64,000 nt of DNA from Ruminococcaceae bacterium YAD3003. Lineage in GTDB: Bacteria; Bacillota; Clostridia; Saccharofermentanales; Saccharofermentanaceae. The position numbers and the translations under genes are program-made. Below, piece by piece: positions 1 through 64,000 of the stretch (position 1 is its first letter; each line of letters opens with the position of its first letter). Where the stretch lies: positions 1 to 64,000 of the forward strand of contig FNPA01000008.1 of NCBI GenBank assembly GCA_900107185.1, read 5' to 3'. Under the pieces are notes generated by a model, which saw only the letters and a program-made list of their open reading frames with translations, ran no database searches and was not told the origin of the DNA.

Positions 1-1
1 C

Positions 2-193
2 CCAATGGAGAATTTCTTCGGGAAGATGAAAAACGAGATGTTCTATGGACACGAATTTGAATTCAAGACCTTAGAACAGCTCCAGAAAGCTATGGAAGAT
101 TACATTGAGTACTACAACAACGAGAGAATTCAGGTCAGACTGAAAGGACTGACTCCTTGCCAGGCAAGGAATCAGTCCTTATACTCGTTTTAA
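2..193 (+). CDS. IS3-family transposase OrfB, C-terminal end (cut by window edge)
   Basis: The reading frame is open from base 2 and continues upstream of the window, so only the last ~64 residues are seen. They match the end of the IS3-family (IS150-like) DDE integrase core: the PMENFF segment carries the catalytic glutamate of the DD(35)E triad, and the YYNNERIQ...LKGLTP block followed by QAR is the usual C-terminal signature. The ATG at base 5 lies inside the protein and is not a start. The protein ends only 45 bp from the recX stop codon on the other strand, so the element inserted just downstream of the recA-recX operon. Whether the element is intact cannot be judged from here. Confidence 0.85.
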   Translation, partial: PMENFFGKMKNEMFYGHEFEFKTLEQLQKAMEDYIEYYNNERIQVRLKGLTPCQARNQSLYSF

Positions 194-196
194 ACC

Positions 197-219
197 GTCC
201 AACAAAGTGGGTTCACTTC
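197..219. repeat. Putative right terminal inverted repeat of the IS3-family element
   Basis: Just after the transposase stop is a segment containing CAAAGTGGGTTCACTTCA, whose position and GTGGGTTCA-type composition resemble the right ends of IS3/IS150 elements. The left end is outside the window, so the pairing cannot be tested and the boundary is approximate. Confidence 0.35.
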
Positions 220-238
220 ATTACCGAAGAGCTTTTTA

Positions 239-706
239 TTATATTGAATCAAGAAACATCTTATAGGCTGTACGTGCAGTTTCTATATTGTATCCTCGCA
301 GCTGTGCAAGTTTATAAAACTCGTCTTCCCTGTCGTAATAGTCGTCCCTATTTCCACCCGAGAACGAAGCAATATAAAGTTGCAAACAAGTATGAGCATC
401 ACAATCTAACGTGGCAACTATATCGTCAGCGCAGTTTGAATCTATTCCTGCCTCAAGAAGACGTTTATATATGTATTGCCTGCTTTCCTGTTTTTTTCCG
501 GAACGGGCCGCAAGAACCTTACGCGAAGCACGCATATCATCGATATATCCGGTTGCAACCAAATGCTTTACTGCATCAGTTGATACAGAATCTGAATACC
601 CCTTCTGAATAAGGTAGATCCTTATCTTACCTGAAGAGTAAACTCCTGTACCGATATGCCTGATCGCGCAGGTCACGGCTTCCTTGGTCGAAGAATTATC
701 AGACAT
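239..706 (-). CDS. recX: Regulatory protein RecX
   Basis: A 155-residue RecX, which in other bacteria binds RecA filaments and modulates recombinase activity. It shows the three-helix tandem repeats typical of the family (motifs such as [19 protein letters not shown] and AQLRGYN). The likely start is the ATG at 706, inside the last codons of recA: the two genes overlap by 8 bases (ATGTCTGA) and AGGA lies just upstream, so translation is probably coupled. A TTG one codon earlier is possible. It should share the recA promoter and SOS box. The 3' end faces the IS element, which did not interrupt the gene. Confidence 0.9.
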
Positions 707-1826
707 CAATTCCTAAGATATCATCATCGGAATCATCTTCAGATTCCGGAACATCAACTTCACCGTCTAATACAACGTCAGAGTCATCATCTGCCGGCAT
801 ATAAGAATCTCTGATCTTCTCTTCAATCTCTTCTCTGACATCAGGATGATCAATGAGAAACTGCTTAGCTGCATCTCTGCCCTGCGCAATCTTGGAGCCA
901 TTATATGCAAACCAGGATCCGCTCTTATCAATGATGTTGTTTTCAACACCCAAATCGATGATACAGCCTTCGGATGAAACACCCTTACCGTACATAATAT
1001 CGAATTCAGCTTCCTTAAACGGCGGAGCAACCTTATTCTTTACAACCTTAACTCTTGTGTGGCTTCCGACTACGTCAGTTCCGTTACGGAGAGTCTCAAC
1101 CTTTCTTACATCAAGACGAACAGAAGCATAGAACTTAAGAGCACGTCCGCCAGGTGTTGTCTCAGGGTTACCAAACATAACGCCAACCTTCTCACGAAGC
1201 TGGTTAATGAAGATGCAGATCGTATTTGACTTAGAAACAACAGGAGCAAGCTTTCTTAATGCCTGGCTCATGAGTCTTGCCTGGAGACCTACGTGGGAAT
1301 CACCCATCTCGCCCTCGATTTCAGCTCTAGGTACGAGTGCAGCAACAGAGTCGATAACAACTACATCAATGCATCCGCTTCTGACGAGTGTCTCGCAGAT
1401 TTCCAATGCCTGCTCACCTGTATCAGGCTGTGACAAGAGAAGGTTATCTACGTCAACACCGATATTACCTGCGTATACAGGATCTAATGCGTGCTCGGCA
1501 TCGATAAATGCACATGTACCGCCCATCTTCTGAGCCTCTGCAACACAGTGGAGCGCAACAGTTGTCTTACCGGATGATTCAGGTCCATAGATCTCAATGA
1601 TTCTTCCTCTGGGAAGTCCGCCGATACCTAAAGCGATATCAAGTGTCAAAGCACCTGTGGGGATAGTATCGATCTCAACCTGAGACTTATCACCAAGACG
1701 CATTACGGCACCCTGTCCGAACTGCTTCTCAATCTGAGCCATAGCAGCATCTAATGCTTTTCTTCTCTCATCCTTATCCTGAACCTGGGCAACTGAACCC
1801 TTAGCGGCATTCTTACTCTTAGCCAT
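699..1826 (-). CDS. recA: Recombinase RecA
   Basis: A 375-residue RecA, the ATP-dependent strand-exchange protein that also triggers LexA cleavage. The Walker A motif GPESSGKT is near residues 81-88, the [13 protein letters not shown] and [12 protein letters not shown] blocks are intact, and the protein ends in the usual acidic tail. I chose the ATG at 1826 (MAKSKN) because GGGAGG sits 7 to 8 bases upstream; an in-frame ATG at 1868 has no ribosome binding site and would lie upstream of the predicted transcription start. It is followed by the overlapping recX. A LexA-type box and a strong sigma-A promoter precede it, so DNA-damage induction is expected. Confidence 0.99.
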
Positions 1827-1851
1827 ATTGTCCTCCCGAAAATTAAGTATT

Positions 1852-1863
1852 GAACATTTGTTC
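1852..1863 (-). promoter_or_regulatory. LexA (SOS) box upstream of recA
   Basis: GAACATTTGTTC is an exact match to the Gram-positive LexA core GAAC-N4-GTTC, a 12-bp site whose half sites form a perfect inverted repeat. It lies 26 bp upstream of the recA start codon and about 15 bp downstream of the -10 element, where a bound repressor would block the start of transcription. Confidence 0.85.
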
Positions 1864-1878
1864 TTCATTTATGAGTTA

Positions 1879-1907
1879 ATTCTATGTTTATGATACACTT
1901 TTGTCAA
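1879..1907 (-). promoter_or_regulatory. recA promoter (sigma-A type)
   Basis: On the minus strand, TTGACA (1902-1907) is separated by exactly 17 bp from TAGAAT (1879-1884). The predicted transcription start near 1872 puts the SOS box within the first 20 transcribed bases. Confidence 0.85.
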
Positions 1908-2249
1908 CAAAAATAACCTTACAAATTCGAACAAAAACCGACAAGACCTATTAATGGGACACACTTTTTATCAACCCCTTGCAAATAAAGGCTCTTAACC
2001 TTTCGAAAGTGTACAAATCTCTTTCGTGAAAATATTAAACCGACAAGAACCGACAAAAAGGTGTAAAAAAACGCTTTGCTTCCTAAGTGTGAATAAGGCA
2101 TTTTTTCGCAAAAAACAGTAAAAATCATCTTCAAAATCCGTTTTCACGAAGAATTCATAGAATATTAATTGAGATAAGCATTCGTTCCTGATTATTATTT
2201 TTTATCATAGGTTATAATGACTTACAGATATACTTTTGGAGGATTCATT
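1908..2249. other. Intergenic region with three ACCGACAA repeats
   Basis: This region is AT-rich and has no convincing gene. The octamer ACCGACAA occurs three times (1937-1944, 2039-2046, 2049-2056), the last two in tandem. A TATAAT at 2213-2218 could be the -10 of the plus-strand gene starting at 2250, but only a poor -35 precedes it. The CGAAC near 1928 lacks a GTTC partner and is not a second SOS box. Confidence 0.5.
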
Positions 2250-2867
2250 ATGCAGACTGAAAAAATCAGTATTTATGCTGCCGGAGACGGAAGAGATAAA
2301 GCATTGGAGCTTACAGAAAAGGCCGGAGCATTTTGCGGGTTAGATAATAAATCAACTCTTAGGCTCAGATTACTCTCAGAAGAGATCATTGAACTTATCA
2401 GACCTTTCTCAAGTGAACTAAAAGGTGATTTCTGGTTGGAAACCAATGATGAGAATGTTGAGATACATTTAAAGACAAATATCCCTATGGATCTTCAGAC
2501 CAGAGACGAACTGTTATCCGTAGCTACTTCGGGCAAGAATTCTGCGGCTAAAGGACTTATCGGGAAAATCCGTGAAATGATCGCACGTGTTACACTTCCC
2601 GATGATCCTGAAACGAAGGCTATGACTGACCAGGCTCTTGGTCTGATGGCTCTCGGCAGCCAGATGGGATCAAGCTATGGCAGTACATATTCCTGGTCTA
2701 TGACGGCTTATGCCGAATCTATCAATAACTCCACTGTTTTTACAGACGAAGCAGCTGAAGCTATGGACGCTCTGGAAAAATCGATCGTTGCAAACATAGC
2801 AGATGAGGTAAAAGTCAACATCGTAGATTCAAATGTTGAAGTAGTTATCTATAAGGCAATTGGTTAA
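2250..2867 (+). CDS. Degenerate GHKL (anti-sigma-like) ATPase-fold protein, function unknown
   Basis: A soluble protein of 205 residues. The start at 2250 (MQTEKIS) is set by GGAGG at 2238-2242; an upstream ATG at 2217 has no ribosome binding site. Near residues 35-50 the segment LRLRLLSEEIIELIR resembles the N-box helix of GHKL ATPases such as RsbW, followed by strands (DFWLETN, VEIHLKTN) in the order of that fold. The N-box asparagine and the glycine-rich ATP lid are missing, so nucleotide binding is doubtful. The C-terminal half (Gly/Ser/Tyr-rich around 145-160, then NIADEVKVNIVDSNVEVVIYK) is of unknown meaning. It is monocistronic and ends at a strong terminator. The family link is an inference from pattern only. 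Confidence 0.7.
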   Translation: MQTEKISIYAAGDGRDKALELTEKAGAFCGLDNKSTLRLRLLSEEIIELIRPFSSELKGDFWLETNDENVEIHLKTNIPMDLQTRDELLSVATSGKNSAAKGLIGKIREMIARVTLPDDPETKAMTDQALGLMALGSQMGSSYGSTYSWSMTAYAESINNSTVFTDEAAEAMDALEKSIVANIADEVKVNIVDSNVEVVIYKAIG

Positions 2868-2886
2868 ATTAATCACAACTTATAAC

Positions 2887-2917
2887 AAAAGCACCTTGAA
2901 AGTTTCAAGGTGCTTTT
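2887..2917 (+). terminator. Rho-independent terminator
   Basis: A 14-bp perfect stem (AAAAGCACCTTGAA / TTCAAGGTGCTTTT) with a 3-base loop and a T-run closes the gene ending at 2867. Confidence 0.9.
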
Positions 2918-2946
2918 CTATTTCATAGATAATTAATCTTGCAACA

Positions 2947-3420
2947 TCATGAATTTAATGTCTGTGTCATCGATGTAAAGCAGATAACGAATCCTTCTGT
3001 TTCCTTTTTTATAACCTTCGCATATATACATTCATCGTTTTTGCGGAGCATTATATTCTGTTTTTCCTGCAGCTCAATATCAGGAACAAAGAACGCAAAT
3101 CTGCCGTTTTGAGAAACTTTTATAACACTGCCTTTATGAATTGTTTCTTCAACTTTTTTAGCTTCAAGAATATAAAAATCGTAACCGGTTTCTTCAGTCT
3201 TATCATTCCAGATAATCTCGCCTGACGAATCATCAATACGCGAAATATCACCTATACCATCAATCTCATAATACTTCAGTTCTTCAGGTGATCCTTTGGG
3301 AAGGAAACTGCCCTCGGATTTAATCGTAAGATTATCGGAAATAAGTTTTCTGGTGTTATCGGTAATAGTTAAGGCTGAAGACCTTATTATTGAGCCTGTA
3401 CAGCCATCTTGGAGTCCTGA
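2947..3420 (-). pseudogene. 3' part of an unrecognised gene, apparently truncated by rearrangement
   Basis: The minus-strand frame encodes plausible protein from about 3385 down to 2947 (segments such as RKLISDNLTIKSEG, YYEIDGIGDISRID, GSVIKVSQNGRFAFFVP), rich in beta-strands and ending in FTSMTQTLNS. Upstream the frame runs antisense through the start of the CstA gene with an unnatural Cys-rich composition, so that part is not coding. I find no ATG with a ribosome binding site at the plausible 5' end; a nearby ATGGCTGTACAG stops after six codons in another frame. The simplest reading is a gene that lost its 5' end at the junction near 3400. Regulatory barrel domains such as PilZ are possible, but no signature motif is seen. 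Confidence 0.5.
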
Positions 3421-3423
3421 AGA

Positions 3424-4860
3424 ATGATCTCGTTCCTGATAGCATTGGCAGTTTTGGTCACCGGCTATTTTACTTACGGCCGCCTGACTGAAAAAATCTT
3501 CGGACCTGACGACAGGAAAACCCCTGCCGTTGCAATAAATGACGGAGTTGACTGCGTACCGATAAAAACCTGGAAGGCACTCCTCATCCAACTTCTCAAC
3601 ATAGCCGGAACAGGACCTATCTTCGGCGCTCTCATGGGAGCATGCTTCGGCCCTGTCGTATTCTTATGGATAGTTCTCGGTTCAATACTGGGAGGCGCCG
3701 TACATGATTATATGAGCGGCATGATCTCCGAGCGTAATAAAGGTGCTTCCATAGCTGAACTGTCAGGCATCTATTTAGGCAAACCCGTCCTTTATATAAT
3801 GCGCGTCTTCTCCATTTTACTGTTACTCCTGACAGGTACGGTTTTCGTAACGAGCCCTGCGGCACTCATCTCGAGACTGACTCCGGCCGCTCTCGGAAAC
3901 ACTTTCTGGATAATAGTCATTCTTTTTTACTACATTCTGGCTACGCTTCTGCCTATAGATAAGATAATCGGAAAACTATATCCGGTATTCGGAGTGATAC
4001 TCATTGTTATGGCACTCTCCATCGCAGGAGGACTAATCTTCATTCCGCAATATCACATTCCTGAATTAACTTTGGCAAATCTTAACCCAGAGGGGCTGCC
4101 TGTCTGGCCATTCATGTTCATTACCGTTGCATGCGGAGCTATCTCGGGATTCCATGCTACACAGTCTCCGATGATGGCAAAATGCATCACCAGCGAGAAG
4201 TGCGGACGAAAAGTCTTCTATGGTGCCATGATGATCGAATCTGTAATCGCCCTGATATGGGCTGCTGCAGGAGTTGCCTTTTATGGCAGCACTCAGATGC
4301 TGCAGCAGGCACTTACTGCTTCAGGCCAATCCGGTGTTGTTTATGAGATCAGCAAGGAGATGCTCGGCAACGCAGGAGGTATCCTCGCAATCGTAGGCGT
4401 AGTGGTCTGCCCTATCACATCGGGTGATACGGCATTTAGAAGTGCCAGACTCATACTCGCCGAATGGACAAAACTTGACCAGAAGAAAATCGGATACAGG
4501 CTTCTCATAACACTTCCGCTTCTCGGAATCAGTGCTGTGCTGACACAGCTTGACTTCAACATCTTATGGAGATATTTCTCATGGAGCAACCAGACTCTGG
4601 CTATGATCTCTCTGTGGGTTGCAACTTCATACATTCTCCGCAATAACAAAAAACGGATCGCTTCTCTTCTTACTGCCATTCCGGCCACATTTATGTCGGC
4701 AGTATCAGTTACGTATATTCTTGTGGCAAATGAAGGATTCAAACTCTCAACCGGCATTGGCTATCCCATAGGTATCAGCGCAGCTTTGGCATTATTCGTA
4801 ATATATGCCGTTATTGCTGTAAGGAACAGGAAAACTCTAAATTATCAAAATAGTAAGTAA
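3424..4860 (+). CDS. cstA: Carbon starvation protein CstA-type membrane transporter
   Basis: A 478-residue polytopic membrane protein of the CstA family, peptide or pyruvate transporters induced by carbon limitation in other bacteria. Diagnostic segments are TYGRLTEKIFGPDDRKTPA and DGVDCVPIKTW near the N-terminus, NIAGTGPIFGALMGACFGP, GGAVHDYMSGMISERNKGASI, CGAISGFHATQSPMMAKCI and VCPITSGDTAFRSARL. About 13 to 15 membrane segments can be read. It is close to the shorter Firmicutes form and lacks the long extra C-terminal region of E. coli CstA. GGAG lies 9 bases before the ATG. The 5' end abuts a truncated gene on the other strand. No terminator is obvious before the next gene. Confidence 0.93.
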   Translation: MISFLIALAVLVTGYFTYGRLTEKIFGPDDRKTPAVAINDGVDCVPIKTWKALLIQLLNIAGTGPIFGALMGACFGPVVFLWIVLGSILGGAVHDYMSGMISERNKGASIAELSGIYLGKPVLYIMRVFSILLLLLTGTVFVTSPAALISRLTPAALGNTFWIIVILFYYILATLLPIDKIIGKLYPVFGVILIVMALSIAGGLIFIPQYHIPELTLANLNPEGLPVWPFMFITVACGAISGFHATQSPMMAKCITSEKCGRKVFYGAMMIESVIALIWAAAGVAFYGSTQMLQQALTASGQSGVVYEISKEMLGNAGGILAIVGVVVCPITSGDTAFRSARLILAEWTKLDQKKIGYRLLITLPLLGISAVLTQLDFNILWRYFSWSNQTLAMISLWVATSYILRNNKKRIASLLTAIPATFMSAVSVTYILVANEGFKLSTGIGYPIGISAALALFVIYAVIAVRNRKTLNYQNSK

Positions 4861-4900
4861 AAATTTACTTTTTAGAAATCTCTTACATGCTATATGAGGT

Positions 4901-4906
4901 TATAAT
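4901..4906 (+). promoter_or_regulatory. -10 element before the RsbU-like gene
   Basis: A perfect TATAAT lies 28 bp upstream of the start codon at 4934. No good -35 is found at the right distance, so this promoter is tentative or needs an activator. Confidence 0.4.
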
Positions 4907-4933
4907 CTGTCTATACGACAAAATGAGGTGCAT

Positions 4934-6478
4934 ATGTCCATAGGCAAGAAACAGTTTGAATTAAGTGCCTGTCTGGCATCTTTGTTTTTTTTATTTGGTA
5001 TCGGTTATGGAATCTATGAATTCATAAATATCCTCCATACCAGCACACTTGCTATTGCGAGCATTATTAACGTCTCTGCTGACATTTGCAGTATGACTCT
5101 GGGATATGTATTGTTTATCTGCAGTGTTATAGATAAATCCCACAACGATAAGAATCTAAATAATTACCTGCTTCTTCTTTTCACATGTTTTTGTTCTTCA
5201 TTACTGGATGAAATCTGTTGGATTGTTGACGGAGATATTTCACAGATACACCTCAACATAGCCGCCAACACCCTATATTACATAGGTGCTCCGGTAATGG
5301 CATTCCTGTTCTGGAGATATGTCGTAACCTATCTCGGCACTGAAAGAAAAGAGATCAAAATCGTTAATACCATTCTGGCATGCGGTTTAGGCGTAGCCAT
5401 AGTCGTCAGACTCTTAAACCCTCTATTGGGCTTCTATTTTACAGTTTCTCCTGACGGTATCTATCATCGAGGAAATCTGTATTCACTATCGAATATTTAT
5501 TCTTATTCAGCAGTTTTATTAACTCTGATACTTGTCTTTGTGGCGAGGAAAAGATTCAAGAAATATCAGATAGTAATCCTATATCTTTATGCCTTCTTCC
5601 CTCTTGCTATCGGAGTCTTCACATTATTTATATACGGTCTGTCATTGTCGAGCCCGGTAATTATGCTCGATCTGCTCCTTATGTACTGTGTATTGAATGT
5701 TATTCAGAGCAGAGAACGCTCTATCTCCGAAAACGAACTTCAAATGGCAACAGCGATACAGGAAGGTATGCTCCCTCATACTTTCCCTCCCTACCCTGAC
5801 AAGAAAGAATTTGATCTTCATGCATCAATGAATGCGGCAAAGGAAGTTGGCGGAGACTTCTATGATTTTTATATGCCTGATGACGACCATTTGGTAGTTA
5901 CAATAGCTGATGTATCAGGAAAAGGTATTCCTGCAGCCCTCATGATGATGGTCACTAAAACGCTCATTAAGAACAGAGGTCTCTCTGATTTTGAAGACTG
6001 CTCGAAAATCTTATCATCCGTTAACAATCAGCTTTGTGAGAACAACGAAATCGAAATGTTTGTTACTGTATGGATAGGTGTTCTCCATCTGCCCACAGGC
6101 GAATTAACATACGCGAATGCCGGTCACGAGTATCCTGCAATAAAGCGTAACGGTGGTAAATTTGAGCTCATTAAGGAGCATCATGCACCCCCGATAGGAT
6201 GTATGGAAGGAATTCCTTATAAAGTGGAAAAACTGACTCTTAATCCCGGAGATATCATTTATGTATATACGGACGGAGTCACGGAAGCAAACAACAGCAA
6301 GGGTGAATTCTTCGGCGAAAAACGTATGCTTGATGCACTTAATCTCCCGTGTGAAGAAGGCATGGTTGAACTAAACAGCAATGTGAAGAGCAGCATCGAT
6401 GAATTTATCAGCGGGACACCGCAGTTTGATGACATCACGATGTTGAGTCTGAAATACAACGGAACAGATAATACATAA
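4934..6478 (+). CDS. Membrane-anchored PP2C/SpoIIE-type serine phosphatase (RsbU-like)
   Basis: 514 residues. The first ~255 form about seven hydrophobic segments, likely a membrane sensor domain. A short helical linker (ERSISENELQMATAIQEGMLP) leads into a SpoIIE/RsbU PP2C phosphatase domain, with the metal-binding aspartates in VGGDFYDFY and IADVSGKGIPAAL, the YANAGHEYP block, YTDGVTEANN and FDDITML. Such enzymes dephosphorylate anti-anti-sigma factors; the neighbouring genes encode the matching anti-sigma kinase and an STAS protein, which fits. I chose the ATG at 4934 (GAGG at 4925-4928) over the GTG at 4928. First gene of a three-gene operon ending at 7253. Confidence 0.93.
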   Translation: MSIGKKQFELSACLASLFFLFGIGYGIYEFINILHTSTLAIASIINVSADICSMTLGYVLFICSVIDKSHNDKNLNNYLLLLFTCFCSSLLDEICWIVDGDISQIHLNIAANTLYYIGAPVMAFLFWRYVVTYLGTERKEIKIVNTILACGLGVAIVVRLLNPLLGFYFTVSPDGIYHRGNLYSLSNIYSYSAVLLTLILVFVARKRFKKYQIVILYLYAFFPLAIGVFTLFIYGLSLSSPVIMLDLLLMYCVLNVIQSRERSISENELQMATAIQEGMLPHTFPPYPDKKEFDLHASMNAAKEVGGDFYDFYMPDDDHLVVTIADVSGKGIPAALMMMVTKTLIKNRGLSDFEDCSKILSSVNNQLCENNEIEMFVTVWIGVLHLPTGELTYANAGHEYPAIKRNGGKFELIKEHHAPPIGCMEGIPYKVEKLTLNPGDIIYVYTDGVTEANNSKGEFFGEKRMLDALNLPCEEGMVELNSNVKSSIDEFISGTPQFDDITMLSLKYNGTDNT

Positions 6479-6522
6479 ATGGATAATGGCTTTTTGTTGT
6501 ACGCAAAAGAGGTAGCTTACTT

Positions 6523-6933
6523 ATGAAACGATTAAGTGTAAAAGCAACAGTTGAATCTTTGGACGAGGTCCAGTCTTTTATAGATCAGGTCTTGGAGGAG
6601 ATAGGTTGTTCTATGAAGGCTCAGATGCAGATCGATATTGCTGTTGAAGAGCTGTTCGTAAACATTGCTCATTATGCATATCCCGAAGGAAACGGTGATG
6701 CTGCGGTTGAGATAGAAACTGATGCAGATAAAAGTTGTGTTAAGATAACATTTGAAGACAGAGGTATTCCTTTCGACCCTCTTGCCCATGAAGATCCTAA
6801 TGTAACCGGGCCTGCAGAAGAAAGATCTGTTGGAGGTTTGGGTATCTTTATGGTAAAGAAATCCATGGATGATATGTCTTACGAATATAAAGACGGAAAG
6901 AACTTACTTACGATAATAAAAAATTATAAATAA
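6523..6933 (+). CDS. RsbW-like anti-sigma factor / serine kinase (GHKL ATPase)
   Basis: 136 residues. It has the GHKL ATPase signature: N-box EELFVNIAHYAY with the Mg-binding asparagine, G1 box FEDRGIPFDPL, and GGLGIFMVKKSMDDMSY as the ATP lid/G2 region. Proteins of this type bind and inhibit a sigma factor or other partner and phosphorylate an STAS-domain antagonist. It lies 44 bp downstream of the phosphatase and 20 bp upstream of the STAS gene, a partner-switch order. No dedicated sigma factor is next to it, so the output is unknown; it could act on another target. Confidence 0.92.
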   Translation: MKRLSVKATVESLDEVQSFIDQVLEEIGCSMKAQMQIDIAVEELFVNIAHYAYPEGNGDAAVEIETDADKSCVKITFEDRGIPFDPLAHEDPNVTGPAEERSVGGLGIFMVKKSMDDMSYEYKDGKNLLTIIKNYK

Positions 6934-6953
6934 ACAAAGTGGAGGAAAAGAAC

Positions 6954-7253
6954 ATGTTAAACATCACAAAGAACGCTAATGGTGAAGCGCTCAAGATCAT
7001 TCTTGAAGGAAGATTAGACACTACTACTGCTCCTCAGCTCGAAGCAGAGCTCGGCAAAGTTCTTCCCGGAGTTACAGATCTTAAGTTTGATCTCGAGAAG
7101 CTTGAATATATTTCCAGTGCAGGCCTGAGAGTTCTCCTTTCTACTCAGAAGACAATGAACAAGCAGGGCAAGATGGTTGTTTCCAATGCGTCTGCAGAGG
7201 TTAAGGAAATCTTTGATGTAACCGGATTCTCAGATATTCTCACAATCGAATAA
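6954..7253 (+). CDS. Anti-anti-sigma factor (STAS domain, RsbV/SpoIIAA-like)
   Basis: A 99-residue single STAS domain. The block LEYISSAGLRVLLSTQK holds the conserved serine pair; by family precedent one of them is phosphorylated by the RsbW-like kinase and released by the RsbU-like phosphatase encoded upstream. The start at 6954 is set by GGAGG at 6941-6945; an in-frame GTG at 6939 is too early for that site. Last gene of the operon, followed by a strong terminator. Confidence 0.93.
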   Translation: MLNITKNANGEALKIILEGRLDTTTAPQLEAELGKVLPGVTDLKFDLEKLEYISSAGLRVLLSTQKTMNKQGKMVVSNASAEVKEIFDVTGFSDILTIE

Positions 7254-7276
7254 TCGTGTTAAAAATGCTTAAAACA

Positions 7277-7304
7277 AAAGACGAACGGGTTTCCGTTCGT
7301 CTTT
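7277..7304 (+). terminator. Terminator between convergent genes
   Basis: AAAGACGAACGG / CCGTTCGTCTTT, a 12-bp stem with a 4-base loop and T-rich flank. It closes the partner-switch operon and, because of its A/T flanks, may also stop the convergent L,D-transpeptidase transcript. Confidence 0.88.
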
Positions 7305-7321
7305 TTATTTGGTTAACTCAA

Positions 7322-8341
7322 TTACATTATTCTGACTGCAGTACCAATAGGAATGTTATCGTAAATCCACTCTGCTACGTCTATCCTGCACCTTACACAA
7401 CCGGCAGATATATGCATACCGAGGTTACCGTTCTGAATAGTCCCGTTATAGTTATAAGTGACACTATGGAAATAATATGGTCCGTTCCACTGCGTAGCAT
7501 AGTAACAAAGAGAACCGTGGGAATAGAAATACGGCAGTTTGTCAGTAACCCAGTAAAATCCTGTCGGAGTCTCATGCCCCGGTTTTCCACAGGAAATAGG
7601 ATAGATCTTATTGAGTTTCCACTGACCTATGCTCCCTTTGAATATCATTATGTAACAGTTCTGCGTATCAACGATTATGTAATACTCAGTCGGACTGTCC
7701 AACAGTGATTCATTTATTCCTCGGACATGCAGAGCAGCATCCTTATAGCACCACCCAAGATCGCCGTAGTAATCAAGGTCATAATAATCATCGTAGATAC
7801 AGGTCATTCCATCCAGATGATCAATATAATTCTCCAAAAGAATCTGCTTAACCCTTATATTGTATGCATAGCAGAGATGGACAAACTCATTGGAATTCAG
7901 GAATTCTCTGAAAACAAGATATCTGCTGAGACCACTTTCGAGTTTTTCCGTGTAATATAACATGCCGCTCTCATCAGATGCGCGGGCATAAACACCTCTG
8001 TATAAGTCTTCGACGAATGCTTCATTACTCTGATTTAAGGCTCTGTATTCATCAGAAAAATAGAAATGGAACAAAACCGAACCAGCAGCAGGCAATCCGC
8101 CCTTCAGACTCCTAGCCAGTTCTTTCTTCTCTTCTTCATCTGCATGATCCTGACGGGTAACAATGGCATAGAGCCTGCCTACGAATTTCAGGTAAAGAGG
8201 ATCGATCTCCTCGTCTTCAATGTATTGCTCAGTATCGGAAACAGAGTCATCTGCTGATACCATATGACCCTGATAAAAAAAGAGACATAAAGATACAGTA
8301 ACAATAAGGCTGATTATCTTAAGCAAACGCCTTCTTATCAT
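7322..8341 (-). CDS. Secreted L,D-transpeptidase (YkuD) with DUF4214 domain
   Basis: 339 residues. The N-terminus (MIRRRLLKIISLIVTVSLCL...) is a signal peptide or membrane anchor. A DUF4214-like helical region follows at about 90-165 (FVEDLYRGVYARASDESGMLYY, FREFLNSNEF). The C-terminal half is an L,D-transpeptidase domain: YYIIVDTQNCYIMIF, CGKPGHETPTGFYWVTDK, and the catalytic motif MHISAGCVRCR with Cys ~315. These enzymes make 3-3 crosslinks in peptidoglycan or attach proteins to it. I prefer the ATG at 8341 over the GTGs just upstream because AGGTGAGGG is correctly spaced. It is the last gene after the murJ operon, with an 80-bp gap. Confidence 0.88.
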   Translation of the reverse strand: MIRRRLLKIISLIVTVSLCLFFYQGHMVSADDSVSDTEQYIEDEEIDPLYLKFVGRLYAIVTRQDHADEEEKKELARSLKGGLPAAGSVLFHFYFSDEYRALNQSNEAFVEDLYRGVYARASDESGMLYYTEKLESGLSRYLVFREFLNSNEFVHLCYAYNIRVKQILLENYIDHLDGMTCIYDDYYDLDYYGDLGWCYKDAALHVRGINESLLDSPTEYYIIVDTQNCYIMIFKGSIGQWKLNKIYPISCGKPGHETPTGFYWVTDKLPYFYSHGSLCYYATQWNGPYYFHSVTYNYNGTIQNGNLGMHISAGCVRCRIDVAEWIYDNIPIGTAVRIM

Positions 8342-8421
8342 ATACACCCTCACCTTTATGAACTCTCCAACGACATAATATCATTAAACCTGATATATCT
8401 GAAAGTATCATCCGGAAATTC

Positions 8422-10056
8422 TCAGGTTGTCTTCTTACTAGCTGAACCTCTCTTAAGCAACTTAGCCTTAAACTTGTTGATCCATTCAGTAGCCTCTTCC
8501 ATACGAAGGATTGTAGCCATAAGGAAATATACAACTATAGCTACTATTCCTTTCGCAGCTACTATCAAAAGCTGGACGATCTTACCGCCCTGAGCCGGGA
8601 AAAATCTGTCTGCGAGGTATACGATGCCTGTCATTACTGCAACACAAACAGCACTCTTGAGAAGGAATTTGAAAATACCGTGAGGTGCAATATCCTTCTG
8701 TCTGCAATATGCAATCGAGAGCATAATCATCTGGCAGATATTGGTAAATGAATAAGCCAGAGACAAGGATAACGGACCTGCGCCCATCGAGATCAAGATG
8801 GAACAAACTGCGGGATTTACAACAAGACCTATAGCTCCTGCAATAAGCGGGAACCAGTTCTTACCGATGGCATAAAACGCCTGATTAAATACATGAATAA
8901 CAGTTGCAGTAACTATTGCACTGCAGAATCCCAAAAGGAACGTTGCTGCCGTCTGGGCATTCTGGTCTGTATAAGATGATGACCACTGGTATATTGCCTT
9001 AACAACATCCAGATTCAATACCGCAATAAAGGCAGCTGAAGGAATTGTCATGAACAGCGCACTCTTCATAGAGTGGGAAACGAGTTCAGAAGCTTTTTTA
9101 TAGTTTTTGGACTTGTAATCACCTGAAAGTTCAGGGGTCATTACAGTCGTAATGGCAACAACGAATACAGAATAAGGTATCTGCCAGATAGTAGATGCAT
9201 TTCTGAATCCGAATACACTTCCCGCATCAAACTTCAGAGCAAAACCGTTAAGAACAACAGTATTGATCTGTATAACAGATGCAGAAATCAGAATCGGAAC
9301 CGCACGTAAAACCAACTTACCAAATTCCCTGTCAGCCAAATGGAAATCCAGTTTGAATTTTCTTGTCTGTCTGAAACCTAATATGTATTGGAACAGGAAA
9401 TACAGTACTGATGCAATAAGTATTCCGCCTGTTGTCCACAAAAGATTTTTAAGTGAGTTTCCACCGAAAACAAAAATAGCGGCAATTACAAAGACGTTAT
9501 AAAAAATCGGTGCAAATGATGTGATCGTAAATTTCCTGTATGAGATCAGGATACCATTGCAGAGCGCTGCGAGCATAATGAAGAAGATCTGCGGGAACAG
9601 CAACTTTGATGCCTGGGCAGCGAGAGCGATCGTTTCTGCATTTTCCTTGTGAAACAACCCATAGAAATTATACAAAGGCTCAGAAAACAGCGAACCGAAT
9701 GTACAGCATACGAGCATAACAATGCAAACCGCAGTAATAAACTTGCTGACAGTCTTAATGGCTTCCTTCTCTTTTCCTATAGCCAGATGTGCACTAAGAT
9801 ACGGTGCAATAGTTGAATAGATCGCACCACCAACAAGAAGGTTATAGAAAAGATCAGGAATATTGAATGCGAGAATATAACTGTCGCGATATACATCGGA
9901 GAACTTCATCGACACAACGATATCGCGAATAAGTCCGGAAAACTTAACCAGTATTACGCCAAAACCGACAATAAGAGCCGATAAAGCAAAACTCATCCCC
10001 TTCTTCTTTGCAGGGGACTTAACAGTCTTGTTCTCTACTCCGTTATTTTCAGCCAA
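8422..10056 (-). CDS. murJ: Lipid II flippase MurJ (MviN family)
   Basis: 544 residues with about 14 membrane segments. The MATE-like MurJ/MviN features include SGLIRDIVVSMKFSDVYRDSYILAFNIPDLFYNLL near the N-terminus and FNQAFYAIGKNWFPLIAGAIGLVVNP in the second half. It moves the lipid-linked peptidoglycan precursor to the outer face of the membrane. The first codon is TTG at 10056, immediately after the cinA stop (TAA TTG), with GAAGG just upstream, so translation is probably coupled. The charged C-terminal tail (KFKAKLLKRGSASKKTT) is cytoplasmic. It sits in a minus-strand chain with ftsK and cinA. Confidence 0.92.
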   Translation of the reverse strand: MAENNGVENKTVKSPAKKKGMSFALSALIVGFGVILVKFSGLIRDIVVSMKFSDVYRDSYILAFNIPDLFYNLLVGGAIYSTIAPYLSAHLAIGKEKEAIKTVSKFITAVCIVMLVCCTFGSLFSEPLYNFYGLFHKENAETIALAAQASKLLFPQIFFIMLAALCNGILISYRKFTITSFAPIFYNVFVIAAIFVFGGNSLKNLLWTTGGILIASVLYFLFQYILGFRQTRKFKLDFHLADREFGKLVLRAVPILISASVIQINTVVLNGFALKFDAGSVFGFRNASTIWQIPYSVFVVAITTVMTPELSGDYKSKNYKKASELVSHSMKSALFMTIPSAAFIAVLNLDVVKAIYQWSSSYTDQNAQTAATFLLGFCSAIVTATVIHVFNQAFYAIGKNWFPLIAGAIGLVVNPAVCSILISMGAGPLSLSLAYSFTNICQMIMLSIAYCRQKDIAPHGIFKFLLKSAVCVAVMTGIVYLADRFFPAQGGKIVQLLIVAAKGIVAIVVYFLMATILRMEEATEWINKFKAKLLKRGSASKKTT

Positions 10057-10560
10057 TTAACCTTCGCCTCTCTCGATAAGTCCGGCAGCATATTTAATTG
10101 CCGCCAAAACAGTGTCGGTGCGTATAGTATCTCTATTGCCCGTAAAGTTCAACCTTAATGCTCCGGCGATACCGCGTTTCGGGTAGCAATACCCCATATA
10201 AACCGTTCCAACAGGTTTGCCGGGCAGATCTCCCGTAGGTCCTGCTATTCCGGTAACAGATACAGCCAAATCACAACCGATTACTCTGCAGGCACCTTCA
10301 GCCATTGCTTTCGCGCATTCTTCAGAAACCTCTGTATGCTGTTCTATAATTTCTGAAGAAACACCAAGAACGTTCTCTTTTACTTCGTTTGTATAAGATA
10401 CGACAGAACCCTTAAAGGCAGAAGATGCGCCGGGAACCTCTACAACTGAGGCTGAAATAAGTCCTCCTGTAAGGCTCTCAGCAAAGCCGAATGTTATTCC
10501 GGCTTCAGAAGCTAACCGAATAAGCGCCTGTGACGCATTGAATATACCGTTATCAGCCAT
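10057..10560 (-). CDS. CinA C-terminal domain protein (nicotinamide-nucleotide amidase type)
   Basis: 167 residues, corresponding only to the C-terminal (PncC-like) domain of CinA, which deamidates NMN. Conserved motifs are FAESLTGGLISA, VPGASSAFKGSVVSYTNEVKENVLGV, TEVSEECAKAMAEGA and AVSVTGIAGPTGDLPGKPVGTVYMG. The N-terminal MoCF-like domain of full-length CinA is absent, as in many stand-alone PncC proteins. The ATG at 10560 overlaps the end of ftsK (ATGGCTGA), so translational coupling is likely; an in-frame start at 10584 would lie deep inside ftsK without a better site. Confidence 0.92.
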   Translation of the reverse strand: MADNGIFNASQALIRLASEAGITFGFAESLTGGLISASVVEVPGASSAFKGSVVSYTNEVKENVLGVSSEIIEQHTEVSEECAKAMAEGACRVIGCDLAVSVTGIAGPTGDLPGKPVGTVYMGYCYPKRGIAGALRLNFTGNRDTIRTDTVLAAIKYAAGLIERGEG

Positions 10561-13546
10561 CACTATTTCTTGCCTGAATCTCAAGCCATTCAGTCTCTGT
10601 AATCAGGATCTTTCTCGGCTTACTGCCTTCATAAGGTCCAATGATCTTCTTCTTTTCCAATTCATCTACGAGTCTGGCCGCTCTCGGATAACCGATTCCG
10701 AGTCTTCTCTGAAGAACGGATACACTTGCACTGCCGTTCTCAAGCACTGTCTGTACTGCCTGGTTAAAGAGATCATCTGTATCAGATCCGCCGCCTGATG
10801 AACCGCCTGATGAAGAACCGCCCTGTGCCTGGCCTTCACCTGCAGTAACTCTGTCGATATCCTTGATGATAGCTTCGTCGTACATCGCACCGAAATTCTT
10901 CTTAAGGTACTCAACTACAGCTTCAACTTCTTCATCCTTAAGGAATGCGCCCTGTCCTCTTACAGGCTGTGGTGCGCTCATAGGAGCATAGAGCATGTCT
11001 CCCTTACCAAGGAGCTTCTCAGCACCATACTGGTCAAGAATCGTTCTTGAGTCGACACCTGACGTTACGGCAAAGGCAATTCTCGAACCGATATTAGCCT
11101 TGATTACGCCCGTAATGACATCAACAGAAGGTCTTTGTGTAGCGATAAGCAAATGGATACCTGCAGCTCTCGCAAGAGCAGCAAGTCTTGAGATATAAGT
11201 CTCGACTTCCTTAGCGGCAACCATCATGAGTTCCGCGAGCTCGTCGATAACGATAAGGATCAAGGGTAAATGTTCAACCTGAGGATCGTTCTTATACTTT
11301 TCGTTAAAGCCCTTAATATCTCTTACCTGGCCTTCTTCGAAAAGCTTATATCTTCTCTGCATTTCGATTACCGCCCAGTTGAGAGCTCCTGCAGCCTTCT
11401 TAGGGTCTGTAATTACCGGCATGATCAGGTGCGGTACACCGTTATAAACTGAGAGTTCAACGACCTTAGGGTCTACGAGGATCATTCTGACTTCTTCAGG
11501 TGAAGAATGAACCAGGATACTCGTAAGAATGGAGTTGATACAAACGGACTTACCAGAACCAGTAGAACCTGCGATCATGAGGTGAGGCATCTTGGCCAGG
11601 TCACAATATATAGGTCTTCCGGGGATATCTCTTCCGAGTGCAACCGTAAGAGGCGATGCAGCTTTGAATTCCTTTGTTTCAACAAGACCTCTCAATTGAA
11701 CCGCAGTAGGAACATCGTTAGGAATCTCAATACCGATGGCACTCTTACCCGGAATAGGAGCCTCAATTCTGATCGATATAGCTGCCATTGCGAGCATGAT
11801 GTCATCCTGAAGATTCGTAACTCTGGATACCTTTGTACCTGTTTCGAGAGTCAACTCAAATCTGGTAATCGAAGGACCATGTGTAATGTTTACAACGTCT
11901 GCATTAATACCAAAACTCTTGAGTGCTTCTTCCAGCTTATGTGCCTTAGCCTTAAGCTTTTTCTCCAGATCCGCATCTGCACGCTGCTTAATATCAGGTG
12001 CGAGAATGCTGGTAGGAGCAGGTCTGTAATTTCTGAGTTTTTTCTTCTGCATACGAAGCTGTGCCTCGTGCTGCTTTGTCTCTTCAGCAAATTCAATAGC
12101 AGGAGACGAAGGTACAGGTGCACTGCTGTTTGAAGTCTTAAACTTTCTTCCCTCGGTCCTGCTGAAACCTTCAGAATCTTCATTAACGGCATTAATAGTT
12201 ACACCATCGTTGGAAGTGTTAATGGCGGGTTCTGTTGGCTGATATGCTTCCTGTGTTTCACCCTGAGACAGGCTGTTATATACAGAGGGTCTGATTCTGG
12301 GTTCTCTTACTGAACGTTCAGGCTCGGAATAATCGTATTCTGAACCTTCATTTCCTTCCCTGACCTCATAAAGATCACTGCCACCGCTGTAGATGTCTTC
12401 TTCCTCTTCAGCCTTAGCCTTTTTCTCATCATCAGGAGTCAGATCGATGAAATCCTGTTTCTTCGGATCAAGGAAAGAAGGTGTTCCGAGTTTCTTCTGC
12501 TTGACCTTGTCACGTGCATTCAAACGGTCAGATGTATAAGCAAAATCTGCTGAAACATCAGAGTCACCTGAAACATCGTATTCTTTCTCGTTATAAGCGA
12601 GCTTACCGGGGTCCTGATCAACAGCATGTATCTGTCCGCCAGTAAGTTTATCTACGTCTGTAAAACCTGTGCGGCCGTCGATAGGCATATTGGTCATGAA
12701 GGGACCCTGTTTGTCATAAGAAGGAGCACCTGTTCTGGGAGACCCTGTCTGGACAAATCTTGAATCGCTGCCGGAATTGAACTGGGGTACAACTCCGTTA
12801 TCACCATAAGTAATAACCGTAGTGCCTGCTCTCGGTCTGGGATTTTGTGCTCTAGGGCTCTCGTAACCATTACCTGAATAGATCTGGTAATTAGGATCCT
12901 TCTGCTTTTGGTTCTTGTGGCTTACAACAGAGCTGTAAACTTTGCCTGAAGCAGCACTGATAGCTTTGGCAGTCTTCTTTGCAGTAGCCTTAAGAGACAC
13001 TCTGAATACGAGCAGGATCTGTGTAAGCAGGAAGACAATAATCGTAAGTATTCCAATGACATTACCGATTACTTCATAGAGTGCAACCGCAATTGCTCCT
13101 CCGATAATTCCTCCCGGCAGAACAGTCGAAGAATTCACGGGATTAGTGATAATCTCAGCATTCTCTCCGGATTCCCATAAAACAGACAAAGCCTTAAGAG
13201 CGGATGTTTTTCCATCTGCAGTCTGACACAAACCTTCGAAATAACCCATATCCATAGAGCATAATGCCAGCAGCGCTGATGCTGAAACGAGCAACAGGAT
13301 AACGCTTCTGACTCTTATTCCGGATACACCCTGTCTCTTCTCGAAAAAAACATCCAGAGCAACATAAAGTATGTAAAGAGGAATCGCATATGCTGCCATT
13401 CCGATAAGTCCAAAAAAGAAACTCTTTGCAGTAGCTCCGATAATACCTGTCAGGGAAACAGGAAGATAGAAGATCAGTATCATTGCTATTGCTGCAAAGA
13501 ACAATACTATTCCGGCAGCTTCTTTGCGGGAAGTGTCTCTACTCAA
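10553..13546 (-). CDS. ftsK: DNA translocase FtsK/SpoIIIE
   Basis: 997 residues. The N-terminus has about four membrane segments (to ~190), then a long low-complexity linker (~200-520, acidic and Pro/Ser-rich), then the alpha/beta motor with DIPGRPIYCDLAKMPHLMIAG, Walker A GSTGSGKS (~660-667), Walker B LILIVIDELAEL and ATQRPSVDVITG. After a Gly/Ser-rich spacer, the winged-helix gamma domain (~925-985: LENGSASVSVLQRRLGIGYPRAARLVDELE) should read polar KOPS/SRS-type sequences. It pumps chromosomal DNA through the division septum. The start is TTG at 13546: AGGAGG lies 8 bases upstream, and the codon overlaps the NUDIX stop (TTGA). Confidence 0.96.
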   Translation of the reverse strand: MSRDTSRKEAAGIVLFFAAIAMILIFYLPVSLTGIIGATAKSFFFGLIGMAAYAIPLYILYVALDVFFEKRQGVSGIRVRSVILLLVSASALLALCSMDMGYFEGLCQTADGKTSALKALSVLWESGENAEIITNPVNSSTVLPGGIIGGAIAVALYEVIGNVIGILTIIVFLLTQILLVFRVSLKATAKKTAKAISAASGKVYSSVVSHKNQKQKDPNYQIYSGNGYESPRAQNPRPRAGTTVITYGDNGVVPQFNSGSDSRFVQTGSPRTGAPSYDKQGPFMTNMPIDGRTGFTDVDKLTGGQIHAVDQDPGKLAYNEKEYDVSGDSDVSADFAYTSDRLNARDKVKQKKLGTPSFLDPKKQDFIDLTPDDEKKAKAEEEEDIYSGGSDLYEVREGNEGSEYDYSEPERSVREPRIRPSVYNSLSQGETQEAYQPTEPAINTSNDGVTINAVNEDSEGFSRTEGRKFKTSNSSAPVPSSPAIEFAEETKQHEAQLRMQKKKLRNYRPAPTSILAPDIKQRADADLEKKLKAKAHKLEEALKSFGINADVVNITHGPSITRFELTLETGTKVSRVTNLQDDIMLAMAAISIRIEAPIPGKSAIGIEIPNDVPTAVQLRGLVETKEFKAASPLTVALGRDIPGRPIYCDLAKMPHLMIAGSTGSGKSVCINSILTSILVHSSPEEVRMILVDPKVVELSVYNGVPHLIMPVITDPKKAAGALNWAVIEMQRRYKLFEEGQVRDIKGFNEKYKNDPQVEHLPLILIVIDELAELMMVAAKEVETYISRLAALARAAGIHLLIATQRPSVDVITGVIKANIGSRIAFAVTSGVDSRTILDQYGAEKLLGKGDMLYAPMSAPQPVRGQGAFLKDEEVEAVVEYLKKNFGAMYDEAIIKDIDRVTAGEGQAQGGSSSGGSSGGGSDTDDLFNQAVQTVLENGSASVSVLQRRLGIGYPRAARLVDELEKKKIIGPYEGSKPRKILITETEWLEIQARNSDG

Positions 13547-14103
13547 ATTCCAAACCTCCTAGCCGCCTTATATAACAGAATTACAGTCTTCGAATCATTG
13601 ATCGTTCCGTTATCTGCCATCTCGACAGCTTCTTTTAGAGACATCTTAACAGTAGAGATGTACTCATTTTCGTCCGGCGTGCCACCCTTGTATTCGAGTT
13701 CAGTACCAATGTAGAGGTAAATAACCTCACTGCAATATCCGGGAGTAGCTACCATGTTTCCGACAGACTCGATCTTGCCGGCCGTAAAACCTGTCTCCTC
13801 AGTAATTTCTCTGGAAGCACAATCAAAAGGATCCTCGCCCTTCTCTATCTTGCCTGCAGGAGCTTCGAGCATTACCTTCTCGAAAGGACTTCTGAACTGC
13901 TTTACCAGATAGCAGTTGCCTTCTTCATCCAACGGAAGGATGCATGCACCGCCATTGTGCTTAACGATCTCCCTGTGGGATGTCTTTCCCTCAGGAGTAA
14001 GTATTTCCTTTATCTCAACATCGAAAACTCTTCCCTCATAGATCGTTTCTTTGGAAACGGTCTTCTCGAAAAGCATATCGTCATCGCAATTGATCTTGCC
14101 CAT
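13543..14103 (-). CDS. NUDIX hydrolase, ADP-ribose pyrophosphatase type
   Basis: 186 residues. The complete NUDIX box GKIEKGEDPFDCASREITEETGF follows the pattern G-x5-E-x7-R-E-U-x-E-E-x-G-U. The AP-rich context upstream (EAPAGKIEKGE) and the P two residues after VATPG are typical of the ADP-ribose pyrophosphatase (NudF) subgroup, which hydrolyses ADP-ribose and related nucleotide sugars. It starts one base inside the rnhA stop (TAATG) and overlaps ftsK by 4 bases, so it is part of a tightly coupled operon. Confidence 0.92.
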   Translation of the reverse strand: MGKINCDDDMLFEKTVSKETIYEGRVFDVEIKEILTPEGKTSHREIVKHNGGACILPLDEEGNCYLVKQFRSPFEKVMLEAPAGKIEKGEDPFDCASREITEETGFTAGKIESVGNMVATPGYCSEVIYLYIGTELEYKGGTPDENEYISTVKMSLKEAVEMADNGTINDSKTVILLYKAARRFGI

Positions 14104-14567
14104 TAATTATTCCCCTTGCTACCACTGAGTTTTTTCCACTCTGCTACTGCGAGCTCATCACAGCGGTTATTAAATTCGTTATCAGCATGTCCCTTGACCT
14201 TATGGAAAGTCACATCGTGCATGGCAGTCAGGTCAATCAGTTCTTTCCAGAGGTCACTGTTTGCCACCTCAGCCTTTGCACTGTTCTTCCAGCCGTTTTT
14301 AACCCACTTGCCTATCCAGTTCTGTTCAAAAGCATTTACCACATAAGCACTGTCGCTGTAGATGTCTACCTTACACGGGCGCTTCAGAGCCTTAAGACCC
14401 TCAATGACGGCCATAAGCTCCATACGGTTGTTGGTGGTATCGCGTTCACCGCCGGACATTTCTTTCTTAGCTCCGCCGGCCATTAGAATAGCGGCCCAAC
14501 CACCCGGTCCCGGATTACCGGAACACGCTCCGTCGGTATATATTGTGACTTCGCTGATTACTGCCAT
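14103..14567 (-). CDS. rnhA: Ribonuclease HI
   Basis: 154 residues, full length for the family. The catalytic acidic residues are visible: Asp12 in YTDGACSGNPGPGGWA, Glu50 in NNRMELMAVIEGL, Asp72 in IYSDSAYV, and the C-terminal VKGHADNEFNNRCDELA with His and Asp. It removes RNA from RNA-DNA hybrids. The ribosome binding site is weak, but proC ends only 19 bases upstream, so reinitiation is likely. Confidence 0.96.
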   Translation of the reverse strand: MAVISEVTIYTDGACSGNPGPGGWAAILMAGGAKKEMSGGERDTTNNRMELMAVIEGLKALKRPCKVDIYSDSAYVVNAFEQNWIGKWVKNGWKNSAKAEVANSDLWKELIDLTAMHDVTFHKVKGHADNEFNNRCDELAVAEWKKLSGSKGNN

Positions 14568-14586
14568 ATTTGATACGGATCAGGGC

Positions 14587-15390
14587 TCACTTATTGCCCT
14601 TCATCTCCTGAGTCTTGTCATAAGCCGCAGTAACAGACTTGATTACTGCATTTCTGAGGCCATTCTCTTCGAGAGCCATAACTCCGGCTATTGTTGTTCC
14701 TCCCGGAGAACATACCATGTCCTTAAGAACTGCAGGATGTGTACCTGTTTCAAGAGCGAGTTTACCTGAACCTGCAACTGTTGCAGCAGCGATCTTAAGA
14801 GCGTCAGCTCTCTTAATTCCGAGACTTACAGCTGCATCAGCCATTGCCTCAATGAAAAGCATTACGTAAGCAGGACCGGTTCCTGATACGCATCCGATTG
14901 CATCCAAAGTATTCTCATCGCAGAGGATCGTCTCGCCACAAGTATTCAAAAGTTTAATAACAAACTCTGATTCTGAGTCATTAAGACCAACAGGGCAGAC
15001 TGCAGCAACGCCGAGTCCTACCTGTGCAGGTGTATTAGGCATGATTCTTACGAACTTTCTGCCTTCACCAAGGATACCGCCTATTCTATCGCAAGTAACT
15101 GCAGCTGCAATGGAAAGTACGATTGCATCAAACTTAAGGCTGTCCTTAATACCCTTCAATGCATCGTCAAAATGAATCGGCTTAACTGCCATAAGAACAT
15201 AATCTGCATTTTCTACGGCTTCCTGAGCTGTAGCTGCCTGATTAACGCCAAGATCAGCTGCACACTTAGCGCAAGCTTCGGTATATACATCAAAGCACCA
15301 GGCCTCTGAAGGATTAATAACTCCTCCCTTAACAAATCCGCCCAAAAGGGCCTTACCCATGTTGCCGGTGCCTATAACTGCTAATTTCAT
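14587..15390 (-). CDS. proC: Pyrroline-5-carboxylate reductase
   Basis: 267 residues, the usual length. The N-terminal NAD(P)H-binding loop is GTGNMGKALLGG. The domain signatures VLMAVKP, RIMPNTPAQVGLG, CVSGTGPAYVMLFIEAMADAAV and the final block VCSPGGTTIAGVMALEENGLR are all present. It catalyses the last step of proline synthesis. AAGGAG lies 10 bases before the ATG. It heads the minus-strand operon proC-rnhA-NUDIX-ftsK-cinA-murJ. Two overlapping TATAAT-like sequences precede it, without a clear -35. Confidence 0.96.
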   Translation of the reverse strand: MKLAVIGTGNMGKALLGGFVKGGVINPSEAWCFDVYTEACAKCAADLGVNQAATAQEAVENADYVLMAVKPIHFDDALKGIKDSLKFDAIVLSIAAAVTCDRIGGILGEGRKFVRIMPNTPAQVGLGVAAVCPVGLNDSESEFVIKLLNTCGETILCDENTLDAIGCVSGTGPAYVMLFIEAMADAAVSLGIKRADALKIAAATVAGSGKLALETGTHPAVLKDMVCSPGGTTIAGVMALEENGLRNAVIKSVTAAYDKTQEMKGNK

Positions 15391-15444
15391 AGAGTTTTGC
15401 TCCTTAATTATAATATTATAAACGGTTCAATCTTAACATTACCC

Positions 15445-15473
15445 TTGACATAGTGCAAACCAACCATTAAACT
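15445..15473 (+). promoter_or_regulatory. tRNA-Trp promoter
   Basis: TTGACA (15445-15450), a 17-bp spacer and TAAACT (15468-15473). The predicted start at about 15480 is 8 bases before the mature tRNA. Confidence 0.8.
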
Positions 15474-15487
15474 GTTCGTTGCAACAC

Positions 15488-15562
15488 AGGGGAGTGGCTC
15501 AACGGTAGAGCAGCGGTCTCCAAAACCGCCGGTTGCGCGTTCAAATCGTGTCTCCCCTGCCA
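15488..15562 (+). tRNA. tRNA-Trp (anticodon CCA)
   Basis: A 75-nt cloverleaf with encoded CCA. The acceptor stem AGGGGAG pairs with CTCCCCT; the anticodon stem GCGGT/ACCGC encloses loop CTCCAAA, giving anticodon CCA; the T-loop is TTCAAAT. It is a single tRNA with its own promoter and terminator. Confidence 0.96.
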
Positions 15563-15565
15563 TTA

Positions 15566-15595
15566 AAAAAGGCTGTCTTAATTGACAGCCTTTTT
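15566..15595 (+). terminator. Terminator after tRNA-Trp
   Basis: AAAAAGGCTGTC / GACAGCCTTTTT, a 12-bp stem with loop TTAATT. The A and T flanks make it potentially bidirectional, also serving the minus-strand gene ending at 15620. Confidence 0.9.
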
Positions 15596-15619
15596 GCTTT
15601 TCTTAAGTTTTTTGTCCCA

Positions 15620-16609
15620 TTAAGTAACTGTTTCAGGCATAGAAGTCGTTTCTTCTGATACAGCAGATGTAGAAGCTGTTACTTCAAGTGTAGAACCGAT
15701 CATGGATTCGTTGATTGAGTTTTTAGGAACAGCCTCGATAACGATGTAAGTCTTCTCAACGCCATCAACAGTCTTCTTTACAGGTATCAGTCTGAATGCG
15801 ATATCGCCTCTGCAGGTATAAAGATTGTCGCCCTTATAATCATTCATTGCATGAATTGCAATATCCAGAGCATCAAACTTTGACAGTTCAGGATAAAGAG
15901 CCTGTAAAGTATTGGCAAAAATCATCCAGACCGGATCAAAATCGTATTCAACATAAACTCTGATGTAAGCGACTTCATTGTCTGTCTTTCTCGTAGCACC
16001 CTCTAATCCGGCATCAAGGATCAATGAAGCATCACCGTTGAAATAGTCAACATAACTGCTGTCCACCGTAAATGTCTCTTTTTCAGCAAGAATGCTGGGT
16101 GTGGTAGAACGGTCAACGTAATTAACGTAATTGATACCGATATCCATACCATTCGCGTACAACTGTGTAGCTACATCGGCATTATCGTATCTTGTTCTGA
16201 ATTCATCTAATGTAAAACCCATTGAAGGTGATTTTGAATTCGGGAGCATGAAATAGATAACAGCTACAACAATCGCAACGAAAGCAAGGATAACCATAAC
16301 CGGAATGACCGGATCCCTTTTGCATCTTTCTGCAAAACTGAGTTTTTCCCATTCCTGTTTCTCGGGAGATACAGCAACAGCCTTCTTCTCAACCGGTTTC
16401 TTCTCTTTTACGGGTTTCTCTTCCTCTTCAGATTCGTCCTCTTCCTCAAAAGACTCATCAGTAACTGCTTCAGCCTCTTCTTCAGAAGACTCTACATCTT
16501 CGGAAACCTCGGAAACTTCAACTTCTTCAGATTCAATCTCTTCGATTTCTTCTGACTTCTTAATATCTTTCTTTTCAGGCTTTACGCCCTTCTTTTTACC
16601 TTTAGACAT
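15620..16609 (-). CDS. Membrane protein with long acidic cytoplasmic N-terminus, function unknown
   Basis: 329 residues from the ATG at 16609 (MSKGKKKGVKP), which has GGAGG at the right distance; the open frame extends further upstream but lacks a start signal. Residues 1-~105 are extremely charged: a Lys-rich start, then a Glu/Ser-rich stretch (EEIEEIESEEVEVSEVSEDV) and another Lys/Glu block. One membrane segment follows (VIPVMVILAFVAIVVAVIYFML), then a ~200-residue beta-rich domain (FTLDEFRTRYD, VRVYVEYDFDPVWMIFANTL, YTCRGDIAFRLIPV), probably outside the cell, ending in a Thr/Ser-rich tail. No enzyme motif is visible. Confidence 0.85.
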   Translation of the reverse strand: MSKGKKKGVKPEKKDIKKSEEIEEIESEEVEVSEVSEDVESSEEEAEAVTDESFEEEDESEEEEKPVKEKKPVEKKAVAVSPEKQEWEKLSFAERCKRDPVIPVMVILAFVAIVVAVIYFMLPNSKSPSMGFTLDEFRTRYDNADVATQLYANGMDIGINYVNYVDRSTTPSILAEKETFTVDSSYVDYFNGDASLILDAGLEGATRKTDNEVAYIRVYVEYDFDPVWMIFANTLQALYPELSKFDALDIAIHAMNDYKGDNLYTCRGDIAFRLIPVKKTVDGVEKTYIVIEAVPKNSINESMIGSTLEVTASTSAVSEETTSMPETVT

Positions 16610-16745
16610 GCGGAATCCTCCATTTAACCCAAATATTATAAAGATAAAGTCCGCACTTGTAAAACTCGAAAAATCCCAAATCTCTGCAAGCCTTCTCAGA
16701 ATCGTGTAAAATAAATGCCAGGATAGAATCCAAGGGGGATAAAAT

Positions 16746-17450
16746 ATGCCGCATCTTTTGATTTCAGGTGGCACAAAAGGAATTGGAAGAGCATGTGTCG
16801 GACTTTTCGCTGAGAGAGGTTTTAAAGTCACGTCTTTGAGCCGTACCGGAACTCCTGATAATGCTGTAGAAGGCGTTTTATATCTGCAATGTGACGTCAA
16901 AGATCCTGAATCTGTCAAAAAGGCTGTGGACACAGCTATTGAAGAAAACGGTTCAGTTGATGTGCTCATTTCGAACGCAGGAATCGCTGTTTCAGGACTG
17001 GCACAGGACTTCAAATACCAGGACTACAGAGATGTAATGGACACAAATTTCGGCGGCCTGTTTAATCTTGCCAGTGCAGTTATTCCCTGCATGGTAAGAC
17101 AGGGCAAAGGGGTTATTCTTGCAACTTCATCCATGTGGGGTCAGACAGGTGCATCTTGCGAAGCTTTATACTCAGCGAGCAAAGGAGCTGTTGATTCCTA
17201 CATTAAGGCTCTGGCTAAGGAATTAGGCCCTTCCGGCATCAGAGTTAATGCAGTTTCACCCGGTGCAATCGATACAGACATGATGAGCTGTTACGATGAT
17301 GAGACAAAGCAGGTAATCTGTGACGACACTCCGCTCGGTAAATTGGGATCACCAAATGAGATCGCTGAAGTCATGTATTTCCTTCAGTCAGATAAGGCTT
17401 CATTTATCACCGGACAGATAATAGGCGCAAACGGCGGATATCTTATTTAA
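16746..17450 (+). CDS. Short-chain dehydrogenase/reductase (FabG-like)
   Basis: 234 residues, a classical SDR. It has the nucleotide-binding loop SGGTKGIGRACVG, then NAG in DVLISNAGIAVSG, the catalytic Ser...Tyr-xxx-Lys set (ATSSMWGQTGASCEALYSASK) and NAVSPGAIDTDMM. Substrate cannot be deduced; the fold is that of 3-oxoacyl-ACP reductases, but there are no fatty-acid genes nearby. GGGGGA precedes the ATG. It is divergent from the acidic membrane protein, with a 136-bp shared upstream region. Confidence 0.9.
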   Translation: MPHLLISGGTKGIGRACVGLFAERGFKVTSLSRTGTPDNAVEGVLYLQCDVKDPESVKKAVDTAIEENGSVDVLISNAGIAVSGLAQDFKYQDYRDVMDTNFGGLFNLASAVIPCMVRQGKGVILATSSMWGQTGASCEALYSASKGAVDSYIKALAKELGPSGIRVNAVSPGAIDTDMMSCYDDETKQVICDDTPLGKLGSPNEIAEVMYFLQSDKASFITGQIIGANGGYLI

Positions 17451-17539
17451 TTGCGTCTTGTGTTTCTATCATTTAGAATATAAAAGCTTGCGCGTTTACG
17501 CGTGAACTTTACCTTAAGCTACAGAAAGGAGCGGACCTT

Positions 17540-18907
17540 ATGGCTCAAAACAACTACTCAAAAATCACACCCGAGATTACCCGTCTCGCGCAGATCTGTC
17601 AGTCTAATGCCATAGATCCTGAACTCTACACCAAATATGATGTCAAGCGCGGCTTAAGAGACATTAACGGTAAAGGGGTATTAACAGGACTTACGAAGAT
17701 TTCCGAAGTCAACGCTACACAGGTTGTCGACGGAAAGACAGTTTCCGCGCCGGGAGAATTATTTTATCGCGGTATCAATGTAAAAGAGATGATCAAGGGA
17801 CAGCCCGAAGAAATGCACTGTGGTTTTGAAGAGACCACATATCTTCTGCTGTTCGGTAAACTTCCTAATCAACAGGAATTACAGGATTTCAGACGTCTTC
17901 TCGCAGAATCACGTTCAAGAATGCCTAAAAACTTCTTCAGAGACGTAATTATGCAGAAACCGTCTTCCGATCTCATGAACAACATCCAAAGAGGTGTTCT
18001 GAATCTTTATGCCTATGATACACAGGCTGCAGATATCTCAATTCCCAATGTCTTGAGACAGTCTTTGGAATTGATCTCTATCTTTCCGAGCCTTGCCGTA
18101 CATAGTTACAACGCTATGCGTTACTATCTGGACCGCGATTCTCTCGTAGTCCACAGACCAAGACCTGATCTGTCAACAGCAGAGAATTTCCTCTACATGT
18201 TAAGACCGGACAATAAATTCACACCTTTGGAAGCAAAGATCCTGGATGTATCTCTTATGCTTCACGCTGAGCACGGCGGCGGTAACAACTCAACATTTAC
18301 AACTCACGTTGTAACGAGTTCCGGAACCGACACTTACGCTTCTGTTGTTGCAGCTCTGAGCTCACTCAAGGGCCCTAAACACGGTGGTGCGAACATCATG
18401 GTAGTTAAGATGTTCAAAGAGCTCGAGAGAAGTATTTCCGACTGGGAAGACAACGATGAGATCCTCGCTTATCTCGAGAAGATCCTTCACAAGGATGCTT
18501 TCGACCGTTCAGGCGTTATCTATGGTATGGGGCATGCCATTTATTCAATTTCCGATCCCAGAGCCCAGATCTTCAAGCGCTATGTTAAAGATCTTTCTGC
18601 CGAGAAGGGCCGTTCCAAGGAATACGAGTTCTATGAGAGAGTCGAGAAGCTGTCTGCTGAACTTATCGCAGCAGAGCGTAAGATCTACAAAGGTGTTTCG
18701 GCAAACATCGACTTCTACAGCGGCTTCGTTTACTCAATGCTCGGAATCCCTATGGAGCTCTATACTCCCCTCTTTGCCATTGCAAGGATCTCCGGATGGT
18801 CTGCTCACAGGATTGAAGAACTCAACGGCAAGGGCAAGATTATCCGTCCTGCTTATAAGAGCGTTCAGGACAGAGTCGAATACCATACGATTGACGAAAG
18901 AGAGTAA
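17540..18907 (+). CDS. gltA: Citrate synthase
   Basis: 455 residues of the citrate/methylcitrate synthase family. Active-site regions are AEHGGGNNSTFTTHVV (first catalytic His), LKGPKHGGANIMV, and GMGHAIYSISDPRA (second catalytic His), with RISGWSAHRIEEL near the end carrying the conserved substrate-binding region. The long N-terminal extension (~75 residues) is typical of clostridial citrate synthases. It is followed by its own terminator, and no aconitase or isocitrate dehydrogenase is adjacent. AAAGGAG lies 9 bases before the ATG. A role in glutamate synthesis is likely (inference). Confidence 0.95.
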   Translation: MAQNNYSKITPEITRLAQICQSNAIDPELYTKYDVKRGLRDINGKGVLTGLTKISEVNATQVVDGKTVSAPGELFYRGINVKEMIKGQPEEMHCGFEETTYLLLFGKLPNQQELQDFRRLLAESRSRMPKNFFRDVIMQKPSSDLMNNIQRGVLNLYAYDTQAADISIPNVLRQSLELISIFPSLAVHSYNAMRYYLDRDSLVVHRPRPDLSTAENFLYMLRPDNKFTPLEAKILDVSLMLHAEHGGGNNSTFTTHVVTSSGTDTYASVVAALSSLKGPKHGGANIMVVKMFKELERSISDWEDNDEILAYLEKILHKDAFDRSGVIYGMGHAIYSISDPRAQIFKRYVKDLSAEKGRSKEYEFYERVEKLSAELIAAERKIYKGVSANIDFYSGFVYSMLGIPMELYTPLFAIARISGWSAHRIEELNGKGKIIRPAYKSVQDRVEYHTIDERE

Positions 18908-18931
18908 CTTTTTATTCCTTATAAATGTTTT

Positions 18932-18960
18932 ATGGCTTGATTCAACTCGAATCAAGCCAT
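18932..18960 (+). terminator. Terminator after citrate synthase
   Basis: ATGGCTTGATTC / GAATCAAGCCAT, a 12-bp stem with a 5-base loop followed by TTTTTTA. Confidence 0.92.
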
Positions 18961-19029
18961 TTTTTACTTATTCCGGAAGCTCGGAACTGCCTTTATTGTG
19001 AACTGGTATTCTTTGACCTGCAAAAATAA

Positions 19030-19293
19030 TTACTGTAATCCGTTTATCCAGGATTCAAGTTCTTCACTTGTTACATCCGCACCGAATCTCGCGCCTTCAA
19101 GCCAGTTACCGCTTCCGGCATTCTCTTCAAGATTCTTTCCGCTACTGCCTATGCCGCTGCTTCCGGATGTGCAGAACGGGATCTCTTCATTCCAGACTTC
19201 TCCGAAGAGGACATCATCGTTAAGGTGTGCGAACATCGGCGCAAATTCACCGAGCTGCTGTCTTCCTGCTGTCTGAACAATCTTTTCACTCAT
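19030..19293 (-). pseudogene. In-frame fusion remnant: carboxymuconolactone decarboxylase-like start joined to flavodoxin-like end
   Basis: 87 residues. Residues 1-~37 (MSEKIVQTAGRQQLG, EFAPMFAHLNDDVLFGEVW) match the N-terminus of the carboxymuconolactone decarboxylase-like family. From ~38 on, IPFCTSGSSGIGSSGKNLE and GSGNWLEGARFGADV match the C-terminal part of secreted-type flavodoxins. Neither half is complete: the catalytic region of the first and the FMN-binding P-loop of the second are missing. A deletion between two neighbouring genes, which by chance kept the frame, explains this best. The ribosome binding site is intact (AAGGAGG) and the ATG follows the aldo-keto reductase stop by one base, so the small protein may still be made. 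Confidence 0.75.
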
Positions 19294-19294
19294 A

Positions 19295-20347
19295 TCAATT
19301 ATCCTCCTTAATCTTCTGACTTCCCGTGGACCAGACATGTTTTTCTTTTGAATTCGAAGGCTTGTTCTGAGCCATGACTCCTGCGAGCGGATGTGGAACA
19401 TAAGGTTCCTCGAGATACCTGATTTCTTCTTCTGTAAGCTCAAGTTCAGTTGCTTTTACCGCGCCTTCGATGTGATGCATTTTCGTTGCACCGACAACAG
19501 GTGCAGTTACCTTAGCAAGAAGCCATGCCAAAGATACTTCAGTCATCGTAACTCCGCGCTTTTCCGCGATCTCATTGACTCTTCCGATGATGACGTTATC
19601 CGTATCTGCTGTCGCATCGTATTTAAATTTTGCATAGCTGTCTTCTGATGCTCTCTTTGTATCCGCTTCACCGGGTTTTCTTGAGAGACGTCCGCTCGCT
19701 AGTGCGCTGTACGGAGTAAGAGCGATGTTCTCTTCATCACAATAAGGAACCATCTCTCTTTCCTCTTCACGAAAAATCAGATTATAGTGTCCCTGAACTG
19801 ATACAAACTTTGCAAAACCTTCTTTTTCTGCAATTGCATTTGCCTTTGCAATCTGCCATGCAAAGCAGTTTGAAATTCCGATATAACGGGCTTTGCCTTC
19901 CTTAACGACACGGTTAAGGCCATCCAGGATATCGTATATTGATGTATTCCAATCCCACATGTGATAGATATAAAGGTCCACATAATCCATACCGAGATTT
20001 GAAAGACTCGTATTGATCATATTCTCGATATGCTGCTGACCCGTGATTTCTCTTTCGATCTCATCCGGAGTGCGGGGAAGAAATTTGGTAGCTACAACAA
20101 CGTCTTCACGCTTCGCAAAATCGCGGAGTGCCCTTCCTACATACTGCTCACTCGTACCGCTCTGATATGCGATAGCGGTATCGTAGAAATTTACTCCGAG
20201 ATCTAAACCTCTCTTAATGATCTCTCTGGAATGCTCCTCATCAAGTGTCCAGCTGTGCTGTCCGGTCTTCGCTTCGCCAAAACCCATGCATCCCATGCAG
20301 ATACGTGAGACATTAAGTTCCGAATTGCCAAGTTTTGTATATTTCAT
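19295..20347 (-). CDS. Aldo/keto reductase
   Basis: 350 residues, the full-length TIM-barrel. The catalytic tetrad is visible: Asp and Tyr in NFYDTAIAYQSGTSE, Lys in VVATKFLPR, His in LYIYHMWDW. Family blocks GISNCFAWQIAKA, QGHYNLIFREEEREM and TPYSALASGRLSRK fit the YhdN/Gfo-like subgroup acting on small aldehydes or quinones. The ATG at 20347 has AAGGAG in place. It lies 14 bp downstream of a TetR-type repressor and one base before the fusion remnant, so the three form one operon under the twin-operator promoter. Confidence 0.93.
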   Translation of the reverse strand: MKYTKLGNSELNVSRICMGCMGFGEAKTGQHSWTLDEEHSREIIKRGLDLGVNFYDTAIAYQSGTSEQYVGRALRDFAKREDVVVATKFLPRTPDEIEREITGQQHIENMINTSLSNLGMDYVDLYIYHMWDWNTSIYDILDGLNRVVKEGKARYIGISNCFAWQIAKANAIAEKEGFAKFVSVQGHYNLIFREEEREMVPYCDEENIALTPYSALASGRLSRKPGEADTKRASEDSYAKFKYDATADTDNVIIGRVNEIAEKRGVTMTEVSLAWLLAKVTAPVVGATKMHHIEGAVKATELELTEEEIRYLEEPYVPHPLAGVMAQNKPSNSKEKHVWSTGSQKIKEDN

Positions 20348-20361
20348 GAAGAATCTCCTTT

Positions 20362-20979
20362 TCACAAAAGTCTCAAGATGCAGTTGTTTGTTATCTCGAA
20401 TATCGTCTGATAAGTGAAATCAACATTCGCTTTATTCATAGCTTCACGCTGCTTATCAGTTACCGTTGTATAAGGATAGATACCGAACATAAACGGGAAG
20501 AAAACATATATAAAACTCTTTATATCTGCTTCATTCATCTCCGGGCAGAACTTCTTAAGTATCTTTTGAATATTTATCAGGGATTCACCATAAGAGACCT
20601 TGAACGACACCAGGAGCTCCTGCCTGCTGTTTGATTCCATATCGTAGTTATTCATTGAAAGAAGTTTCAGGAGCTGTTCTCTTTTCGCTATTGATGAAGC
20701 AATCTTTTCTGACAGCTGCATTTTAGAAAGCTTCGTATTCTCATTCAGAATGCTTTGAAGCTCTTCGTTCCACCGGTCGTATTCCCTGGTATAAAGAGCT
20801 AGGAATATCTCCTCTTTAGTCTGGAAATAGTTATAGATTGATGTTCTCGTGAAGGATGTAACGTTACCGATCTCTTTCAGCGTAATGTCTTTAAAGTTCA
20901 TAGTCTTATAGAGCTGTTCACATGCGCTGATTATCTCTTCTTTTCTTGCTGCAGTTAATTCCGGCGATCCTTTAGGCAT
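20362..20979 (-). CDS. TetR-family transcriptional regulator
   Basis: 205 residues. The N-terminal helix-turn-helix is clear (AARKEEIISACEQLYKTMNFKDITLKEIGNVTSFTRTSIYNYFQTKEEIF), with a ligand-binding C-terminal domain of the usual size (LNKIQKILKKFCPEMNEADIK region). GAGGA precedes the ATG. It is the first gene of the operon with the aldo/keto reductase. Two near-identical palindromes cover its own promoter, so autorepression and control of the reductase are very likely; the inducing ligand is unknown. Confidence 0.92.
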   Translation of the reverse strand: MPKGSPELTAARKEEIISACEQLYKTMNFKDITLKEIGNVTSFTRTSIYNYFQTKEEIFLALYTREYDRWNEELQSILNENTKLSKMQLSEKIASSIAKREQLLKLLSMNNYDMESNSRQELLVSFKVSYGESLINIQKILKKFCPEMNEADIKSFIYVFFPFMFGIYPYTTVTDKQREAMNKANVDFTYQTIFEITNNCILRLL

Positions 20980-21008
20980 AAGTAAATCCTCTTTTGCGAA
21001 TCTTATTC

Positions 21009-21055
21009 TGACACTGTGTCAATATCATTCTATATATGTTCTGACACCGTGTCAA
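21009..21055 (-). promoter_or_regulatory. tetR promoter with twin palindromic operators
   Basis: On the minus strand, TTGACA (21050-21055), a 17-bp spacer and TAGAAT (21027-21032). Two palindromes TGACAC-N-GTGTCA lie at 21042-21054 (overlapping the -35) and 21009-21021 (at the transcription start). They differ only in the central base and are 33 bp apart, three helical turns, so two repressor dimers would sit on the same face of the DNA. Confidence 0.88.
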
Positions 21056-21076
21056 TATACAAAACCGGAAACAAAT

Positions 21077-21101
21077 AGAGGCACCTCTAAAAGGTGCCTC
21101 T
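21077..21101 (-). terminator. Terminator after the 85-residue protein gene
   Basis: AGAGGCACCT / AGGTGCCTCT, a 10-bp stem with a 5-base loop. On the minus strand a moderately T-rich sequence (CTATTTGTTT) follows. It separates the small gene from the tetR promoter. Confidence 0.7.
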
Positions 21102-21147
21102 TTGATAACTCAAAAACTGAGAGTGGTTTTCTTATTTGAGATAAGGA

Positions 21148-21405
21148 TTAAGCCTCATCTTCAACCTTTCCGAAAAGGTTAAGTCTGAAGAGCATTGCCT
21201 CATCATCAGGATCAGAGCAGGAGATCTTTGCATTGCATACGATACCGCCCTCGATAAGCTTCATGATACCAGTCATCTGGCTGAGCTTGCTCTTAAGATT
21301 GAAACGGTCACCTTCGTCTGTAAGAAGAATTACGTTTCCCTTGCACTCATCAAGTGCCTTCATAAGTGTTGCAACGTCAATGTTGTCTAATACAAATGCT
21401 TTCAT
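21148..21405 (-). CDS. Conserved small clostridial protein (PolyA-polymerase-labelled family), function unknown
   Basis: 85 residues: MKAFVLDNIDVATLMKALDEC, then GNVILLTDEGDRFNLKSKLSQ. The motif EGDRFNLKSKLSQMTG is what I remember from short Firmicutes proteins often mislabelled as polyA polymerase; nothing in it resembles a nucleotidyltransferase. It is a compact alpha/beta protein without signal peptide or membrane segment. The ribosome binding site AGGAGG is strong. Unlinked to its neighbours, with its own terminator. Confidence 0.8.
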   Translation of the reverse strand: MKAFVLDNIDVATLMKALDECKGNVILLTDEGDRFNLKSKLSQMTGIMKLIEGGIVCNAKISCSDPDDEAMLFRLNLFGKVEDEA

Positions 21406-21636
21406 TATGTTATACCTCCTAGAGTATTATTTGTCCTTTTACTATCCCCAAAGGCTTTTCCTTTGGACAGCCTAATAGTACACTTACCGCCCATTTCAAA
21501 CAATGCTTTTGTTAAACATATTGCATAACACAAAGGTTCTGTTTTTGTGCATATTGCACAATCGCAGAACCCTATTTTTGTGTTATAGAACTGGTCTAAA
21601 ATGCCGTAAACTCAGGAGGTTCAGGCATTTCAGGCA

Positions 21637-22905
21637 TTAATTGCTGATGAGCTTTGTAGCGTACTTCGTGTTATCGAAGGTTGCGAAGTAATCGTTCAGA
21701 GTCTGTTCTCTTCTGATCTCTTCTACAGAACCGTCTTCCTTGAGGAGAAGTTCAGCAGACCACAATCTTCCATTGTAGTTATAACCCATTGCAAAACCAT
21801 GAGCACCTGTATCATGAATTGCGAGATAATCGCCCATCTCGATCTTAGGAAGCATTCTGTCGATAGCGAACTTATCGTTATTCTCGCAAAGGCTTCCTGT
21901 TACATCATACTTATGATCACAGGCTGCATCCTCTTTGCCAAGAACTGTAATATGGTGATATGCGCCATACATAGCAGGTCTCATAAGGTTTGCTGCACAT
22001 GCGTCTACTCCGATATATTCCTTATAGATATGCTTCTCATGAATAGCCTTGGTAATGAGCATACCGTAGGGAGCGAGCATGAATCTGCCCATTTCTGTAT
22101 AAATAGCAACATCACCCATACCTGCAGGAACAAGGACACGCTCAAACTGCTGTCTTACGCCCTCACCTATTACCATGATGTCATTCTGTGAATCTTCAGG
22201 TCTGTAGCCTATGCCTACACCACCTGAGAGGTTTACAAACGAGAATTCGATGCCTACCTTCTCAGCGATCTCTACAACGAGCTCGAAAAGCTGTCCTGCG
22301 AGCGTAGGATAGTACTCATTTGATACGGTGTTGCTTGCAAGGAATGCATGGATACCGAACTTCTTTACGCCGTGAGCCTTAAGCTGTGCATAAGCTTCAA
22401 AGAGCTGCTCTTTAGTCATTCCGTACTTTGAATCACCAGGGTTATCCATAATGCCGTTGCTGAGTTTAAATACTCCGCCCGGATTATATCTGCAGCTCAT
22501 GGTCTCAGGGAACTGGGGGCCCAAGATCTGCTCAATGAAAGGAATGTGGGTAATGTCATCGATGTTAATGATACCGCCCAGATTGGCACAGAGTGCGTAT
22601 TCTCTTGCGGGTGTATCGTTTGAAGAGAACATTATCGGTCCGCCAACTGCATCAGCTAAGATAAGCTCTGCCTCAGATGAACAGTCAAAACCGAATCCGT
22701 AATCATTAATTATGTCCAGGATATACGGATTAGGTGTTGCCTTAACAGCAAAATACTCTCTAAATCCCTTGTTCCAGGCAAATGCCTGCTTTACGCGCTC
22801 ACAGTTTTCACGGATTCCCTTCTCATCATAGATATGGAACGGTGTGTGGTGAGTCTTAACGATCTCTTCAATCTGCTTCTTGGTAACAAAAGGCTTCTTT
22901 TCCAT
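21637..22905 (-). CDS. lysA: Diaminopimelate decarboxylase-family enzyme
   Basis: 422 residues of the PLP-dependent alanine racemase-fold/decarboxylase family. YFAVKATPNPYIL carries the PLP lysine, GFGFDCSSEAELILA and IHAFLASNTVSN follow, LSGGVGIGYRPED is the phosphate-binding glycine block, and SLCENNDKFAIDRMLP holds the active-site cysteine of the second subunit. It would make L-lysine from meso-diaminopimelate; the spacing of HAFLASNT differs from the common HxGS form, so a related carboxynorspermidine-type specificity cannot be excluded. The ATG at 22905 has GAGG 8 bases upstream; the ATG at 22911 is too close to it. Monocistronic. Confidence 0.88.
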   Translation of the reverse strand: MEKKPFVTKKQIEEIVKTHHTPFHIYDEKGIRENCERVKQAFAWNKGFREYFAVKATPNPYILDIINDYGFGFDCSSEAELILADAVGGPIMFSSNDTPAREYALCANLGGIINIDDITHIPFIEQILGPQFPETMSCRYNPGGVFKLSNGIMDNPGDSKYGMTKEQLFEAYAQLKAHGVKKFGIHAFLASNTVSNEYYPTLAGQLFELVVEIAEKVGIEFSFVNLSGGVGIGYRPEDSQNDIMVIGEGVRQQFERVLVPAGMGDVAIYTEMGRFMLAPYGMLITKAIHEKHIYKEYIGVDACAANLMRPAMYGAYHHITVLGKEDAACDHKYDVTGSLCENNDKFAIDRMLPKIEMGDYLAIHDTGAHGFAMGYNYNGRLWSAELLLKEDGSVEEIRREQTLNDYFATFDNTKYATKLISN

Positions 22906-23057
22906 AGTCATTTCCTCTAAAAATCAGTATGAGGTAAGTTAACATTTTATTTAATGAAATACAAGTTGTTTGTGCTATATTAACTCTTAACAAAATCGGT
23001 TGTTTTCGGGCCAATTATTATGCAAAGAGAACATCGAATTTATTTGGAGGTATAAAA

Positions 23058-23321
23058 ATGGATAAGAGTCAGATCCCTGAGGAATACCGCCCGATATCTA
23101 TGTGGGGTTATTTTGGTTATGAGATTTTATTCTCTATACCGGTTATCGGCTTTATTTTTCTCTTGATTTTCGCTTTGGGTGCCAAGAATGTAAACAAAAA
23201 GAACTTTGCTTGTTCTTACTTCTGCTACACCATCATCTGCCTGGTTATATTCGTTATTATTTTTGCAATAGCCATGATGACAGGTGCCACAGCAAACCTG
23301 GCAGAAGTACTGGGCGGTTAA
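23058..23321 (+). CDS. Small two-helix membrane protein, function unknown
   Basis: 87 residues with two long hydrophobic segments (~18-41 and ~52-73) around a short basic loop (KNVNKKNFACS). The N-terminus MDKSQIPEEYRPISMWGYFGY is typical of small conserved clostridial membrane proteins. A good GGAGG site precedes the ATG and a strong terminator follows, so it is a real single-gene unit. Confidence 0.8.
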   Translation: MDKSQIPEEYRPISMWGYFGYEILFSIPVIGFIFLLIFALGAKNVNKKNFACSYFCYTIICLVIFVIIFAIAMMTGATANLAEVLGG

Positions 23322-23345
23322 TTTACCGGTACATAATCTAAACCA

Positions 23346-23377
23346 AAAGGGGTTGTCTTTTATCAGACAACCCCTTT
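23346..23377 (+). terminator. Bidirectional terminator between convergent genes
   Basis: AAAGGGGTTGTCT / AGACAACCCCTTT, a 13-bp stem with a 6-base loop, with A-runs and T-runs on both sides. Confidence 0.9.
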
Positions 23378-23383
23378 AACTTT

Positions 23384-25270
23384 TTATTCAGTCTCTTCTA
23401 TAACCGTTTCAATCGCAACCGCATCATCGTTATCGAAGTTTCCTGTAATTCCGTAACCCGTATTCGGTACTACACTCGATAAAACACAGTCAGCCGCCAG
23501 TATCGCCAGAAGTGTTATTGCCAGAGGCAGAATTACCGGTTTGGGAATTCTTCTGATGTAATTATCAAGGAGCGGCGCCAATACATAAATGAATGCTATT
23601 CCCGCAATCGCGAAAACAAACAGTCCCTCGGCGCAGATCCTTCCGTTCAGATTAAGGAAATAGCCGCTGTAATCCCACCATTTAGCATCGAACAGTTTCT
23701 CAAGTAACCAACCTGCAAAATACTCAATCGAGCCGCAAAGAACGACAGTCATCATCGTATGAATAAACGGTCTTTTGCGGAATACATTAAGCAGAATAAG
23801 GATAAACAAACCGCCTACGCCATAGATAGGAAGCCACGGGCCATGCAACACTCCGCGGTTGATAAGCTTTCCCTTCATAAGGAAATAATAGAACAGCTCC
23901 CATGCCCAACCGAAATTTGCGAAGATAAAGAAGAGCAGGACCAAAGAACATACAGAGTAATGTCTGAGGTAGTGAATATTTGCCAAAGACGGAATCTTCA
24001 TCTGCTCAGGTATAGGCGATAATCTCGTAGGATACGAATAACCCTTTGCTTCGGATTCAAGAGCCTGCATAGTCATCTTGCGGGACTGCTGTTCTTCGTA
24101 TTCATTCTCGCTCTTGCTGTACCACGGAACAACACCAAAGTATTTAGCAATGAACTTCGTCTTTGTTCCCAAACCTTCAATTGAATATTCAGGCTTCTCA
24201 AGTTCAGTGATTACATCAGAGTATGTTTCGGTCAAAGTATTGGAATCAGCTCTTACGAACAGATATTCATCGTTAAGCAGCTCAGTTCCTGCGATCTTCT
24301 TCTCTTTGGAGTACTGTCTGACCTTTGCATAAAATTCAGAATAACAACTGACAATATAAGGATTCGCATATAAAACATTGGATACACCTAATGTGAAGAA
24401 ACCCAGCGCATACCATCCGAGGAAGCTCAAGAATAACTTGAACACCTTCATCTTATTGCCATTCATCATGCGCCATGACAGTTTCAAAGCCTGAACAGGC
24501 TTAATATCAGGGTTCTCGGCAATAATATAAGGAACCAGGATCAAACCACAGTGAACCACCGGAAATCCAATGACTGTCGACATGCCAAGGAGTTCAAAGA
24601 ACGTTTTAAGTCCCATAACCAAAGACGCTCTCGTCCATCTCTTCATTCTTATGAAGAACAGATATTTCGAGAAAGGTATCTTTTTATATACTCTTCCCTC
24701 AAGAAAAATCCTTCGGCTGACTGCGACATAAACATTTCGTAAATAGAGCCACACAAATGCAGCTATCAGAGTTATGATGGCCATCACGATTACCTGTGCA
24801 ACACTGTCAGAACCTGCAAACTGGACAATTACCGAATAGATATTAGAAACAATACTGTCGTCAATTACAAAGTTGATCGCCTGATTAAGGATTCCCCTCG
24901 TCCTTCCGAAAATCTTATTCGTCTTCTCATTCTCAAAACTCTTACTGTAAATAGTCTGCTGTACAGCTACATAAAGAGAATCTGCATCACCGTCAATTTC
25001 TCTATAGGCTTTCTCAAAATCCTGAATACTATTTTCATATTCATCATCGATAAAGTCATAGTGTGTAAATTCATAAGCAGCACGGATGGAATCGTCTATA
25101 ACCTGCTTTCTGACGCTGATGAGGTTATCGGATGCAAGGAATTCCGCCTGAATGATCAACGCAAAAAGACATGCAACAACAAACATCAGGTAATGACGTT
25201 TAAAATTTGCTCTCGCTTCACGCTTCAGTTCTCTTCTTGAGAATACAAATTTACCGTTGCTGTTTTCCAA
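23384..25270 (-). CDS. Fusion membrane protein: DUF975 domain plus CmpB-type putative ABC-transporter permease domain
   Basis: 628 residues from a TTG at 25270 that follows GGGAGGGGA; an in-frame ATG at 25306 has no ribosome binding site and lies in the terminator region of the upstream gene. The N-terminal ~330 residues (FSRRELKREARANFKRHYLMFVV ... LSWRMMNGNKMKVFKLFLSFLGWYALGFFTLGV) are a DUF975 membrane domain. A charged linker (~340-440) leads to a C-terminal domain with GWAWELFYYFLMKGKLINRG, GPWLPIYGVGG and WWDYSGYFLNLNGRICAEG, the signature of the CmpB family annotated as putative ABC permeases. These two domains are usually separate proteins. Function unknown. Confidence 0.88.
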   Translation of the reverse strand: MENSNGKFVFSRRELKREARANFKRHYLMFVVACLFALIIQAEFLASDNLISVRKQVIDDSIRAAYEFTHYDFIDDEYENSIQDFEKAYREIDGDADSLYVAVQQTIYSKSFENEKTNKIFGRTRGILNQAINFVIDDSIVSNIYSVIVQFAGSDSVAQVIVMAIITLIAAFVWLYLRNVYVAVSRRIFLEGRVYKKIPFSKYLFFIRMKRWTRASLVMGLKTFFELLGMSTVIGFPVVHCGLILVPYIIAENPDIKPVQALKLSWRMMNGNKMKVFKLFLSFLGWYALGFFTLGVSNVLYANPYIVSCYSEFYAKVRQYSKEKKIAGTELLNDEYLFVRADSNTLTETYSDVITELEKPEYSIEGLGTKTKFIAKYFGVVPWYSKSENEYEEQQSRKMTMQALESEAKGYSYPTRLSPIPEQMKIPSLANIHYLRHYSVCSLVLLFFIFANFGWAWELFYYFLMKGKLINRGVLHGPWLPIYGVGGLFILILLNVFRKRPFIHTMMTVVLCGSIEYFAGWLLEKLFDAKWWDYSGYFLNLNGRICAEGLFVFAIAGIAFIYVLAPLLDNYIRRIPKPVILPLAITLLAILAADCVLSSVVPNTGYGITGNFDNDDAVAIETVIEETE

Positions 25271-25312
25271 AGAGTCCCCTCCCTTATTCACAGACAATTT
25301 TAACATAAAATA

Positions 25313-25349
25313 AACTGTGCAAGTCTTCTAATATAAGACTTGCACAGTT
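25313..25349 (-). terminator. Terminator after the SDR gene
   Basis: AACTGTGCAAGTCTT / AAGACTTGCACAGTT, a 15-bp perfect stem with a 7-base loop and TTTATTTT on the minus strand. Confidence 0.92.
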
Positions 25350-25386
25350 ATATTTGGTTTTTATATGATTATCCGCGATCCAGAGA

Positions 25387-26160
25387 TTACATTGCTGTAT
25401 ATCCGCCGTCTACAGGAAGGTTTACGCCTGTGACATATGTTGTAGCAGGTGAAGCGAGGAAGCAGATAGCTGTATCGAGCTCACCGTCGTTTCCGTATCT
25501 CTCAAGAGGAATCATTGTTCTTGCGTTAGCCTGGAAGAATTCTGAATCCAATGTTTCCTTTGTAAGAGGGCTGTAGAAATAGCCGGGGCAGATTGAGTTA
25601 ACTGTGATGCCGTACTTACCCCACTCAGAAGCAAGTGCTCTTGTAAGGTTAACAACACCACCCTTGGCTGCGTGATAAGGAGATGCCGGAGCAACCTTAT
25701 TACCAACAAGACCATACATAGAAGCAATGTTAATTACACGGCCGAACTTTGCAGGGATCATTGCCTTCTTTGCAACTGCTCTCGCAAGTCTGAAAGTACC
25801 GAAGAGGTCGATGTCGATCTCATTCATGAACTGCTCATCTGTAATGTCTTCTGCAGGAGCTACTGCGCCTGTACCTGCGTTGTTGACAAGGATATCGATT
25901 TTGCCCATCTTAGCGATGATCTCATCGACTGCAGCGTCAACTGCTGCTGTATCTGTAATATCAAGCTTAACAGCAAGTGTCTTTACGCCATATGTCTTCT
26001 CGAGATCAGCGCACACTTCTTCAAGCAAGTTCTGGCGGCGTGCAATGGCTACGATATTGCAGCCCTGATTTGCGAGAGCCTTTGCCATCTGAACACCGAG
26101 ACCTGTGGAGCAACCTGTGATAACTGCTACTCTACCTGTAAAATCAAAAATGTTAGCCAT
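25387..26160 (-). CDS. Short-chain dehydrogenase, gluconate 5-dehydrogenase-like
   Basis: 257 residues. SDR motifs are in place: VITGCSTGLGVQMA, DILVNNAGTGA, Ser in INIASMYGLVGN, and catalytic Tyr/Lys in SPYHAAKGGVVN; the C-terminal FLASPATTYVTGVNLPVDGGYTAM is common to the classical family. The overall pattern is nearest to gluconate 5-dehydrogenase / 2-dehydro-3-deoxy-gluconate dehydrogenase types, but substrate assignment needs comparison. AAGGTGG is 7 bases before the ATG. A single gene with its own terminator, with no sugar-acid genes around it. Confidence 0.88.
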   Translation of the reverse strand: MANIFDFTGRVAVITGCSTGLGVQMAKALANQGCNIVAIARRQNLLEEVCADLEKTYGVKTLAVKLDITDTAAVDAAVDEIIAKMGKIDILVNNAGTGAVAPAEDITDEQFMNEIDIDLFGTFRLARAVAKKAMIPAKFGRVINIASMYGLVGNKVAPASPYHAAKGGVVNLTRALASEWGKYGITVNSICPGYFYSPLTKETLDSEFFQANARTMIPLERYGNDGELDTAICFLASPATTYVTGVNLPVDGGYTAM

Positions 26161-26374
26161 AACTATTCCACCTTTTCTTATATTTTTAGCCGGAGCTTTT
26201 CATCTCCACAAAGATTATACAAAAGCGGTCACACATCAATAAATCAAAAACGCTTGTTTTTTCGAGCATTTTGACTCCTTCTTGTGTCGTTTCCATTAAC
26301 TTTTAATCTCGTTTGCAAATAAACTCCCGTTAATGATTTTCAATTGAAACAAAAAGGACGAATATGTTTGCAAA

Positions 26375-26383
26375 TGGTATAAT
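26375..26383 (+). promoter_or_regulatory. Extended -10 promoter of the superoxide reductase gene
   Basis: TGGTATAAT is an extended -10 (TG-N-TATAAT), 38 bp upstream of the start codon; no clear -35 is visible. Confidence 0.6.
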
Positions 26384-26420
26384 GAAAAAATCATATATAA
26401 TCGTTGGGAGGATATACTCT

Positions 26421-26780
26421 ATGAAGTTTTTTAAAGGCAAGTGCGGAACTGTTGTAACTAAGCTTTTCGAGACCGAATGTGAGGGCGGTCCTCTCGAAGA
26501 ACTCATTCCAAACACCACTGATGCTGCCGGCGAGAAGCATGTTCCCGTCATAAATATTAACGGCACAGAAGTTACTGTATCTGTCGGAGAAGTAGCTCAT
26601 CCTATGTTGGATGCTCACTACATTACTTTCGTAGCTCTGGAAACAGATAAGGGCTCTATTATCAGACAGCTTAAACCCGGAGAAGAACCTGTTGCCAAAT
26701 TTACGATCGGTGCTGATGAAAAAGTAATTGCGGCTTATGAATACTGCAATCTTCATGGTCTTTGGAAGGCAGAAGCATAA
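26421..26780 (+). CDS. Superoxide reductase (neelaredoxin-type desulfoferrodoxin)
   Basis: 119 residues, the class II form without the N-terminal desulforedoxin domain. The iron-site ligands can be read: Glu38-Lys39-His40 in GEKHVPVI, His60 and His66 in EVAHPMLDAHYITF, Cys109 and His112 in YEYCNLHGLW. It reduces superoxide to hydrogen peroxide without making oxygen, a hallmark of anaerobes. I chose the ATG at 26421 because GGGAGG lies upstream; earlier in-frame ATGs overlap the promoter. Single gene. Confidence 0.96.
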   Translation: MKFFKGKCGTVVTKLFETECEGGPLEELIPNTTDAAGEKHVPVININGTEVTVSVGEVAHPMLDAHYITFVALETDKGSIIRQLKPGEEPVAKFTIGADEKVIAAYEYCNLHGLWKAEA

Positions 26781-26793
26781 TTATCAGATGTAA

Positions 26794-28011
26794 TTAAACT
26801 ATCTGGAAGATATAGAACTTCAGATAATCAGTTTCCGGAACATTCCACAGTATCGGATGATCAGGCGCCTGTGTTCTCGCCTCGATCTGTCTTAAACTGA
26901 CGCTGGCATCTCTAGCCGCTGAAACTAGCATCTTCCTGAATAATTCATCCGTCATGAAATGAGAGCATGAACATGTCGAGAGATAACCGCCTCTCGGCAG
27001 GAGTTTCATTGCCTTAAGATTTATCTCCTTATATCCCCTGCCGGCCGAATCAACAGTCTGTCTTGATTTGGTAAACGCAGGAGGATCGAGGATTATATAA
27101 TCGTATGAGTGATCCTTCTTCTCTGCCATTTTTGTCAACAGCTCGAAAACATCCTCGCACACATAATCTATCTTATCCTGAAGATTATTTCTCGCAGCAT
27201 TCGCCCTAGCCATCTCTATGGCTGTATCTGAGATATCTACACTGGTTACGTGCCTGGCTCCTGCCAATGCACAATTAAGTCCGAATGAACCGGTGTGCGT
27301 AAAACAATCAAGTACATTCTTATCTTTGGCAATCTTTGAAGCCGCGAGTCTGTTATATTTCTGATCTAAGAAAAAGCCTGTCTTCTGACCGTTTTCAACA
27401 TCTACAGAATACTTAATGCCATTTTCAACTATTTCCGTGATGCAAGAAAAGTCTTTGCCGTCATACCAGCCTTTATTAAGCTCAAGACCTTCCTTTTCTC
27501 TCAAAGTGAGATCGTTTCTCTCATAAATCCCCTTAAGAGGCTGTCCAATCTCTTCGAAAACATCTATCAATGCTCTATAGATTGCATCTTTATTCAATTC
27601 CAATCCAAGACTGGCAATCTGCGTAACGGCAATATCACCATATCTGTCACAGGTAAAACCCGGCATCTGATCTGCTTCGCCATGTACGATTCTGCAGCAC
27701 TTAAAATCTTCGCCCTGCATAACAGTCATGCGGTACTTTACTGCATAAAGGATACGTCTGTACCAGAACTTCTGATCAAATACATCATTACTGTTTCTGG
27801 AAATGATCCTGACCGTTATCTTAGACTTAGAATTATAAAAACCTGCACCCTGCCAGCTGGAACCCTCAAAACAATCTACAATTGCTCCATCCTGAGGATC
27901 TCCTTCACAGGACAATATTTCATCCCCGTAAACCCAGGGATGACCATTCTTCAGAGACCTCGCAGCCTTCGAAGTTATGCTTACTTTTGGAAAAGCCCTC
28001 TCAGATTTCAT
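26794..28011 (-). CDS. rlmI: Class I rRNA methyltransferase, RlmI-like
   Basis: 405 residues. An N-terminal PUA-like domain (KNGHPWVYGDEI), a central EEHEH-type segment, then the SAM domain: motif I LDCFTHTGSFGLNCALAGARHV, motif II VDISDTAIEMARAN, and motif IV YIILDPPAFTKSR, followed by CSCSHFMTDELF with the catalytic Cys region of m5C methyltransferases. This is the RlmI/YccW architecture, modifying cytosine 1962 of 23S rNA in E. coli. It starts 8 bp downstream of the preceding gene without its own clear ribosome binding site, so they are cotranscribed. Confidence 0.9.
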   Translation of the reverse strand: MKSERAFPKVSITSKAARSLKNGHPWVYGDEILSCEGDPQDGAIVDCFEGSSWQGAGFYNSKSKITVRIISRNSNDVFDQKFWYRRILYAVKYRMTVMQGEDFKCCRIVHGEADQMPGFTCDRYGDIAVTQIASLGLELNKDAIYRALIDVFEEIGQPLKGIYERNDLTLREKEGLELNKGWYDGKDFSCITEIVENGIKYSVDVENGQKTGFFLDQKYNRLAASKIAKDKNVLDCFTHTGSFGLNCALAGARHVTSVDISDTAIEMARANAARNNLQDKIDYVCEDVFELLTKMAEKKDHSYDYIILDPPAFTKSRQTVDSAGRGYKEINLKAMKLLPRGGYLSTCSCSHFMTDELFRKMLVSAARDASVSLRQIEARTQAPDHPILWNVPETDYLKFYIFQIV

Positions 28012-28018
28012 CTGCTGA

Positions 28019-28507
28019 TTATGCCCACGGATCAGAAGACTTAGGTGCTCTGATCATAGCAAGAAGCATCTGATCTTCGATGAACCACTGATTTGTTGAA
28101 GGCTTATGACGCAAGAGAATATGACGCTTGGAATCAGCACCTGAAGAAGAAATAAAAATCTTCATTCTTCCATCAATTACCTGATCAAAACCTCTCTCTG
28201 TTTCAACCGTATAAGGCATTGAAGGAGTATAGTCATTCTCAGGTGATGTTCCATTAAAGAATGAGCGGACTACATATTCCTGACCATCAGCCATTCTGTC
28301 TGCCAAAAACTGCTTCTCAAATGTGGATAATCCGTAAGGTCCCTTAAGGAATTCGAGCATCTCATATGTCTCTTCCTTATTAACCGGATAGTGCATCATT
28401 ACCGCAAGAAATAAAGCCGCTGTATATTCGGGTTCATTGAGTGAAGCCTGAGGCATAGCCTTGAGTTCTTCAAGATTAGCAGGGAGCTTATCAAATGTAA
28501 TAGTCAT
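28019..28507 (-). CDS. Conserved hypothetical protein (DUF6935-like)
   Basis: 162 residues. The segments YTAALFLAVMMHYPVNKEETYEMLEFLKGP, LSTFEKQFLADRMAD and NQWFIEDQMLLAMIRAP look like the family I know as DUF6935, common in gut Clostridia and of unknown function. No signal peptide or membrane segment. The ATG at 28507 has GGAGG in place, and an extended -10 promoter lies 50 bp upstream. It is in an operon with the rlmI-like gene. Confidence 0.78.
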   Translation of the reverse strand: MTITFDKLPANLEELKAMPQASLNEPEYTAALFLAVMMHYPVNKEETYEMLEFLKGPYGLSTFEKQFLADRMADGQEYVVRSFFNGTSPENDYTPSMPYTVETERGFDQVIDGRMKIFISSSGADSKRHILLRHKPSTNQWFIEDQMLLAMIRAPKSSDPWA

Positions 28508-28555
28508 AGAATTATCCTCCATACGTCATTCACGGATTAAATAAAACGCAGTTAG

Positions 28556-28564
28556 ATTATAACA
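28556..28564 (-). promoter_or_regulatory. Extended -10 promoter of the DUF6935-rlmI operon
   Basis: On the minus strand TGTTATAAT (TG-N-TATAAT). It lies directly after the terminator of the upstream gene, as expected for a new unit. Confidence 0.6.
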
Positions 28565-28568
28565 TTAA

Positions 28569-28601
28569 GACAGGGCATTCGGGTTAAACAAATGCCCTGT
28601 C
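28569..28601 (-). terminator. Terminator after the two-HTH regulator-like gene
   Basis: GACAGGGCATT / AATGCCCTGTC, an 11-bp stem with an 11-base loop. The T-run on the minus strand is weak (TTAATGTT). Confidence 0.65.
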
Positions 28602-28631
28602 CTAATGCACACGGAGATAAAAACGAACAAA

Positions 28632-29213
28632 TTAAACGGCGCTTCTCTTCTCTGACGGGATGTCATAAACGGTTACTACGCTGTTAAACGCCTTAATAAC
28701 CCTCTTAACCTTCTCACCGCCAACATTATACGTACTGCATATAGAATTAACTGACATGTGTTCGTAGCAATACAGAATAACAATACAGGTATTCTCAATA
28801 CTGCCACTCATCAGCGTATCAACCTTCTCCCAAAATTCACCGGTGGAAACCTCACACTTTACGGATCTGGTATCGTTAGGAAGCAACTCAATTCCCAAAC
28901 AATCAGAGTAATACTCCCAAACCAGCTCACATACTTTACTTACGTAACGTCTGATGGTCCTATGGTTATAAAAGGAATTATCTGCAATAGCCTGTTCAGA
29001 CTGTCTGGAACCTAAATATCCGGCAGCAGCCTCATACTCATGCGGCTTCATATGCGCAGATGCATACTCCAGCGCATTATAGATATTGTCCCTGATGCGG
29101 GCATAAATTACGGCATGTTCGGAATAACCATTATCAGCAAGTTTTCTGACAGCCTTATCAATCATATTCGGTCTTCTGAAAATGTCCTTCACTGTACAAT
29201 TAAACTTAATCAT
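28632..29213 (-). CDS. Unrecognised protein with two HTH-like helices (possible sigma-like regulator)
   Basis: 193 residues, soluble. Two regions look like helix-turn-helix units: AIADNSFYNHRTIRRYVSKVCELV (~75-98), preceded by a helix MKPHEYEAAAGYLGSRQSEQ as in sigma region 4, and MSVNSICSTYNVGGEKVKRVIKAFNSVV (~150-180) at the end. It might be a DNA-binding regulator in the shape of a sigma or phage-type activator, but I recognise no named family. AGGAG is well placed before the ATG. The 290 bp upstream are very AT-rich and include an imperfect palindrome of TATA-type repeats at 29380-29410. Confidence 0.75.
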   Translation of the reverse strand: MIKFNCTVKDIFRRPNMIDKAVRKLADNGYSEHAVIYARIRDNIYNALEYASAHMKPHEYEAAAGYLGSRQSEQAIADNSFYNHRTIRRYVSKVCELVWEYYSDCLGIELLPNDTRSVKCEVSTGEFWEKVDTLMSGSIENTCIVILYCYEHMSVNSICSTYNVGGEKVKRVIKAFNSVVTVYDIPSEKRSAV

Positions 29214-29507
29214 AAAAATACTCCTAATGAATCAATTTGCCTGTTGAATACAGAACAAATGTGCGATAACCTTATGGAGTAATCATATCACCACGTAGCG
29301 ACTCTGTAAATAGATTTTTTAGGACAATCACTACATATTGAGGTTTTGTAATATTTCAGTCGCAAAATACTCAATTCTCTAATATATAATATATTTAAAT
29401 ATATATTATCCTTTGCGTAAAAAAATTAATACTTCATTCATTTGGTGCTAACTTATTAAATCTGCATATATGTTAGAATGAATTCATAGTAAGTTATTGA
29501 GGTTTAT

Positions 29508-31817
29508 ATGAGGATACAATATCTTGGTGAGTTGATTATTATATCCTTATTTCTGGTAGCACTGATTGTTGCCGCGGTCTTCAAGCGGAAAAAATATTTT
29601 GAGCGTACAGCTACCAGTCTTTTCAATGTTTTGATCTCTATTATAGTTCCCCTGGCCGGAAACACTCTTGTTGTCACTTCCAGTTATGATTACCTGGCTA
29701 GTTCAGGATACATGCTCATGCTTTTAGGCGACTGTTTCGTCTGCTATAACCTCTTGATATTCATTATGGATTACTGTGGATTCAGATTCAGACATTCGCC
29801 GGTTCAATTTATAGCGATTACCGTACTTGGTGCCGTAACACTTTCGATAATACTTAACCCATTCTTTGGTCATATATTTGGAATGGAGCAGGTTTATTTC
29901 AGTGATGGTTCATATTATTATGCGCTCATTCCGCATTGGGGCATGCTCTTAAGTTTCAGCCTGATCCAATCCCTTTTTGTATTAATGATCGCGATTCTTA
30001 TAGATAAATGTCTTAAGATCTCCTCTGCTTATCACGAGAGATACGTCGTCATAATGATCGCCATGTTAACCTGCATGGCATTCCTGTTCTTTGTTTTTGC
30101 ACGCAATTCCATAAACAGAACTCTCATAGGTTATGTCATAAGCGGATTCCTTCTTTATGTTTTCACTTTCATCTATAAACCGCTCTTCATCAGAAGAAGA
30201 CTTGCAGATGCAGTAGTAGAAAACCACACAGACGGTATTATCTTCTACGATACTGACGCAAATGCACTTTATGCAAATGACAGAGCTTATACGATCCTGA
30301 ACATCAAATCAGGTAACCCCGATAAATGTACTGACAAACTTCTTGAGATCATGGGCGGCGCTGATTTAGGTGCTGATTTTGACATAGCCACAAAATACAA
30401 GGATGAAGGCAAAGAATTAACTTACCTCCGGATCAACCACCGTTTGATGAAAGATAAAAGAGATAAGGAAGTAGGTTCTTTCTTCTCTATTCATGACGAT
30501 ACAGAACAGGTCAATCTTAATGCCAAGAGAAAATATCTGTCTACTCACGATGAATTGACAGGTCTGTCCAACAGATTCAGTTTCGAAGAGCAGGTTAATG
30601 ACCTGTTGGAAGCTAATCCCGAGACGCCGTTCTACATGATCGTTTCAGACATTAACGACTTCAAGATGATCAATGACATATACGGAAGAGAAAAAGCAGA
30701 TCAGATTCTTAAAAAGATGGGTAAAGACCTCGAGCTTTTCTCTCATGCCGGCTCTGCTATCTGCAGATGGAGAGGTGACATTTTCTGTGCTTTCGCGAAG
30801 AAGGAAGAAATTGAACTGTCTGCAATAGAGAAGATTATAAAGGATGCATGGGCAAACTCAGATATAATCAGTTCCCCTATTGTTATCCATATTGGTGTTT
30901 TCGAGACTTCGCTCAAAGACAAGAATGAATCTATTACAGTAAGCGGAATGATCGACAGAGCTCAATTAGCTATCGCAGGAATCAAGAATGACTTTAACAG
31001 ATGTATAGCTATTTACGATGACAAACTCAGAGAAGACAAACTCTGGGAACAGCAGATTACGAGTGAACTCACTGGAGCAATCGCAGGCGGTCAGATCATA
31101 CCTTATCTGCAGCCTCAGTACGCTGCAAACGGAAGACTGGAAGGCGGAGAAGTATTGGTAAGATGGAATCATCCTACTGAAGGACTCCTCTCTCCTTTCA
31201 AATTCATTCCTATTTTCGAGAAGAACGGCCTTATCGCAACTATAGATGCATTTATTTGGGAAGAAGCGTGCAAGATTCTGGCTAACTGGGCCAAGAAGAC
31301 TGACGGTCACGAGAAGCTGAATCTCTCGATCAATATTTCTCCAAAAGACTTCTATTTCCTTGATATCTATAAGGTAATCACCAGTCTTGTTGAGAAATAC
31401 AATGTTTCGCCTCACCATCTGCATCTTGAGATCACTGAATCTTCAGTCATGAATAATGCAAATGAACATATCAAGGCTATCAACAATTTGCGTGAATATG
31501 GTTTCACAGTTGAAATGGACGATTTCGGAAGCGGTTATTCTTCCCTCAACATGCTCAAGGATATGCCGGTAGATATTCTTAAGATCGACATGGTATTCCT
31601 TGGTAAAACAGCTGATTATAAGAAGTCGAAGATCATATTGAATAGTATCGTTAACATGGCTAACAACCTCGATATGCCGCAGATTACCGAAGGCGTCGAG
31701 ACAAAGGAACAGTTCGATATGTTGAAGAGTATGGGATGCAAATTATTCCAGGGCTACTTCTTCTCCAAACCAGTTCCTCTGGAAGAATTCGAAAAACTTC
31801 CTCTTGTTTGGGAATAA
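29508..31817 (+). CDS. Seven-helix membrane sensor with PAS, degenerate GGDEF and intact EAL domain (c-di-GMP phosphodiesterase)
   Basis: 769 residues: about seven membrane segments (1-225), a PAS-like domain (~230-335, DGIIFYDTDANALYAN), a GGDEF domain (~340-505) whose active motif reads RGDIF at 422-426, and an EAL domain (~515-769). In the EAL part the metal-binding set looks complete: EVL (548-550), Asn in SINISPKDF, Glu in LEITESS (~641), DDFGSGYSSL (~671), Lys in ILKIDMVF and Glu in ITEGVET. It therefore probably degrades c-di-GMP, with the GGDEF domain as a non-catalytic, perhaps GTP-sensing, module. Single gene with a strong terminator. Confidence 0.92.
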   Translation: MRIQYLGELIIISLFLVALIVAAVFKRKKYFERTATSLFNVLISIIVPLAGNTLVVTSSYDYLASSGYMLMLLGDCFVCYNLLIFIMDYCGFRFRHSPVQFIAITVLGAVTLSIILNPFFGHIFGMEQVYFSDGSYYYALIPHWGMLLSFSLIQSLFVLMIAILIDKCLKISSAYHERYVVIMIAMLTCMAFLFFVFARNSINRTLIGYVISGFLLYVFTFIYKPLFIRRRLADAVVENHTDGIIFYDTDANALYANDRAYTILNIKSGNPDKCTDKLLEIMGGADLGADFDIATKYKDEGKELTYLRINHRLMKDKRDKEVGSFFSIHDDTEQVNLNAKRKYLSTHDELTGLSNRFSFEEQVNDLLEANPETPFYMIVSDINDFKMINDIYGREKADQILKKMGKDLELFSHAGSAICRWRGDIFCAFAKKEEIELSAIEKIIKDAWANSDIISSPIVIHIGVFETSLKDKNESITVSGMIDRAQLAIAGIKNDFNRCIAIYDDKLREDKLWEQQITSELTGAIAGGQIIPYLQPQYAANGRLEGGEVLVRWNHPTEGLLSPFKFIPIFEKNGLIATIDAFIWEEACKILANWAKKTDGHEKLNLSINISPKDFYFLDIYKVITSLVEKYNVSPHHLHLEITESSVMNNANEHIKAINNLREYGFTVEMDDFGSGYSSLNMLKDMPVDILKIDMVFLGKTADYKKSKIILNSIVNMANNLDMPQITEGVETKEQFDMLKSMGCKLFQGYFFSKPVPLEEFEKLPLVWE

Positions 31818-31821
31818 ATTA

Positions 31822-31849
31822 AAAGCGCCGGCATCAAGACCGGCGCTTT
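31822..31849 (+). terminator. Terminator after the GGDEF-EAL gene
   Basis: AAAGCGCCGG / CCGGCGCTTT, a 10-bp GC-rich stem with an 8-base loop and T-rich flanks; it may also act on the convergent gene ending at 31870. Confidence 0.92.
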
Positions 31850-31869
31850 CTTTATTATATATCTATCCC

Positions 31870-33192
31870 TTAACTTAACGTTTCCAGTACACCCGATAAA
31901 ATACATATTGCAACGTAAGACGCGGCGGTGAAAAGAATACCTGCTCTTATATGCGGCTTGTTGCGGTTAACCGTACAAATTGTCATTGCCGAAGCAAAAC
32001 CTAATGCAAGTGATCCCCACATTGCCAGAATTCTCTTAGGAGTATATCCGTATATGCTGTAGTAGAGTCCGAGCTTACTCATAGCAACTACTGCAAAGAT
32101 AATACTCTCAGCCATAAGAAGAGTTACCAGAATTCTCGCAGGCAAAGCAAACTTTCCGTCTTTATTTGTTTTCCCGAACAGGATGATCGCCAGATAAACA
32201 CACATGTTTACTGCCATAATACCAACGAGCTCGAAAAATCCTTCTCTGGCATAGTATGCAACGAGTTTGCCCTCAGGTACTGTTCCTGTAAAACCACCGA
32301 GCATATATGCCATTCTCTTAATAAAAAACAGAAGATATGCCAGAACGAAAGTGCCTGCTGCAACGTATACGATTACAGCGGAAACAGTCTTACCTTTACC
32401 CAGTATTCTGTTGAGCCAGGATGCAACTTTTCCTTCATTGTTTCCGTTTGACTTTGCAGTTCTGGAGAACAGACCATAGACGTAGAAACATACGGGTATT
32501 GCAAAGATCATTCTTACAAACACTTCGAACAGATTAACGTCGATTAAGTAGTCTTCAAGATTACTCAGAAAATCATCGAAGAACATTGCAATGTCTTCAT
32601 CGATAGATGCCATAAGACTTACTGAAATAATCATCAGGATGATCATTACAAAGATAAAGACAATCGCGCCAAGCGGATTTTTCTTAGGTGATGTAACCTC
32701 CCCGCTCTGATCCTGATTTTTCTTGAAGCACTGCCAGTCAATTATAAAATTCGGGAAACCGGCAAATGACTTAACATAAAAACCATCGATAAGATCCGCA
32801 ATGATAAAACCTGACGTCTTACCTCCGAGCAGCATATTGTTAGATACCAATACTGAGTAAACTGCACACAAATGCATTGCGAATAATGATAATTCAAGAC
32901 CCGGACCGAAAGAAGCAGTAAAAGCCGTCATGAACGTCATTACATACCAGAATATTGCTTCTGGTGAAAGGGCGCTCGCAGCGCCCCTCCTGCCTCTTCT
33001 AACAAACTCATTAACTATTATGAACACCAACGCCAGAATCGGATATGAAATCGTTATAAGGAAGTGTCCTGCCCCATTTGATGGATCGATCGAGAAATCA
33101 CCTGTACCATCGATCATAAACCTTATATAAGCGTATGCTAAGGGATAGGCCAGGAGAATTCCCAGCCTTTGAAATATAACTTTTTTGTCCAT
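31870..33192 (-). CDS. DUF4153/DUF4173-type polytopic membrane protein
   Basis: 440 residues with about 11 membrane segments. The block EGKLVAYYAREGFFELVGIMAVNM and the following long helices are typical of DUF4153/DUF4173 proteins, whose function is unknown. It lies 6 bp after a small HTH regulator and belongs to the three-gene operon DUF2975-HTH-DUF4153. GAGGA precedes the ATG. Confidence 0.82.
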   Translation of the reverse strand: MDKKVIFQRLGILLAYPLAYAYIRFMIDGTGDFSIDPSNGAGHFLITISYPILALVFIIVNEFVRRGRRGAASALSPEAIFWYVMTFMTAFTASFGPGLELSLFAMHLCAVYSVLVSNNMLLGGKTSGFIIADLIDGFYVKSFAGFPNFIIDWQCFKKNQDQSGEVTSPKKNPLGAIVFIFVMIILMIISVSLMASIDEDIAMFFDDFLSNLEDYLIDVNLFEVFVRMIFAIPVCFYVYGLFSRTAKSNGNNEGKVASWLNRILGKGKTVSAVIVYVAAGTFVLAYLLFFIKRMAYMLGGFTGTVPEGKLVAYYAREGFFELVGIMAVNMCVYLAIILFGKTNKDGKFALPARILVTLLMAESIIFAVVAMSKLGLYYSIYGYTPKRILAMWGSLALGFASAMTICTVNRNKPHIRAGILFTAASYVAICILSGVLETLS

Positions 33193-33198
33193 TTGTGA

Positions 33199-33402
33199 TC
33201 AGTCCTCTCTAAACTCGAGAATGTCTCCAGGCTGGCAATCCAGCGCTTTACATATGTCGTTGAGAGTTGAGAATCTAACTGCCTTCGCCTTCTGATTCTT
33301 AAGTATTGAAAGATTCGCCTGCGTTATCCCCACTTTTGCAGCCAATTCGCCGGAGGAGATTTTGCGTTTTGCCATCATTACATCAAGATTAACTATAATC
33401 AT
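33199..33402 (-). CDS. Small Cro/CI-type HTH regulator (YozG-like)
   Basis: 67 residues, a bare XRE-type helix-turn-helix: MMAKRKISSGELAAKVGITQANLSILKNQKAK, then the conserved FSTLNDICKALDCQPGDILEF. Such proteins are regularly paired with DUF2975 membrane proteins, as here (16 bp apart). The ribosome binding site is excellent (AAGGAGG). It is the likely ligand of the palindrome in the operon promoter (inference). Confidence 0.92.
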   Translation of the reverse strand: MIIVNLDVMMAKRKISSGELAAKVGITQANLSILKNQKAKAVRFSTLNDICKALDCQPGDILEFRED

Positions 33403-33418
33403 ATTTCTCCTCCTTCCC

Positions 33419-33871
33419 TCAGATCGTAAGATCCATTTCTTCCTTCATCGTAATGGCCTTAGCAAATACTGCTCTTACACTCATTACGACCAGTCCCATG
33501 AACAACGCTACTATTGAGAGTATCCACGCACCGTTCCAGATAAAACCGGCTCCGATACAGTCTACTGCTATAGCTACCAGAGCGCTGGTGATAATCATCA
33601 TGAGCTTTGTATTTGTCCTGTCAAAAACCACATCCTTGCTCATATTGGATAAGAGCTTCAAAAGCGAAAACAGAACAACGTAACCGCCAACAGTTCCAAG
33701 ATAGAACATTACTATAAGAGCTACGACTCTGAAAGTATCAAAAACGCCTGCCCAGCAATATGCAATATACTGTGTGATAACAACTCCGAAGATATCCGCT
33801 ACTACCGCCATAGCAATGAACAATATCGTTGCGATCTTTGTCCATTTAATGATTCCGTCATTATATCCCAT
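33419..33871 (-). CDS. DUF2975 membrane protein
   Basis: 150 residues with four membrane segments in the order and spacing of DUF2975 proteins (YIAYCWAGVFDTFRVVALIVMFYLGTVGGYVVLFSLLKLLSNMSKDVVFDRTNTK is the family core). First gene of the operon; GGAGGAAA lies before the ATG. Function unknown; the pairing with a small XRE regulator suggests a membrane-linked regulatory unit (inference). Confidence 0.88.
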   Translation of the reverse strand: MGYNDGIIKWTKIATILFIAMAVVADIFGVVITQYIAYCWAGVFDTFRVVALIVMFYLGTVGGYVVLFSLLKLLSNMSKDVVFDRTNTKLMMIITSALVAIAVDCIGAGFIWNGAWILSIVALFMGLVVMSVRAVFAKAITMKEEMDLTI

Positions 33872-33907
33872 AGACTTTTCCTCCGAAAATCAAACTCAAG
33901 CTAGCTT

Positions 33908-33945
33908 TATACCGGTATACTAACATAGCGTTTTTTGTTTTTCAA
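33908..33945 (-). promoter_or_regulatory. Promoter and palindromic operator of the DUF2975-HTH operon
   Basis: On the minus strand TTGAAA (33940-33945), a 17-bp spacer and TAGTAT (33917-33922). A perfect 12-bp palindrome TATACCGGTATA (33908-33919) overlaps the -10 and the transcription start, an ideal place for repression, probably by the operon's own XRE protein. Confidence 0.75.
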
Positions 33946-34019
33946 GAGTTTTTTATCGAATTTCGATATATTTTTTCTGTTAATTCAAAAATACTCATAA
34001 GTCAGCAACAGCGTACCGT

Positions 34020-34553
34020 TTACTGCACGTAAACAATAGCTGTCTTCTTACATGCAGTAATGATATTTAGTATCGAGGAATAAATAACACCGGAGCAGTA
34101 TATAAATACAGGCACTTCAACGTAATTGATAAACACGAGACAGAGAACCACCTGTGATATATTTCCTATACCCTGAGCCAGGTCTATCTTCCATCCGGGA
34201 TTGCCGTCACCTTTATTACTGTACGCACGCGCGAAATTCAGAACCGCTGCAACAAAATGAGCTGCTACAACGTAAATAATCATAATCATCTGCACCTGGT
34301 CAATAAGTAACGTAGCAAACATGCCCATATCAAACATTAATAATCCTAAAAGAAGAAACCATTTGCCACCGACCATATGCTGGGCATGAGTCATATAGTA
34401 AATCAAATACTTAAGGCCATAAAACGTCAGCCATAAACCTACGAACGCAGCTATTAGCAGGAAAGCGATTTCCGGTATGATCATCAGGAACAGCGCCGTC
34501 TGAATCGCAAATACGGCACCGATAATTGTCCAGACACGTTTTGTCTTGCTCAT
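34020..34553 (-). CDS. DUF308/HdeD-like membrane protein
   Basis: 177 residues with six short membrane segments grouped in pairs, as in HdeD/DUF308 proteins (FLLIAAFVGLWLTFYGLKYLIYY, LLGLLMFDMGMFATLL). It overlaps the preceding gene by 4 bases (ATGA) and has its own AGGAGG, so it is coupled to the DUF6765 gene. Function unknown. Confidence 0.75.
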   Translation of the reverse strand: MSKTKRVWTIIGAVFAIQTALFLMIIPEIAFLLIAAFVGLWLTFYGLKYLIYYMTHAQHMVGGKWFLLLGLLMFDMGMFATLLIDQVQMIMIIYVVAAHFVAAVLNFARAYSNKGDGNPGWKIDLAQGIGNISQVVLCLVFINYVEVPVFIYCSGVIYSSILNIITACKKTAIVYVQ

Positions 34554-35704
34554 GACCTATTCCTCCTGCCCGCATTAACAAGCATGAAATAGTCTTTTAT
34601 GCCGCCAAATCCGTGTCTAGAATAATCTACAGAGAAACCGGCCAGAGTATTGCCTGATGTGTAGATCTTGTTGGTAACCATACTCTTTTGCGATAACGCC
34701 GCCAGAATAAACTTTCCGAGGAAAGTATCATTCTTATCATTGTTCCCGCTTAACTTATATTCTCCAGCGTAAGCGGAAACATCAAAATCAGGAATGTCAT
34801 AACCTGAGAGTTCTCTGGCGAAATCTTTCCAATCAGAAGATGCGTCCTGCTGCCTTTTGGTTAATATGGACATTATCTTTTCTTCATATGCTTTTATGGC
34901 ATCCTCATCATATGTTTCAGTCTCGAAAACGCCGACATCACCTCTCAAATATTTCATTGCATAGATCATCTGGCAGAATGCCATTCTGTAATCAGAAGGA
35001 TTATCTTTTAGGCATTCCCTGTAATTGTCCCATGCAGGCAGATATTTGTATTTGATGAAACTGTAGTCAGGAAGATGACCCGCATGGCCATGTCCTAAAT
35101 TAAGTATCGAATATTCACTCGCATTAAAAACAGTACTGTTATATTTAGCATTCTCAATATCGTCTTCAGCACCGGGACTGTGTTTAAACGAAATCTTCCT
35201 TGCAGTCCCGTCAAACATAATCTCATAGAAACTGTCATCTGTATTATTGATTGCCAATGAAGGTGTGCCGGCAAATCTCTGATGTGCCCATGTATCTGCG
35301 AGAACGTGCATAGCTATTCCCGTATGCTGCAGACTCTTACCTTTGGCCAGTTCAACTGTATCTTTAACCAGATCTCCGTTAGGACCGCATATTAATCTGT
35401 ATTTATTCCTGTATGTCTTTGTTGTTCTGGGAATATCTGCATACAGGTCTTTGGGCAGGAAATGAAAAGACGACCATATTCTGGTGATATCCTGAAGGTT
35501 AACTACATCTGTTCTCATATCAAGGAGTTCAGCCTGAGTCTGGCTGGTAGCTGCATGTACAGAAGCAGAAATAGTTTTAAGAAAAGTTTTCGTACAGCAA
35601 TCAACGAATTGATCACTATAGCAGATTACCAGCGCCTCTTCGTGAGAGTAGCCTGCCAGATATGCTGCGCAATAAGTTGCATAGTAATGGAAATCAGCCT
35701 GCAA
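34550..35704 (-). CDS. DUF6765 family protein, phospholipase C-like His/Asp pattern
   Basis: 384 residues. It begins MQADFHYYATYCAAYLAGYSHEEA, the typical DUF6765 start, and contains GIAMHVLADTWAHQRFAG, a His-x3-Asp-x3-His pattern resembling the metal-binding helix of zinc-dependent phospholipase C and related proteins. No signal peptide, so any activity would be intracellular. The first codon is TTG at 35704, two bases after the stop of the upstream gene (TAG TT TTG), with GTGAGGG upstream. Operon with genes on either side. Activity is inference. Confidence 0.8.
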   Translation of the reverse strand: MQADFHYYATYCAAYLAGYSHEEALVICYSDQFVDCCTKTFLKTISASVHAATSQTQAELLDMRTDVVNLQDITRIWSSFHFLPKDLYADIPRTTKTYRNKYRLICGPNGDLVKDTVELAKGKSLQHTGIAMHVLADTWAHQRFAGTPSLAINNTDDSFYEIMFDGTARKISFKHSPGAEDDIENAKYNSTVFNASEYSILNLGHGHAGHLPDYSFIKYKYLPAWDNYRECLKDNPSDYRMAFCQMIYAMKYLRGDVGVFETETYDEDAIKAYEEKIMSILTKRQQDASSDWKDFARELSGYDIPDFDVSAYAGEYKLSGNNDKNDTFLGKFILAALSQKSMVTNKIYTSGNTLAGFSVDYSRHGFGGIKDYFMLVNAGRRNRS

Positions 35705-35705
35705 A

Positions 35706-36218
35706 CTACATAGCCCTCACTTTTCTTGATTTATAGCGCCTTGCACCTATAGCAGCAATAAATGCTTCAATCAGAATTAAGAAAGATGAGAGCTCCATGA
35801 AAAGGGTGATGTATTCATCCACAAATGTATCATTCAGCATCATCAAATCTTCAATTTCCAACCACAGTGAGACAACACCAAAAAGGATCAACCATACGTT
35901 AAGAACGAGATACCCGCTCTTAACCCTTTTGCCAAGGCCTTCTGAACGAAGGCATAAACCAACGATCAATCTTATGATTACGTCACCCAACAGGACTACC
36001 ACTAAAATAACGTAGAAAATAATTAAAAACAGCTCATCGGTCTCCCCGAGTTCTTCCTCATCAACAATCGGAACACCCAAGATCAAATAAGCAGCTATCT
36101 TAACGATTGTCCAGAAAGCAAATACCATTACGCCCGTTCCCAATATAACGAGCGTTTTTGAGTTTCTCCTGAACTTTATTGTTTCAGGATCATTTTGAAG
36201 GATTTCTTTAGCTTCCAA
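35706..36218 (-). CDS. Four-helix membrane protein, function unknown
   Basis: 170 residues; a short soluble start (MEAKEILQNDPETIKFRRNSK) and four hydrophobic segments (about 27-48, 66-90, 102-122, 134-160), ending in a basic tail (RRYKSRKVRAM). The start is TTG at 36218 preceded by GGGAG; no ATG serves better. It leads directly into the DUF6765 gene. Confidence 0.75.
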   Translation of the reverse strand: MEAKEILQNDPETIKFRRNSKTLVILGTGVMVFAFWTIVKIAAYLILGVPIVDEEELGETDELFLIIFYVILVVVLLGDVIIRLIVGLCLRSEGLGKRVKSGYLVLNVWLILFGVVSLWLEIEDLMMLNDTFVDEYITLFMELSSFLILIEAFIAAIGARRYKSRKVRAM

Positions 36219-36283
36219 GTAGTACTCCCAAAATAATAACCACGTTATTATACTTCAACAGGACTATCGCAGTTTAACAGAGT

Positions 36284-36724
36284 TCACTTTTTATTTTCTT
36301 CGATAATCAGCGATGCGCCACAAAAAGAGCAGACCTTCTCGTTCTCTGCTCTGGCAGAACCGCAATTCGGACAATTCGTATAGTAATTGTGCTTCAGGAA
36401 TTCAGCTTTCTCATCGAGCACTTTTTGGATTTCTCTATTTTTATGAACCAGATCCTGATTTGCTTTATCTTCAACTTGTAAATGCACTTTCTTCATATAT
36501 ATCTGACCAATGACAATATATGCTATAAAGAGAACCATAAAAATGCATGGCGTTAAATAAATCAGGTAATCCAGAAAGGTGAATAATCCGCCTTCGATGC
36601 CGGAGTTCTCGATAACGGGAACAACTAATTCATAGTAAGCATTAGTAACAAACAGGATTATGTTAATTACTATTCCTGCTATTCCTATAGGAAGCGAATA
36701 CTTGAAGAACTTCACCAGCTTCAT
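36284..36724 (-). CDS. Two-helix membrane protein with C-terminal zinc ribbon
   Basis: 146 residues: a membrane segment (~10-35), a second (~52-72), a coiled-coil-like linker (KANQDLVHKNREIQKVLDEK), and a C-terminal zinc ribbon CPNCGSARAENEKVCSFCG with two CxxC pairs. It overlaps the upstream gene by 4 bases (ATGA) and is clearly coupled to it; both end in the same kind of ribbon after YYTNCPNC / YYNFCPNC. Function unknown. Confidence 0.82.
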   Translation of the reverse strand: MKLVKFFKYSLPIGIAGIVINIILFVTNAYYELVVPVIENSGIEGGLFTFLDYLIYLTPCIFMVLFIAYIVIGQIYMKKVHLQVEDKANQDLVHKNREIQKVLDEKAEFLKHNYYTNCPNCGSARAENEKVCSFCGASLIIEENKK

Positions 36725-37743
36725 TCCTTATTTTCCTTCCCTACACCGGAAGTTATGCGGTGAACAGCACCCGGTTCGCCGGTATCAAATGATTTTACTT
36801 CCAATGAAGATCCGCAACTCGAACAGGATCTGAGTGCATGAGAAGCAACAGCTCCGCAATTAGGACAGAAATTGTAATACCATTTTTTGCTCAATTGAGA
36901 AGTAATATAGCTCTCTGTCTTCGATCTCTCTTTAGCAGAAGTGTTGTCATTAACAATTCTTTCAGCACACTTATAGAGAATACGGTCTCTTACCTTAGAA
37001 ATAATCATGGTTGCTATGGAACAAAGCAGCGTAAGAATCGCAGGCAGATAGAACACTAAATCATCTATGAACTCAAACGCCATATCAGTCATTATCATGT
37101 TCTCAAAATAAGGAATAACGGTCTCATAGAAAAAGAATGTGCTCAAGCCAAAGACTATTCCAAAGAACAGCCAGACACGTAAATTCATCCAAAGTATCTT
37201 TGGAGTCCTTGTCATTGTCTCTTTAACCTTTATGGCATTTTCAGTTCCGAAATCCGGATCATAAAAAGAGATTTGGTACTCGTAGTTATATTTGCCTACC
37301 CAGGAACGCTTATCGCTCTTTTTATAGGCCAATGTGCTGCCATTCCAAACTCTGCCGGTAACATAAGGATTTGGTGCCTTAATCCTTTTCAATTTCTTCA
37401 AATCAGCAGTACGTTCAAAATCTCTTAAGCTGAAATAAAAAAGGAAACCACTTAATACAAACATACCCAGATTTACCAGATTTAATCCGGGAACAGCTCC
37501 TTCTGCTATAGCTGAAAGAAAATAAAAAATCAGGACAACAGCGCCCAACAGAAGATAGGTAATCAAGAGTACGCCATCGTCTCCACCGCCGGATGAACCA
37601 CCGCCATAACGGCCTCCACTATAATGACTACCTCCACTATAATGACCGCCGCCACTAAAATGGCTTCCACCACCGCGGAATCCGCCTCCACTGTGATGTC
37701 CGCCGGAATGGAAACCCCCGCCATGAAATCCGCCTCTTGCCAT
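36721..37743 (-). CDS. Membrane protein with Gly/His-rich N-terminus and C-terminal zinc ribbon
   Basis: 340 residues. Residues 4-52 are an almost pure Gly/His/Ser/Tyr repeat (units such as GGGFHSGGHHSGGG and HYSGGSHYSGG). Two membrane segments follow (~57-105), then a soluble domain (~115-180: PYVTGRVWNGSTLAYKKSDKR), a second pair of membrane segments, and the zinc ribbon CPNCGAVASHALRSCSSCG (~305-323). The N-terminal repeat has ~8 histidines and could bind metal or stick to a surface. AGGGGG lies before the ATG. Followed by the overlapping zinc-ribbon gene. Confidence 0.82.
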   Translation of the reverse strand: MARGGFHGGGFHSGGHHSGGGFRGGGSHFSGGGHYSGGSHYSGGRYGGGSSGGGDDGVLLITYLLLGAVVLIFYFLSAIAEGAVPGLNLVNLGMFVLSGFLFYFSLRDFERTADLKKLKRIKAPNPYVTGRVWNGSTLAYKKSDKRSWVGKYNYEYQISFYDPDFGTENAIKVKETMTRTPKILWMNLRVWLFFGIVFGLSTFFFYETVIPYFENMIMTDMAFEFIDDLVFYLPAILTLLCSIATMIISKVRDRILYKCAERIVNDNTSAKERSKTESYITSQLSKKWYYNFCPNCGAVASHALRSCSSCGSSLEVKSFDTGEPGAVHRITSGVGKENKE

Positions 37744-37771
37744 CTCTTATCCCCCTCCAAACAAAAACAGT

Positions 37772-39514
37772 TTACTGGTTTAGAGGTTTAAAAGGACTTC
37801 CTCCAAGAGGAGTGCCAAAAGGTGACGGAACATCATTATTCGTCGTATTCAAAGGCTTAAACGGGCTCGGATTAGAACCTCCAAGAGGAGATTTTTCTTC
37901 AGACTCCTTCGGAGCAACATTCTTCTTAAACGGACTGTGGCTTGGTTCATGTTGTGAGGCCGACCCGTTGTTTGATGAATTAATCGGGTAGAAATGGTTA
38001 GAACTACCGGATCTCTGAGGTAAGGTTTCTCCGGAAGAACCGGAATTATCAGATAAATAAGACCCCAGTTTTCCTGACCCGCCTCCGAGTGATCCACCGC
38101 CAAGGGTTTCGCCTCCGAGGGAGCCTCCAAGAGATTCTCCAAATGAACCACCGCCGAGAGAACCACCACCAAGTGATCCTCCAAGCGCTCCTCCTCCGAG
38201 CGTTTCGCCACTTCCGGAGTCAGATAATCCCAAACCCAAATGACTGGAACCTGATTTTCCGCCTTGTAATCCCGCATCTGCTTTTGACAATCCGAAATTC
38301 TTAAACGGATTGTCCATCTCCTTACGCGGTTCATTAGCAGTTTTTTCAGAAGCGATAGATTTAAACGGTGTTGAATCACTCTTCTCTTCTGCTGGCTTTG
38401 CCATTCCCAAAGGCTTAAACGGACTGGGTTCACCGGCTTCCTTAGGAGACTCACTAACAGGGTTAGCTGCTGCCAAAGGCTTAAACGGACTAGCATCAAC
38501 AGTCTCTTTGGGTACTTCTATTGTTTCCTTTTCGGCAACTAAAGGCTTAAAAGGATTTACTTCCGCCGGTTCCTTAGGTGCTTCTTCAACTGCATTTACA
38601 GTATTCAAAGGCTTAAAGGCATTTACTTCGACACTTTCCTTAGGTTTCTCTTCTGTATTCACAGAACTAAATGTTTTGAATGCCGGAGTTTCTTCAGCTG
38701 CCTTGGGTGTTTCATCTGCCTTAATCGAGGTGAAAGTTACAGGCGACTTACTGACAGTATTAACCTCAGGCAACTTTTCTGCAGGTGCCTCCTTCTTCTC
38801 CTCAACAGTTTCTACTGAAGTAAAAGGCTTAAACGGATTAATATCCGATGCATCGAAAGCGAACTCGTCAGCTTCATCCGTTGACTCCAATGCTCTGAGA
38901 TCCTTCTCATCGTTAAGATCCAACTGGTTGATCTTGCGGTCGCGATAGTAATACTCCATGTCTCTGTCAGAAATCTCACGGATTACTTTGCATGGATTTC
39001 CGGCAGCAACAGAATTAGCAGGGATATCCTTTACAACTACGCTGCCTGCACCGATAACACTGTTCTCGCCGATAGTTACACCCGGACAGATAGTAACGCT
39101 GTTTCCGATCCAGACATTATCCTTGATAGTTACAGGGTCCGTATACATGTATTCACGCATATCAGGACGGATAGGATGACCGACAGTTGCGATAGTTACA
39201 GCAGCACCAAAGAGAACGTTCTTACCGACAGTAATAATGCCGTCATCGATAAATGTGCAGTTGAAATTAATAAAGGTTCCCTCACCGAGAATGATATGTT
39301 TTCCATAACAAAAGTAGAACGGAGGCTCGATACATACACTTCCGCTGTTTTCATGAAGCATATCTCTTTGAATTCTCTTGCGCTCTTCAATGTTATCGGG
39401 AGTCGTGTTATTAAAAGAGATCATTTTGCGTCTCGCATCATCACGCTCTTGAGGCAATCCTTCACACATATCAGTAAACAACTTACCTGATGCTATTCTT
39501 TCGTGCATATTCAT
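37772..39514 (-). CDS. Maltose-type O-acetyltransferase domain with long PFKPL-repeat and Gly/Ser-rich tail
   Basis: 580 residues. Residues 1-~185 are a complete sugar O-acetyltransferase of the Mac/left-handed beta-helix type: MHERIASGKLFTDMCEGLPQER, VCIEPPFYFCYGKHI, FINFNCTFIDDG, catalytic His in VGHPIRP, then WIGNSVTICPGVTIG, IGAGSVVVKDIPANSVAAGNP. A normal enzyme would end there. The remaining ~395 residues are low complexity: about a dozen motifs of the type PFKPL (Phe at 228, 279, 300, 322, 344, 366, 384, 404, 529, 552, 575), mostly ~22 residues apart in an acidic Pro/Glu/Ser-rich setting, interrupted at ~425-485 by a GGSLGG repeat. The very C-terminus is SPFKPLNQ. GGAG lies 10 bases before the ATG at 39514. 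Confidence 0.9.
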   Translation of the reverse strand: MNMHERIASGKLFTDMCEGLPQERDDARRKMISFNNTTPDNIEERKRIQRDMLHENSGSVCIEPPFYFCYGKHIILGEGTFINFNCTFIDDGIITVGKNVLFGAAVTIATVGHPIRPDMREYMYTDPVTIKDNVWIGNSVTICPGVTIGENSVIGAGSVVVKDIPANSVAAGNPCKVIREISDRDMEYYYRDRKINQLDLNDEKDLRALESTDEADEFAFDASDINPFKPFTSVETVEEKKEAPAEKLPEVNTVSKSPVTFTSIKADETPKAAEETPAFKTFSSVNTEEKPKESVEVNAFKPLNTVNAVEEAPKEPAEVNPFKPLVAEKETIEVPKETVDASPFKPLAAANPVSESPKEAGEPSPFKPLGMAKPAEEKSDSTPFKSIASEKTANEPRKEMDNPFKNFGLSKADAGLQGGKSGSSHLGLGLSDSGSGETLGGGALGGSLGGGSLGGGSFGESLGGSLGGETLGGGSLGGGSGKLGSYLSDNSGSSGETLPQRSGSSNHFYPINSSNNGSASQHEPSHSPFKKNVAPKESEEKSPLGGSNPSPFKPLNTTNNDVPSPFGTPLGGSPFKPLNQ

Positions 39515-39622
39515 AGACTTCGTTCTCCAACTATCAGTAATTATCTATTGTTTCAAAAATCTTTGTGCCTATTTTTACAGTATATCCTTAATATAAAAAA
39601 ATAACGATATTTCAGAAAAATA

Positions 39623-40528
39623 TTATGTCTCCAATCCAAGTTTTTGGTCATCCCTGCTGATAAATGCCAGACAATCACGCCTTACATCAGCGATCAGTCT
39701 ATAAATAGCTTTATCTGATTCGTCAATCTTATGATTGATCTCAGCTTCCTGCTGATGCGTTTGTCTGATACAGGCATCTAACAGTTTTGCAGATTTATAA
39801 CGCGGGTAAAATACGATGAAATTGAATGCACCAAAAATGATCGTCGGTATAGAAATCAATACTGCAAGCAAAATATTTGAGCTGATAACATCACTGTCTG
39901 CAGCAAATACAGACCAAAGAATAAGAAAAATAATAAGAAACAAAAAGAAACCCGTTACAAAGTTCATCAAGATAAAGGGATATACAGGGTCACGAGCAAC
40001 ACCGTTTTTACCAATGAAATTGCAAGCTTCACGTTGTCCCAGTTCTGCATTCAGTTTACTCTCTATTCTCTTTTTCTCGTTCAGGAGTTCCTTGTGCGAG
40101 TGATGCATATCACTTAATTTCTTCATTACAGAATAGAGTCTCGTGAGCTCATTAAAGTAATCTTTGTCCTGATCCAGACAATTGTCATTAACTTTATTTA
40201 CGAGTTCGGTCTTATAATTGAAATTCTCATAGCCGTCTGATCTCAACATAGACTGCGTGTCAGAGAAACGGGCTGCACCCAACATAATGCCCCTCAGAGC
40301 CCTGAAATCATGCGGATCCTTTTTCAGAATGAACTGAAAAGCCTCAATAGCAGACGAGAACTCTCCCGAACTGAGATATTTTTCAGACAACTCGTGCATG
40401 TTGTCTTCTCTAAAATATTCATAATCAAATGTCCTGCCGCAAAACGAACAGTGATACAACTGCTTATTAACATCAACATCCAGATTACCGCCACAAGAAG
40501 GACACTTATGGGATCTAACCTCGCTCAT
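39623..40528 (-). CDS. Zinc-ribbon / helical-repeat / two-helix membrane protein (paralogue A)
   Basis: 301 residues: a zinc ribbon (CPSCGGNLDVDVNKQLYHCSFCG), a tetratricopeptide-like pair ending in the family signature ILKKDPHDFRALRGIMLGAA, a coiled coil, two membrane segments (~185-210 and ~222-242), and a second coiled coil to the end. I chose the ATG at 40528 (GGGAGAG upstream) over an upstream GTG. The same domain order occurs twice in tandem in the protein at 46405-48204 and, more divergent, at 43434-45293. No catalytic motif. Confidence 0.82.
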   Translation of the reverse strand: MSEVRSHKCPSCGGNLDVDVNKQLYHCSFCGRTFDYEYFREDNMHELSEKYLSSGEFSSAIEAFQFILKKDPHDFRALRGIMLGAARFSDTQSMLRSDGYENFNYKTELVNKVNDNCLDQDKDYFNELTRLYSVMKKLSDMHHSHKELLNEKKRIESKLNAELGQREACNFIGKNGVARDPVYPFILMNFVTGFFLFLIIFLILWSVFAADSDVISSNILLAVLISIPTIIFGAFNFIVFYPRYKSAKLLDACIRQTHQQEAEINHKIDESDKAIYRLIADVRRDCLAFISRDDQKLGLET

Positions 40529-40741
40529 AATCTCTCCCACCGCAATTGCTTATTCCATCAACTACATTAATATCCCCAAACGCCAACAAAATCCGTTCTT
40601 CTTCCCCAAGGGCAAAAGAACAAATATAAAATAATTATAACATTTATTTTCAATAGTATTTATACTGTATATGATAACCGGAACAGGATTTAGTGGGTTA
40701 TTATAAGCCTAAAGGGATAGATTGAGAGGAGTAACGGTCGT

Positions 40742-41059
40742 ATGAAAAAGGTTTTGTCGTTAGTGTTAATCTGCGTGCTTATGCTTGGTATTGTTGCTTG
40801 TGGCAAGGATAAGAGAACGCTAAAATATATCTCCCCTACAGGCAAACACACTATTTACGTCGAATACGATTCCGACAGCCGTCCGAGCGTTAAGTACAGG
40901 GGTGAAGAGATTTGGTCAGCTACAGGCAGCGGCTATCCGGAAGAAGTAACATACGACGTTACATGGATCGATAACGACACCGTCAAGCTCTATTACAGCA
41001 AAGACGGCAAGTCTTCCGATGAGATCGTGTTATATCTCGGCAATCTTGAATCCGAATGA
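40742..41059 (+). CDS. Small lipoprotein
   Basis: 105 residues. A typical lipoprotein signal peptide ends in the lipobox IVACG, with Cys20 as the predicted lipidated residue. The mature part is a small beta-rich domain (RTLKYISPTGKHTIYVEYDSDS, VTYDVTWIDNDTVKLYY), a form I associate with DUF5412-like proteins but cannot name. It overlaps the dus gene by 4 bases (ATGA), so the two share one transcript. AGGAG is ~10 bases before the ATG. Confidence 0.85.
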   Translation: MKKVLSLVLICVLMLGIVACGKDKRTLKYISPTGKHTIYVEYDSDSRPSVKYRGEEIWSATGSGYPEEVTYDVTWIDNDTVKLYYSKDGKSSDEIVLYLGNLESE

Positions 41060-42000
41060 TCATGAAGATTTATTTTGCCCCGCTCGAAGGCATTACAGGT
41101 TATATATTCCGCAATGCTTACAATGATATCTATGGTCATGTAGATAAGTGTTTTGCACCATTTATATCTCCTTCCGAGAAGTGTCCGGTCACGCCTCGTG
41201 AGAGAAAGGATCTGGAGCCTGAAAACAACAGTGGAATGCATCTTGTCCCCCAGATTCTTACATGCAAATCAAATCATTTTATCGAAGGCGCGAAAGAGCT
41301 TTGTGCGATGGGTTACAAGGAAGTTAATCTGAACCTCGGCTGCCCTTCAGGAACCGTCTGCGCCAAAGGCAAAGGTGCAGGATTTTTACCTGAGACACTT
41401 GAACTCCAAAGATTTCTGGATGACATCTATTCTTATTCAGAATCCGATGGCATGAAGATATCGATCAAGACAAGACTCGGGTATTTCAATCCGGACGAGT
41501 TCTATGACCTCATAGATATCTTTAACGCCTTCCCTGTCAGCGAGTTGATCGTACACCCCAGAATAAGGTCCGACTTCTATAGAGGTGAACCCAGAAAAGA
41601 ATATTTCGCCTATGCCCTGGAACACTCAAAACACCCTATCGTGTATAACGGAAATATCTTTACCTGCAAAGACTACGAAGATTATTCTAAATCATTTGGA
41701 TGTACACTTGATCCCATAATGCTGGGCCGCGGTTTAATATCAGATCCTTCTCTGGCAGGTAAGCTCAAAGGCGCTGAGTCAGAAACCGACTTCGTAAAAT
41801 TCAGGAATTTACATGACACTATTTACCACGGGTATCAGAAAGTCATGTCACCCGACATCAATGTTCTCTACAAAATGAGAGAGTTGTGGTCTTATTGGCA
41901 ATCACTTTTTGATGGTAAAGAAAAAGATATCAAGAAACTTCTAAAGGCGAAAAAGTATTCAGAATACGAGGAGATCGTATATCGCATTCTGCAGACATAA
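41056..42000 (+). CDS. dus: tRNA-dihydrouridine synthase
   Basis: 314 residues, FMN-dependent Dus enzyme. It has the N-terminal YFAPLEGITGYIFRNAY, the FMN/tRNA-binding NLNLGCPSGTVCAKGKGAGFL with the catalytic cysteine, KTRLG, ELIVHPRIRSDFYRGEP and IMLGRGLISDP. It reduces uridines in tRNA D-loops. The sequence is a little divergent from DusB (EKCPVTPRERKDLEPENN in place of the usual loop), as in the shorter clostridial forms. Two ATGs, at 41056 and 41062, can both serve as starts. Confidence 0.94.
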   Translation: MIMKIYFAPLEGITGYIFRNAYNDIYGHVDKCFAPFISPSEKCPVTPRERKDLEPENNSGMHLVPQILTCKSNHFIEGAKELCAMGYKEVNLNLGCPSGTVCAKGKGAGFLPETLELQRFLDDIYSYSESDGMKISIKTRLGYFNPDEFYDLIDIFNAFPVSELIVHPRIRSDFYRGEPRKEYFAYALEHSKHPIVYNGNIFTCKDYEDYSKSFGCTLDPIMLGRGLISDPSLAGKLKGAESETDFVKFRNLHDTIYHGYQKVMSPDINVLYKMRELWSYWQSLFDGKEKDIKKLLKAKKYSEYEEIVYRILQT

Positions 42001-42011
42001 ACAGCTCAGGG

Positions 42012-42509
42012 TTATCTCTCAATGGCCATTTCGATAATGTTCCACGGCTCTGCATTTACGGTCTCTTTATCTGCAAATCCCGCCTTAATGTAACATTTGT
42101 GAGCCTGTTCATTATTCTCAAAAACACCAATTGTTATCTTGTCTACGCCTAAAATATCGAAAGCATATTTCATCCCTAAACGGAGCATCTCCGTTCCGTA
42201 GCCTTTGCCTCTCATCGAATCATCGACAATGACCCAGCCAAAACGAAGGAGTTTATTGTTGCCGTTAAGATATCTCATGATGAAATGACCTACAATGTGA
42301 TCCTCCTCATTGAAAGCAACCCACGGGTAGAAATTATCCTCTTCCACACAATCACCGTTATTCAGACGATACTTATCGTCAATAGTTTTCGCCGATATAG
42401 GAAACTCTCCAAAGTGTTCTCCTCCCCATTTAAGAAAAACATCTTTATCCTGTATCCACTTCTCAATAATTTCAGAATCGCAACTCTTATAAGGCCTTAA
42501 TCTCAACAT
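42012..42509 (-). CDS. GNAT-family N-acetyltransferase
   Basis: 165 residues with the GNAT acetyl-CoA loop VIVDDSMRGKGYGTEMLRLGMKYAF (Q/R-x-x-G-x-G/A form) and the following KITIGVFENNEQAHKCYIKAGF. The RimJ/RimL-like shape suggests acetylation of a protein N-terminus or small amine; the substrate is unknown. Convergent with dus, 11 bp apart. GGAG lies 10 bases upstream of the ATG. Confidence 0.9.
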   Translation of the reverse strand: MLRLRPYKSCDSEIIEKWIQDKDVFLKWGGEHFGEFPISAKTIDDKYRLNNGDCVEEDNFYPWVAFNEEDHIVGHFIMRYLNGNNKLLRFGWVIVDDSMRGKGYGTEMLRLGMKYAFDILGVDKITIGVFENNEQAHKCYIKAGFADKETVNAEPWNIIEMAIER

Positions 42510-42721
42510 ATCCGATACACTCCATCACTAATCCATTAAGCAAAATAACTTTTGAGCCATTATATCACTCACATATAACAAAAGAACCGTATCCGCCACC
42601 TCCGACTAGGCTTTAATGTCAGTCAACACTACCGAAGATAAAATAAAATTAACAATCTATTTTATTAACCACATGTTTCCGTTATCATATATTTATGAGA
42701 TAAGGAATAGGAGATATAGAA

Positions 42722-43390
42722 ATGGATATTATCGTTGCCGAGAATTTAAAAAGATTGAGAGAAAAGCACTCACTCACCCAGGAAGCACTGGCAGAGGCAT
42801 GGGGTGTTCCTGAACTTGCAATATACAAATGGGAAGCAGGCCGGCTTCCCGTTGAATACAAGATGTTGGTAAGAATCGCGGATTTTTATGATGTCACTGT
42901 TGATTCATTGTTCATAGATGAGTCTGGCGAAAACCGTAAACCTTCTAAATCTGATAAGGTATCGTTTACATGTAAAGTATGCGGCGGAGACCTGGTTTAT
43001 GACTATGTCGCTGCAACCTGCAAGTGTGCAAACTGCGGAAACAAGTGGTCCATTGCAGAGTTGTATCCTAAGTATGCCCGTGTAATCGCAACCATTAACA
43101 AAGCCAGCAGGATCCTAAACAGCAATTCTGTTCTGGCATCCGCGGATGAAGCAAAGCTTCTTTTTAAGCAAGCCATGAATGAGTGCAGCAAAATCGAAGA
43201 TGTTATTTCATCTGAGATTATTAAGATCTGTAATGATGGGATGGCTGAAGCTGAGAAGCTCGAGACCTACTGCAGAGGCAAGTATTTCTTTGATAATAGA
43301 TCCTACAAGAGCGCTCTCAAAGAACTGGAAAAGGTCAGCGGCTACAGAGATGCCGATGAAATGATCAGGCGTTGTAAGAGACAACCTTAA
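42722..43390 (+). CDS. XRE-type HTH regulator fused to a zinc ribbon
   Basis: 222 residues. An N-terminal helix-turn-helix (MDIIVAENLKRLREKHSLTQEALAEAWGVPELAIYKWEAGRLPVEYKMLVRIADFYDVTVDSLF), then a zinc ribbon at ~80-110 (CKVCGGDLVYDYVAATCKCANCG), then helical repeats of a SEL1/TPR-like character (YFDNRSYKSALKELEKVSGYRDADEMIRRC). AGGAG is well placed before the ATG at 42722. It lies 43 bp before the two-ribbon membrane protein on the same strand, and could regulate that cluster (inference). Confidence 0.85.
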   Translation: MDIIVAENLKRLREKHSLTQEALAEAWGVPELAIYKWEAGRLPVEYKMLVRIADFYDVTVDSLFIDESGENRKPSKSDKVSFTCKVCGGDLVYDYVAATCKCANCGNKWSIAELYPKYARVIATINKASRILNSNSVLASADEAKLLFKQAMNECSKIEDVISSEIIKICNDGMAEAEKLETYCRGKYFFDNRSYKSALKELEKVSGYRDADEMIRRCKRQP

Positions 43391-43433
43391 CGCAGAACCC
43401 GGCTATACTCTGTTCCTGTAAAGGTGATTTCAC

Positions 43434-45293
43434 ATGGACAAACTTAAAAGTTATTCCTGCCCTGAATGCGGTAGTTTCCTTGAAGTTGACAGATATGAGG
43501 ATGTTTTCGATTGTCCGTTCTGCGGGACGCATTTTAATGTCCTGGATTTTCACAGGGACGAAATTCTTGGAGAAGCCAGAGAGCTGATCAAAAATGCGCA
43601 GACCGCTCTGGCATTGGAGAAATATGAATATCTGCTCTCGATCGAGACAGATAATTTTGAGCTCCTTTATGAATATGCCTGTGCAGTTGACGGAGCCAAG
43701 GCTCTGAAAACATTATCGATTAATACTGATGATCCACATAACACACACGAAAGACTACGCCTACTGTTAGCTAATGACAAAAGATTTACCGAAGGCAAAT
43801 GGGCAGATTATTATGCCAAGCTATTTGAGGTGCTTTTAATCTCCAATAAATATCATGAACTTCAAGAGCAATATCAGAGTCTGAATAAAACCGCAATCCA
43901 GATAAAGAACGAAGAAGACAAGAGAAAGTATTACGGATTCGGTGCTGCAATTATTGGTATTGCAGGTTTTCTCATCGTAATCAATTATCAGAAAAAACAC
44001 GGCATTTACTATTCGAGCGGTGATATACGTTCTATCTGGCCGGTGATTCCTTATGCCATTATTCTTGCCATAGCAATAGGCTTATCATTCTATGCAAATA
44101 TTAAAGAGGACAAGAGACTTAGAACTGTACGCAAGCATAGAGAAGAACGCTACAACAAGATAAAAGAAGAAATGGACGACCTGAATAAAAACGAGATCGA
44201 ACCTGTCCTCCTGGATTATAAGAAAGCTTCAGAAGAACTGAAATCACTCGAGCCTGATGTATCTGAAATGAAGCCGTCTGTTATACCAAAACACCGTACA
44301 ATGAATAACCCGGAAAAGAATAGCGTGTGCGCTAAATGCGGCGGAGAACTGAAACTTGATCATGAGAACAAACTCCTGGTCTGCAGTCATTGCGGCGTAT
44401 CTTACGATTATTCCGGCTTTGTAGGCGCACCCGGCACTAAAGCTAAACGTGAATTAATGGATAAAGATTTTGATCTGGCTGAGAAAAGATATACACGTGT
44501 TTTAGCTGAAGATCCCGGTGACTTCGAAGCCAATCGCGGAATGATCCTTTGCGCAGGCAAATGGAGAGATCTTCCGGATCTGCGATTGAATGACAGTCTG
44601 AAGAACGTTGATTGGGTCAAGTTGGATGAGAGACTGGAAGCTGCGAAAACGAATACCAACCGGTATTATTCTGAATACTTCAATGCTCTCGATGTGTTGC
44701 TCAAACATGTAAAGAATTACTATTTCGCTTATGAAAAGCCTGATAAAGAACGAGTTGCTGCTCAGAATTCTGCCGCACAGTCTTTCAGGTTCCGTTATAA
44801 AGAGTTAGCACAACTGGACAGACAGAACCGTATCATTAATCAGAATCAAAATGATTTTGAGATCTCCGGAAAAGAAGCAAAAGATAAGCTTCTTACATTC
44901 CTCTCTAACGGTGACTTCGTATCCTCAGACACGGGATATTTACGTATTCTTAAAAATCATCCTGATGATGCAGAGTCGCTGCGCGGAAGGATCTTATGCA
45001 CAGGCAGATGGACAAGTGTTGAAGCCATCGATCTTAAACAGGACTTTTCAAGAACAAGACTTGACCTTCTCGATTCGAGAATCAAAAATGCAAAGGAAGA
45101 TGCACCTGAAGAATATCATCAGTTCTTCGATACATTTGCAGTTTTGAACGGAATAATAAGAGATTACTTCGGGTTTTCCGAGCATGGTTCACCTGACAAA
45201 GAGAGATCAACAGAGTTGTCTGAGAAGTTCATAGGAGTTAAAAATACACTTGTAGCTATGGATAATGAATTGTTCGGCAACAGAAAAATCTAA
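43434..45293 (+). CDS. Duplicated zinc-ribbon / helical-repeat membrane protein (paralogue B)
   Basis: 619 residues in three modules. Module 1 (1-~290): zinc ribbon from Cys9 (CPECGSFLEVDRYEDVFDCPFCG), helical repeats, two membrane segments (~168-185, ~202-220) and a coiled coil. Module 2 (~297-470): a second ribbon from Cys299 (CAKCGGELKLDHENKLLVCSHCG) and the signature AEDPGDFEANRGMILCAGKW. Module 3 (~473-619): no ribbon, but a repeat of the same signature, LKNHPDDAESLRGRILCTGRW. The recurrent DP-x-DF/DA-x-x-x-RG-x-x-LC block ties it to the proteins at 39623 and 46405. AAGGTG lies before the ATG. No catalytic motif. Confidence 0.85.
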   Translation: MDKLKSYSCPECGSFLEVDRYEDVFDCPFCGTHFNVLDFHRDEILGEARELIKNAQTALALEKYEYLLSIETDNFELLYEYACAVDGAKALKTLSINTDDPHNTHERLRLLLANDKRFTEGKWADYYAKLFEVLLISNKYHELQEQYQSLNKTAIQIKNEEDKRKYYGFGAAIIGIAGFLIVINYQKKHGIYYSSGDIRSIWPVIPYAIILAIAIGLSFYANIKEDKRLRTVRKHREERYNKIKEEMDDLNKNEIEPVLLDYKKASEELKSLEPDVSEMKPSVIPKHRTMNNPEKNSVCAKCGGELKLDHENKLLVCSHCGVSYDYSGFVGAPGTKAKRELMDKDFDLAEKRYTRVLAEDPGDFEANRGMILCAGKWRDLPDLRLNDSLKNVDWVKLDERLEAAKTNTNRYYSEYFNALDVLLKHVKNYYFAYEKPDKERVAAQNSAAQSFRFRYKELAQLDRQNRIINQNQNDFEISGKEAKDKLLTFLSNGDFVSSDTGYLRILKNHPDDAESLRGRILCTGRWTSVEAIDLKQDFSRTRLDLLDSRIKNAKEDAPEEYHQFFDTFAVLNGIIRDYFGFSEHGSPDKERSTELSEKFIGVKNTLVAMDNELFGNRKI

Positions 45294-45407
45294 AGTTGTC
45301 CGTTTGCGTCATTCCGAAATCGTTATTTAACAATAATACTCTTTATTTGGCAGATACATCCCGTACAAAGACCGGCCGCTTCATAACTCAGCTATACACT
45401 ATGCCTT

Positions 45408-46391
45408 TTATTTGAACTTCTCTAGTTTGTCTTCATACTTTTCGAGCCAGAGACGGGAGTAATCATATTTATATCTGCTCCACATGGTCTCTGCTTCCAT
45501 AAAGTGTTTTACGTGTTTCCATAAGACATTCGCTGCCTTTTCGCGGTCTTTATAGACCAAGGTGGCATTGTCGGCCATAAAACCCTTTATGAAGTTTCTC
45601 TTCTTGCCGAGAACAAATCTTGCAGTAAAGAAAACTGTAACCGGCGCTCCCTGTGCCATGATGATAAAAAATATCCCTGCAGGAAGAGCTCCTTCCGATC
45701 CATTCTCCGTTGAAGTAACAAAGGCAGTTATCGCAGCAATACCAATAAACATGAAGAACACATAAAGCAGCGACATGCCGATCCAGGCACCAATCCATGA
45801 CCTTTTGTAGTTGCTCATACGTGCGAGTTCATGCAGATTCTCGTCAGGATATAGTCCGTCGCTTTTCTTAAGCTTAAACTTGCCTTTTTTGATATTCTTT
45901 CTGACCGTCAATTCTTCAGCAAAGAAGAACACTCCAATACCTAACGGAAAAATCGACACTATTAACGCTGCTTCATAATTTACGTCCGCCTTGACATACT
46001 TGCCGGTGAGCCAATCGACTTTTGCAATAATAGCTTTATCAGGGTGTTTTTTCTCATAGTAAACGCCTAAGATGTCTCCTTCGTGGATAAATTCATAAGG
46101 CCCATCCGAATCATCGAAATAGCACTTTGTATCAGACCCTTCAGGTGTGTACTCGACAGTGATCGAATCACTGATAAGTCTCCTGCTGCCGATCCAACTC
46201 TCAGAAGTTTGTCTTGAAGTTACAATGCCTTGGACATGCTCCATTTTCTCAAGCTTGCGGTTATCGTTAAAGCGGCAAATAATATTAATTCCTACAATGG
46301 CAAGAAAAATGATAACGAAAACAAGGCCGACGACCCAGTCACACTTCGCACCGGATTTTTCAAACATCTCTTTCTGCTCTTTATTCAACAT
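45408..46391 (-). CDS. DUF3592-like membrane protein
   Basis: 327 residues: an N-terminal membrane segment (~19-38), an extracytoplasmic DUF3592-like beta domain (VQGIVTSRQTSESWIGSRR ... DGDILGVYYEKKHPDKA form), a second membrane segment (~140-160), a cytoplasmic loop, two further membrane segments (~205-230, ~240-265), and a helical C-terminus. It directly follows the duplicated zinc-ribbon protein (13 bp gap), without a clear ribosome binding site of its own, so they probably form an operon. Function unknown. Confidence 0.8.
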   Translation of the reverse strand: MLNKEQKEMFEKSGAKCDWVVGLVFVIIFLAIVGINIICRFNDNRKLEKMEHVQGIVTSRQTSESWIGSRRLISDSITVEYTPEGSDTKCYFDDSDGPYEFIHEGDILGVYYEKKHPDKAIIAKVDWLTGKYVKADVNYEAALIVSIFPLGIGVFFFAEELTVRKNIKKGKFKLKKSDGLYPDENLHELARMSNYKRSWIGAWIGMSLLYVFFMFIGIAAITAFVTSTENGSEGALPAGIFFIIMAQGAPVTVFFTARFVLGKKRNFIKGFMADNATLVYKDREKAANVLWKHVKHFMEAETMWSRYKYDYSRLWLEKYEDKLEKFK

Positions 46392-46404
46392 AGTTTATAT
46401 TTTT

Positions 46405-48204
46405 TTATTTGCTCTTATTATCTCTCATTATGAGTTTGTCTTTCCTGACAAATTCATGGATGAATCTCCTGATATCGCCCGAGCGCTTAGATGATTCATT
46501 CTCGAGTTCTCTTATCTTATCGTCTATCTTGTTGACTTCATCATAGAGCTCTGAATTGGCTTTTTGCATTTTCTTTATCTTCCTCATACTGAAAAAGTAA
46601 CTAAGGTTATTAAATATGAGGAAGAAGAGGGTTATTCCGCCAAAGGATAGTACAAACGGAAGGTCCGTGGCTAATGAATCGGGGTTGGAAGAATAATCAT
46701 CAATCATATATTTAGCAAATACAATGGTCAGCAGCATTAAAATAGCTGTGATGACCCATATGACAATGAACGCTGTATTATCATCATCTAAATATCTGAC
46801 ATCGCCTAAACCAGCTTTGTTGTTCTGTGTGATGGCAGAATCGATCTTGTTCTTTTCCTCCAAGAGAGTTTCGATCTCTTCAGAACAATCAAACATCCTC
46901 TTCTTTTCAGCATAAACCTTTGCAAACTCCGTAAAGTATTCCTTGTCTTCTTTCGAAGCGTTTTCAATTACCTGGCTCACAATCTTGGAGTCATAATCAA
47001 ATTCTTTATTGACATGATCAAGCTCGCTCATGTCAGTCAGATGGGCTGCTGCAAGCATTAATCCTCTGAGAGCAAGAAAATCGTGAGGGTCCTTTTTCAA
47101 CATAAACTCGTAAGTTTCTGTTGTAGCCATAAACTCTCCCCTGGAGAGATATGTCTCACCTGCCTCATGAATCCGGCCTTCTCTGAAGTATTCATAATCA
47201 TAAGTTGAACCGCAGAAAGTACAGTGGTACATCTGCTTATCACTGTCTATTCGAAGGCTGCCTCCGCAGGACGGGCACTGATGTTTCTTGATCTTACCAA
47301 ACTCTGGTACTTGTTCCTTTACGGAATCTGTTACTATCTGGCGGTCTATCCTGATGAGATCCTGGATGGCTTTCCTGATATCGTCCGAGAGCTTTTCCGA
47401 TTCAGTTTCAAGTTCTCTGATCTTCTTTAACGTCGCTTCTAAATCGTTTTTAAGATTTATGATATCAGCATCTATTTTCTTTATCATTTTTATCCTGGGA
47501 TAAAGAATTAAGTAATTAATGCCTAAACCGATAAGAAGTGCCAGTCCGCCAACAACAGCAAAAAAGGCTGATACTCCTCCCTCTTCAATGCTACCCAATG
47601 CTCTAATGAGGTTCGGTACACTCCCGAGGGCAGTTAAGATCCAAACAGAAATGAATAGAGGTTTAGGAGATTGTTTTCCGTACTTGCTATCAATATAGTA
47701 TTCATAACGGGTATTATCGGTCAGCCTGATAAAAGATTCCTTACTCTCACACTCCCGGTGCAGAGATTTAATCTCCCTGTTACAGTCAATCTGTTTCTGT
47801 TTGTTAACATAGATCTTGCGAAACTCCGAGAAGTATTCCTTATCTTCTTCCGAAGCTGAATCAAGCACTTCACCGACCAATTTGGAATCATATGAGAAGT
47901 GCTTTGCATCACCTATACGGGAAAACCCATCCATGTCCCTCAGATAAGCTGAAGCAAGCATCAATCCTCTGAGCGCGAGAAAATCGTGAGGAGCCTTCTT
48001 TAATATGAGCCTGTATGCATCCACAGCGGCCTCGACTTCTCCTCTCGAAAGATAAGTCTCACCCATCTCATGCAGCTGTTCTTCTCTGAAATAATCGTAA
48101 TCATAAGACGAACCGCAAGAAGAACAGCGGTATATCTGCTTCTCGCTATCGTCAATCAGGTTGCCACCGCATGACGGACACTGACGTTTCTTAATCTGAC
48201 CCAT
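46405..48204 (-). CDS. Tandemly duplicated zinc-ribbon / helical-repeat membrane protein (paralogue C)
   Basis: 599 residues made of two copies, ~301 residues apart, of one architecture: ribbon (from Cys9 CPSCGGNLIDDSEKQIYRCSSCG, and from Cys310 CPSCGGSLRIDSDKQMYHCTFCG), YDYDYFREEQLHE/YDYEYFREGRIHE, a TPR-like unit ending in APHDFLALRGLMLAS / DPHDFLALRGLMLAA, a coiled coil, two membrane segments and a second coiled coil. Each half resembles the single-module protein at 39623-40528, so the gene arose by in-frame tandem duplication. The predicted four membrane helices separate soluble zinc-ribbon and coiled-coil parts that should be on the cytoplasmic side. No catalytic residues. Confidence 0.85.
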   Translation of the reverse strand: MGQIKKRQCPSCGGNLIDDSEKQIYRCSSCGSSYDYDYFREEQLHEMGETYLSRGEVEAAVDAYRLILKKAPHDFLALRGLMLASAYLRDMDGFSRIGDAKHFSYDSKLVGEVLDSASEEDKEYFSEFRKIYVNKQKQIDCNREIKSLHRECESKESFIRLTDNTRYEYYIDSKYGKQSPKPLFISVWILTALGSVPNLIRALGSIEEGGVSAFFAVVGGLALLIGLGINYLILYPRIKMIKKIDADIINLKNDLEATLKKIRELETESEKLSDDIRKAIQDLIRIDRQIVTDSVKEQVPEFGKIKKHQCPSCGGSLRIDSDKQMYHCTFCGSTYDYEYFREGRIHEAGETYLSRGEFMATTETYEFMLKKDPHDFLALRGLMLAAAHLTDMSELDHVNKEFDYDSKIVSQVIENASKEDKEYFTEFAKVYAEKKRMFDCSEEIETLLEEKNKIDSAITQNNKAGLGDVRYLDDDNTAFIVIWVITAILMLLTIVFAKYMIDDYSSNPDSLATDLPFVLSFGGITLFFLIFNNLSYFFSMRKIKKMQKANSELYDEVNKIDDKIRELENESSKRSGDIRRFIHEFVRKDKLIMRDNKSK

Positions 48205-48493
48205 TAAATCTTACCCGGCTATAGATTTCTTTTCTTTGCTATTGGAATAAAACATCAGTCACATCTTGTATATGTATATTAAATGTTATCTTTCCAATTT
48301 CATTTTATCAAAACATTTTATAATCTTCCTCTAAAATAATAATGCACATACTAGACATCGCAGTTGAGTGCTCGTGATAACTTTTTGTAGCTAAACATAA
48401 TTAGTTGAGACCAAATGCCGGCTTAGTCTATCTAATGGTTAGAGAATGGAAAACAAATCACCATTCGATTGTGTACACAAGGAAAGAGAAGTA

Positions 48494-48796
48494 ATGAAGA
48501 TTGATGAAACTACAAAACTTGTAAAACTCGCAAAAAGGCACGACAAGCTCGCCTTTGCTGAGCTTATGCAGGGGCACATGCAAGAGATGTACAAAGTCGG
48601 ACTGGCAATTCTCATGAATGACGAGGACGTTGCCGATGCCGTCAGCGAGACGATCCTTAATTGTTTTGAGAAGTTAAATACACTAAGAGAAGACAAGTAT
48701 TTCAAGACATGGATGACGGAACAGAATACACATACAATACTACGCAGATCTTCTGCTACGATAGAAACGATGTTGATGATGCTACAGGGGAGTTGA
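48494..48796 (+). pseudogene. Truncated ECF-type sigma factor (region 2 only)
   Basis: The first ~72 residues (MKIDETTKLVKLAKRHDKLAFAEL, then QMYKVGLAILMNDEDVADAVSETILNCFEKLNTLRED) are sigma-70 region 2 of the ECF kind, ending after KYFKTWM. Region 4, needed for -35 recognition, is missing; the frame runs another 28 unrelated codons and stops. In a different frame the sequence continues as the end of another protein (48712-48876). A deletion therefore appears to join the sigma gene to the 3' end of a downstream gene. The ATG at 48494 follows GGAAAGAGAAG; the upstream ATG at 48446 is less likely. Confidence 0.75.
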
Positions 48797-48876
48797 TCAG
48801 CAGCCAGATTACCCGTGCTACAGAAATCTGCAAGGACGAAGAAGCTAAAAACCCTAATGAGGTCAGCTCTACTTAA
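48712..48876 (+). pseudogene. 3' remnant of an unknown gene joined to the truncated sigma factor
   Basis: Frame starting at 48712 (DDGTEYTYNTTQIFCYDRND, then DVDDATGELISSQITRATEIC) gives a protein-like stretch ending in a stop at 48874-48876 and followed by a terminator. It has no start of its own and is in a different frame from the sigma fragment upstream. The identity is unknown; in functional operons the gene after an ECF factor is often its membrane-bound anti-sigma. Confidence 0.5.
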
Positions 48877-48881
48877 AACCA

Positions 48882-48918
48882 AAAACAAGGGGTCCGGAAA
48901 CCCCAAACCCCTTGTTTT
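48882..48918 (+). terminator. Terminator after the sigma-factor scar
   Basis: AAAACAAGGGG / CCCCTTGTTTT, an 11-bp stem with a 15-base loop. Its sequence closely resembles the tRNA-Arg terminator at 55606-55636. Confidence 0.85.
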
Positions 48919-48952
48919 CAAATCCTTGATAGCTTATTTAATGTATTCAAGA

Positions 48953-49645
48953 TTATTCCCTGTGCTCTGTCCTGTATCCGAATATGCCGTGATCTCCTCC
49001 GCGGACCCGGCCTAATTCCCGTTCTCTTTCATTGGGAGCACAGTACACATGGAAATAAACAGTTTTGCAGTAATCGTTGCGGGTAAAATGCTCACGTTCC
49101 TCGTCAAACTTCTGAAGTGCATAATAAGTAAAGCTGAGGATCTCTTGGATCTCGTCCTCATCAAGTTCCAGTTCGGTATTGAAGTTGATTGTGGGGCTGT
49201 AGAACGCGTCGTAAAACTCTCCATCCTGTGATAGTGTGATCTCTTCAATTTCGACCGTCAGATCGTATTTTTCTATGAGTTCTGAGAAATCTGTCTCTTC
49301 CATAAATACCTTCAGGTACTCGTAATCAAAATTGCCATATGTATAACTTGGCTCAGGACGGCTGGATGTGGCATAGTCAAAATACATCGCCTCAACTTGG
49401 TATTCAAATCCGTATTCCTTGTCCTTCATGGTATAAATTTCAATGTCGTGAGGATCGCCCGGGACAGTCTTCATATCAAGCTGTCTGCAGGGGCCGCACC
49501 AGTATGTTGCCCAGTCCTCAGCATCATCATACAGACTCCCGTACGGACGTTCGCCCTTGTGGGAACTTCCAATGCCTTTAAGCAAGTTACAACCTGATGT
49601 TGCCAGCATAGTAAAAACGAGCAAGACAGACAAAGCCTTCTTCAT
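48953..49645 (-). CDS. Lipoprotein, function unknown
   Basis: 230 residues. Signal peptide MKKALSVLLVFTMLATSGC with lipobox ATSGC, Cys19 lipidated. The mature part contains a WCGPCRQLD motif (~50-58) that superficially recalls the WCGPC of thioredoxins, but no thioredoxin fold is evident around it. The rest is acidic, beta/alpha mixed (YGFEYQVEAMYFDYA, LELDEDEIQEILSFTYYALQKFDEE). GGAGG precedes the ATG. It has no close neighbours in the same transcript. Confidence 0.82.
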   Translation of the reverse strand: MKKALSVLLVFTMLATSGCNLLKGIGSSHKGERPYGSLYDDAEDWATYWCGPCRQLDMKTVPGDPHDIEIYTMKDKEYGFEYQVEAMYFDYATSSRPEPSYTYGNFDYEYLKVFMEETDFSELIEKYDLTVEIEEITLSQDGEFYDAFYSPTINFNTELELDEDEIQEILSFTYYALQKFDEEREHFTRNDYCKTVYFHVYCAPNERERELGRVRGGDHGIFGYRTEHRE

Positions 49646-49745
49646 AATCCATCCTCCGTAATATGATTCTCATTAATCATCAAGAGATTTTTATATATTA
49701 TCGCATAATGAAAGACATTTTTCTTTTAGCGGCAGAAGAAATGTA

Positions 49746-49783
49746 AAAAAGGTCACGGGACTTCGCAATTCCGTGACCTTTTT
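49746..49783 (-). terminator. Terminator after phosphoketolase
   Basis: AAAAAGGTCACGG / CCGTGACCTTTTT, a 13-bp stem with a 12-base loop; on the minus strand the stem is followed by a T-run. Confidence 0.92.
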
Positions 49784-49811
49784 ATAAGTTACGAATAACT
49801 AAGAGACTTTA

Positions 49812-52199
49812 TCAGTCTTCCCACTTCCAGTTGGCTACCTCAGGGAGGTCGAGGCCGACTTCGTGGATGTACTGCTTATGTTCAACAAGCTTGTCGCTCA
49901 TCTTCTGATAGAGATATGCGCCGCGGTTGCCGAGCTGAGGCAGGAACTTGATTGCTTCCATAACGAGGTGGAAACGGTCGACATCGTTCTGTACACGTAC
50001 ATCGAAAGGTGTTGTGATAGTACCTTCCTCACGGTAACCTCTTACGTGCATCCAACGGTTGTTGTGACGTCTGTAAGTAAGCTCGTGAATAAGTGATGCA
50101 TATCCGTGGAAGTTGAAGAGTACCGGCTTATCCTTAGTGAAAAGGATATCGTACTCGGCATCAGTAAGTCCGTGCGGGTGCTCTGAAGCAGGCTGAAGTT
50201 TAAAGAGGTCGACTACGTTGATGAAACGGATCTTAACTTCAGGAAGCTCTTTTCTGAGGATTGAAACTGCTGCCAATGCTTCGAGAGTAGGAGTCTCACC
50301 TGCACAGGCAAATACGATATCAGGATCCTGGCCCTGGTCGTTACTTGCCCAATCCCAGATTCCAATACCCTGTGTGCAGTGCTTAACAGCCTCGGGCATT
50401 GTGAGCCACTGCGGACGGGGATGCTTACTTGCAACGATAACGTTTACGTAGTTGCGGCTTCTGATGCAGTGATCGAAAACTGAGAGTAAGCAGTTGGAAT
50501 CCGGAGGAAGGTAGAGTCTTACAACGTCAGCCTTCTTATTTGCGATATGATCCATGAATCCCGGATCCTGGTGTGTAAATCCGTTGTGGTCCTGCTGCCA
50601 TACGGTAGAAGCCATGATGAGGTTGAGAGATGCAATCTCTTCTCTCCAAGGAAGCTGGTTGCAAACCTTGAGCCACTTAGCGTGCTGTGCAGCCATGGAG
50701 TCGATGATCCTTGCGAAAGACTCATATGTTGCGAAGAATCCGTGACGGCCTGTGAGGAGATATCCTTCGAGCCAGCCTTCGCACATATGCTCAGAGAGCA
50801 TGGAATCCATTACACGTCCGTCGATCGCGAGGTGATCGTCATCTGTCCAGTGTTCTGCGTTCCAGCTTCTGTTCTCGACCTCGAAAACAGAATTCAAACG
50901 GTTGGAATTTGTCTCGTCAGGTCCGAAGATCCTGAAGTTCTTACTCTCTGCATTGAGCTTGAAGATATCTCTTACGAACTTGCCGAGCTCGGTCATATCC
51001 TGACCGTCTTTTGCGCCGTGAGCCTCTACCTCGACTGCATATTTGCGGAAGTCAGGCATACGGAGGTCTCTTAAGAGCTTACCGCCGTTGCCGTGAGGAT
51101 TAGCGCCGATCCTGCGGTCACCTGTCGGAGCAAGTGCCTTTAATTCAGGGATAAGCTTGCCGTTCTCGTCGAAGAGTTCTTCTGCGTGGTAGCTCTTGAG
51201 CCAATCAACGAGGATCTTTAAGTGCTCCTCACCCTTTTCCATGCTGATCGGAACCTGGTGAGCAAGGAAGTTGTCCTCGATCTTCTTTCCGTCTACGAAC
51301 TTGGGGCCTGTCCATCCCTTAGGTGTACGGAGGACGATCATCGGCCATACGGGTCTTGTTGCATCGCCTGTGGTTCTAGCGTGCTCCTGGATCGCACGGA
51401 TCTCCTCGATAACCTTGTCCATTGTCTCTGCCATGAGCTTATGCATCGTCATGGGGTCGGAACCTTCGACAAAATAAGGCTTCCAGCCGCATCCGTTAAA
51501 GAAAGAGACGATCTCTTCGTGGCTCATTCTTGCAAAGAGCGTAGGGTTAGCGATCTTATATCCGTTCAGATGAAGGATGGGAAGTACCGCACCGTCTCCG
51601 ATAGGATTAAGGAATTTATTGCACTGCCATGATGTTGCAAGAGGGCCTGTCTCTGCCTCACCGTCACCTACGGTAACTGCTGCGATGAGATCAGGATTGT
51701 CGAAAACAGCACCAAAAGCGTGAGCAATACCGTAACCGAGCTCACCGCCCTCATTGATCGATCCGGGAGTCTCAGGAGCGCAGTGGCTGGGGATTCCGCC
51801 CGGGAATGAGAACTGTTTGAAGAGTTTGGCCATGCCGTCTTCATCTTCGCTGATATTGGGGTATACCTCAGAATAAGTACCCTCAAGATATGTATTGGCT
51901 ACATAGAAGTTTCCTCCGTGTCCGGGTCCGGAAAGAAGAATCAGATCGAGATCATATTTCTTTATTGCACGGTTCAGATGAACATATACGAAGTTCTGTC
52001 CCGGAACCGTACCCCAGTGTCCGACGATCTTCTTCTTAACGCTGTCGAGTGTCAAGGGTTCCTTCAGAAGCGGATTGTCGAGAAGGTATAACTGTCCTGC
52101 CGAAAGATAATTTGCTGCACGCCAATAGGCGTCCATCTTACGCAGATATTCCTCGGTTAAGGGTTCCTTCTCAACGCATGTAGACTGATTTTTCTGCAT
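49812..52199 (-). CDS. xfp: Xylulose-5-phosphate/fructose-6-phosphate phosphoketolase
   Basis: 795 residues, full length. It is a thiamine diphosphate enzyme that splits xylulose-5-P (and often fructose-6-P) to acetyl-P with phosphate. Signatures include [67 protein letters not shown] with the TPP-binding [22 protein letters not shown], and the C-terminal [14 protein letters not shown] and [24 protein letters not shown] lies 9 bases before the ATG, a TATAAT at 52244-52249 (minus) may be its -10, and a terminator follows. It would support pentose use or a bifid-type shunt. Confidence 0.97.
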
Positions 52200-52378
52200 A
52201 AAAATCCTCCTAAACTATTGATAAGGGGTTAAATCCTACCGTAATTATAGAGGAATATAAAAGTATGGATAATGGCAAAAAGCCGAATATTCTACTGACA
52301 AACGTTGCTTTTGTAATCGAAACCACAGATTTTTCCGGTACAAAAAAGAAGCAGAACCAAATTAAAACCGCATAAAAT

Positions 52379-52406
52379 AAGGGCCTCAGAAGACCCTGAA
52401 GCCCTT
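52379..52406 (-). terminator. Terminator at the distal end of the tRNA-Arg island
   Basis: AAGGGC / GCCCTT with an additional imperfect inner stem (TCAGAAGACCCTGAA), followed on the minus strand by TTATTTTA. It can stop transcription from the island's leftmost operon; one arm lies in the att repeat. Confidence 0.7.
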
Positions 52407-52459
52407 GATTTTACTGGTGATCGTGAGCGGATTCGAACCGCTGGCCTACCGCTTAGGAG
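52402..52459. repeat. Attachment-site copy (att, distal) derived from tRNA-Arg
   Basis: 58 bp identical to 55631-55688. From 52415 onward it contains the last 45 bases of tRNA-Arg(CCU) including the T-arm (TTCGAA) and CCA end, then the match stops inside the anticodon arm. It is a truncated tRNA copy of the sort left at the far end of an element integrated at a tRNA 3' end. Confidence 0.9.
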
Positions 52460-52624
52460 CGCTATCCAAAACTCTAAAACATAGAAAGGACGGGCGTTTC
52501 CGGGCTTCATATTCCGTTCTTAAGCCACTCTTCAGCCACTTTTAGAGTTCAATAGCTATTCCTGATTAATCTACAAGTACTTATTGGAGATAGAATTCAA
52601 GCCAATTAGCATTGTCCACCTTGC
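52460..52624. other. Non-coding left arm of the island
   Basis: Contains a GGACGGGCGTTTCCGGGC imperfect palindrome near 52489 and a minus-strand stretch reading KVAEEWLKNGI before a stop, which may be the last codons of a lost integrase, though this is weak. Between 52200 and 52402, apart from the TATAAT of xfp and the terminator, I see nothing. Confidence 0.3.
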
Positions 52625-53014
52625 TTAAGCAAAAATAGGCTTATTATCAATTTTAAGTGTATCAAAATCGATATCTTCTATTTTGATAGGTATCGTCCAA
52701 TTATTTTCTTGCATGGTTTTAATAAATTCATCTGCAAGTTTAAGTCTGTAATTTTTTACATAATAAGCAAGATCTCCGGGCCATACCCATGTACCATCTG
52801 TTAAGGCAGTCGGTGTACCAGCAACACCTTTATCAGGATCAATAACATCATTCACCACACCTGGAGTTTCAGCTATAACTATTCCAGACGAAAGGTAAGT
52901 ACAGATTTTATCAATCTTATTTCTTTCTTCCTTGCCTATATAATCCTTTATCGAAGGGCCTGTTGAATTGCCATGTGGCATTTCTTTGAAGTAACCTTGA
53001 CTCTTAATATTCAT
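52625..53014 (-). CDS. Candidate immunity protein paired with the toxin-like gene
   Basis: 129 residues, soluble and acidic-neutral, with no signal peptide. The block DGTWVWPGDLAYYVKNYRLKLADEFIKTMQENNW (~73-105) resembles what I remember from immunity proteins encoded beside polymorphic toxins in Firmicutes, where it appears as WVW.GDL.YYV..Y...L...F. The ATG at 53014 follows the stop of the toxin-like gene by one base, with AAGGAAA upstream, so the two are coupled. Not recognised with certainty; what is seen is a small, late gene directly after a toxin-like domain. Confidence 0.72.
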   Translation of the reverse strand: MNIKSQGYFKEMPHGNSTGPSIKDYIGKEERNKIDKICTYLSSGIVIAETPGVVNDVIDPDKGVAGTPTALTDGTWVWPGDLAYYVKNYRLKLADEFIKTMQENNWTIPIKIEDIDFDTLKIDNKPIFA

Positions 53015-53015
53015 A

Positions 53016-53489
53016 TTATGAATTTCCTTTCTTTTTTGGTTTAAATACACGCCAAGTACCGGTATTAGTAAATTGATTGGGTCCGATTGTTATTCGTCCA
53101 TTTGGCCATACCCATAGCGTGTCCGTTGGAGCTTTAACAGGCACTCCCATCTTGTTTGCCAGGTTTTGCGCAAACCCGAAATCTTTCTTGCCGGCACTAC
53201 AAGATAGAAGTCGGATTGGGCCTGATTTATAACCAACATCCTTTTTTATCATTAAAGCAACGGAACGATGATCAGGATATACCCATTTGCCGTTATAATA
53301 GTATTCGGCAGTATCAGGATTGCCGTGAATAACTACATCTGTATACCCGTCTTCGGCTTTAACACGCAAAGCAAACTGTTTCAGATTGTCTCCTGCACGA
53401 GATCCTACAAAGGACGAAGAAGCTCCCGCTGCGGATAAGAGTTTGGAACCGGCAGTTTCGCCGAATCCACCATGATATCCTGCCCCCAT
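53016..53489 (-). CDS. Small protein resembling a polymorphic-toxin C-terminal domain, with His-Gly and Ser-Cys dyad
   Basis: 157 residues, no signal peptide. VVIHGNP (His55) after a predicted strand and PIRLLSCSAGK (Cys97) after another recall the catalytic His-Cys arrangement of clan CD (caspase-like, e.g. C80) peptidases. The following GFAQNLANKMGVPVKAPTDTLWVWPNGRITIG is reminiscent of C-terminal domains of LXG/YD-type toxins. It begins GAGYHGGFGETAGSK, a Gly-rich start as in toxin linkers. The ATG overlaps the DUF4417 stop (TAATG) and has an excellent AGGGGGTGAT site. Activity and fold are inference; it could be a phage protein of other use. Confidence 0.75.
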   Translation of the reverse strand: MGAGYHGGFGETAGSKLLSAAGASSSFVGSRAGDNLKQFALRVKAEDGYTDVVIHGNPDTAEYYYNGKWVYPDHRSVALMIKKDVGYKSGPIRLLSCSAGKKDFGFAQNLANKMGVPVKAPTDTLWVWPNGRITIGPNQFTNTGTWRVFKPKKKGNS

Positions 53490-54160
53490 TATATCACCCC
53501 CTTTAACTTCTTCATTGCCTTGTAGAATTCGCTATCGAAATGCACAATCTCGATAGCCTGTTCTTTATATTGCTCAAAGATATTATCGGGGACAAATCCG
53601 TACACAACGATAACTTTAGGCTGGATTCTTTTTATTACAACAGAAAGACCCTCCGCAAAAATCCTTCTGTCTTCTTTGTTCTTTAATGTCCCATGAGAAC
53701 CGACAGCTATAACTCCGCCTTTAGAAATGCCATCACAACATATCCTATATGTGCGTTTATCACCGTATCGTATATTAGGAATAACGGTAACTCCATTCCT
53801 TTGTAACCAGCATCCAATAGCTCGACTGCGGTAGATATTCCATAGTTGCATTACAAACGGCATGTCACGGTAAAGACTAAAATCAGGAAGAATTACTCCA
53901 TTGTATTTCTTAAGGATCTCGAGATACTTATCCGGCTTACTCCATAATTTCTCGAAAAGATAATCATCCTCATAAAAATGTACCCATTGATTGTAATCCT
54001 TAGAGGATATTGCTTTTGAGAAGGGAATAAGTCTGTTTGGAACACAATTTGTCGGCTTAATTACGGGGAATTCGAACAAACCCGCAAACTCGGCAAATCT
54101 AACTAAATACGAATTGAAAACATCGCGACAATTGCGTCGCATAGAATTAGCAAGTGACAT
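53489..54160 (-). CDS. DUF4417 protein
   Basis: 223 residues. The core GVILPDFSLYRDMPFVMQLWN, then RAIGCWLQRNGVTVIPNIRYGD and the block VIAVGSHGTLKNKEDRRIFAEGL match DUF4417, a family found in phages, plasmids and Firmicutes islands; function unknown. The ATG at 54160 follows AAGGAGGTGG. It heads a three-gene operon with the toxin-like and immunity-like genes, each overlapping or abutting the next. Confidence 0.88.
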   Translation of the reverse strand: MSLANSMRRNCRDVFNSYLVRFAEFAGLFEFPVIKPTNCVPNRLIPFSKAISSKDYNQWVHFYEDDYLFEKLWSKPDKYLEILKKYNGVILPDFSLYRDMPFVMQLWNIYRSRAIGCWLQRNGVTVIPNIRYGDKRTYRICCDGISKGGVIAVGSHGTLKNKEDRRIFAEGLSVVIKRIQPKVIVVYGFVPDNIFEQYKEQAIEIVHFDSEFYKAMKKLKGVI

Positions 54161-54183
54161 TGCGGCCACCTCCTTCTTAAGAT

Positions 54184-54212
54184 AATTATTTTGAGGACTT
54201 CTCAAAACTCAA
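54184..54212 (-). promoter_or_regulatory. Promoter of the DUF4417 operon with an inverted repeat
   Basis: Minus strand TTGAGT (54207-54212), 17-bp spacer, ATAATT (54184-54189). The spacer is filled by a perfect inverted repeat TTTTGAG-N5-CTCAAAA (54189-54207), a probable operator. Its N5 spacing equals that of the repressor operators at 55372 and 55424, but the half sites differ. Confidence 0.5.
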
Positions 54213-54213
54213 A

Positions 54214-54303
54214 GGATGTGGCACAATATACGTGCGAATGTAGGGTGTGCTACATCCTATGAGAACACTGACTGAAGCTCCTCAGCTGATATCAGTGTTT
54301 TTT
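54214..54303 (+). ncRNA. Candidate structured small RNA between the two island operons
   Basis: An inverted repeat GGATGTGGCACA / TGTGCTACATCC (54214-54225, 54246-54257; one G-U type mismatch) is followed by AACACTGA ... TCAGTGTT (54264-54271, 54292-54299) and a T-run TTTTTTATTTT, i.e. a plus-strand Rho-independent terminator. No plus-strand gene leads into it, so the pair of hairpins may be a short RNA; alternatively it is a two-sided element of the phage-like region. No clear promoter is seen. Confidence 0.4.
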
Positions 54304-54328
54304 ATTTTATTAATAATCCCCCCTTTTA

Positions 54329-55003
54329 TTAGCCATTGTAATACCATCTATCTCGCTCCAGTTGTCTTTCGACTTCGTCAGAGAACAAATAATCTATAGG
54401 CTTGGGTGCTATAGTATCTAAGAATTCTGCAAACCTCATAAGAATAATATCGTCATACTCCTTCTCTTCATAACGACGCCATTCCGGTTGAATTTTGGAG
54501 AGCGTTGTAAGACGTTTATCTGCAGCAAGAGACGATACTTTAAAATTGTTAATTAGAAAATCTGGTGTAATCGATTTACCGCGCTTTATGCACTCAATCA
54601 GGATTTGCTCTGGCATTAATAACTGTGCTGCAAAATAGTTAGTTTCAATTTCCTGTTTTTTGTACAAATCAGATTGCGGATCAAGATTCATCTTATGACC
54701 AAGAATATAATGACCTAACTCATGACAACAGGAAAACCTTATATGATTACCTGTCTTTGCCTTGTTATAAAAAATAATCGATTGGCCGTGGTATTCTTGA
54801 AGCACAGCAGACTCACTGCCCCAGGCTCGAATGTTCACATTATACCTACTCCTGGCTTTATCAAACGAGCATAAAGCAATATCTGTATTTGCCTTGATGA
54901 AGGGCTTAATAAGAAAAGGAAAAGCATCAAGCTCCTTTCCGATGGCAAGAAGCTCATTAGCAGCAATATACGCTTTCGAGAAATCAGGATTAGAAGACGT
55001 CAT
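54329..55003 (-). CDS. ImmA/IrrE-type zinc metallopeptidase
   Basis: 224 residues. The zinc-binding helix is CCHELGHYILGH with His94, Glu95 and His98, and the third ligand Glu is in QEIETNYFAAQLLMP (~120). ImmA of ICEBs1 cleaves the element's repressor, and the gene directly follows the repressor here, overlapping it by 14 bases, so a derepression switch is likely. The start at 55003 (MTSSNP) is my choice from several nearby ATGs because GAGG lies 9 bases upstream. The C-terminal ~90 residues are helical without motifs. Confidence 0.9.
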   Translation of the reverse strand: MTSSNPDFSKAYIAANELLAIGKELDAFPFLIKPFIKANTDIALCSFDKARSRYNVNIRAWGSESAVLQEYHGQSIIFYNKAKTGNHIRFSCCHELGHYILGHKMNLDPQSDLYKKQEIETNYFAAQLLMPEQILIECIKRGKSITPDFLINNFKVSSLAADKRLTTLSKIQPEWRRYEEKEYDDIILMRFAEFLDTIAPKPIDYLFSDEVERQLERDRWYYNG

Positions 55004-55349
55004 CGTCGTCATCCTCGTCATTAAAAATATCGGCAAAGACAGCTTTAAGCACATTTTCTGCCTTTTTTAACTCTTCCTCGTTAAGCTTGCCAAGATTGCG
55101 CTGTAAAGCATTGAGTTTAGCATCTGTAGGCGCTTCCAATGAATTGTTGTTGCCAAGAAGATAATCCGTCGGCACGTTATAATACTCAGCAATCTTTACT
55201 AAAACATCACTTCTTGGCACTGAACCATTATTCTCCCACATGTTTACTCTGCTTTTTGTAACATTAAGCACTTTAGCAAGTTCATCCATGCTTACACCTT
55301 TCTTCTGTCTAAGTTCTTTCATCCTTTTCATAAATATCTCGTTAGCCAT
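54990..55349 (-). CDS. Cro/CI-family repressor of the island
   Basis: 119 residues. XRE helix-turn-helix at ~8-62: KRMKELRQKKGVSMDELAKVLNVTKSRVNMWENNGSVPRSDVLVKIAEYYNVPTDYLLG, then a short helical region rich in Lys/Leu and an Asp-rich end (DEDDDDD). The ribosome binding site AGGAGG is strong. It is transcribed from a sigma-A promoter with two cognate-looking operators, so it should autoregulate; no divergent gene faces it, unlike normal phage switches. Confidence 0.93.
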   Translation of the reverse strand: MANEIFMKRMKELRQKKGVSMDELAKVLNVTKSRVNMWENNGSVPRSDVLVKIAEYYNVPTDYLLGNNNSLEAPTDAKLNALQRNLGKLNEEELKKAENVLKAVFADIFNDEDDDDDVF

Positions 55350-55371
55350 ATTCAGAACCTCCTGTCTCCGT

Positions 55372-55440
55372 GTACAAAAAGATTGTACAATACAACGTGA
55401 AACGTGTCAATCAAAATTGCAATGTGCAATTATATTGCAC
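55372..55440 (-). promoter_or_regulatory. Repressor promoter with two operators GTRCAA-N5-TTGYAC
   Basis: Minus strand TTGACA (55405-55410), a 17-bp spacer and TACAAT (55382-55387). Two perfect inverted repeats of identical layout flank it: GTACAA-N5-TTGTAC (55372-55388, over the -10 and start) and GTGCAA-N5-TTGCAC (55424-55440, upstream of the -35). They are 52 bp apart, five helical turns, permitting cooperative binding. Confidence 0.85.
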
Positions 55441-55605
55441 ACCAATAAAATAGAAACCAGTGAACCACAAAACAATCTTTGCTGCCAGAATAATCCTCTT
55501 GCTTTTATGCTCTAATTAATAAAGATAACTTAGCATTCAGGCTAATGGTTATAAACATTTTTCGTTGTTTAAATCACTTTTTTCGGCCACTATATATCAA
55601 AAAAA

Positions 55606-55636
55606 CAAGGGGCTTGGAAAATCCCCAAACCCCTTG
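55606..55636 (-). terminator. tRNA-Arg terminator
   Basis: CAAGGGG / CCCCTTG stem with a long loop and TTTTTTT on the minus strand. Its proximal arm is part of the att repeat, so each junction builds its own hairpin with a different distal arm. Confidence 0.8.
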
Positions 55637-55688
55637 ATTTTACTGGTGATCGTGAGCGGATTCGAACCGCTGGCCTACCGCTTAGGAG
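55631..55688. repeat. Attachment-site copy (att, tRNA-proximal)
   Basis: 58 bp identical to 52402-52459; it comprises 13 bp downstream of tRNA-Arg plus 45 bp of the tRNA 3' half up to the anticodon loop. Confidence 0.9.
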
Positions 55689-55720
55689 GCGGTCGCTCTA
55701 TCCAGCTGAGCTACACAATC
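55644..55720 (-). tRNA. tRNA-Arg (anticodon CCU)
   Basis: A 77-nt cloverleaf with encoded CCA. Acceptor GATTGTG pairs with CACGATC; anticodon stem-loop CCGCCTCCTAAGCGG gives CCT; T-loop TTCGAAT. This is the intact copy at the island junction; a truncated copy is at 52415-52459. Confidence 0.95.
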
Positions 55721-55741
55721 AGGTCCTAAAAACCGAACGAG

Positions 55742-55750
55742 ATTATATCA
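55742..55750 (-). promoter_or_regulatory. tRNA-Arg promoter (extended -10)
   Basis: Minus strand TGATATAAT (TG-N-TATAAT) with TTTATA 17 bp upstream of the -10. It overlaps the last codons of the gene ending at 55748. Confidence 0.6.
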
Positions 55751-56896
55751 TAATCCCGGAAGACTATAAAGGCAGGTCTCCGCGAGCATGACTACCAGAG
55801 AAATAAGGATAAGATAGAACGGAAGGCCGTCTATATATCTCGATTTTGATACGAATATCAGTCGTCTTCTGATAACAGATAACAGGCCCGTCATTACGAT
55901 ATCCGTTGCACATATAAATACAACTGCGATCAGCAAATGAATTATCTTCGGCATGCCCGGATGTACCAGGAATACCAACGCAATAAATGCAGCAGCAAAT
56001 GAGACTTCGCTGATAAAATATCTCAATCCGAAAATAGATCTTCTCAAATTATGTCTTGCAGCATATACCGTAATCGAACCGAATAAGATAGCAACAAATT
56101 CACTTACCGGAAGCGCAATGATTCTGAACAGATCTTCATCAATAAACACTTTCAGAACATAGAGACTTGCGGTGCCTGCAAAACTGATTATGGCAAACAT
56201 TCCTCTAGAGAATACAAATCGCTTAAGTTCAGAAATATCTGCAACCGGAATATCCCAGAATTCAGTAAGTTTCTTTGACGTCGCAATTCTCGGAATGCCA
56301 GTAAGTCTTGAGAAAGCCCAGCTCATTATTATAAGGAATACAACAGAAACAAGGAGCATGATAAACAGATATCTCTTCTCAAAAACATAAGATATCAACA
56401 AACCGCAAATAGAACATGCCGTAGCAATAATGAACGGCAGGAATACTTCTGAACCAAAAGCAGGCTTTGTGTAGTTGTCGTTATCATCTTCCTTAAATCT
56501 GGCAAGAGACATAATTCCGATAGCCATTGGTACAAATCCTACTGACGCATATGCACTGCAAAAACCTAATCTGTATGAGAACTCCCCTGCTGCTATAAAC
56601 AATGCCATAACATATGCAAATGAAATGACTGAAAGATTTCTCGGCATAAAGAATCTCAATGTAAGTGACCAGATGAGAATACATGCCAAAGAACATGCTA
56701 CAGGCCACCAGATAAGGTTTCCCGGAATCAGGAATTCAATGCACAAAGATATTATCGAGTATCCGAGGAACAACGCACCTCTTGTCGAGAGATAACGCGC
56801 AGGCCTAATATGGAAAACCGTTATTTTCTCATCGATCTTCCTTCTGGACTGCTCATTATCGAACGGTGAATTGTATTTCTCAGTAAACAGACCCAT
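55748..56896 (-). CDS. Ten-helix membrane protein at the end of the Rnf-like operon, function unknown
   Basis: 382 residues; about ten hydrophobic segments, with one longer cytoplasmic loop (~150-165, FKEDDNDNYTKPAFGSE) and an N-terminal soluble stretch of ~40. Neither RnfA nor RnfE motifs are visible, although RnfA/E proteins are about half this length with six helices, so a fused or replaced subunit would be needed. It follows the RnfG-like gene by 3 bp with AAGGTAT before the ATG, so it is certainly part of the operon. Candidate for a new membrane partner. Confidence 0.8.
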   Translation of the reverse strand: MGLFTEKYNSPFDNEQSRRKIDEKITVFHIRPARYLSTRGALFLGYSIISLCIEFLIPGNLIWWPVACSLACILIWSLTLRFFMPRNLSVISFAYVMALFIAAGEFSYRLGFCSAYASVGFVPMAIGIMSLARFKEDDNDNYTKPAFGSEVFLPFIIATACSICGLLISYVFEKRYLFIMLLVSVVFLIIMSWAFSRLTGIPRIATSKKLTEFWDIPVADISELKRFVFSRGMFAIISFAGTASLYVLKVFIDEDLFRIIALPVSEFVAILFGSITVYAARHNLRRSIFGLRYFISEVSFAAAFIALVFLVHPGMPKIIHLLIAVVFICATDIVMTGLLSVIRRRLIFVSKSRYIDGLPFYLILISLVVMLAETCLYSLPGL

Positions 56897-56899
56897 ACG

Positions 56900-58252
56900 T
56901 TATACCTTCCACTTCAGATATTCCTTGAGGAATTTGTAACAGGTATTACAAGCCTTGATTACAGTTCTTGTCTGTTCGTATGCTTCAGGCGCAGGCTCGA
57001 TAAATGAAGCCATTTCCGACATCGGGAGGTTATCCAAACTGTCCGTAAAGATCTGATTTGCTGAATCTCCGTCAGGTGTCAGACCATCTTCTCCTGAATC
57101 GAATTCTCCTGAAGTATTTCCCTGCGTTTCGTCAGGCTGACTTACAGGTGTAATATCAGGAACAACAGTTGTGCTGGCTGTTCCCTTAATGTTTGCTTCG
57201 ATCTGTCTTACACCCAAATAACCTACGGCAACGCCGTCATCGTTATAAACGGTATATATTTCAGGTGTCTTCTCAAAAGAGAATACTACGTGGCCATCCT
57301 CATTGATGTACTCCAATTCCTCTGCATTCTTCTGGTACAGTTCAAACAGGATGACATCAAGGCCATGCATATAAGCATCCTTATCGTATCCTGCCTGTGA
57401 GTTGCTGATGCATTCCTTAGCGAGTTCAACAAATGGTCTGATATCACATGTAACACCATCTACGATATCAGTAGTACCGTCCGACTTCATTGCCAGACGG
57501 TCCGGATCCTGGCATTCAAGAAGAGCATGGCAAAGGTTATAGGACTGTGTAGCCCAGTCCAGACCTGAAATAACATATGCGCCCTTCAATGAAGCTTCGC
57601 CTCTGTCCTGGTTTGTCTTATCCGTACTGAACGCATCCCAGTTAACTCTGGTAATTACTCCGTTCTCAACTTCCATCTCCACATAATCGATGTAACGGCT
57701 TCGGTCATCGAACATACGCTGTGCATAGTAAACACCGTCTTTTAATCCTTTAACAGTGTACTTATCTGAATCATCGTCCTCGAAAACTTCTTCCGTAACG
57801 AAAGCAATAGGAATCTGTTTGCCAATAATCTTGTCCCTGATCATCTGCATATCACTGGTGGTGATTTCCAGAGTATTCTCATTGTTTGAAGTTACCAGTG
57901 CAAGATCCTTAACTCTCGTACTCTCATAATCAAGAGAAACAAGTATATTCAGATCTCTGCCGTCCGTTGACTGAACAGTCATATCGAAAACATAACCCAT
58001 CGGGCTGCCATGTTCATCAAAACCTATATAAGCACCATTTATCTCAGGAAAATCCTTGAGAGCCTTGCTCTTGATCTTCTCATAGTAAGAAGAATCCAAA
58101 ACGCTCAAAAATCTTGCGTGATACTCATTCTGAATACGCTTATTGGCATTGTCGTTAGACAGGAAATATCCGCCAATTACAACTGCAATTCCGATAACCA
58201 AAAGAAGTATTGCTTCAGTAATAAACTGCTTGAGCTGTGCATGCGTCATCAT
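56900..58252 (-). CDS. Enlarged RnfG-like protein with altered flavinylation motif
   Basis: 450 residues, about twice the length of RnfG. One N-terminal membrane helix (~10-31), then two beta-rich stretches: 70-130 (INGAYIGFDEHGSPMGYVFD, LNILVSLDYESTRVKDL) and 165-285, of the FMN_bind type (DGVYYAQRMFDD, VENGVITRVNWDAF). Where other members have VDxxSGATxTS, this reads VDGVTCDI (264-271), so the threonine that carries FMN seems replaced by isoleucine. A ~65-residue Thr/Asp-rich linker and a C-terminal Cys-containing helix (IKACNTCYKFLKEYLK) follow. It overlaps rnfD by 4 bases. Alignment was done by eye. Confidence 0.8.
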   Translation of the reverse strand: MMTHAQLKQFITEAILLLVIGIAVVIGGYFLSNDNANKRIQNEYHARFLSVLDSSYYEKIKSKALKDFPEINGAYIGFDEHGSPMGYVFDMTVQSTDGRDLNILVSLDYESTRVKDLALVTSNNENTLEITTSDMQMIRDKIIGKQIPIAFVTEEVFEDDDSDKYTVKGLKDGVYYAQRMFDDRSRYIDYVEMEVENGVITRVNWDAFSTDKTNQDRGEASLKGAYVISGLDWATQSYNLCHALLECQDPDRLAMKSDGTTDIVDGVTCDIRPFVELAKECISNSQAGYDKDAYMHGLDVILFELYQKNAEELEYINEDGHVVFSFEKTPEIYTVYNDDGVAVGYLGVRQIEANIKGTASTTVVPDITPVSQPDETQGNTSGEFDSGEDGLTPDGDSANQIFTDSLDNLPMSEMASFIEPAPEAYEQTRTVIKACNTCYKFLKEYLKWKV

Positions 58253-59232
58253 AATGCATCCACCTCCCTCGAACGGATCTTACGTCTGGATAATGTTTTC
58301 GAGAAGAAATCCAAAACGAAAGAAAGGAAGTTAACTGCAAGCACCGGAGCCAAGAGCGATACCATCGGACTTAAAAACGGCTTAGTTACAAGAGTCAGAA
58401 TCGCACACACAACACCTGCGAAAACGCCTGATGCAAATCTCGAAGGCATGGTCGTAAGGTCTCCCAACAGGAATACTGCAACGAAAACCGCACCGGAAGA
58501 CATGATATAAACAACCAATCCGTCAAAACCAAATGACTTTGTCTGGAGAATAGAAACTACAGGATATAAAACAATGAGCGTTACAAGATAAGATATCGGA
58601 GAATACAGTCTCATAGTTCCCTTCAATGTAAGGAAAACACCACCAATGAGAATACAGACAAAGCATGTTGTTCCGATTAAACCGGGATAGTTACCGGTAA
58701 TGAGTTCCAGGAATGAGAGATGATCAAAACTCGAGAGCTTAACGGGTTCGCCCTGGAAGATAAGACTCATCAGCGTAAATCTCGAATTTGATTCTCCGTA
58801 AGAGAAACCCTGAACAGCAGAAGGCATTATGAGTTCAATGCACAGTCTGCCTGCACAGGCAGGATTGATTATGTTACTTCCCGCTCCTCCGAACATCTGC
58901 TTGGTAATAACCGAAGCAAACAAAACTGCTGTAAGAGCAGTCAGAAGCGTTGTGTCCGGAGGCAGCATAAGAGCCAGTAGCAAACCTTCAACAAGTGAAC
59001 TGAGATCAAAATAATCTCCGCTGGTTCTCCTGTGAGTAAATCTCATACAAAGATTATCTGAGAGCACAAACATAGCCATGCAGAACAAAATCAATATAGC
59101 TGCTCTGATGCCATAGTAGAAGATTCCGCAAACTACGCACGGCACAAGAGAAGCTAAGAACGTCATATAGATATATGGTGCGTTCTTATCCGTATGGATA
59201 AAAGGTGCAAGCTGTCTGTTATCACCACTCAT
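58249..59232 (-). CDS. RnfD-like membrane subunit
   Basis: 327 residues with about nine membrane helices. Recognisable RnfD/NqrB features: VEGLLLALMLPPDTTLL, MFGGAGSNIINPACAGRL, and GNYPGLIGTTCFVCILIGG (normal GNxPGSIGETS). At ~150-153 the flavin-binding SGATPL motif reads SRFTLM; a threonine (153) may survive but the context is changed. It would conduct electrons across the membrane in an Rnf complex. Overlaps rnfC and the rnfG-like gene by 4 bases each. Confidence 0.85.
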   Translation of the reverse strand: MSGDNRQLAPFIHTDKNAPYIYMTFLASLVPCVVCGIFYYGIRAAILILFCMAMFVLSDNLCMRFTHRRTSGDYFDLSSLVEGLLLALMLPPDTTLLTALTAVLFASVITKQMFGGAGSNIINPACAGRLCIELIMPSAVQGFSYGESNSRFTLMSLIFQGEPVKLSSFDHLSFLELITGNYPGLIGTTCFVCILIGGVFLTLKGTMRLYSPISYLVTLIVLYPVVSILQTKSFGFDGLVVYIMSSGAVFVAVFLLGDLTTMPSRFASGVFAGVVCAILTLVTKPFLSPMVSLLAPVLAVNFLSFVLDFFSKTLSRRKIRSREVDAL

Positions 59233-60749
59233 ACTTTCTTATCCTTCTCAAACGGCAATGTAAGTGAATCACCGGAACCCTCTTCGGAATTATCACCGCC
59301 ATCAGTGTAGCCTTCAAGGAGTGATGCCTCGCCGACATAGGCAGAATCAGCATCGTAATTCTGTTTAAGCTCTGAACTGCTGTTATCGAGAAGTGAGTTG
59401 ATCTCGATAATTCTTCCTTCTCCGGCAAATCTTGCAATAGAGTATGTAAGGTCTATGCCTGACGGACAAACATAGGAACATGAGCCGCATGCAATACATT
59501 CTCTGGCGCCTTCTTCTGCCGCCTTCTGACCCAATCCCTGGTTGAGCATTTCATAGATCGTATTAGGAGACAGATTCATTGGACAGCATTCAGAACAGAG
59601 ACCACAGTGAATACAAGGCGTTCTCGGAACTTCCAGCCTTCTGATAACTGAAATAACCGAAGTAGTCTTTACAACAGGTGTATTCTCAGGATCCTTTATT
59701 TCTATTCCCGTAAGGCAGTTGCCCCATACGATCCTGTCACTGCCGTTCTTTATATCCTGGGCATTCGATAAGAGTTCTGATACGGGTGTACCGATCGGAA
59801 CCAGCATATTATGTCCGCCGGAAGCATCACCTGTAACGGAAACGATCCTGCTCATCATCGGGATGTTATCAGCCAACGCTTCCCAGCAGGCGAGCATCGT
59901 AGAGCAATTAAACAAAACCGCTTTGCAAGATTTCTCGAGCGTCTCACCCAACGCAAGATTCTTACCGTAAAGAGCTCTGGCTACCAGTCTGTAATATCCC
60001 TGAGGGAAACGCTCTCTGAAGAGCTTGATCTCAAACTGGAGATCCTTAAAGTCATCTTTGATCTTTTCTATTGAATTGGTCAGCGCCTTTCGCTGTTCTT
60101 TACGGTTCTCGGAAATAAGGAAAACGCACTTCGATGCTCCAACAGCTCTTGCGCATGCGCACGAACCGAGAACAACATAATCAGGGTATTCAGTAATGGC
60201 TACCAGGTCTGATGTTGAATAAGGTTCACTCTGAAGACAGTTAACCAGGAAGTCCTGGATTACTTCTGTTCTGGCTCTATTAAGTTTTGCGGCTGTAGGG
60301 ATACCTTCACCACCCATTCCGCAAATACCGGCATTTCTAATGACACCGATCGCCTCACTGGCTGAGAGTTTAAATCCTGATCTCGGTTTAACGGAATCAA
60401 GTCTCGTTCTTTTCATGTCATTAACGATGGTAACAGCAGGTGTCTTGATACCGTTAGGAAGAACTATCTCCGATATTTCGGATACTCTTCCGGATATACC
60501 AGTATGTACCGGAACTGAGAATGTACCTTTTTCCGGAACACCTACACACTGACCGATCCTGACATAATCGCCTTCCTTAACAGCAGGGATCGCCGGTACA
60601 CCGTAATGCATCTTCATAGGAAGGATTATCTTTGTAGGATAGATCCTCTCAAACATAATCTCCTTGACAAAAGGGGAACGCTTCGAAAAATTCAAAACGT
60701 CCCCTGTAAATAGTCCTCTGTAAAATGAATATAGCCTGCGGTCTGCCAC
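59229..60749 (-). CDS. RnfC-like NADH-binding iron-sulfur subunit
   Basis: 506 residues, a little longer than usual. The barrel-sandwich start (PAIPAVKEGDYVRIGQCVGVPEKGTFSVPVHTGISGRVSEI), the NADH/FMN loop GICGMGGEGIPTAAKLNRA (~141-159), an SLBB-like region, and two 4Fe-4S motifs CIHCGLCSECCP (379-390) and CIACGSCSYVCP (418-429) are intact, so this subunit looks functional. The C-terminal ~75 residues are an acidic, Ser/Gly-rich tail. The start is GTG at 60749 with a weak ribosome binding site; only 44 bp separate it from the rpoD stop, so it may be cotranscribed with rpoD. Confidence 0.9.
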   Translation of the reverse strand: MADRRLYSFYRGLFTGDVLNFSKRSPFVKEIMFERIYPTKIILPMKMHYGVPAIPAVKEGDYVRIGQCVGVPEKGTFSVPVHTGISGRVSEISEIVLPNGIKTPAVTIVNDMKRTRLDSVKPRSGFKLSASEAIGVIRNAGICGMGGEGIPTAAKLNRARTEVIQDFLVNCLQSEPYSTSDLVAITEYPDYVVLGSCACARAVGASKCVFLISENRKEQRKALTNSIEKIKDDFKDLQFEIKLFRERFPQGYYRLVARALYGKNLALGETLEKSCKAVLFNCSTMLACWEALADNIPMMSRIVSVTGDASGGHNMLVPIGTPVSELLSNAQDIKNGSDRIVWGNCLTGIEIKDPENTPVVKTTSVISVIRRLEVPRTPCIHCGLCSECCPMNLSPNTIYEMLNQGLGQKAAEEGARECIACGSCSYVCPSGIDLTYSIARFAGEGRIIEINSLLDNSSSELKQNYDADSAYVGEASLLEGYTDGGDNSEEGSGDSLTLPFEKDKKV

Positions 60750-60793
60750 TTTATCTGATCCCGTAACTGTAGGTTATAAAAACACCTGACTTA

Positions 60794-61846
60794 TCAGTCG
60801 GAATAACCTTCGAGTTTCTTAGACTTCGGCGATCTGTTGAGCTTTCTGATTGCTTTTGCTTCGATCTGTCTGATACGCTCACGTGTAACACCGAGCTTCT
60901 TACCTACCTGCTCCAATGTCATCGGCACGCCATCTTTAAGACCAAATCTCAATTCGATAACTCTTCTTTCTCTGTCTGTCAAACCGTTGAGAGCCTGGAT
61001 GAGGTCTTCCTTAAGAAGGATTCTTGCGACCTCTTCTTCAGGTGCAGCGAGCTCATCGTTGGAGATGAAGTCAACCAGGTGGCTGTCTTCTTCCTCACCT
61101 ACCGGCTTATCGATTGAAATAGGATCCTGTGAGATCTTCTGGATCTCTCTGATCTTTGCTGCATCCATGCCCATAGCTTCAGCGAGCTCCTCCGTTGTGG
61201 GTTCTCTGCCGAGATCCTGAACGAGCTGACGCTGTACTCTTGTAAGCTTGTTAATGGTTTCAACCATATGAACAGGGATTCTTATTGTTCTTGCCTGATC
61301 GGCGATAGCTCTGGTAATAGCCTGGCGGATCCACCATGTAGCATATGTTGAGAACTTAAATCCCTTTGTGTAGTCGAACTTATCTACTGCCTTGATAAGA
61401 CCGATATTACCTTCCTGAATGAGGTCGAGAAGTGAAAGACCACGATTCATGTACTTCTTTGCAATAGAAACAACGAGTCTTAAGTTTGAATTGATAAGGA
61501 GTTCTTTGGCTTCCTCATCACCCTTAGCCATTCGCTGGGCGATTTCCTTCTCCTGCTCTGCATCGAGAAGTTCGATCTTACCGATTTCCTTGAGATACAT
61601 CTTGACCGAGTCATCAACAACATTGACTTCCTCACCATCTGTATCAATTTCGCCGTCATCACCATCAAGATCAGGGTCGTTGATCATGACGCCGCCGTTC
61701 TCGAGTTCTGCTCTGAGATTGATTATCTCATCGGGTTCAATCTTATATGAGACTGTAAGTGATTCAAACTCAGTCTCAGTAAGCTGGTTATCGTTCTTTT
61801 CTGCGAATTTCTTTGCCTGCGCAAGTGCTTTCTCAAAATCTGTCAT
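60794..61846 (-). CDS. rpoD: Primary sigma factor RpoD (SigA)
   Basis: 350 residues, the short Firmicutes form. Region 1.1 is replaced by an acidic start; region 1.2 ([26 protein letters not shown]), region 2 ([70 protein letters not shown]), region 3 ([27 protein letters not shown]) and region 4 ([46 protein letters not shown]) are complete. GAGGTGAT lies 9 bases before the ATG at 61846. No dnaG is next to it, unlike the usual dnaG-rpoD order; the gene upstream is a zinc-ribbon membrane protein. Confidence 0.98.
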
Positions 61847-61915
61847 CTGATAGATCACCTCATAGATTATCGATTGTAAATTGCCGTTAACCAATTGCCG
61901 CGAAACGGCAAAGAA

Positions 61916-62656
61916 TTATTTTGTCTCTTCTGTTGTCTCAATGATCTCGAGAGGCTCCTGAACATCCTTTGTTAAGCCATCCTTGGAGATGAAATAGATT
62001 GTATCAGGAGTATAGATGTACATCTCAACGTCACCGGAAGCATCTCCGCGCTTATCGGAACGGAGAGCAACATAATTTGAATAAATCTGCTGTGCATCTC
62101 CTTCTGTCATATCACCGGAAACACCGACCTTAACATACTGACAAGAAAGTCCGTAGATATCGAACTGCTTGTACTCATAATTCGACTCTGAAGTTGAATC
62201 AAAGACCTTATCGAAGTCTGCAGTAATAGCTTCTGTCAATGACTTACGGCTAAGGAACATAGGAAGAGCAATCGCAACGATAATAGCTACGATAGCTACA
62301 GCACCCACTGCCATACCGATAACGAGCTTCTTAGGAGCCTTAACGTCATTCGGTGAGATCTCGAATTCATTTGCTTTAAGTTTTGCAGAATCAGACTGTG
62401 ATTTGGAGGTGATATCCCTCTTTACTGCCTTTTCAACAATATCAGGCATTACAGGATTGGAATAGTAATGTCTGGTACCTTCCTGCTTCTCGAACTTCTC
62501 GTTCTTGAACTCATAGTTACCCGGATTCGCAAGAATCTCAGTTGCCTCTTTGGAAGGGAAAACGCAATTGCAGAAAACGCACTCGCAAAGGTCATCTCTG
62601 TCATCGAACATAACCAGCGAACCGCAGTTCTTGCACATACCTTGTTTTGTCGCCAT
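61916..62656 (-). CDS. Zinc-ribbon membrane protein upstream of rpoD
   Basis: 246 residues: an N-terminal zinc ribbon (MCKNCGSLVMFDDRDDLCECVFCNCVF), a soluble linker, one membrane segment (~113-135, KLVIGMAVGAVAIVAIIVAIALPMFL), and a C-terminal beta-rich domain (~140-235, YGLSCQYVKVGVSG, VEMYIYTPDTIYFI). It shares only the ribbon-plus-membrane plan with the cluster at 36-48 kb. The ATG at 62656 follows a TTG codon and AGGA. A strong promoter precedes it and it probably leads into rpoD (69 bp gap). Confidence 0.85.
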   Translation of the reverse strand: MATKQGMCKNCGSLVMFDDRDDLCECVFCNCVFPSKEATEILANPGNYEFKNEKFEKQEGTRHYYSNPVMPDIVEKAVKRDITSKSQSDSAKLKANEFEISPNDVKAPKKLVIGMAVGAVAIVAIIVAIALPMFLSRKSLTEAITADFDKVFDSTSESNYEYKQFDIYGLSCQYVKVGVSGDMTEGDAQQIYSNYVALRSDKRGDASGDVEMYIYTPDTIYFISKDGLTKDVQEPLEIIETTEETK

Positions 62657-62795
62657 CAAAAAATCGTCCTTTATATTGGAGTATGCGCTTTAAGCTAACC
62701 TAAAGCCCTGACGGATAATAGGGATAACAGATTAAACGAGCCGTAAATACGGCATTCCCTGTGCGTAGGCATAGTTATACTTATAGCAATCGTAA

Positions 62796-62824
62796 ATTAT
62801 AATATGCTAATTCTAATACGTCAA
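62796..62824 (-). promoter_or_regulatory. Promoter of the zinc-ribbon gene / rpoD operon
   Basis: Minus strand TTGACG (62819-62824), 17-bp spacer, TATAAT (62796-62801). Divergent from the tadA promoter. Confidence 0.8.
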
Positions 62825-62842
62825 GCACATTTTATAAGTTAC

Positions 62843-62872
62843 TTGACACCCTGTTCTTCCCGTCTGTATTAT
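62843..62872 (+). promoter_or_regulatory. tadA promoter
   Basis: TTGACA (62843-62848), 18-bp spacer, TATTAT (62867-62872), about 30 bp before the GTG start. Confidence 0.75.
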
Positions 62873-62901
62873 CTTCTAATCAGCACGAAAGAGGTAAATC
62901 A

Positions 62902-63429
62902 GTGACTAAGCCCAGATCCAAATTGTATCCGGATTTCAAGCCTTCCTGTGATAAGGAGAAGTTCATGCTTGAAGCCATCAGGGAAGCCGAGAAAGCTATC
63001 GAGCTCGGCGAATGTCCTATTGGTTGTGTCCTGGTAAAAGACGGCAAGATCTTCGTCAGGGCTCACAATCTCCGTCTTACTCGCGGAAATGCCATTGCCC
63101 ATGCCGAAGTTATCGCCATAGACAAAGCCTGCCGTAAACTCGGCGACTGGCGTTTGGAAGACTTCGACATGTATGTAACCTTGGAACCATGCACAATGTG
63201 CTCAGGCGCTATTATCCAGTCCAGGATTCGCAAAGTGTATTTTGGAGCATATGAACCAAAGAGCGGTGCCGTAGTCTCCTGCAACGATATCTTCGAAGTC
63301 TCACATGGTCACAACCATAAAGTCGAATTCGAAGGCGGCATCCTCGAGAAAGAATGCTCACAGATGATGCTCGATTTCTTCCGTGCCATCAGGAAACGTG
63401 ACGCAGGCAAGAAGCGTTCAAACCTTTAA
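62902..63429 (+). CDS. tadA: tRNA-specific adenosine deaminase TadA
   Basis: 175 residues of the CDA fold. The zinc site is HAEV (His67, catalytic Glu69) and LEPCTMC (Cys97, Cys100); GAIIQSRIRKVYFGAYEPKSGA follows as in TadA, which makes inosine at the wobble position of tRNA-Arg. The start is GTG at 62902, with GAGG 8 bases upstream. The last bases overlap the 3' end of the convergent addA gene by 4. Confidence 0.94.
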   Translation: MTKPRSKLYPDFKPSCDKEKFMLEAIREAEKAIELGECPIGCVLVKDGKIFVRAHNLRLTRGNAIAHAEVIAIDKACRKLGDWRLEDFDMYVTLEPCTMCSGAIIQSRIRKVYFGAYEPKSGAVVSCNDIFEVSHGHNHKVEFEGGILEKECSQMMLDFFRAIRKRDAGKKRSNL

Positions 63430-64000
63430 ACTTCCACGAACTCTCCGTAACGGACAAGATACAGAAGCTTATGGGCAACATTAAGTCCTTCCTCTTCACA
63501 TGCCGCAGCATAACTGTTCAGCTGGAAAGCGTGTCTCTCCAGAGCTTCTTTCGCTCTGTCTTCCTGACTAACGCCACTTAAACGGTCCGTCTTGTAATCA
63601 AGGATCGTATAACCTTCACCGGTCTTGTAGAGCAAATCGATGATACCCTGAACCAGTACAGAATCTCCTTCCGTACCATCAACGTATACCGAGAATACAA
63701 TAGGCTTTTCCGAACGGGCCGAACCATCTGCAAAGCTGTTGATTACATCTTCGCATTGAGGAGCCTTACAAAAAGCTTCTATACCTTCCCTGAACTCAAA
63801 TGCCACATCCCGCGCATTATCAGGCGAGCAAATGTTGAGATAGCCTTCATTTATCAGGGACTCTATCTCCAGTTCAAACATTGTTGAACCGTTTCTGATG
63901 CCTTCCAGATCAATGAATCTCATTATTCTGTGCAGAATAGTACCTTTCGCGGCAGCAGTAAGCATTGATACATTAGGGCTCTCAAAATCATCTATGCTCT
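63426..64000 (-). CDS. addA: AddA (helicase-nuclease subunit), C-terminal part cut by window edge
   Basis: At least 191 residues, open through the window end; the internal ATG at 63965 is not the start. It shows the end of the AddA RecB-type nuclease domain: AAAKGTILHRIMRF with the metal-binding His, VLVQGIIDLLYKTGEGYTILDYKTDRL carrying the PD-(D/E)xK aspartate and lysine, then FQLNSYAAACEEEGLNV, and the terminal LYLVRYGEFVEV. With AddB it would process double-strand breaks in place of RecBCD. Confidence 0.9.
   Translation of the reverse strand, partial: SIDDFESPNVSMLTAAAKGTILHRIMRFIDLEGIRNGSTMFELEIESLINEGYLNICSPDNARDVAFEFREGIEAFCKAPQCEDVINSFADGSARSEKPIVFSVYVDGTEGDSVLVQGIIDLLYKTGEGYTILDYKTDRLSGVSQEDRAKEALERHAFQLNSYAAACEEEGLNVAHKLLYLVRYGEFVEV

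Follow-up and report, generated by a model that had tools for sequence, protein, structure and literature searches.

The window analysed here is a 64,000-nucleotide stretch of the genome of Ruminococcaceae bacterium YAD3003. Four of its genes, all on the minus strand as are the features described below, form a single tight run downstream of rpoD. They encode an RnfC paralogue (59229..60749), an RnfD paralogue (58249..59232), an enlarged RnfG paralogue (56900..58252) and a fourth protein, M (55748..56896). Neighbouring frames overlap by 4 bases at each of the first two junctions, and gaps of 3 bases and 44 bases separate M from the RnfG-like gene and rnfC from rpoD; coordinates and overlaps thus bear out the preliminary description of one overlapping operon after rpoD. 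When M is counted as E-A, the canonical gene order C-D-G-E-A is retained. The rpoD gene (60794..61894), directly upstream of rnfC, is the sole sigma-70 region 1.2 gene found in this genome, and a location behind it suggests a constitutive, housekeeping role. The conserved run begins with a small membrane protein with zinc-ribbon-like cysteine pairs (61916..62659), which gave no family match above cut-off. Upstream of the run lies a promoter-like site (62796..62824; 11/12 matches, although such sites are no commoner than in shuffled sequence), and an intrinsic-terminator-like site with 14 pairs and a T run is located 3' of M (55606..55636).

The RnfC paralogue (506 residues, GTG start) has the domain composition of an Rnf subunit, with an RnfC_N domain, a Nuo51-type FMN fold and two 4Fe-4S motifs, and matches TIGR01945 with an E-value of 1.4e-81, exceeding the family cut-off. 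Alignment places the two cysteine motifs at 59583..59615 and 59466..59498, and all eight cluster cysteines are present in each of 94 distinct paralogues. The residue counts for RnfC and RnfD refer to 94 distinct sequences each, reduced from 98 rows since certain sequences appear both as a named locus and as a G-handle locus; 77 of 78 named RnfC and 77 of 79 named RnfD sequences fell within the length limits, and canonical RnfC, RnfD and RnfG sequences were likewise dropped if duplicated or outside set lengths. While the cluster motifs are intact, as first described, the glycine loop is not. The FMN/NAD glycine loop reads GGEGIP (60297..60314) instead of GGA[GAS]FP, and its partner NAD loop reads NCLQSEP (60222..60242), that is NxxQSEP instead of NxxECEP. 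Both canonical patterns occur in 13/13 canonical RnfC sequences of the order. Among the paralogues, the alanine of the glycine loop is replaced by Glu in 92/94 and the Phe is replaced in 93/94, and the first Glu of the second loop has become Gln in 93/94; none of these changes is seen in the canonical set (0/13). The Glu-to-Gln position corresponds by motif to E95 of NuoF, the role of which is taken from PMC6560083. With NAD-loop residues altered in almost every copy, the NADH-to-membrane path put forward earlier is doubtful. A new C-terminal tail, LPF[ED], is present in 24/24 genus rows and in neither the sister-genus (0/20) nor the canonical (0/13) rows. In a midpoint-rooted tree built by a quick method from 10 of 20 sister, 13 of 24 genus and all 13 canonical sequences, the RnfC paralogues form a separate clade with a support of 100; paralogues and canonical proteins occupy opposite ends of one long branch, on which the duplication is not datable.

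The RnfD paralogue (327 residues) matches PF03116 above its cut-off (E = 1.3e-48) and TIGR01946 below it. Two residues that bind riboflavin in Acetobacterium woodii RnfD are kept: the Asn of GSNIINP (58861..58881) corresponds to N123, and the Asp of GDLTT (58450..58464) to D249. Across the distinct paralogues, the Asn is found in 84/94 and replaced in 10, and the Asp is found in 90/94 and replaced in 4. The region that bears the FMN-carrying Thr in canonical RnfD reads SNSRFTLM (58768..58791) and varies even inside the genus. The altered flavin motif (SRFTLM) noted in the preliminary description is present as stated, and the covalent-FMN pattern [STA][GSTAQK]A[TS]P[LMI] occurs in 0/79 named, 0/20 sister-genus and 0/24 genus sequences, compared with 22/24 canonical ones. 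A Thr stands at the corresponding column, where the alignment is poor, in 6/94 paralogues as opposed to 22/23 canonical proteins.

The third protein (450 residues) is an RnfG fold carrying an inserted FMN_bind domain. Its model, calculated from an alignment of 42 named RnfG sequences and its own, consists of a membrane anchor, the split RnfG fold, the insert and a low-confidence linker. Residues 169-295 (57368..57748) match PplA/A3DHT5-type proteins by both profile and structure, with an E-value of 1.4e-19 for 2kzx and a superposition onto 3o6u_C that yields a Z-score of 13.6 and an r.m.s.d. of 2.3 for 114 aligned residues. The identities in structure alignments with proteins of this kind are 34% and 27%, and the insert retains the 2kzx/3o6u fold along with strongly conserved residues. 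The match to the NCBIfam PplA model (E = 0.0066) lies far under the family cut-off, and the protein has no Pfam FMN_bind match. DGVT (57449..57460) takes the place of SGAT. The motif VDGVTCDI had been noted earlier as a changed flavin-carrying motif; it is indeed there, with the Ser and Ala altered, but DGVT retains the Thr. In an alignment of 96 distinct sequences (100 rows including repeats, with locus L089 left out as it is split into two frames), all 96 have Val at the alanine position, 91 have Thr and one has Ser at the threonine position, and four sister-genus sequences have V, K, E or D there. An SGAT-type pattern was found in 0/80 named, 0/20 sister-genus and 0/24 genus sequences and in 24/29 canonical RnfG; the SGAT of Rnf, flavinylated by ApbE, is not kept in this protein. 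Loci L089 and G152 have split G frames and G135 has no G match; these could reflect either errors of assembly or genuine losses.

M had been described as a new membrane protein of about ten helices. Its model, obtained from 56 complete M sequences that passed an 82% identity filter of 80 named sequences and its own, has 11 long helices (pLDDT 86, pTM 0.86), and the helix count and positive-inside pattern fit the six helices of RnfE followed by RnfA without helix 1 (five helices). We accordingly divide it into an RnfE-derived half (56285..56809), recognised via sister-genus homologues, and an RnfA-derived half (55751..56284), recognised by profile search and VIA-align. The first half of sister-genus M gave RnfE as its best PDB match (9eri_E, E = 1.7e-5; 7zc6_E, E = 2.2e-4), from residue 11 to 154 or 187, and apart from these two chains no PDB sequence matches at E < 0.6; hhalign scored the pairing with RnfE at 92.6%. 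Genus M in turn aligns end to end with sister M (94.3%, score 63.7, compared with 54.1 for the best of 40 decoys). The RnfE link thus runs through the sister genera: genus M alone shows no signal against RnfE (0.1 to 0.2%), and the signal of the sister rows drops to 0.1% once genus rows are included. For RnfA, the genus profile found 9eri_A as its best PDB match (E = 0.0058, weak alone), and the top VIA-align row was 8ahx_A (Z = 7.4, residues 215-378 of M on 31-190 of RnfA), although other, unrelated folds tie at this Z-score. Both methods place RnfA in the same register. By hhalign, the genus M half scores within the range of block-shuffled decoys (28.5 vs 30.0) and sister M is barely above them (28.2 vs 27.5).

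These relationships lie below Pfam detection: M of this genome has no Pfam match at E up to 1, and none of six sister-genus sequences attains the cut-off of PF02508 or of any other family. The intramembrane cluster ligands are lost as well. Canonical RnfA and RnfE have two invariant cysteines each in 36/36 rows (32 distinct each), four in all for the 2Fe-2S cluster, whereas the RnfE cysteines face Ser and Leu of M in the hhalign alignment and no M column exceeds a Cys share of 0.54 (57 rows) or 0.79 (28 sister rows, 24 distinct). Judged by profiles and model, M is a degenerate, diverged RnfE-RnfA fusion and a member of the PF02508 family by sequence and fold, the RnfA half being assigned more tentatively. 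The idea of a newly recruited replacement subunit was therefore abandoned in favour of derivation from RnfE-RnfA. It also follows that RnfA and RnfE, listed at first as missing together with RnfB, are not simply absent; for RnfB the original observation holds.

The genome is 99.9% complete and contains no match at E 0.001 to PF02508 (RnfA/RnfE), to the RnfB-type FeS domain (PF04060), to ApbE or to Pfam FMN_bind, while control genomes were positive. In this search, which had been proposed earlier, neither apbE nor a gene for the ferredoxin-entry subunit RnfB was found, and canonical rnfA, rnfE or rnfB genes elsewhere in this genome can be discounted. Among 148 genomes of the order, the RnfG-like profile was detected in 52/53 genomes of the genus and in 22/22 of the sister genera, and PF02508 in 0/53 and 20/22, respectively. 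The operon might have been an extra copy beside a canonical set, a case that the preliminary description had foreseen; this applies to the sister genera and not to this genome or genus. ApbE occurs in 3/53 genus and 21/22 sister-genus genomes. The three ApbE-bearing genus genomes carry ordinary FMN_bind proteins and six other genus genomes tested have neither, which indicates that ApbE pairs with other FMN_bind proteins and does not track the operon; a dependence of the operon on ApbE was rejected on these grounds. The order C-D-G-M behind rpoD, sought in other genomes as had been proposed, is found at 24/24 same-genus loci and at 78/80 named loci by the direct test, the other two having a second rpoD copy ahead of rnfC. 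We conclude that the operon encodes a paralogue of Rnf and that its conservation extends through a single family of rumen clostridia (Saccharofermentans/Mageeibacillus-like). Searches for a partial Rnf without RnfB, or for Saccharofermentans with Rnf, returned no account of it among the titles and abstract openings of a limited literature collection.

Compared with the Rnf complexes (RnfABCDGE) of A. woodii (9eri) and Clostridium tetanomorphum (7zc6), the operon has homologues of C, D, G, E and A in the order C-D-G-E-A, both RnfC 4Fe-4S motifs and, in most species, the RnfD riboflavin ligands. It differs in that no RnfB was found, E and A are fused without A helix 1 and the cluster cysteines, RnfD lacks the covalent-FMN motif, the RnfC NAD loops are changed, and RnfG is enlarged by the insert and has no SGAT. 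The residues kept and lost are cofactor ligands in these two complexes (PMC11889175 and PMC9588780). Partial, one-way NQR/RNF-like systems, mainly from Actinobacteria and CPR, are described in PMC8238504; they are likewise Rnf-derived and contain an RnfD/NqrB homologue, there as an RnfD-NqrF fusion with PF00175 in a flavinylation cluster. The RnfD of the operon has PF03116 only, no NqrF is present among the four genes, and the genome yielded no ApbE match. Na+-NQR shares a related membrane core, and its NqrA subunit is a relative of RnfC that has lost its redox groups (PMC11889175); the operon shows the reverse, with cluster motifs kept in RnfC and lost from other subunits. The insert resembles A3DHT5 (2kzx), CPE2226 (3o6u) and PplA, but sits within an RnfG fold and has xGVT in place of SGAT.

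In the Rnf and NQR complexes described in the papers cited, electrons cross the membrane via bound cofactors. RnfB is gone from the operon, as are the intramembrane 2Fe-2S ligands, the FMN motif of RnfD, the SGAT of RnfG and the usual RnfC NAD-loop residues; what remains are both RnfC cluster motifs and, for most species, the ligands of riboflavin. Given these losses and the known Rnf pathway, a U-shaped ferredoxin-to-NAD route is hardly feasible, which makes a standard ferredoxin:NAD pump very unlikely. Its conservation together with the lost carriers makes it probable that the complex has been put to another use, as had been proposed. To judge from the residues retained, there is an even chance that it does not pump but acts as a redox sensor or gate, through a half-chain from cytosolic Fe-S clusters to riboflavin. 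Electron transfer would then be confined to a cytosolic donor, the pair of RnfC clusters and riboflavin in RnfD, and the redox state would be translated into a conformational change of the membrane portion and of the RnfG-like protein outside the cytoplasm. Replacement of the riboflavin Asn or Asp in some paralogues suggests that certain species may do without even this half-chain, and the Thr of GVT, kept in 91/96 sequences, leaves room for a flavin on RnfG attached by a route other than the known one. More specifically, and tentatively, the operon could be a pseudo-Rnf in which the pump, with its transmembrane carriers lost and E-A fused, became a redox sensor or gated channel based on the clusters and riboflavin, and which, encoded directly behind the sole primary sigma factor gene, outlived the canonical Rnf throughout the genus.

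Distinctly less probable is a complex with a structural or signalling role alone, or one in which RnfD and the E-A fold form an ion channel or transporter; in either case the Fe-S clusters would do no more than stabilise RnfC. The loss of all membrane redox groups except riboflavin fits this explanation, as do the precedent of NqrA and the comparison of the E-A dimer to alternating-access transporters (PMC12174285); the eight cysteines in 94/94 RnfC and the riboflavin ligands in most RnfD, however, are more than a scaffold seems to need. A reduced path to the outside, from the RnfC clusters via the RnfD riboflavin and a non-covalent flavin in the insert to an extracellular acceptor, seems slightly less likely still. 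While it would account for the well-conserved insert and the persistent RnfG Thr, and partial one-way systems are known, RnfD lacks the motif for the FMN that links riboflavin to the outer face, ApbE was not found in 50/53 genus genomes, four relatives have V, K, E or D for the RnfG Thr, and the RnfC NAD loops are altered. That M is an unrelated protein replacing RnfA and RnfE is improbable: sequence identity is low even inside the family, no Pfam match exceeds a cut-off, Foldseek alone returned nothing under E 0.001 and genus M by itself has no RnfE match, but sister M matches only RnfE chains in the PDB below E 0.6, the two M groups align over their full length, RnfA ranks first in both searches, and M occupies the E-A position. 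Decay of a canonical Rnf, the other option raised at the outset, is very improbable and largely refuted. Many catalytic residues are gone, two G frames are split and one genome has no G match; yet gene order is retained at nearly all loci, canonical RnfA/E coexist with the operon in the sister genera, the RnfC paralogues form their own clade, and genus-wide new features such as the RnfC tail have arisen.

If the preferred explanation as a sensor or gate, or any other redeployment, is correct, the scaffold of Rnf serves a second purpose, for which it was kept family-wide after losing most cofactors, in a genus where no working Rnf was found beside the hollowed-out copy. The operon also offers a natural experiment on the separable parts of Rnf: the clusters of RnfC and the riboflavin site of RnfD have mostly been retained, but neither the covalent-flavin sites nor the intramembrane cluster has. 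In annotation, an rnfC or rnfD match in these rumen genomes should by itself not be equated with Rnf energy conservation.

The operon rnfC-rnfD-rnfG-like-M (minus strand, 55748-60749) lies on a window taken from contig C16; the genome measures 2.67 Mb and is 99.9% complete. It belongs to a tightly spaced minus-strand run comprising a gene for a zinc-ribbon membrane protein, rpoD (60794-61894), rnfC, rnfD, the rnfG-like gene (56900-58252) and the gene for M, a polytopic membrane protein (55748-56896). The rpoD gene is the only one with a sigma-70 region 1.2 found in this genome. The first gene of the run (61916-62659, minus strand) encodes a small membrane protein with zinc-ribbon-like Cys pairs, for which no family match exceeded the cut-off. 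A promoter-like site is located upstream of the run, at 62.8 kb, although the frequency of such sites as a class is not above that in shuffles. Beyond M, at 55.6 kb, lies a terminator-like site with a 14-pair stem, belonging to a class that numbers 17 against a mean of 5.1 in shuffles. A 14-pair terminator-like hairpin is also present within the start of rnfC (60674-60704), just past the rpoD-rnfC gap, and might tune read-through from rpoD.

This gene order is conserved. A search of 40 genomes of the order returned the RnfG-like protein in 24/24 genomes of the same genus and 0/16 others, and all 24 loci have the C-D-G-M order after rpoD, some being ended by contig edges. Among 80 named loci of relatives (with titles such as Saccharofermentans, Mageeibacillus, Ruminococcaceae, Oscillospiraceae and Clostridiales, many sampled from rumen or gut), the rnfG-like gene is present in 80, rnfD in 79, and rnfC and rpoD in 78 each; the zinc-ribbon gene stands ahead of rpoD in 71, as far as the contigs extend. 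Two records of relatives, AB4001 and KHP2, bear no MAG label and may come from isolates. The loci lacking C, D or rpoD (L108 and L121) both start inside the operon. A gene occupies the M position in 80/80 loci and is complete in 77, with the genus M profile missing eight of the 80 at E 0.001, all in the more distant group L120-L127. In the 20 sister-genus loci, C, D and G are always present and M is found in 19, the remaining locus stopping at a contig end. A direct test of order was passed by 78 of the 80 named loci; L122 and L126 fail solely through a further rpoD-like gene, which lies upstream of tadA. Four other loci (L113, L115, L117, L118) carry a tandem pair of rpoD ahead of rnfC. The rnfG-like gene is split into two frames in locus L089 and genome G152, and G135, a genome of the genus, gave no match to it.

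The distribution of the RnfG-like protein was compared with those of RnfA/RnfE (PF02508) and ApbE in 148 genomes of the order, comprising 53 of the same genus, 22 from four sister genera and 73 others. RnfG-like matches were obtained in 52/53, 22/22 and 4/73 genomes, respectively, the last four being weak and partial; the corresponding values are 0/53, 20/22 and 66/73 for RnfA/RnfE, and 3/53, 21/22 and 62/73 for ApbE. The operon is therefore a second Rnf-like set, found beside canonical RnfA/E in the sister genera and alone in its own genus. The three ApbE-bearing genomes of the genus also carry ordinary FMN_bind proteins, and ApbE is found within ~10 kb of such a protein at G041:C1:472827-475225, G138:C1:84263-95647 and G152:C27:7632-16833; these genomes may harbour a flavinylated system distinct from the one described here. 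Six others of the genus that were tested, including YAD3003, have neither ApbE nor an ordinary FMN_bind protein. Searches of 391 genomes of the class yielded 11 full-length matches, all from the genus, and 398 genomes of the phylum yielded only YAD3003 itself; the rest were partial, with no full-length match outside the family. In a quick RnfC tree of 36 rows, one branch with a support of 100 separates all 13 canonical sequences from all 23 paralogues.

The predicted structure of M is confident (pLDDT 86, pTM 0.86) and contains 11 long helices, arranged in halves of six and five. Its loop charges agree with an N-in, C-out topology, with one outer loop deviating. Among 177,635 PDB sequences, the best match to the genus M profile was A. 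woodii RnfA (E 0.0058, amino acids 232-372), and in a small set of canonical operons of the order two RnfA proteins scored highest (E 8e-5 and 0.002). VIA-align also ranked RnfA (8ahx_A) first (Z = 7.4, r.m.s.d. = 4.0, 149 residues), tied by unrelated folds, with M 215-378 placed over RnfA 31-190. The sister-genus M profile matched the RnfE proteins of A. woodii (E 1.7e-5, amino acids 11-187 on 17-195) and C. tetanomorphum (E 2.2e-4), its only matches below E 0.6. With hhalign, sister M reached 92.6% and a score of 58.3 against RnfE (best of 40 block-shuffled decoys 45.6), and a score of 28.2 against RnfA (best decoy 27.5). Genus M alone did not match RnfE (0.1%), but it aligns with sister M over the whole length (94.3%; score 63.7, against 54.1 for the highest-scoring of 40 decoys). 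Canonical operons have the same E-then-A order. Together, these profile, fold and operon-order matches lead us to regard M as an RnfE-RnfA fusion without RnfA helix 1, its RnfE half well supported via the sister genera and its RnfA half moderately supported. Two cysteines are invariant in RnfA and two in RnfE (36/36 rows for each protein); they are described as forming the intramembrane metal site (PMC9588780), a 2Fe-2S cluster (PMC12174285). In M, the cysteine share of a column peaks at 0.54 (57 rows) and at 0.79 (28 sister rows), with Ser and Leu lying opposite the RnfE cysteines.

The model of the large RnfG-like protein is good for its parts (pLDDT 83) but not overall (pTM 0.48). When residues 1-447 were superimposed onto entire RnfG (9eri_G), 182 residues aligned with Z = 13.7 and an r.m.s.d. 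of 12.2, which indicates that parts of the protein are placed differently. Residues 169-295 separately overlay small FMN_bind proteins (3o6u_C, Z = 13.6, r.m.s.d. = 2.3; 2kzx, Z = 12.4, r.m.s.d. = 3.6), and by sequence 2kzx was matched at E 1.4e-19 and RnfG at just 0.022. An FMN_bind domain is thus inserted within the RnfG fold. In this domain xGVT replaces SGAT; over 96 distinct sequences valine occurs in 96, and the threonine is kept in 91, with serine in one and V, K, E or D in four sister-genus sequences.

The RnfD paralogues lack the FMN threonine motif. N123 and D249 of A. woodii RnfD are riboflavin ligands whose replacement abolishes activity (PMC11889175), and among 94 distinct paralogues the N is kept in 84 and the D in 90. 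All eight RnfC cluster cysteines are retained in 94/94. The RnfC glycine loop has A replaced by E in 92/94 paralogues and its Phe replaced in 93/94, and ECEP has become QSEP in 93/94; the usual loop residues are intact in 13/13 canonical sequences. The first E of ECEP corresponds by motif to E95 of complex I NuoF, reported as strictly conserved and water-linked to the nicotinamide (PMC6560083). A new C-terminal RnfC tail with LPF[ED] is found in the genus (24/24 alignment rows, 68/70 named loci), and in 0/20 sister and 0/13 canonical RnfC.

In Rnf, a U-shaped route has been described from ferredoxin through RnfB, the RnfA/E cluster, RnfG FMN, RnfD FMN, riboflavin, and the RnfC clusters and FMN to NAD (PMC9588780, PMC11889175). 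In the operon this route is interrupted at RnfB, A/E, RnfG and RnfD, and its NAD end is probably altered too. Riboflavin and the RnfC clusters would be the leftover redox groups, and the cytosolic redox state would drive the complex as a sensor or gate, a mechanism that we put forward tentatively and at rather less than even odds. An outward electron path with a non-covalent flavin is possible, as is a non-redox complex.

The operon very probably encodes an Rnf paralogue with a fused E-A. It is Rnf by descent, but since several defining features are missing we do not count it among the Rnf complexes. The known partial NQR/RNF-like systems differ from it in arrangement (PMC8238504), and a literature search, mostly at the level of titles and listings, returned no description of this system.

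At L068:3584-6004, rnfC and rnfD form a single open frame of 806 amino acids in which the RnfC tail continues directly into the RnfD start; the two genes may be naturally fused there, or the assembly may be at fault. Downstream of the operon, a DUF4417 gene, an IrrE-type M78 peptidase and a Cro/C1-type regulator (52625-55349) look like the remnant of a mobile element.
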